20,125 nt of DNA from a virus. Position 1 is the first letter of the stretch, and every line of letters starts with the position of its first letter. The notes below the pieces were generated by a model that worked only from the letters and a program-made list of their open reading frames with translations, was not told the origin of the DNA and did no database searches. The stretch spans positions 1 to 20,125 of the IMG/VR virus record IMGVR_UViG_3300022684_000027; one strand, given 5' to 3'. Positions 1-20,125 of the stretch are shown here, one piece after another. A program made the translations under genes and the position numbers.

Positions 1-2049
1 GTTGAAATACAGCCCGCGCCAGTCCATCGCCTTGGCCGCCGCAGTGACCCGGCACTTGAATTCCATGCCGTCCACGGACCAGCCCTCGCGGGTTTCCAGC
101 AAAGGAATCATGTTGCCGTTAAGGGTAAACAGCTTGACGGTCATCCCCTTGCGGGCCGCCAAATACCAGGCCGCCGTGTCGTCGGCGTCCAGGCGCGCAT
201 CGTAAACCGGCGTTAGATAGGACCAGGGGTTGGTGACATAGTTGGTTGCTGTATCGTTCGTGAAGCCACCCGCAAACGTCGGGTTGGTGGACACAAGCAA
301 GCTGTCCACGGTGCCCTTGAGCGCCCAGGGCGACAGGATGAACTGCGGCCGGATGTTGAGGTTCTGGACTCCCTGGAGATCCGTCTGGGTCGCCATGGCT
401 GCCGCGCCGGCGTTAAGCGTCGCCACGGAAGGGACCGCGCCGGAGCCGTTGTCCACAAAGTTGCTGTGGTCGGCATGGAACAGGGCCGTGCCGTCGCCCA
501 TGGCCGCGTTGGCGGTCAGGACAGCATAAACCAGGTCGCCGTACTTACGGCGGGCCGCCGCGCCCAGCTTCTCGCGGATGTCGGACAAAGCCCCCAGATC
601 GTCGTTGACCATCAACTTTCGGGTAAACGGCACAATGATGCCGTAATCCACCACGGTGACGCTTTCCTTTGCGTCTGTCACAACACCGTAGGTGTACTCA
701 CCGCCATCCGGGTTGATCGCCACCAGGCTGGGGGCTTCACTGGCGCGGGCAAACACCTGCTCGCGGAAGTCGTTGACCCGCCCGCTGGTGTCGGCCCAGG
801 TGTCGTAGGTCTCTTCGGCCGCCTCGAAACCCTCCAGCATGGCCTTGTTGGCGACATCGGACATGATGTTGGAGAAGTCCGATGTGGTCAGGGCGCGCTG
901 GAAAATCCCCATGGGGTCCAGGCCGCGCACCGGCTGGTTGGCGATCCGCAGGCGGTCCTTGGCCAGCTCCAGCATGCTCATGGTCTGGTATTCGGTCTGT
1001 TTGTCGCCCACCTTGTCGGCGGCAATCCCGGCGCGGATCATAATGCCGTCCACGGCGGCGTCGCGGGATTTGTCACGCTCTTCCTTGGTCACATGCACCC
1101 GCACGCCGTCCCGGCTGGGCTTGGCCGCCACCAGGGCGTCGTTGATCCGGCGCAGGGCGTCCACTTCCTCGGTGTCGGAGTTGATCAGCTCGGTGCGCAG
1201 CTCGGCAAGGTCCAACCCGAAAGCGGATTCGACTTTCTCGATGGCCACGTCAATGGCCGAAATCCGGGCGCGCTCCTTGGCCGCGGTGTTCTCCTTGGCC
1301 CGGATGGCGTCTTTGCGCATCTGCTCGATGTCCTTGATCTCGTTTTTTTCTTCCAGCACCGGCTGGAGGGCGCGGGTCAGGGCTTCGATCTGGTCCTGGA
1401 AATCCGCGCGCTGCTTTTCTAATGCTTTTTCCAATTCTTCGCGTTCCATGTCGGTATCCTTTCGGATTTCTGAATTATTGTTGATTTGAATGTTGAGGGT
1501 TTGCTGGTCGCCGCCTTCAAACGGCTGATCCGATCGCGCTTTCGCCTTGGCGTCCGCGCCGATGGGACAGCAGCTCACCTCCTTGATGGTCCAGCTCGTG
1601 ACGACGTTGACAGGTCCCTTCCAGGTTCGGCCATCGATCTCGACTTTCTCCCCCTTCTTGACCCTTGTGACGCTGTTCTTGCTGAACCGGTAGCCGACCG
1701 AAAAGTCGGTGAGGTGGCCCTCCCGGTATTTGCTGAAGGCCTCGTCGGCCTTCGTGGTACTCGAAAAAAACGCCATGCCGGTCACCTGGTAGCCTTCCAC
1801 CTTGCGGTTGCGCACGCTGCCCAGCACGTCAGAGACGGACCAGCGGCTGTGCGTATCCAGCAACGGCACCTGGCGCGGCATGATGGCGCCCTTGGCCAAC
1901 AACACCTCGGGCACGTCCTCGCCGGTCTCCCAGTCGTACATGCGCACCGGCGTTTCCGTGGCGATCACGATCTCCAGCGAGCGCTTTTCTTCGTTCAGCG
2001 TGGACGGCGCCCGCACTTCCAATGACCGGTAGCTCAAATCATCTGGCAT
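1..2049 (-). CDS. Prohead protease fused to major capsid protein (C-terminus cut by window edge)
   Basis: One open frame of 683 codons runs without a stop from ATG at 2049 to the window edge. Residues 1-170 look like an HK97-type prohead protease: LLDTHSRW holds the candidate catalytic His67, LTDFSVGY the candidate Ser117, and KEVSCCPIGADAKA is the usual closing motif. Residues 201-330 are charged and helical, like a scaffold (delta) segment. From about 350 the protein is HK97-fold capsid (TADSG-like FHADHSNF, FILSPWALKG, ending DWRGLYFN), so only a few residues are probably missing. The protease would mature the shell by removing the scaffold segment. The start overlaps the portal stop by 11 nt and has GGGGAG 10 nt upstream. 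Fused protease-capsid genes are a known phage arrangement. ATG 1449 (residue 201) also has an AAAGGA site and could start a separate capsid product. Confidence 0.9.
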   Translation of the reverse strand, partial: MPDDLSYRSLEVRAPSTLNEEKRSLEIVIATETPVRMYDWETGEDVPEVLLAKGAIMPRQVPLLDTHSRWSVSDVLGSVRNRKVEGYQVTGMAFFSSTTKADEAFSKYREGHLTDFSVGYRFSKNSVTRVKKGEKVEIDGRTWKGPVNVVTSWTIKEVSCCPIGADAKAKARSDQPFEGGDQQTLNIQINNNSEIRKDTDMEREELEKALEKQRADFQDQIEALTRALQPVLEEKNEIKDIEQMRKDAIRAKENTAAKERARISAIDVAIEKVESAFGLDLAELRTELINSDTEEVDALRRINDALVAAKPSRDGVRVHVTKEERDKSRDAAVDGIMIRAGIAADKVGDKQTEYQTMSMLELAKDRLRIANQPVRGLDPMGIFQRALTTSDFSNIMSDVANKAMLEGFEAAEETYDTWADTSGRVNDFREQVFARASEAPSLVAINPDGGEYTYGVVTDAKESVTVVDYGIIVPFTRKLMVNDDLGALSDIREKLGAAARRKYGDLVYAVLTANAAMGDGTALFHADHSNFVDNGSGAVPSVATLNAGAAAMATQTDLQGVQNLNIRPQFILSPWALKGTVDSLLVSTNPTFAGGFTNDTATNYVTNPWSYLTPVYDARLDADDTAAWYLAARKGMTVKLFTLNGNMIPLLETREGWSVDGMEFKCRVTAAAKAMDWRGLYFN

Positions 2050-3583
2050 TTTTCGCAATCTCCCCTATGGATAAAACCTTGTTTCCCTGTTGCGCCACGG
2101 CCGCCGGGTTGCTGGCCAGCGGGGCCGGCTCCTTGGGCTCGTCGAGTTTCCGGTCCTCCAGCATGTGCTGCCACTCTTCCCACTCGTCCAGCACCTGCTC
2201 GGGATCGCGGCCCCGGGCGTGCAGCACTTCCTGGGGCGATCGCAGTTTGGCGTCCACGGCGTCCGTCTCGGCCCGGCCCTCGCGCAGCGGATCGAGCTGC
2301 TCGACCCCCGGCGCCATCCACACCGAGCGGTTGAAATATTCCTGGTTGGCCAGGTAGCCGGGCAGGTCCAGCTTGCCCGTGGTGACCGCCCAAAACATGA
2401 ACTCGCGCTTGATGGGCTCGCAGAACTGCCGCACCAGCCGGCCGCGGCGGATGGCGATGCCCTTCAGCATGTCGTTGCGGCTCACCCGGCTGGCGGAATA
2501 CTGCGCCCCGGTGTAGTCGCCGCTGACCAGCTCGTAGGTCACCCCCACGGCCGCGGCGAAGGACCTCAAAATGAAGCGCACGAACGGCTCGAAATTGTCG
2601 CCCGGCCGGTTGTGGTTGGCGATGGTCACATTTTCGCCGGTGCGCATAAAATCCACGATGGAGTGGCCCATCTCCATGCTGTTGTAGGTGTTGTTGTTTT
2701 CGTCGGTGGTCTGGGCGCCGCCGAACGCGGCCAGGGCCGCGGCGGGGTCGGGGCTGTTGACGAACGCCAGCCAGCGGGCCGCGCGCTGGGCCGTGGCGAT
2801 CTCGGCCTCCAAATAATCGCGCAGTTGATGGGCCAGCAAAATGACCGGGGCCAGCGGGGTGACGCCGCGCAGCTGGTTGGGGCGCAAGCTGCGAAAGCCG
2901 ATCAATACCTGATCGGCCGGGTAGCGCTGGGGCTTTTTCCAGCGGTCGGCGTCCTCGAAGTGGTAGGCCATGGCCTTGCCGGTGCGCGGGTCGTACTCGA
3001 CGCCCTGGTGGATCTCGTTGCCGGGCAGCGGCGTGGCCCCGTAGGACGACAACTGGTCCGGCTCGATCGCCAGCAGGTCGAAGGGCAGCAGGCGCCCCCG
3101 CGCGCGGGTGAAGCGCTTGATGAAAATATACTCGCCCACCTCCACGTCCTGGCGGCAAGCCATCTGCTGCATCTCGTTGAAGTGCAGGCGCCCGCCGGCG
3201 TCGGCCTCGTCACACCAGCGCTTCCAGGTGTCCTCGATCTTCTGGTTGATGCCCCGGGCCAGGGATCCGCCGGCGGGGTCTTTGACCCGCGCCTGCAGGG
3301 TGATGCCGTCGCCCACGGTAAAGTCCTCCACCCGTTGGATGGCGGTGGCCATGGCCGGCATGTCGCGCACCAGCTGGCGCGCCCGGGCCCGCAGCGTGCC
3401 CACCGAGTTGGCGATCACCGTATTGACGCCGTCGTCCACCGGGTTCCAGCCGCCGGTGTTGGTGTTGCCTTTGGCAGCGGCGTATTTCGAGCGCACCAGA
3501 TGCCGACAGGCCATGCGCTTTAGTTCGGCCTGGGGCGAAAACAGGCCCACGATACGGTCAATGGCGCTGCCGATGTTTACCAT
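2039..3583 (-). CDS. Portal protein, lambda gpB family
   Basis: This 514-residue protein is a phage portal of the lambda family. It forms the dodecameric ring at one capsid vertex through which DNA is pumped and to which the tail joins. Family-like stretches include the N-terminal ARARQLVRDMPAMATAIQR, the central WKRWCDEADAGGRLHFNEMQ and IEPDQLSS, and the C-terminal SFAAAVGVTYELVSGDYTGA followed by SRVSRNDML and FCEPIKREFM. The last 60 residues are charged and rich in Pro/Ala, as usual for the clip/tail end. The ATG at 3583 overlaps the end of gpW by 7 nt, and the stop overlaps the start of the protease-capsid gene by 11 nt, so the three are probably translationally coupled. The order gpW, portal, protease, capsid matches lambda. 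Confidence 0.95.
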   Translation of the reverse strand: MVNIGSAIDRIVGLFSPQAELKRMACRHLVRSKYAAAKGNTNTGGWNPVDDGVNTVIANSVGTLRARARQLVRDMPAMATAIQRVEDFTVGDGITLQARVKDPAGGSLARGINQKIEDTWKRWCDEADAGGRLHFNEMQQMACRQDVEVGEYIFIKRFTRARGRLLPFDLLAIEPDQLSSYGATPLPGNEIHQGVEYDPRTGKAMAYHFEDADRWKKPQRYPADQVLIGFRSLRPNQLRGVTPLAPVILLAHQLRDYLEAEIATAQRAARWLAFVNSPDPAAALAAFGGAQTTDENNNTYNSMEMGHSIVDFMRTGENVTIANHNRPGDNFEPFVRFILRSFAAAVGVTYELVSGDYTGAQYSASRVSRNDMLKGIAIRRGRLVRQFCEPIKREFMFWAVTTGKLDLPGYLANQEYFNRSVWMAPGVEQLDPLREGRAETDAVDAKLRSPQEVLHARGRDPEQVLDEWEEWQHMLEDRKLDEPKEPAPLASNPAAVAQQGNKVLSIGEIAKNAR

Positions 3584-3792
3584 GTGTCACTCTTGACGGT
3601 GGTGGATACCCGTCGGCCGCCGGAGGTGGCTGAGGCCGCATCGATGTCGGCCTTAATCACGTCGCGCAGTTTTAGAAGCTCATCAAGACCACGATATTCG
3701 ACAGACTTGCCGTTTACGGAAACGCGGCCGACCGTCGCACCGGAAATAATAGCGGACTCGACGTTTGATAAATCAGTGGAGGAAAACGCCAT
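3577..3792 (-). CDS. gpW-like head-tail joining protein
   Basis: This 71-residue protein (start MAFSSTDLSN) has the size and pattern of the lambda gpW family: a helix, a short beta hairpin (GRVSVNGKSVEYRGLDEL) and a second helix (LLKLRDVIKADIDAA). gpW closes the portal after packaging and makes the platform for the tail connector. It sits between terminase and portal, as in lambda. I chose ATG 3792 because homologues start at this motif; an in-frame start at 3843 would translate through a perfect hairpin and give an implausible N-terminus. The only ribosome-binding candidate, GGGG at 3801-3804, lies inside the stem of that hairpin. Confidence 0.85.
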   Translation of the reverse strand: MAFSSTDLSNVESAIISGATVGRVSVNGKSVEYRGLDELLKLRDVIKADIDAASATSGGRRVSTTVKSDTW

Positions 3793-3796
3793 AAAG

Positions 3797-3851
3797 AAAA
3801 CCCCATGATATGGTGGTGTGATTATACGCCGCCACCATATCATGGGGTTTT
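3797..3851. terminator. Perfect 20-bp stem hairpin just before gpW
   Basis: Positions 3797-3816 and 3832-3851 are perfect inverted repeats of 20 bp around a 15-nt loop. A-runs on one side and T-runs on the other make a bidirectional terminator-like structure: TTTTCTTT follows on the minus strand and TTTTTTAT on the plus strand. It lies 5 nt upstream of the gpW ATG and includes its GGGG ribosome-binding candidate. It could end the terminase transcript, reduce read-through into the head genes, or hide the gpW start. The structure is seen directly; its role is inferred. Confidence 0.75.
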
Positions 3852-3875
3852 TTATCTTTTTATGTTTTTAACAGC

Positions 3876-3935
3876 TAATAGATAGCTTATGACCACCTAA
3901 TAGACAGCTTATGAATAGTTAATAGATAGCTTAAA
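3876..3935. repeat. Three direct repeats of about 16-17 bp at exact 22-bp period
   Basis: TAATAGATAGCTTATGA (3876-3892), TAATAGACAGCTTATGA (3898-3914) and TAATAGATAGCTTAAA (3920-3935) repeat every 22 bp, two helical turns. Sites on the same DNA face suggest binding of a protein array, for example an operator for the head operon or a packaging-recognition (cos-type) element. No -35/-10 pair is convincing beside them. The repeats lie in the 160-bp gap between the helix-turn-helix gene and gpW, next to the 3797-3851 hairpin. Confidence 0.75.
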
Positions 3936-3952
3936 TTGCTTGACAGGGTTTT

Positions 3953-4303
3953 TCAGGATCGCGCGCGGATGTCGCCCAGTTCCGGCGGCTCCTCCGGCCG
4001 CATGCGCCTGGCATCCGGGTGGCGCAGCTCCTGGCGCTGTACGTAGCGGTGCCAGCGCCACACGTCCTCACGGGTGACGTGCCATCGCCCGTTGAGTTTC
4101 CCGGACGCCCCGCAGCACCCGAACGGGTATTTGCGCAGCAACCGGATAAACTGCGATTGCCCCATTTTTAGCTCGTCCAGCACCTCCTGCTGGCTGGTCA
4201 GCACGTTGGACGGCGGCGCAACCGCTTCGCGGTCGACGTCATCCCCCATCGCATCGGTGTTCTCGGTGTCATTTTTTTTCCCGCCTGATTTTCTGGCTGC
4301 CAT
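3953..4303 (-). CDS. MerR/Nu1-like helix-turn-helix protein of the packaging module
   Basis: The protein has 116 residues. Its core, from TSQQEVLDELKMGQSQFIRL to NGRWHVTREDVWRWHRYVQ, has the layout of a Nu1/excisionase-type winged helix: an HTH, then a wing ending in a conserved W..DV.RW helix. The N-terminal 35 residues are charged and probably disordered. The ATG at 4303 has AAGGAG 7 nt upstream. It starts 26 nt after the terminase large subunit, which puts it after the large subunit rather than before it. Roles could be a second DNA-binding packaging factor or a regulator binding the 22-bp repeats just downstream. The fold is fairly clear; the function is inferred. Confidence 0.65.
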   Translation of the reverse strand: MAARKSGGKKNDTENTDAMGDDVDREAVAPPSNVLTSQQEVLDELKMGQSQFIRLLRKYPFGCCGASGKLNGRWHVTREDVWRWHRYVQRQELRHPDARRMRPEEPPELGDIRARS

Positions 4304-4329
4304 TTAAAACTCCTTTTCGCCTGGATTGA

Positions 4330-6234
4330 TCACCACAATTTTGGTTTGTCGTCCGGCCTGGCCGAACGGTTTTTAGGCGCCTCGTCCTTTTCTTCTTTCG
4401 GTTTCCAGAACCGCACCTGCATGATTTCGGCGGCGCAGTTATTCAGCACCCCGCAGTCCCATAAATGGTTGGGCGCATTCGGGCGGCAGTCCCAGTCGCC
4501 CTTGTCGTTGACGTATTCCGACGTGTAGTGCGCGGCGTAGTCCAGCGGCAGATCGCTCGGCATGCGGACGCTGCCCGGATCGCCCAGCTGCACGGCCATG
4601 GCCGCCGCCAGCTGGTCCTTGAAATACTTGGTGTTCACCCGCACCAGGTTCAGGCCGCCGGGGATGGGTTTTTTGCTGTTGGGGTAGTTTTCGATGCGCG
4701 AATAGGCATACGGCTGGTTCATGGTGCGCTCGCCCTTGGTGGGCAGCACCTTGCCCGGGTGCTGGCGGCACCAGTCGTAGACCTCGGCCGTGCGGTGGCC
4801 CATGGCGTCGATCAGCCCACAGCGCACCAGGTAGGGGTTGCCATCGGCGTCCGCATAGGCGTCCGACCACAGCACTTGCTCCAGCCCTTCCAGCGTGGTC
4901 GCAAAGCCGCAGCGGATCACCCACTGGTCCCGCGTCAGCCCCCAGCCGTGGGCCACGATTTTAAACCAGACGCCGTCGTCCTGGGTGTCGGCCCCGAAGG
5001 TGAGGCAGCTCACCTGGCCGCCGCCCGGCACGCGCCCCATGGGGCGGTCTTCGCACAGCGCCATGATGGTGGACTCCAGCCGCTCCACCTGGTAGGCCAC
5101 CCAGGGCTCCGCGGCGTAGCCGTTCTGGAAGTCCTTCAACTTGGTTTTGTCCGGGCGTCCGCCGGGCGGGTTGGCCGCAAACCAGGCCGCCATCACTTCC
5201 GACAGGCTGACGAAGGGGCTCAGCCAGCTGGGGATCTGAAACGCGATCGAGGCCGGGTTGAAGGCCGCCAGCCAGGCCGCCATGACGATGCCCTTTTCAC
5301 TCTCGCGCCACTGGCCGGCGCGCACGGCCGCGTCCCGTTGGGCGTCGTCCCATCGGGCGGGGCATTTTGCGCAATCGTACCAGGCCAGATGCTCGGCCTT
5401 GATCTGCTTGGGATCGCGCCGGCCGTCCGGCACCCGGATGCGGGTCAGCTCCATCACCTGCCAGCCGCCGCAGGCCGGGCACTGCACCCAGTAGACGAAA
5501 CGCACCTGGGCTTCCTGGTAGGCCTGCCAGATGGGGCCCTCCTCGATGGTGGGGGTGGACACCAGCCACATCTTGCGGCGACCCTTGTAGGTGGTCATGC
5601 GCTTCCTGGCCAGCTCGATCGGGCCGGTCTCCTTTTTGCCCGTGGTGGCCGGGTATTTGTCCACCTCGTCCAGCACCACTTTGCCGATCGGTTTGTTGGC
5701 CAGGCGCGCGGCGGAGTTGGCCCAGGCGAAATAGATGGCCATGTGGGTCAGGTTGATGCGGTTGACGGACATATCGTCGTCGTAGCCCGTGGTGTATTCC
5801 AGCAAGCGGCGGCTGGAGGTGATCATGGGCTGCACGCGGTCCTTGCTGTTTTCCTTGCTGGTCAGCTCGTCCGGGTAGACGTAGAGCACGTCCGCCGGGT
5901 CGCGGTCGATGGCGTAGCCCACGCAGTTGTTGACCCCCTCGGACTTTCCCACCTGGGGAGTCGCCACCAGCACGATCTCTTCCACCGAGCGGTGGTAGCT
6001 GGCGTCCATCACGCCGGCCAGATAGGGCGTGGTTCGATTCCTCCAGCGCCCCGGTATGGCGGACTTCGTCACCACCCGGTGACGCTCGGCCCACTTCGAG
6101 GGCGGGATCGGCCGCCGCTTTTTAAGCCGCTTTTTCTCCCCCCGCGTCAGCCGGTAATGGTACGACGTCACCTGCCCGCGCAGATCCGGCGGCAGGTAGG
6201 TGGCGGGCAGGGTGGTTTTGGTTTGGAAGTACAT
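4330..6234 (-). CDS. Terminase large subunit, GpA family
   Basis: This 634-residue protein is the packaging motor and DNA-cutting enzyme. Visible parts are a variant Walker A ATPQVGKS (residues 91-98), Walker B VVLDE (186-190), the STPT coupling motif (226-229), a zinc-binding pair of CPxC motifs (C252/C255 and C288/C291), and the nuclease domain with GADTQDDG (414-421) and LIDAMGHRTAEVYDWC (474-489). Length and order match lambda gpA and pfam Terminase_GpA. The ATG overlaps the TGA of the upstream 53-residue membrane protein as TGATG, and GAGAGG lies just upstream, so translation is probably coupled. The C-terminal tail is charged, as expected for portal docking. Confidence 0.95.
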   Translation of the reverse strand: MYFQTKTTLPATYLPPDLRGQVTSYHYRLTRGEKKRLKKRRPIPPSKWAERHRVVTKSAIPGRWRNRTTPYLAGVMDASYHRSVEEIVLVATPQVGKSEGVNNCVGYAIDRDPADVLYVYPDELTSKENSKDRVQPMITSSRRLLEYTTGYDDDMSVNRINLTHMAIYFAWANSAARLANKPIGKVVLDEVDKYPATTGKKETGPIELARKRMTTYKGRRKMWLVSTPTIEEGPIWQAYQEAQVRFVYWVQCPACGGWQVMELTRIRVPDGRRDPKQIKAEHLAWYDCAKCPARWDDAQRDAAVRAGQWRESEKGIVMAAWLAAFNPASIAFQIPSWLSPFVSLSEVMAAWFAANPPGGRPDKTKLKDFQNGYAAEPWVAYQVERLESTIMALCEDRPMGRVPGGGQVSCLTFGADTQDDGVWFKIVAHGWGLTRDQWVIRCGFATTLEGLEQVLWSDAYADADGNPYLVRCGLIDAMGHRTAEVYDWCRQHPGKVLPTKGERTMNQPYAYSRIENYPNSKKPIPGGLNLVRVNTKYFKDQLAAAMAVQLGDPGSVRMPSDLPLDYAAHYTSEYVNDKGDWDCRPNAPNHLWDCGVLNNCAAEIMQVRFWKPKEEKDEAPKNRSARPDDKPKLW

Positions 6235-6395
6235 CAGCCCGTCCTCTCCATCATAAAAATGACCGAGAAATTAAGCAGCCCCGCTGCAAACCAGTAAACC
6301 GCCGGACCCCAGCGCCCCGCGATGGCCAGCGGCACCGCCGCCAGGAAACTTTCCAGCATGATCAGCAGCGGCAGGATCTGGTAGAATTTGATCAA
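6234..6395 (-). CDS. 53-residue two-helix membrane protein with TTG start, between terminase genes
   Basis: TTG at 6395 is preceded by a strong GAGGAGG site 8 nt upstream and follows the terminase small-subunit stop directly; the gene's own TGA overlaps the large-subunit ATG. The product is 53 residues with two hydrophobic stretches: about residues 6-27 (ILPLLIMLESFLAAVPLAIA) and 32-50 (AVYWFAAGLLNFSVIFMM), parted by a short GRWG turn, and a charged ERTG end. This is a helical hairpin in the inner membrane. I do not recognise a family. A holin-like or superinfection-related job is possible, and so is a simple spacer that couples the two terminase genes. Spacing, start signal and composition make it a real gene; the function is unknown. 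Confidence 0.75.
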   Translation of the reverse strand: MIKFYQILPLLIMLESFLAAVPLAIAGRWGPAVYWFAAGLLNFSVIFMMERTG

Positions 6396-7115
6396 TTAAT
6401 TGACCTCCTCGAAGTCCACGAAATATTCCAGGCTGGCGTATTCCGCCAGCAGCTCGTTCCACTCCGGCAGCATCATGTCCAGCACCATGGAAACTTTTTT
6501 GGCATCGCCCCCCACGGCCGATACCCAATCCGCCGTGCGCGTGCGGAAGAAATTCTGCACCCCCTGGTCCAGCACGCCCACCCGCGACGACATTTCCAAA
6601 TTGAAGTCCCGCCGTGGAATATATTTCTTGCGCTCTTTTTCCAACTCGAACTGCGCCCGCTCGTTCTGTGCTTTGAGCTTCTCGATCTCCAGGCGGGTTT
6701 TCTCTTCCGTCAGCGGCGTCTGGTTGCCGTCCTCGTCCTCCAGACGATCAAGATATCGGGCCGCGTACCCATCCACCTCGGACAACCGCACCCGGTTGTC
6801 GTGTTCGATAATGCAAAGGCCTTTTTTACAGTCCGCATAAAACTTGCTTTTTTTGATTTTATACCCCTGGTCGATCAACCACTGGGCCGCCTCTAAGCGG
6901 GTATCGAAACACTGCTCCGCCGGGAAATATTTAGCCACCAAGGTGTTGGTGAATTCTTTCAACCCCACCTTGGCCGCGTTCCACTTTTTGAGATCGCTTT
7001 CGGCGTAGCCGTCCTGATAGGCTTGACGGGTGCTGACAACCGCGAATTGCAGCACGTCCAGCTCCTCGGCCTCGGACGCCGAACACTTCCCCCGGATGCG
7101 GTCCAGATCAGCCAC
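6396..7115 (-). CDS. Terminase small subunit
   Basis: This protein would be about 239 residues from GTG 7115 (an alternative GTG at 7187 adds 24 residues that are only a shadow of the upstream gene). It recognises the packaging site and recruits the large subunit. The middle (LEAAQWLIDQGYKIKKSKFY) resembles the DNA-binding part. The segment LTEEKTRLEIEKLKAQNERA is the long helix of many phage small terminases, followed by KKYIPRRDFNLEMSSRVGVL. The C-terminus is acidic (EYFVDFEEVN), as needed to contact the large subunit. GTG 7115 overlaps the previous stop by 8 nt. The stop is immediately followed by the membrane-protein start. Assignment rests on motif pattern and on its position before the large subunit. 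Confidence 0.75.
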   Translation of the reverse strand: MADLDRIRGKCSASEAEELDVLQFAVVSTRQAYQDGYAESDLKKWNAAKVGLKEFTNTLVAKYFPAEQCFDTRLEAAQWLIDQGYKIKKSKFYADCKKGLCIIEHDNRVRLSEVDGYAARYLDRLEDEDGNQTPLTEEKTRLEIEKLKAQNERAQFELEKERKKYIPRRDFNLEMSSRVGVLDQGVQNFFRTRTADWVSAVGGDAKKVSMVLDMMLPEWNELLAEYASLEYFVDFEEVN

Positions 7116-7347
7116 GGCGCTGCGCTCGCGCACGATCCAGCTGGCAGTGCAGGTCGTGGATGATCTCGAAAGATTCTGTTTCCTCACGGTCCAGCCGCTT
7201 TACCAGGTCGGCATTTTTAGCCGCCAGGTCATACACCTGCTGCTGCAGCGCATCCCGCTCGCGCCGCAGCATGGCGTTGGCCTCGCGCAGCCCGCCGATC
7301 TTTTTCATCTGCCCGATGTATTTCCCGTTGTTCATGATATTCAGCAC
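7108..7347 (-). CDS. Small coiled-coil protein upstream of terminase
   Basis: This 79-residue protein starts at GTG 7347 with GGAGG 7-8 nt upstream; ATG 7335 is an alternative. From residue 14 to the end it is a heptad-like helix rich in Leu, Arg, Glu and Gln (LREANAMLRRERDALQQQVY and on), so a parallel coiled coil is likely. There are no membrane segments or cysteine motifs. It sits between the ASCH-like gene (13 nt away) and the terminase small subunit (8-nt overlap). I do not recognise a family; a packaging accessory or oligomerising adaptor is only a guess. Confidence 0.7.
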   Translation of the reverse strand: MLNIMNNGKYIGQMKKIGGLREANAMLRRERDALQQQVYDLAAKNADLVKRLDREETESFEIIHDLHCQLDRARAQRRG

Positions 7348-7360
7348 CGCTTGCCCTCCA

Positions 7361-7729
7361 TCACCACTTGATCAGCATGCCGTTGAACGGCAGGCCGTGC
7401 GTTTTATTGAAAAAATCGTAAAACTCCCCCACCGTGCAAAACCCGTCCGCCTCGGCCAGCTCGCCGATCTCCATCGGATCCAACCAGCGGACACCGTCGC
7501 CATCCACCAACAGCACCCGGCCGTCCGTCAACATCCCGATCGGCTCCGACGACGTGCAGACATCCTCGCGCAGCTTCCGGCAGGCCTTGGTACGCATGCC
7601 GGTGTAGTGATGCAGCACATCTCCCGGCGCCGGGTCCCGCCCGTCCTTGCGCATCGCCCGGATCGTCTGCCGCTTCGCCCCCGATTCCACCAGCGGGGCA
7701 AACCGCTGTTTGAAATTCAATGCCGGCAT
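7361..7729 (-). CDS. ASCH/PUA-like domain protein
   Basis: The 122-residue protein starting MPALNFKQRFAPLVESGAKR resembles the small phage proteins with an ASCH (PUA-like) fold. Features are the early QTIRAMRKDGRD loop, a PGDVLHHYTGMRTKACRKL strand-turn and a C-terminal FFNKTHGLPFNGMLIKW. ASCH domains are thought to bind RNA or modified nucleotides; no enzyme activity is established for this branch. ATG 7729 fits how homologues begin. ATG 7768 has a better ribosome site (AGGGG, 5 nt), and GTG 7813 is also open, so the start is uncertain by up to 28 residues. It ends 13 nt before the coiled-coil gene. Confidence 0.7.
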   Translation of the reverse strand: MPALNFKQRFAPLVESGAKRQTIRAMRKDGRDPAPGDVLHHYTGMRTKACRKLREDVCTSSEPIGMLTDGRVLLVDGDGVRWLDPMEIGELAEADGFCTVGEFYDFFNKTHGLPFNGMLIKW

Positions 7730-7871
7730 CGATAATTCATCGTTATTAGTTATGTGCCCCACCGTCATCCTCACCCCTAAAGGCTGACCGTCAACGCGGT
7801 TTTCCCCGGTCACTTAGAGGACTGGCGCCTGTTTACGTCGGCGCGGTTATCGAACTTTGAAAAATACGATT

Positions 7872-8099
7872 TCAAAGGCCGGGCTTTTGCCGGGGCACAT
7901 ATTTGTTTGTTAAAATAAAGTCCTCGTAAAGCATGCTCTTCTGATACATATCCGCCAGCACGGCCGGGTGGAATAAAACCAGATGCTTCCCGCCGCAGGC
8001 CAGGCAGCCCCGGTTGGCCTCTTCGACAGACGCCGGCACACCATCGAACACGGCGCTGCACGTTTGACACACGGTCAGGCAGTTAGTTACTCGTTTCAT
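7872..8099 (-). CDS. Small CxxC zinc-ribbon-like protein
   Basis: This 75-residue protein begins MKRVTNCLTVCQTCSAVFDG and carries a second pair, CLACGG, at about 33-36. Together the CxxC pairs could bind one zinc. The rest (LVLFHPAVLADMYQKSMLYEDF) is helical and hydrophobic without being a membrane span. ATG 8099 has only a weak ribosome site (GGTGAAG). It lies between the DUF5131 gene and the ASCH-like gene. I do not recognise a family. An overlapping longer frame at 7810-8070 has Arg/Gly-rich shadow composition and is rejected. Confidence 0.6.
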   Translation of the reverse strand: MKRVTNCLTVCQTCSAVFDGVPASVEEANRGCLACGGKHLVLFHPAVLADMYQKSMLYEDFILTNKYVPRQKPGL

Positions 8100-8137
8100 A
8101 TAGCTTCACCGTCCTCAGATGACGTGGTCCTGGTTTA

Positions 8138-9064
8138 TCACCGCGTGACCTCCGGGTATTGGTTCCACTCACGGCCATCCAGCAGGCGGCCAGCTTTCTT
8201 TTTGCCGACACGACTAACAACAGCTTCTGTGCCGAACATTAAAAACATTCTTTTGGGGATGGTTGATTCGGTATATTCAAATGGTTCAACCATGCCGCCC
8301 CTGCAAATTCTTTGCTTAATATTCGGCCCTTTTTCAAATGGCGTGCGCGCCCATTCCCCCCACTGCTTAAAGAAAAATGGAACACCCGCATCAACGCACT
8401 GATCCCGTAGCGACCGCGCCCATGCCGGGTGCATCGGCCTTGCGCCGGGACCGCTCTCGCCTCCGCAGATGACCCAATCTATATATGCAGCGCAAAGCGG
8501 ATGGTCAGGAAGGTATTGATCAATATCCACCGGCCCCAGCATAGGTTCAACACTTACAAACCGCACCGCCGCCGGGATCTGCAACAGAATCGGTATTCGC
8601 TTGTCGGCCTGCTCCTGATTTTCGGCGGTGACGCCAATCCATGCGACGTGTTGAAACCACGCCGCATGTTGTACATCGATTCGCGTTTTCAACACCCACT
8701 CGCGCCATGCCAGAATACGCTCCGGCCGCTTCGTAAGAAAAAGCCATTTATGTTTTGGGTTCTGCCGGTGGGCGCTGGCCGCATTAGATATGACAAGACT
8801 GATCCACTCAAACGGCACATCCTCATGGAACAAATCGCCCATCGAGCAAACGAAGATCATGCGAGGCTTTCGCCATTTTAGCGGTTTTTTAAACTGTGAT
8901 TCATGCAGCGTGATCGCAAACGGATCGTCCGCCGGATACCCAAACCGCCCCGCCAGACGCTTGGCCATCCGCTCGGCGTAACAGTTCGCACAGCCGGGGC
9001 TGATCTTCGTGCAGCCCGTGATCGGGTTCCATGTTTCCGTCGCCCATTCTATTTTGGTTGTCAC
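8138..9064 (-). CDS. Phage Gp37/Gp68 family protein (DUF5131), three-cysteine radical-SAM-like
   Basis: The 308-residue protein starts MTTKIEWATETWNPITGC and belongs to the Gp37/Gp68 (DUF5131) family common in phages. The signature is C18-x7-C26-x2-C29 (GCTKISPGCANCYAERMA), followed by FVCSMGDLFHE, WLFLTKRPER, WIGVTAENQ, RFVSVEPMLGP, WVICGGESGPGARP and VPFFFKQWGEW. The cysteines and the barrel-like repeat of strand motifs suggest a radical-SAM enzyme, but the spacing is not the classical CxxxCxxC and the reaction is unknown. I chose GTG 9064 because GGAGG sits 9 nt upstream; GTG 9076 would lie inside that site. It follows the cytosine methyltransferase by 18 nt in the same operon, so a role in nucleic-acid modification is an inference worth testing. 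Confidence 0.85.
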   Translation of the reverse strand: MTTKIEWATETWNPITGCTKISPGCANCYAERMAKRLAGRFGYPADDPFAITLHESQFKKPLKWRKPRMIFVCSMGDLFHEDVPFEWISLVISNAASAHRQNPKHKWLFLTKRPERILAWREWVLKTRIDVQHAAWFQHVAWIGVTAENQEQADKRIPILLQIPAAVRFVSVEPMLGPVDIDQYLPDHPLCAAYIDWVICGGESGPGARPMHPAWARSLRDQCVDAGVPFFFKQWGEWARTPFEKGPNIKQRICRGGMVEPFEYTESTIPKRMFLMFGTEAVVSRVGKKKAGRLLDGREWNQYPEVTR

Positions 9065-9082
9065 GATTCCCTCCACAAAATG

Positions 9083-10588
9083 TTATGCCGCCATTAGCGA
9101 CAACCCGAGGTTATTAGCCGTGCGCACCGGTACCGAGTTGCCGATCTGTTTCACGATGTCCGAGTTCGTGCCGGCAAAGCGGTAGTCATTTGGAAAGCTG
9201 TGCGCAGCGGCCAGCTCTTTCGGCGTCAGCATCCGGAAGAGGATGTCTATGAGATATCGCTGGCCACCGATGTCCACAACCATCGGACGCACCAGGCCGA
9301 AACGGTCATCTGTTGTGACTGTGTCGATCGGTTGATCCATGGGAGTAAAACGGCCCGTGCCGTAGTATTTGACGACGAACGGCTGAACCACGCACTGTTC
9401 CGCTTTCGACACCAGCGTCGACAAAGGCTCGCCGGCTGATCTGATGCGGTTTGATCCTCCGGTCTGGCCGGTGGCCATAACGAACGGCTCGATCAGCGCA
9501 TGGGCGCCGGTGGCCGTAATCGTCGGCAAACCATAATCCACCGTCCGGACAGCGCCGCGGGCGTCCTGCGGCAGGATCAGCGGCTTAATCAACCCGATCC
9601 GGTTGGATGTATCCAGAGTGGACAATGGCTGATCAATAGACTGAACCCGGCCGCCATCGTTGAACCGGACCATAAAAGGCTGGCAGAGGCCAACGTGCGT
9701 ACCGCCAGCTGTTATTGCCGGCATAGGGTTGTCGACGTTGCCAGTGGTGCCGGTACCACGCAGCAGCACAAGAAACGGATCGGCCCACTCACCCCAAAAT
9801 CGTTCGACGCCGGCGGCGATTCTTTTCAGCGTGTTCTCGGCCAGCGGGCGCTTGATACGCAGCCCGGACGCCCGGACGTCATCACGGGTCAGGAAAATGC
9901 TGTGGCCAGGGTTGTTCCAATCAATAATATCCTGTGCAGGTCGCCACGGTTGCACAATCTGGCCGAAGATGTCAGCGCGCGAATCCCGGCCATTGGTCGG
10001 TGTCGGGAATGCAACCCGTTTCCGGCCCCGGCGGGCCATCAGGAAAAAGCGCCTCCGGGTGGTAGCGTCGCCATAGTCGGCGCAGTTCAACACCTGCCAA
10101 TCGACCGAATAGGACAGGGACCGGAGCGCATTGACGAACGCATGGAAGGTTTTGCCACGCATGGATTTGATGGGTTTGCCATTTTCATCCAGTGGCCCCC
10201 ATCCGGCAAACTCCGGCACATTCTCGATCAACAGGTTGCGGACGTATAGCTCCTGGCACCAGTGCAGCACATGCCAGGCACTGGCACGGGACTGGTCGCA
10301 GCGGGGCTTGCCACCCCGGGCATTGCTGTGGTGGGTGCATTCCGGACTGGCAACCAGTAGATCGAGTTTCCCGCCCGGCACGGCCGTGCTGGGCTTGAGC
10401 CCCTCAAGGCTGGTGCACAGGTGCTCGGCCCAGGGATGATTCGCCGCGTGCGTCTCAATGGCCGTCTCCCAGTGGTTGACCGCTGTCAGCTTTAGATCGC
10501 ACCCCAGCGCTTCGGCCGCCATACGCAACCCAGTCGACGTCCCGCCAGCACCACAGAAAAGATCAGCTGCATGGATTATTTTTCCCAT
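9083..10588 (-). CDS. DNA C5-cytosine methyltransferase with repeat-built recognition region
   Basis: This 501-residue enzyme transfers a methyl group from S-adenosylmethionine to carbon 5 of cytosine in DNA. Motif I is DLFCGAGGTSTGL (9-21). Motif IV is SPECTHHSNARG, with catalytic Cys84 preceded by Glu rather than the usual Pro. Motif VI is IENVPEF (121-127), motif VIII ATTRRRFFLMARRG (175-188), and motif X GNSVPVRTANNL (483-494). Between VIII and X, residues 271-434 are five imperfect repeats of 32-35 residues, each beginning PF/PL/PM and containing PLST- or PTIT-like turns. No restriction gene is adjacent, so this is an orphan methyltransferase, probably for evading host restriction. ATG 10588 has GAGGG 7 nt upstream. 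The stop is 18 nt before the DUF5131 start. Confidence 0.93.
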   Translation of the reverse strand: MGKIIHAADLFCGAGGTSTGLRMAAEALGCDLKLTAVNHWETAIETHAANHPWAEHLCTSLEGLKPSTAVPGGKLDLLVASPECTHHSNARGGKPRCDQSRASAWHVLHWCQELYVRNLLIENVPEFAGWGPLDENGKPIKSMRGKTFHAFVNALRSLSYSVDWQVLNCADYGDATTRRRFFLMARRGRKRVAFPTPTNGRDSRADIFGQIVQPWRPAQDIIDWNNPGHSIFLTRDDVRASGLRIKRPLAENTLKRIAAGVERFWGEWADPFLVLLRGTGTTGNVDNPMPAITAGGTHVGLCQPFMVRFNDGGRVQSIDQPLSTLDTSNRIGLIKPLILPQDARGAVRTVDYGLPTITATGAHALIEPFVMATGQTGGSNRIRSAGEPLSTLVSKAEQCVVQPFVVKYYGTGRFTPMDQPIDTVTTDDRFGLVRPMVVDIGGQRYLIDILFRMLTPKELAAAHSFPNDYRFAGTNSDIVKQIGNSVPVRTANNLGLSLMAA

Positions 10589-10599
10589 ATTCGCCCTCG

Positions 10600-12069
10600 T
10601 TAATTCCTACTTATTGAATCCAGAAAATTAGCCCCATCAACCACATCCGCCGGGTGCGCCGCGATATAAGACCAGCAATCCCGGTCGAAATAGACCAGCT
10701 GGCTGATGCGCTTAGACTCCGCCGGATGCCGCCGCATGGTTTTCTTCTCCCGGATGCCGGTTTGCGCCGGTGTGTTAATGATCCGCACCGGGTAGCGCTT
10801 CAGAAGACCGGCCAGTTCACGCACTGCTTCCGGAACGCCCGCCAGGCCGTCCGCCGGATCCGCATCGCCTTCCGGTTGCGGTTCCTGGACCGCGCCTTCG
10901 CATTGCACATCTCCACTAATATCGCTATCAGTTGATGCAGGTACATCCGCGCCCCCCCTTTTTTCATTCGATCCAAAGCGTGATGGTCCCATCGTCAAGG
11001 CCGGCGGCAGCCCCGCTATAACCCAGGCCCGCAGGTCGACCCCCGCTGTCGGCAGATCGCCAGGATCCTTTCCTACTGGTACCGGCCACCGTTTGGCCCG
11101 CTCAAACTGATCCTGCCACCAGGACCAGGCCCCGGCGCCGGCCTGGTCGAAATCCAGCGCCACCAAAATGCGCAGCGCCTGCTGCAGGGCCGGGGTGGCC
11201 GCGGCGTCCGGCTTGGCGTGGCTGGAGCCCACCGCCAGAGCCCCCACGAGGTCGCCCGCCGCCGCATCGATCGCCATGGCGTCCAGCTCGGCTTCCACCA
11301 CCACGTAGGCCTTGGCCTGCGGGTTGATCAGCGTGCGCGCCATGGTGGACCCCTCGATATTAAAATATTTCTGGAATTTTCCGTCCTGCAGGTCGGCCTT
11401 GGGCCGCCGGATCCGGATGCGCATCACCTGGTCGTCCACGATGTAGGGGATCACCAGCCCGCGCGGGATGAACAGCATCTTTTTGCGGCCGTTTTCCTTC
11501 GCGATGGTAGGAAGCCCCCAGGCCTCGCGCGGCCGGAACAGGCAGTTGTTTTCACCCTCTCCCGCCAGCCACCCCAACTGGAACCGCCCAACGGCATCCC
11601 GATCGATGCCGCGGCGCGCCAGATAATTAAGGTGCGTTTCACTTTCCAGCAGGGCCGCGTGCGCTTTCGCCACCAGCTCGGCGGCCTTGTTCCGCCAGCG
11701 TTCCACGTCCACCCCTTCCGGTGCGTCCACCGTGTCCGGCTGCCAAGCCCTGGCGGACGGCCGCGCCGGTTTTTTGTCGTAAAACGGCTGGCGCTCATAC
11801 TCCGGCACGTCGCGGCCCACATGCTCACAGGCCGCCTTGAAATCCATCCCCAGGAACTGCCGGCAAAACTCGATGTTGTCGCCGCCCTTGTCGCATCCCC
11901 GGCACCACCACGACCCGTCGCCGCCATTCTGATCCGGCCAGACGTGGAAGCGGTCGTCACCACCGCAACCCGGGCACGGGCTCCAGTGTTCCTCACCTTT
12001 GTGGCCCCTGGAGGCCAGCCGCGGCGCGATGCCGGTTGATTTCAATAGATCGAGTACGTTTTCCGCCAT
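10600..12069 (-). CDS. Phage primase with zinc finger and TOPRIM domain
   Basis: This 489-residue protein makes RNA primers at the phage replication fork. The N-terminus has a DnaG/gp4-type zinc finger: CPGCGGDDRFHVW (C32, C35) and WWCRGCDKGG (C56, C59). A TOPRIM domain follows, with VVVEAELDAMA (acidic residue E259) and LVALDFDQAG (D306, D308), then KDPGDLPTAG. Residues 360-430 are low complexity and acidic, a linker to a C-terminal basic segment (KKTMRRHPAESKR) and a short helix ending LDSISRN. It ends 12 nt before the methyltransferase start. The helicase gene upstream is separated by the 212-bp GGTCC repeat region. Confidence 0.9.
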   Translation of the reverse strand: MAENVLDLLKSTGIAPRLASRGHKGEEHWSPCPGCGGDDRFHVWPDQNGGDGSWWCRGCDKGGDNIEFCRQFLGMDFKAACEHVGRDVPEYERQPFYDKKPARPSARAWQPDTVDAPEGVDVERWRNKAAELVAKAHAALLESETHLNYLARRGIDRDAVGRFQLGWLAGEGENNCLFRPREAWGLPTIAKENGRKKMLFIPRGLVIPYIVDDQVMRIRIRRPKADLQDGKFQKYFNIEGSTMARTLINPQAKAYVVVEAELDAMAIDAAAGDLVGALAVGSSHAKPDAAATPALQQALRILVALDFDQAGAGAWSWWQDQFERAKRWPVPVGKDPGDLPTAGVDLRAWVIAGLPPALTMGPSRFGSNEKRGGADVPASTDSDISGDVQCEGAVQEPQPEGDADPADGLAGVPEAVRELAGLLKRYPVRIINTPAQTGIREKKTMRRHPAESKRISQLVYFDRDCWSYIAAHPADVVDGANFLDSISRN

Positions 12070-12281
12070 GGTCCTGTTGGTCCTGCCCTCGGTCCTGGCC
12101 TTTTTTATAAGGACTTTAATACTTTATAATTTTTCCAGGACTATTATCTAAATATAAATTTCTTGATAAGTTTTATATGGTCCAGAAGCTAAAAACACGT
12201 CTCCCTCTCAATGGTCCTATGGTCCATTTTCCTGTTAATTTAATATGTTAAATATACAAACCATCTGGACCATTAGGACCA
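12070..12281. other. Repeat-rich AT-rich gap, candidate replication origin or operator array
   Basis: These 212 non-coding bases contain eight copies of GGTCC or its complement GGACC: plus-strand GGTCC at 12070, 12079, 12091, 12179, 12213 and 12221, and GGACC at 12267 and 12276. Two AGGACT near-copies lie around 12110 and 12137. Copies at 12211-12226 and 12266-12282 form a nearly perfect inverted repeat (one extra base) around a 39-nt AT-rich loop. The middle (12101-12180) is very AT-rich. Iteron-like sites beside an AT-rich melting region and flanked by helicase and primase genes fit a phage origin. A regulator array or an RNA structure are alternatives. No ORF or convincing promoter is seen. 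Confidence 0.55.
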
Positions 12282-13877
12282 TCACCACACATCACCCCCA
12301 TATTGGTCTGGCAGAATCTCCCGCATGACCCGCAGATCCAGCGCCAGACCGAAATATTTATAGAGCCCGCCGACCTTGTCGTGCCGGAAGCGCTCGCGCA
12401 CGTAGCTGCCGAACTTCTTTTGCTTGGGAGGAAAATTCCCGACGAACTTCTTCCACCAGGCCGTGAAGGCGTCATAGAGATCCGAGGCCCCGATCTGGAA
12501 CTCGGTCTCGTCGCCCGTGCGGCAGCAAAACTCGATGAAAGCCCCCAGGTTATCCTCGCCGGACTTCCATTTCTGGGTTTCCTCCACCACCCGTGGCGGC
12601 ATCATCAGGCCGTCCCGCTGCCACTTGAGGCAGCCCTCCACCATCCAGGCCAGGATTCCGGGTGCCTCTTCCTGCAATTTTTGTTGCAGCATCGGGTCGG
12701 CCACGCGCTCGTTATCCGCCTTGGGCTCGCTATTGCGCAGGAAGCGCACCAGAAACGGGATGTTGATCACCCGCTCCCAGAACGCCTGGTCCTGCGAGTC
12801 GGCGTGGGGCTTGAAGTTGGACAGCAGAAAAAGGGTGTGGCTGGGGGCAAAGGTGATGGGGTATTTGTCGTGCGGCGACCGGCCGGTGAGCGAGTCGGCC
12901 CCGGTCAGCCATTTGCACTTGGCCGCGCTTACCTTGGCCCCGTCCTCGGTCTCGCTGGCCCAGGCAATCCGCAGGCCGCGCATGGCCACGATGTCCGGCG
13001 TTGGCGCCGAGCTGTTGGTGATCTTGTAGCTGGCCAGCAGCATTTCGGATGGGATCGGGCCGGCCAGCGGCCCCAGCACGGTCTTGATGGCTTCCATCTC
13101 GGTGCCCTTGCCGTTGCGGCCGCCGGGTCCGGTGAACACCGGGAAAATGTGTTCATACACCGCGCCGACGATGGCGCAACCATACAGCCGCTGCATGAAC
13201 TCCACCACCAGCTCGTCCCGCGAGTGGATTTCCAGCAGGGCCTCTTCCCATGTTGGCCGCGGTGCATCGATGCCGCGCCACTCCGTCGGCGCAGCCTTCA
13301 ACAGAAAATCGTCCGGTTGTCCTGGCCGGCTCTCACCGGTCTTTAGATCCACGACACAATTCGGACAGGCCAAGAGCCACGGCTGCCGGTCGATCTCGTC
13401 CCCATGAATGGCCATGGGGTTTTTTGAGGTGTGCGCCCATTTCGCGCACTGGGTGCGGCGCTGATCGCCGCGCAGGTCCCACACGCGCTTTGACAGCTTC
13501 CGCTCGCGCGATTCGTGGTATTTCTGGAGCTCCTTGTCGTCCTTCGACTCCTGGGCCTTTTTGCGCTCCAGGTCGGCCGCCGCCTGGTAGCGCTTGACGA
13601 CCTCCTCCACGGCCGCGAAGGCCCCGTCCATCGTGTCCAACTCCCAATGGTGGCCGGCCCAGCGCAGCCAGCAGTCCATCGATTTGCAGAAAACAAACTT
13701 GCCGGCGTTGATGCGCTTGTACAATTCGCCGTCACCCAGCTGGTTGGCCTGGATGCAGCTCCACACGAAATTATGGTCCGGACCACTGTCTCCGGGACCG
13801 CTGCCGGTTTTGTTCTCCTCGGCCACACGCGACTCCACCTGGGCCCGGATATCCTCGATCTTGACCAGTTTTTCCAT
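12282..13877 (-). CDS. SF3 replicative helicase, phage P4/D5-like
   Basis: The 531-residue protein (from ATG 13877; TTG 13904 is an in-frame alternative) is a superfamily-3 DNA helicase of the P4 alpha/poxvirus D5 type. The N-terminal half carries D5_N-like sequence (LACPNCVVDLKTGESRPGQP). The AAA+ core has Walker A GPGGRNGKGT (250-259), Walker B IAWASETE (304-311) and SF3 motif C LFLLSNFKP (349-357), then an arginine-finger region FWERVINIPF. The C-terminal 100 residues (DLYDAFTAWWKKF and on) form a winged-helix-like primase/helicase tail. Unlike P4 alpha it lacks a primase domain, which is supplied by the next gene. AGGA precedes the ATG by 5 nt. Its stop lies within the last GGACC repeat. 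Confidence 0.92.
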   Translation of the reverse strand: MEKLVKIEDIRAQVESRVAEENKTGSGPGDSGPDHNFVWSCIQANQLGDGELYKRINAGKFVFCKSMDCWLRWAGHHWELDTMDGAFAAVEEVVKRYQAAADLERKKAQESKDDKELQKYHESRERKLSKRVWDLRGDQRRTQCAKWAHTSKNPMAIHGDEIDRQPWLLACPNCVVDLKTGESRPGQPDDFLLKAAPTEWRGIDAPRPTWEEALLEIHSRDELVVEFMQRLYGCAIVGAVYEHIFPVFTGPGGRNGKGTEMEAIKTVLGPLAGPIPSEMLLASYKITNSSAPTPDIVAMRGLRIAWASETEDGAKVSAAKCKWLTGADSLTGRSPHDKYPITFAPSHTLFLLSNFKPHADSQDQAFWERVINIPFLVRFLRNSEPKADNERVADPMLQQKLQEEAPGILAWMVEGCLKWQRDGLMMPPRVVEETQKWKSGEDNLGAFIEFCCRTGDETEFQIGASDLYDAFTAWWKKFVGNFPPKQKKFGSYVRERFRHDKVGGLYKYFGLALDLRVMREILPDQYGGDVW

Positions 13878-14201
13878 ACCGTCCTGTTTGTCCCGATCCG
13901 TCAAAAGTGTTAACCCCTACTCTCAAAATCGCGTCCCATTCCAAATTCCATTCCAAATCCCAACATCAAATGGACACGTTTATCGCGCCTTGCCTAACCG
14001 TATAGAATAGACCCCAGGAAGGACCCGTTAAACACACACGCAGATGCATTGCGTTTCCCAGGATGTTTTGACCATTGGCCTGTTCTATAGTTAATAAGGG
14101 GAAGGCGGGGCGCGGGGCGTCGATCGCCCGGAAAAGATAAAAGGAATGCTATCGTCTTATGCTGTCCAGAGGGTAGGGACTGGCGGCCACGACGAACGCA
14201 G

Positions 14202-14230
14202 AAAGCCCTGCCGCATAGCGACAAGGCTTT
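14202..14230 (-). terminator. Hairpin in the left arm of attP
   Basis: Read on the minus strand, these 29 bases fold into a 13-bp stem (two G-U pairs) closed by a three-base loop; the plus-strand RNA would have C-A mismatches at the two wobble places. The asymmetry suggests that the minus-strand transcript is the functional one. It lies downstream of integrase and the core, so it may stop integrase transcripts before the helicase. No T-run follows on the minus strand, so it may instead be a structural element of the attachment site. Confidence 0.5.
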
Positions 14231-14252
14231 GGTGTTTTTATTGATTGTGAGG

Positions 14253-14268
14253 TGGGGAGATTTTGGGG
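14253..14268. repeat. Candidate integrase arm-type site, left arm
   Basis: TGGGGAGATTTTGGGG is a 16-bp exact direct repeat of the sequence at 14423-14438. The two copies flank the ssrA-like core 53 bp and 72 bp away. Tyrosine integrases of lambda type bind such arm sites on both sides of the core in attP. The role is inferred from position and exact repetition. Confidence 0.55.
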
Positions 14269-14321
14269 AGGGTTTTTCCCCAGTGTTTTTAGCGTAAGTA
14301 TTTGATTTAATTATGGGTAAA

Positions 14322-14350
14322 TGGTGGAGGCGGCGGGAGTCGAACCCGTT
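14322..14350 (-). other. Attachment-site core: 3' end of a tmRNA (ssrA) gene
   Basis: On the minus strand this reads as a T-arm (CGGG, loop TTCGACT, CCCG), then CGCCTCC acceptor strand and ACCA, the typical end of bacterial tmRNA, whose 5' end GGGGGCG would pair with it. Only the 3' end is present: no tag-coding region, pseudoknots or 5' half lie upstream. The base pair at the foot of the T stem is broken (A against C), which may mark the limit of identity. Carrying the 3' end of ssrA lets a phage integrate there and keep the host gene whole. A tRNA 3' end of similar acceptor sequence is a less likely alternative. Confidence 0.7.
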
Positions 14351-14393
14351 GGCTGAAAACTCGCCTCTGTAACTGTTTGATATATTAATGTAT

Positions 14394-15620
14394 CTAATCG
14401 GCATTTTCAACCTTTTTGTCGTTGGGGAGATTTTGGGGGAAATTTAGCACTTTACCGCCTCGTGCGGCGACGGTCATGCGCACCACATCGAGGTCGGTTT
14501 CCTGCTTCACCCGGATGTAGCGTTCGATGGATTTGTTGCTGGTGTTGCCCAAGGCGGACCTGGCCGCATCGTGGCCGAAGCGCCGGGCCTGCTCGGTGGC
14601 CGTGGTGTGGCGTGTGCCGGGATACAGGGGCACGTCCGGCACGCCCAGCTTCGCGCAGGCCTTGGCCCAGCATTTATAGAAATACTTTTCACCGAAGGGC
14701 TGGTCCGGCCGAGTGCCCTGCACGCCCCCCGTATGACGAAAGAACGGCACGCCAGGAAGGGCGGGGTGCGCTTTTTTCAGCCGGGCGAATTCGGCCATGT
14801 GCTCGGGAAGCAGCCGCACGGTCTTGAACCCGTGCTTTACCTTTGTCGGATTCCAAAACGTCAGCACGCTGTTTCCCAGATCGATGTCGGCCTCATTCAA
14901 CCGCAGCAGGTCCTGTGGCCGTATGTTGGTATAGGTGGCCAGGATCTCGACACCCAGTGCTATCTTGGGATTGAGCCTGAAGGTCTGCCGGCGCACCTCG
15001 TCCATGATGGCCTGCTGGGTGGGCAGGTCGGTGATGGTGCGGTAGCGCAGTTCGTAGGGCACGTCCGGGAATTCCGGCATGGGCAGCTTCTCCCGCCGGC
15101 ACACCCAGCGGAAGAAATAATGCAGGCAGGACTTGTAGTTGGCCCGCGTCTTTTCGCTGATGCCGTCCAGGCCGAACAGGAAATCCTCGATCATGCCCGG
15201 CCGCGCCAGGAGGTCTTTGACGTTGGTCTGGTTCCAGTGGCGCCTGGCCGCCCGCATATAGTTGCGGTAATTGGTCAGGGTCGATTTAGACAGTGCCCGG
15301 CCGCGCGTGTTCTTTTCGCGGTGCATCAGCCAGGTCTTGGCCAAGGTGGCAAAGCCCAGCGGCTCGTCGCGGCGCCAGTCGCGCGGATCGTAGACCCCGC
15401 GCTTTTTCTGCACGCGCAAAAAAGCCAGCTCCTGCTGGGCCTCGATCACGCTGTTCTTGCGGATTTTGGTCACGCCGAACTCCACCCGGCATTTCCCATG
15501 GTGGGCAATCTCCGGGTGACGGCCGCCGCCGGCACAGTACATGCCGTCCCGGTTTTCGTCATTCTTGAAGTTCCGCCCGCAGATCGGGCACTTGACGTCG
15601 GTGTAGATGTTGCCACGCAT
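14394..15620 (-). CDS. int: Tyrosine integrase with N-terminal zinc ribbon
   Basis: This 408-residue recombinase catalyses integration and excision at the adjacent attP. The N-terminus has a CPICGRNF ribbon (C11, C14, then C29 and C44), followed by a SAM-like core-binding domain (LSKSTLTNYRNYMRAARRHW) and the catalytic domain. Candidate active residues are R234 in TNIRPQDLLRL, a lysine in TKVKHGFKTVRL, R337 in LYPGTRHTTATEQARR, and nucleophile Y368 in SIERYIRV. In the HxxR box the first position is Pro334, and the LGH motif reads LGN (Asn359), both variants of the usual residues. ATG 15620 has GGGAGG 5-6 nt upstream; earlier in-frame starts would read through the promoter. The last codons include the right-arm repeat. 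Confidence 0.93.
   Translation of the reverse strand: MRGNIYTDVKCPICGRNFKNDENRDGMYCAGGGRHPEIAHHGKCRVEFGVTKIRKNSVIEAQQELAFLRVQKKRGVYDPRDWRRDEPLGFATLAKTWLMHREKNTRGRALSKSTLTNYRNYMRAARRHWNQTNVKDLLARPGMIEDFLFGLDGISEKTRANYKSCLHYFFRWVCRREKLPMPEFPDVPYELRYRTITDLPTQQAIMDEVRRQTFRLNPKIALGVEILATYTNIRPQDLLRLNEADIDLGNSVLTFWNPTKVKHGFKTVRLLPEHMAEFARLKKAHPALPGVPFFRHTGGVQGTRPDQPFGEKYFYKCWAKACAKLGVPDVPLYPGTRHTTATEQARRFGHDAARSALGNTSNKSIERYIRVKQETDLDVVRMTVAARGGKVLNFPQNLPNDKKVENAD
14423..14438. repeat. Candidate integrase arm-type site, right arm (inside int 3' end)
   Basis: This is the second exact copy of the 16-bp repeat at 14253-14268. It lies within the last codons of the integrase gene (encoding FPQNLPN), 72 bp to the right of the core. 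Overlap of an arm site with the integrase coding end is common in compact phages. Chance duplication of an int gene fragment is the main alternative. Confidence 0.5.
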
Positions 15621-15641
15621 GCAAACCTCCCCAGGGTAATG

Positions 15642-15657
15642 GGTTGACAGATCAACC
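15642..15657. promoter_or_regulatory. Inverted repeat in the integrase 5' leader
   Basis: GGTTGA-CAGA-TCAACC is a perfect 6-bp inverted repeat with a 4-nt spacer. It sits about 15 bp downstream of the -10 element and about 22 bp upstream of the integrase ATG, so it is either an operator for a dimeric repressor or a small hairpin in the leader RNA. Confidence 0.5.
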
Positions 15658-15671
15658 ATCCTCTGGGTGCG

Positions 15672-15701
15672 GTCATATGCTATGTGCGGCGCGATTGTCA
15701 A
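15672..15701 (-). promoter_or_regulatory. Promoter of integrase
   Basis: On the minus strand a perfect -35 TTGACA (15696-15701) is followed after 18 nt by TATGAC (15672-15677), a 4/6 match to the -10 consensus. It lies 52 bp upstream of the integrase ATG and downstream of the last early gene. Integrase can thus be made separately from the early operon. Confidence 0.6.
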
Positions 15702-15789
15702 AATAATGTCTCTAAACCCGCGTCAATCGTGTGTTTGCCGAGGCCTTAATAAGCGGCTCTCAGGCCGTCAGGGGCGGCGGCTCGGGGCG

Positions 15790-16059
15790 CTAATCGGGAT
15801 ATACGTCAAAGCGCGATCGTTCAATATCGGCCAAATGGCGAGGCCGTTTTTCTGGCCGACCGTTGCAAAAACAGGGTATCCCGTCTTTCCCGCCTTCAAG
15901 AAGCCGGATATCCGCTATGGTGCAGCCGGTGCGCTTCAGGTCGGCCACGGCCGGCGGCTCTTCGTCTACCAGGTCCAGGCACAGGCGGGCCGACGACCGG
16001 CACAGCATGTCATGCCGGTAAAGAAAAGTGGCGATCGCCTTCAGCTTTGCGTCCGTCAT
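15790..16059 (-). CDS. Small hypothetical protein, last of the early microgene train
   Basis: This 89-residue protein starts MTDAKLKAIATFLYRHDMLC at ATG 16059 with GGAGGAAA 6-8 nt upstream. It has a helical N-terminus, five cysteines (two of them in GIPCFCNGR) and a basic C-terminus (RPEKRPRHLADIERSRFD). There is no membrane span. I do not recognise a family. Its first 50 nt overlap the end of the preceding gene, as elsewhere in this cassette. The gene is followed by the integrase promoter. Confidence 0.65.
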   Translation of the reverse strand: MTDAKLKAIATFLYRHDMLCRSSARLCLDLVDEEPPAVADLKRTGCTIADIRLLEGGKDGIPCFCNGRPEKRPRHLADIERSRFDVYPD

Positions 16060-16249
16060 CGCTATTTCCTCCGGGCTCCAGGTATGGCGCCAGTTTGCTG
16101 TGAAGCCAATCGTCCACCAAAATCATATTGCCGTTGCGGTGCCGCACGCTGGACATGGACAGCACCAGCGGCTTGCCGGTGGCCTTGACCACCATCGCCA
16201 CCTTGCCCTTGGGCGTCACTTGGATGCTATGGACTTCGATCCAGCGCAT
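16010..16249 (-). CDS. Small hypothetical protein with beta-rich N-terminus
   Basis: The 79-residue protein starts MRWIEVHSIQVTPKGKVAMV at ATG 16249, with GAGAGG 5-6 nt upstream. Alternating hydrophobic residues (KVAMVVKATGKPLVLSMSSV) suggest a small beta sheet, followed by MILVDDWLHSKLAPYL, a helix. The last 17 residues overlap the next gene and look like shadow sequence. A longer frame back to 16462 is the shadow of the upstream zinc protein. No family recognised. Confidence 0.6.
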   Translation of the reverse strand: MRWIEVHSIQVTPKGKVAMVVKATGKPLVLSMSSVRHRNGNMILVDDWLHSKLAPYLEPGGNSDDGRKAEGDRHFSLPA

Positions 16250-16802
16250 TGATCCTCTCCACGCATTGCTTGACCAGGTACAGCAGCATGTTTTCCGGCG
16301 TGCGCAGGTTCTCTTCCGCCTGTCTGCGCAGGCCGTCCAACAGGTCCCGGCGGCCTTCAAAGTCGACCACGATAAAATTGTGATGGTTGGACGGTGGCGG
16401 GGTTGGTGCCGCCGGCGCGGGAATGGCCGCGATCGGCGTGGCAGCCTGTTCGGCGGCCACATCCGGCACGGTGACGCTACCGCTCAGCGCAGACGTATCT
16501 TTCGGTTTGTCCGTTGACTTGCCGGCCTTTTTCTTTCCGGCTGCCTGCCGGCGTTTCATGCAGTCGCTGCATATATTCAGCCGACCGTAACGCGCCCGCC
16601 TGAAAGCATCGATGGGCTGCGCCACGCCCTTGTGCGGGCAGTCCGGGTCGCTGCAAATTTTGGTTTCGCCGTTAATTTTGGTCACAGGGTTCTCCAGTCT
16701 CACAAGCCCGTCGAACGCCGCCTGGCGCTCGGGGCAGTTGACGCAGTCCGGGTGGTTTTTACTGCGCTCGCGGTGCGCGCATGTCCGGCAGGGCGACACC
16801 AT
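16227..16802 (-). CDS. Two-zinc-ribbon protein with Ala/Pro linker
   Basis: This 191-residue protein has two cysteine clusters: CRTCAHRERSKNHPDCVNC (C5, C8, C20, C23) and C50, C55 with LNICSDCMKRR (C78, C81). A basic KKKAGK stretch and an Ala/Pro-rich linker (112-137) follow, then a C-terminal amphipathic domain (HNFIVVDFEGRRDLLDGLRR, PENMLLYLVKQC). The layout suggests zinc-binding nucleic-acid or protein contact at one end and oligomerisation at the other. ATG 16802 has GAGGAG 10 nt upstream and overlaps the preceding gene by 44 nt. The function is unknown. Confidence 0.75.
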   Translation of the reverse strand: MVSPCRTCAHRERSKNHPDCVNCPERQAAFDGLVRLENPVTKINGETKICSDPDCPHKGVAQPIDAFRRARYGRLNICSDCMKRRQAAGKKKAGKSTDKPKDTSALSGSVTVPDVAAEQAATPIAAIPAPAAPTPPPSNHHNFIVVDFEGRRDLLDGLRRQAEENLRTPENMLLYLVKQCVERINALDRSP

Positions 16803-16965
16803 GGCGCGTCATCTCCTCGTGGTCGGCCGTTATCTGCAGGGCCCGGGCCATCTGCCTGTGGATGCGCATGGTGCCCTGGCCGCAGAGCTCGCAGGCATAG
16901 CCGGCCTCCTGGATGTGCCGGCAGTGCCGACAAAGCTGGATGCGGTTCATCAGATCAAGCGTCAT
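16759..16965 (-). CDS. 68-residue zinc-ribbon protein
   Basis: The protein from ATG 16965 (or Met 6 at 16950) has LCRHCRHIQE and CELCGQGT, that is C12, C15, C25 and C28, a complete small zinc ribbon, followed by a basic helical tail (RIHRQMARALQITADHEEM). Its start lies inside the end of the upstream membrane gene (11-nt overlap), which suggests coupled translation. Such ribbons in phage early regions often bind nucleic acid or host RNA polymerase, but nothing here proves it. Confidence 0.65.
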   Translation of the reverse strand: MTLDLMNRIQLCRHCRHIQEAGYACELCGQGTMRIHRQMARALQITADHEEMTRHGVALPDMRAPRAQ

Positions 16966-17119
16966 GGCAGTCGCCCCAGTCCATCCGGTTGGCAATCAAG
17001 GCGGCCACGTCCATCAGGGCCACCCCGCCGAAATTGACCCATGGAAAATACGGCGCCGCGCATTCCATGCAGGCCACAACCACGCCCAGGCCGAAAAGGA
17101 TTGCCGCCATCAGTCGCAT
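16955..17119 (-). CDS. 54-residue single-pass membrane protein
   Basis: ATG 17119 has GGAGG with a 5-nt gap, a very strong start signal. The product begins MRLMAAILFGLGVVVACMEC, a hydrophobic span of about 17 residues after a short basic start, and continues with an aromatic PYFPWVNFGG and a final acidic WGDCHDA. It could be a membrane anchor or a signal-peptide-like export segment with Cys17 and Cys20. It overlaps the zinc gene before it by 10 nt and the ribbon gene after it by 11 nt. No family recognised. Confidence 0.65.
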   Translation of the reverse strand: MRLMAAILFGLGVVVACMECAAPYFPWVNFGGVALMDVAALIANRMDWGDCHDA

Positions 17120-17646
17120 GTTTTCCTCCTTGTGGTTGGTTGTCCCGATACTGCCGCCTCGGGACCACGGCGGCCTGAGGGAGGAAAGTGCCCGTTACTA
17201 CCGCCACGGGGCCGGGCGGTGCCTCTCGTCGCCGGCGGACGGTAAAACGGATCGTCCGCGTACTTGGCGAAAACAATATCCAGCGGGTCGTGGGCCGGGT
17301 TGTCGCGGTCCTCGATCACGTCCTTAAAATCAATCTCGGCCGCCGGGGTATAGCCCACCCGGTTTGTTTTATTGACCCGGCTCAAGGCCCGGGCCACCTG
17401 CGGGCGGCAGTCCGGGCAATATTTGGTGCGGTTTATCTTCATGGGCAGCGTCATCTGCAGGCCGCACACCGCGCAGGTTTTGTTGACGGACACGGCCCGG
17501 CCCGCGTTGCAGATCGGGCACGATCGCCGGGTGGTGGTGGTCATGATGTAGCGGTCGGCCTTGTGGCCGCAGTCGAAATTATAAAGGGGCAGGGCCCGGC
17601 CGGCCGTTGACGATCTCTTTTCCGGTGTCTGCTTCACCGTTTGCAT
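17110..17646 (-). CDS. Multi-cysteine zinc-binding protein
   Basis: The 178-residue protein starts MQTVKQTPEKRSSTAGRALP at ATG 17646 with GGGG 7-8 nt upstream; a longer frame back to 17781 adds Arg/Pro shadow sequence. It has a Cys/His series C26, H28, C43, C46 (CGHK, SCPIC), then C58, C61 (CAVCG) and C77, C80 (YCPDC), so two zinc sites. The C-terminal 100 residues hold an acidic block (EIDFKDVIEDRDNPAHD) and a disordered Gly/Arg/Pro tail. No family recognised. It is the first of a chain of six overlapping genes. Confidence 0.75.
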   Translation of the reverse strand: MQTVKQTPEKRSSTAGRALPLYNFDCGHKADRYIMTTTTRRSCPICNAGRAVSVNKTCAVCGLQMTLPMKINRTKYCPDCRPQVARALSRVNKTNRVGYTPAAEIDFKDVIEDRDNPAHDPLDIVFAKYADDPFYRPPATRGTARPRGGSNGHFPPSGRRGPEAAVSGQPTTRRKTCD

Positions 17647-17701
17647 TCGATGCCCCTTTTTTGGTTTAGGGTTGATATCGCGACCGGCCGGGCCGGTGCG
17701 G

Positions 17702-17878
17702 TTACCTCTCCGCGCTGCTGTAGACGCTCCAGATGTACTGCCGCGCCGCGGCGGCGGTGAAAAAGGGGCCGGTGTAAACACCCAGGAAAATGCTGGCCCG
17801 GTAAACCCCCGCGCCGGCGCGCTCGATAAAGCCCAGAAACTCGCCGGCCAGGTTCGTTACGGTCAGTGCTTTTTTCAT
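17702..17878 (-). CDS. 58-residue hypothetical protein, possibly membrane-associated
   Basis: ATG 17878 has GAGGAG 9 nt upstream. The sequence starts MKKALTVTNLAGEFLGFIER, with a moderately hydrophobic middle (VYRASIFLGVYTGPFFTAAA) that could be a short membrane helix, and ends QYIWSVYSSAER. An overlapping Arg/Gly-rich frame at 17634-17894 is a shadow. It lies directly after the 17919-17984 hairpin. The function is unknown. Confidence 0.6.
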   Translation of the reverse strand: MKKALTVTNLAGEFLGFIERAGAGVYRASIFLGVYTGPFFTAAAARQYIWSVYSSAER

Positions 17879-17918
17879 GGTTCGTGCTCCTCATGGATTG
17901 CCGTTATCTTTTATCGGC

Positions 17919-17984
17919 CGTGCCGGGCGGCGGGAGAATTGCCTATCCACAGTACATTTTCTCCTGGTTGGGCCGCCCGGCACG
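17919..17984 (-). promoter_or_regulatory. Perfect 13-bp inverted repeat between early microgenes
   Basis: CGTGCCGGGCGGC (17919-17931) and GCCGCCCGGCACG (17972-17984) are perfect complements around 40 nt, and an inner GGAGAA/TTCTCC pair can extend the fold. The loop carries AGGAG and a four-codon ATG frame. It fills most of the 127-bp gap between the 33-residue and 58-residue genes, so it may control read-through or mRNA stability in the early operon. No T-run follows. Confidence 0.6.
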
Positions 17985-18005
17985 CCGCTGGGTTATCCGC
18001 AGTCG

Positions 18006-18107
18006 TTAGGCCATCGCCCTGGCAATCGCGACAATCAGCCAGATCAGGACGGCGCCATCGACCACCGCCCAAAAGACAACTCCCGGACCATTCGTTAAAT
18101 TGCTCAT
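18006..18107 (-). CDS. 33-residue membrane microprotein
   Basis: ATG 18107 overlaps the stop of the upstream gene (ATGA) and has GGGAGG 7 nt upstream. The product is MSNLTNGPGVVFWAVVDGAV followed by LIWLIVAIARAMA: one membrane span of about 20 residues with one Asp in it. Translational coupling and a strong ribosome site favour a true gene despite the length. No family recognised; candidate roles are modulation of a host membrane protein or of lysis. Confidence 0.6.
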   Translation of the reverse strand: MSNLTNGPGVVFWAVVDGAVLIWLIVAIARAMA

Positions 18108-18340
18108 GATTTAGCCTCCCTTTGTTCGGCGTTGTGCAGCCGCACGATCCTTGCGCCTTCCTCGCTGCCCGAAAAAAAGGCATCCGCATGGGGCGTGCCC
18201 AGCGCGTAGGGGTTGCTGATCTTGCGGGCATCGCCCAGCCAGTAGCGGATCGCGGACCGCACACCCTGGCGGTATTCCTCGCTGCGGGCGTCGCGCGGAA
18301 AGTTGAAAGCCTTTTCGTAGAGTTCCCGTGCCGTGGTCAT
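18104..18340 (-). CDS. 78-residue hypothetical protein, first of the microgene train
   Basis: ATG 18340 gives MTTARELYEKAFNFPRDARS, a soluble, helical, charged protein (EEYRQGVRSAIRYWLGDARK) with a small C-terminal half (YALGTPHADAFFSGSEEGAR). GGGAG lies 11 nt upstream, and a GTG at 18373 is an in-frame alternative. Many phages of Proteobacteria have short proteins of this look in the early region, but I cannot name the family. Its stop overlaps the next start. Confidence 0.65.
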   Translation of the reverse strand: MTTARELYEKAFNFPRDARSEEYRQGVRSAIRYWLGDARKISNPYALGTPHADAFFSGSEEGARIVRLHNAEQREAKS

Positions 18341-18367
18341 GTCTTTTAAACTCCCGTTTTTATTGAT

Positions 18368-18434
18368 GTACACGCAACCGCTTACATCCGCTTACGTTTG
18401 TACACATGGCATCGCGTCGGCGCCCATCGTACAC
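18368..18434. promoter_or_regulatory. Operator-like repeats ahead of the microgene operon
   Basis: The 100-bp gap after the ribbon-helix-helix gene has three copies of GTACAC (18368, 18400, 18429; GTGTAC on the minus strand) and two tandem copies of GTAAGCGG on the minus strand 10 bp apart (one helical turn). Ribbon-helix-helix proteins bind such tandem sites, so the upstream regulator may act here. No clear -35/-10 pair could be fixed. Confidence 0.5.
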
Positions 18435-18440
18435 GTTGAC

Positions 18441-18701
18441 TCACAAAAAATTTTCAGTGACGATATTATCCAGATCGGCATAGAATTTTTTGATGGCCGT
18501 CTCGCTTTTAAAAAACTTGATCAGGGAAGACTCGATGAACTTGGACCGCGAAACCCCCGCCGCCTGGGCCCGGGCCTCGATGTGGGCGATCAGCTTGGGA
18601 TACGTGCGAAAGGTGACCGTCTCCTTGGTCTCCAGGTTCAGTTCCTGCTGGGTGAGGTGGTAATGATGGGTGTGATTCCCGCCGGAAATGTACTGTCGCA
18701 T
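18441..18701 (-). CDS. Ribbon-helix-helix DNA-binding regulator
   Basis: The 86-residue protein has an N-terminal His-rich segment (GGNHTHHYHL), then ETVTFRTYPKLIAHIEARAQ and AAGVSRSKFIESSLIKFF, the strand-helix-helix order of Arc/CopG/MetJ regulators: the strand VTFRTY would enter the major groove of DNA as a dimer. ATG 18701 has GGGGGAG about 6-8 nt upstream. It follows the Cro-like gene by 15 nt, so the two are co-transcribed. Its likely target is the repeat cluster at 18368-18434. Family call is by pattern. Confidence 0.8.
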   Translation of the reverse strand: MRQYISGGNHTHHYHLTQQELNLETKETVTFRTYPKLIAHIEARAQAAGVSRSKFIESSLIKFFKSETAIKKFYADLDNIVTENFL

Positions 18702-18716
18702 CGAAGTCTCCCCCGC

Positions 18717-19025
18717 TTAGGCGGCGCACTGGCTGTTGTCGGTCTCCGGCGGCACGGGCACGCCCGCCTTGGCCAAGGCCTCGGCCCACTCGTCAAAAAG
18801 AATGTCCGGGCGCACGCCGAGCTGCTTGGCGATCTTCACCTGGGTTTTCAGCCTCGCCCGGCGGCCATTGATGTAAGCGTTGACAGTGGGGCGCGTCAGG
18901 CCACACTTTTCGGCCAGTTCCGGCTCGGTAATACCCGACAGCTTCAAAAGAGCCTGCCGAATGGGAATCAGGTCAAACCCCATTTCTCTCAAGGTGGTCA
19001 CGGCTTGCTCGTTGGGGGTGTTCAT
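18717..19025 (-). CDS. Cro-like XRE-family helix-turn-helix protein
   Basis: This 102-residue protein has a central helix-turn-helix, ITEPELAEKCGLTRPTVNAY then INGRRARLKTQVKIAKQLGV and RPDILFDEW, of the XRE/Cro type. ATG 19025 has AGAGG 6 nt upstream. It reads leftward, divergent from the CI-type gene, and is the first gene of the long minus transcription unit, the place where Cro lies in lambdoid phages. It probably represses the repressor promoter during lytic growth. Confidence 0.85.
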   Translation of the reverse strand: MNTPNEQAVTTLREMGFDLIPIRQALLKLSGITEPELAEKCGLTRPTVNAYINGRRARLKTQVKIAKQLGVRPDILFDEWAEALAKAGVPVPPETDNSQCAA

Positions 19026-19073
19026 TGGGGCCTCTTTTCTTGTCTCGATTGCTACTTTGTGGTACGGGTTTCA

Positions 19074-19101
19074 TTTATAAATTTTGTTTTGTTTTAGGCA
19101 A
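19074..19101 (-). promoter_or_regulatory. Early leftward promoter before the Cro-like gene
   Basis: On the minus strand TTGCCT (19096-19101) is followed after 16 nt by TATAAA (19074-19079), 4/6 and 5/6 matches to the sigma-70 boxes, 48 bp upstream of the Cro-like ATG. It would drive the whole early unit and overlaps an AT-rich stretch typical of phage immunity regions. Confidence 0.6.
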
Positions 19102-19117
19102 CATGAAAATCAACTGT

Positions 19118-19179
19118 TCGTTTACAGAAAGCCTTGTTTGATGCCTTAGCTACACCTATCGTTTATATTGTATCGTTTG
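19118..19179. promoter_or_regulatory. TCGTTT repeats, candidate repressor operators
   Basis: TCGTTTA (19118), TCGTTTA (19159) and TCGTTTG (19173) lie in the divergent region; the last two sit in an 8-bp repeat TATCGTTT with 14-bp spacing. They surround the likely promoter of the CI-type gene. TATATT at 19164-19169 could be its -10, but no good -35 is at the right distance. Confidence 0.45.
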
Positions 19180-19198
19180 TCAAGTAGGAAATTCATCT

Positions 19199-19582
19199 TT
19201 GATTGATATTTCTAAAATAATAAATCGCATAAAAGCATTTAAAGCGTTGAAAAAGGATAAGCAAGTTGCTGTTATTATTGGACTTAGTGAACAGAACTTC
19301 AACAATAAGAAAAAACGAAATACATTGATACCGGATATAGTTGAATGGGCTATAAACAACGGCGTCGACCTAAATTGGCTCATAACCGGCCAATCCCATG
19401 TCGATGAAGCGCTGCTGGCGGAGTCCATTGCCTGGACCGATTCGCAACTCAAGCGGCGCAAGAAGAAACTTACGAGTGAAAAAAAGGCTATAATTGCTTT
19501 GAATTATTATCAAAAATATATAGAAACCGGTGAGATCGTAGATGACAAGGAGATGGACAGGTATTTGCGATTAGTCTCTTGA
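19199..19582 (+). CDS. CI-type phage repressor, N-terminal-domain only
   Basis: This 127-residue protein starts at TTG 19199 with AGGA 9 nt upstream. Its first 65 residues (DISKIINRIKAFKALKKDKQ, VAVIIGLSEQNFNNKKKRN, PDIVEWAINNGVDLNWLITG) match the Phage_CI_repr helix-turn-helix family. The rest is a short charged helical tail (SQLKRRKKKLTSEKKAIIAL) with no LexA-like peptidase domain. Without that domain, RecA-driven self-cleavage is not expected, so induction must work another way, for example an antirepressor. It is AT-richer than its neighbours and diverges from the Cro-like gene. Confidence 0.8.
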   Translation: MIDISKIINRIKAFKALKKDKQVAVIIGLSEQNFNNKKKRNTLIPDIVEWAINNGVDLNWLITGQSHVDEALLAESIAWTDSQLKRRKKKLTSEKKAIIALNYYQKYIETGEIVDDKEMDRYLRLVS

Positions 19583-19592
19583 CGGAGGGCTA

Positions 19593-20125
19593 ATGAACAG
19601 GGAAGAACGTGACGCGGAAATGAGGGCTATTTTTAACGAGGCTGAGACGGATGACGCCGGTCTCAACATCGTCGGAAACTCAGGCACGGCGGTGGTCGGA
19701 AACAACAACGCCGTCATCATCAACCACACCCGCCGCCCCGGCGAGCGCATCGATGACGACCAGCTCATGGAGCTGCGCGATCGCATGGAAAGCCTGGTAA
19801 AGGTCGACGCCCTGCTGGCCTCCCGCAACCCGCGCGACAATCGCCCCCATAGTCAGCGCCTGGATTCCGCCCGGCGCAAGCGCTGGCACCGGTTCCGCGA
19901 CGCCTTCCACCTTAAATCATACACCCATTTGACCCACGGCCAATACGACGACGCCCTGTTGTGGATCGACCGGCAGAAACAGGCCGCGCTGGCCACCATC
20001 GCCCCCCGGCCCGCCAATCGGGTCACGCGCAAGCGGCCGACACCGCGGGCATCGCGCCTCATATGCCTGTTTCTCCTGGCCGTGTGCGTGCCCCTCCTAT
20101 TTTCGGTCAGCCAGACCCGGTCGCC
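19593..20125 (+). CDS. Phage regulatory-like protein with membrane segment (cut by right edge)
   Basis: ATG 19593 has GGAGG 5 nt upstream and follows the repressor stop by 10 nt. The 177 residues visible comprise an acidic start, a Gly/Asn motif IVGNSGTAVVGNNNAVIIN (26-44), a helical linker (QLMELRDRMESLVKVDALLA), a segment RFRDAFHLKSYTHLTHGQYD then DALLWIDRQ (100-128) that resembles the ORF6C domain of phage antirepressor-type proteins, a basic stretch, and a hydrophobic span LICLFLLAVCVPLLFSV (156-172). The gene runs off the window. A cytoplasmic sensing or regulator domain tied to the membrane is one reading. The ORF6C resemblance is tentative. Confidence 0.7.
   Translation, partial: MNREERDAEMRAIFNEAETDDAGLNIVGNSGTAVVGNNNAVIINHTRRPGERIDDDQLMELRDRMESLVKVDALLASRNPRDNRPHSQRLDSARRKRWHRFRDAFHLKSYTHLTHGQYDDALLWIDRQKQAALATIAPRPANRVTRKRPTPRASRLICLFLLAVCVPLLFSVSQTRS

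Follow-up and report, generated by a model that had tools for sequence, protein, structure and literature searches.

SaPI Rep recognises an iteron origin directly downstream of rep, and the D5-type helicase Cch2 of SCCmec uses its C-terminal domain to bind iterons of 5 nt that lie in the intergenic stretch 3' of its own gene (PMC7581432). PICI origins consist of an AT-rich region flanked by two iteron sets (PMC6092414), and SaPI origins are described as mirroring that of SV40, with opposed repeats on which a pair of hexamers, head to head, is believed to be loaded (PMC9894130). In the crenarchaeal plasmid pRN1, the gene for the replication protein is closely followed by the origin (PMC4234260).

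Here we analysed the record IMGVR_UViG_3300022684_000027, a linear virus fragment of 20,125 bp (the window) whose main genes, from terminase to integrase, all lie on one strand. The minus-strand gene order is helicase, a 212-bp spacer, primase, C5 methylase, a DUF5131 gene and the terminase genes (Table 1). Both the large and the small terminase subunits were found in the window, and portal- and capsid-like ORFs lie to their left as read by eye. Foldseek and profile matches relate the helicase to ASFV C962R and the pox D5/E5 proteins; the solved structures closest to it by sequence are these same proteins and 7ola, which we take to be the structure of SaPI5 Rep.

We assign a probability of roughly 0.84 to the reading that the helicase-primase spacer is the DNA replication origin of this phage. 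The helicase would bind there through its C-terminal winged helix before loading and unwinding in both directions. The support consists of dense, oriented short sites, AT-rich stretches, a fixed place 3' of the helicase gene and the conservation of this arrangement across the family. By analogy with the SaPI Rep and SCCmec Cch2 origins, self-loading of the helicase through its winged helix is the best reading of how such an origin would work.

Table 1 Features of the candidate origin and its neighbouring genes (window coordinates).
Feature	Coordinates	Strand	Basis or remark
C5 cytosine methylase gene	9083-10588		Between primase and DUF5131 genes
DnaG-type primase (zinc ribbon, TOPRIM-like), 489 aa	10600..12069	-	Zn_Ribbon_Prim E 6e-8; Toprim_2 E 0.001; phrog_849 DNA primase E 1e-34
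Whole spacer, candidate replication origin	12070..12281	.	Between helicase stop and primase start
Block 4: GGTCC cores at 12070, 12079 and 12091	12070..12095	+	Last site runs into primase start codon
AT-rich stretch, 83% AT, candidate unwinding element	12101..12178	.
Block 3: degenerate AGGACT cores at 12110 and 12137, block-1 orientation, inside AT-rich part	12110..12141	+	Position matches block 3 of relatives
Single GGTCC core near array centre	12179..12183	+
Block 2: pair of GGTCC cores at 8-bp spacing, orientation opposite to block 1	12213..12225	+
Second AT-rich stretch, separating blocks 1 and 2, 80% AT	12227..12266	.
Block 1: pair of GGACC cores at 9-bp spacing, directly 3' of helicase stop codon	12267..12280	+	Kept in close relatives L003 and L004
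D5_N / SF3-type helicase, 540 aa, putative self-loading initiator	12282..13904	-	Pfam D5_N E 1e-23; PHROG primase/helicase families

An oriented repeat array fills the spacer

Exact GGTCC cores begin at 12070, 12079, 12091, 12179, 12213 and 12221, and exact GGACC cores at 12267 and 12276. These eight GGWCC cores in 213 bp compare with a mean of 0.43 (maximum 4) in dinucleotide shuffles, and none of 5000 shuffles reached at least eight, which bears out the sequence-only reading that had described an array far above chance. When any 5-mer was allowed, eight copies of some word arose in 78 of 5000 shuffles of the spacer segment, so it is the specific GC-rich word that matters. The array fills the spacer after the helicase stop and before the primase start, where that reading had placed it, and the AT-rich centre that it noted is present as well, the two stretches reaching 80-83% AT compared with 40% for the whole window. 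The long near-perfect inverted repeat that it reported, in which ATGGTCCTATGGTCCA at 12211-12226 is matched by the complement of TGGACCATTAGGACCAT at 12266-12282, was found with the correction that the pairing carries a 1-nt gap. Two elements had been overlooked: the last site abuts the primase start as AGGACC-ATG on the minus strand, and the degenerate AGGACT cores complete a four-block layout known from relatives.

Counted in the helicase sense from its stop codon, the sites lie at -1 and 8 (inverted), at 56 and 64 (forward) and at 98 (forward), followed by the degenerate inverted AGTCCT (window 12137 and 12110) and by forward sites at 185, 197 and 206, which end in the primase start codon. 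Mirror symmetry of this array is not significant (five of nine sites in mirrored pairs, p 0.40); taken alone, it lacks either the length or the regularity of sites to reach significance.

The transcript strand of the spacer folds better than its shuffles (z -2.6, 3/200), mainly because block 1 pairs with block 2, and GGA words stand ahead of the primase start codon. Both observations would suit an array that acts as RNA, as a hairpin or protein-binding leader of the helicase-primase transcript (an attenuator, a processing site or the target of a GGA-binding translational regulator). We nevertheless regard an RNA role as very unlikely. Folding of this kind is expected of any inverted DNA array, and the hairpin between blocks 1 and 2 is impossible in the relative L038, in which the two blocks share one orientation. 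Moreover, the minus strand carries no terminator, the one weak terminator-like match being on the plus strand and outside the spacer, an Rfam search of the spacer matched no family, and the fixed same-orientation spacing of 8-12 bp better suits a protein bound to DNA.

The spacer was compared with those of two close relatives, L003 and L004 (contig shared with L002/L007), whose helicases are 99% and primases 84-91% identical to those of the window. Site bases are identical in all three spacers at 46 of 48 positions, and bases outside the sites at 168 of 207. The repeats persist beside the same replication genes, as the origin proposal of the sequence-only reading predicted. We also observed that a minus-strand segment between block 2 and the central site, TTGAGAGGGAGACGTGTTTTTAG (~12188-12210), is invariant in the three close relatives while nearby bases vary; the iterons do not account for its conservation.

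GGWCC is a possible recognition word of a C5 methylase, and the gene for such an enzyme lies directly downstream of the primase gene. The clusters might therefore be targets of the phage's own cytosine methyltransferase, serving methylation control. We rejected this explanation, to which we give next to no credence: L003 and L004 lack the methylase gene and keep the array, so the array is not tied to the methylase, and in most relatives the repeated words are other than GGWCC. Given its absence from L003 and L004, the methylase gene was probably gained or lost recently.

Layout and words among distant relatives

A first scan of contigs with a single helicase protein as query found nothing; scanning with an alignment of the window's helicase and its near and distant relatives gathered ~100 loci. 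From helicase stop to primase start, most relatives have 200-500 bp. A significantly repeated 7-mer (p<=0.05 against shuffles) was present in 79 of 93 distinct downstream regions, these being uncorrected single tests of which ~5 would be expected to pass at 0.05 by chance; 65 of the 93 lay at the test floor of 0.005, and 52 surpassed the 99% quantile of control segments of equal length taken from those loci. The other 14 downstream regions had no significant repeat.

The repeated word changes with the lineage: GGACCAT, TGGACGAT, TGGAAGATT, GGAGGAT, GGAGGGTT, GGATAGTT and GGACAGTT were found, and L008, whose helicase is 41% identical to that of the window, has four copies of TGGACGAT in the corresponding spacer. 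Most of these words fit GGAnn(A/G/T)T, which has a density of 20.8/kb in spacers compared with 5.7/kb in helicase coding sequence. Judged from their sequences, dozens of distantly related phages have the same layout in the same place with a different repeated word, a pattern suggesting that the specificity of the origin shifts from one phage lineage to another and the layout stays constant. We propose that the word can vary and the layout stay because the initiator and its sites are neighbours and can change together. In a separate observation, the 264-bp spacer of L103 holds two words in one array, AGGACC(A/T)T in the outer blocks and GGACGAT in the inner ones, as if it stood between two specificities.

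In general, sites are arranged head to tail ~8-12 bp apart within blocks, and the blocks are oppositely oriented. Among non-redundant relatives, neighbouring sites 8 bp apart share their orientation in 62 of 63 cases, whereas at distances of 23-90 bp neighbours point opposite ways in 141 of 179. Mirror-symmetric pairs account for 246 of the 477 sites in all arrays, compared with a mean of 209 and a maximum of 229 in 300 label shuffles, and near-perfect mirror arrays occur in L065 (12/12 sites) and L035 (12/13). In the window and its relatives the array begins at the helicase stop codon.

Several features of individual spacers were recorded beside this layout. In L030 (spacer 5437-6156) and L028 a ~193-bp four-site array is tandemly duplicated (sites 7, 25, 96 and 114, and again 200, 218, 289 and 307); the near-identical L029 and L032 have a single copy, and the duplicate may be real or an assembly effect. 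A long inverted repeat spans the array centre in L008 (6690-6781, with 28-nt arms) and in the L061 spacer, its ends being TGGACGAT sites. Of 68 spacers, 14 have alternating purine-pyrimidine GC runs such as GCGCGCGCGT close to the centre of the array, compared with 40 of 617 control segments, for example L024, L025, L035, L065, L106 and L113, at about +113 to +165.

Arrays of this kind also stand beside homologous helicases in named elements. Lactobacillus phage phi-adh (AJ131519) has, as deposited, a rep_origin annotated at 13084-13469, directly 3' of its D5-type primase/helicase gene, and this segment contains oriented blocks of TGTATAGTT/TGTAGGGTT words. Enterococcus phage 4995_2, Streptococcus phage Javan618 and Lactobacillus phage CL2 likewise carry an array 3' of a homologous helicase, and the unit of helicase followed by array is found in two natural plasmids, pWc (L125) of Waddlia, a chlamydia relative, and pSINAC02 (L124) of the planctomycete Singulisphaera, whose origins could be mapped by this rule. 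For the Planctomyces plasmid pPL62-4 and a Thermaerobacter plasmid the repeat was not significant (p 0.28 and 0.32), mycobacteriophage Findley has no such spacer, its next gene overlapping the helicase stop, and in a Syntrophotalea plasmid the helicase match is fragmented and runs to the record end. The origin proposed by the sequence-only reading thus gained support from an array kept in close relatives, from most of ~80 non-redundant relatives with lineage-specific words in the same layout, and from the phi-adh annotation.

Alternatively, the sites might be operators at which a transcription factor, such as a phage repressor or the helicase itself, acts on a primase promoter while replication starts elsewhere. 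The sites do lie directly upstream of the primase gene, the last one entering its start codon, and the phage encodes HTH and CopG-like regulators. A promoter scan, however, found no sigma-70-like promoter within the spacer, and arrays of 4-12 sites that span the whole spacer from the helicase stop, and that are kept in L035 and L111 although the primase gene there is much more distant, exceed the needs of an operator. At the corresponding place in phi-adh, moreover, the annotation is rep_origin. We consider purely operator function improbable, and an origin would be compatible with autoregulation by its initiator.

For the origin that we favour, the steps would be as follows. The GGWCC sites would be bound by the C-terminal winged helix of the neighbouring SF3/D5 helicase, rings of which would assemble on the oppositely oriented blocks, open the AT-rich DNA and unwind it both ways, and the exposed strands would be primed by the primase of the adjoining gene. 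A limited search of open-access full texts found no paper describing the family-wide layout, an absence that says little. The layout would provide a sequence-level rule for finding origins in the large group of phages, prophages and plasmids with D5-type helicases, for most of which the records examined give no mapped origin, and natural pairs of initiator and origin for studying how SF3 helicases choose their DNA and load themselves.

The helicase winged helix and the repeated word

In the AF2 model of the helicase (pLDDT 87), a C-terminal winged helix spans residues ~470-522, with the recognition helix at 495-505. In 48 loci the two middle bases of the word were labelled automatically, and among these loci a shared label predicts how identical the winged helices are once ATPase identity is taken into account (coefficient 0.049 with a null sd of 0.008, reached in 0 of 1000 permutations of the winged-helix coefficient). 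A shared word hardly predicts similarity of the N-terminal part (coefficient 0.003 compared with 0.049). The columns that track the word best include 495, 496, 501 and 509, but also ATPase columns such as 266 and 293, and the high rank of the latter signals clade structure. On these alignments the association between word and winged helix is thus partly due to clade structure.

Q495-K/R496 occurs mostly with GGACC and GGACG, and G495-T496 mostly with GGAGG, GGATA and GGATT. Within clades the association is not significant for Q495 (p 0.19) and marginal for G495-T496 (p 0.037), and some middle-base labels in this tally and in the within-clade tests were set by eye, with which the automatic labels agree overall. 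Because of these within-clade values, a residue-to-word code is a lead and not a result. More tentatively, and with the odds in our estimate somewhat against it, the family may have a common origin plan whose address can be switched: oriented blocks of a constant GGA-n-n-(A/G/T)-T frame, the two middle bases of which would be read by recognition-helix residues ~495, 496 and 501, lineages changing the address and its reader together. If this were true, phages, satellites and plasmids would fall into replicon compatibility groups.

Comparison with described origins

The sequence-only reading had called the setting P4-like. P4 alpha has a helicase of the D5/P4-type family and iteron-type recognition, with primase and helicase fused in one protein. 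The term holds in this broad sense; in the window the two enzymes are encoded by separate genes, unlike the fused P4 alpha, and the candidate origin lies between them. The phi-adh locus resembles the window in its oriented array of short words immediately 3' of a D5 helicase gene, and differs in its word and in its helicase, which is 25% identical and fused to the primase. The archaeal plasmid pRN1 also has its origin shortly after a replication protein gene, which is the place of the candidate origin in the window.

SCCmec Cch2 is likewise a D5-type helicase with short iterons downstream of its gene, although its putative origin has only three direct AAGTG iterons and its primase is of the polymerase type instead of the TOPRIM type. 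With the SaPI/PICI Rep-ori systems the window shares an AAA+/SF3 initiator helicase (D5_N, matched in profile and fold by pox D5, C962R and 7ola), a candidate origin directly 3' of the helicase gene and two iteron sets around AT-rich DNA. An iteron-binding C-terminal domain would be a further likeness, predicted from the modelled winged helix and its association with the word. Unlike these satellites, which lack structural genes of their own, the window comes from a phage and carries terminase genes, its helicase and DnaG-type primase are encoded apart on either side of the candidate origin, and its iteron words differ. By analogy, then, the window fits a SaPI/Cch2-like working mode, but in a phage whose putative origin is flanked by the separate genes for these two enzymes.
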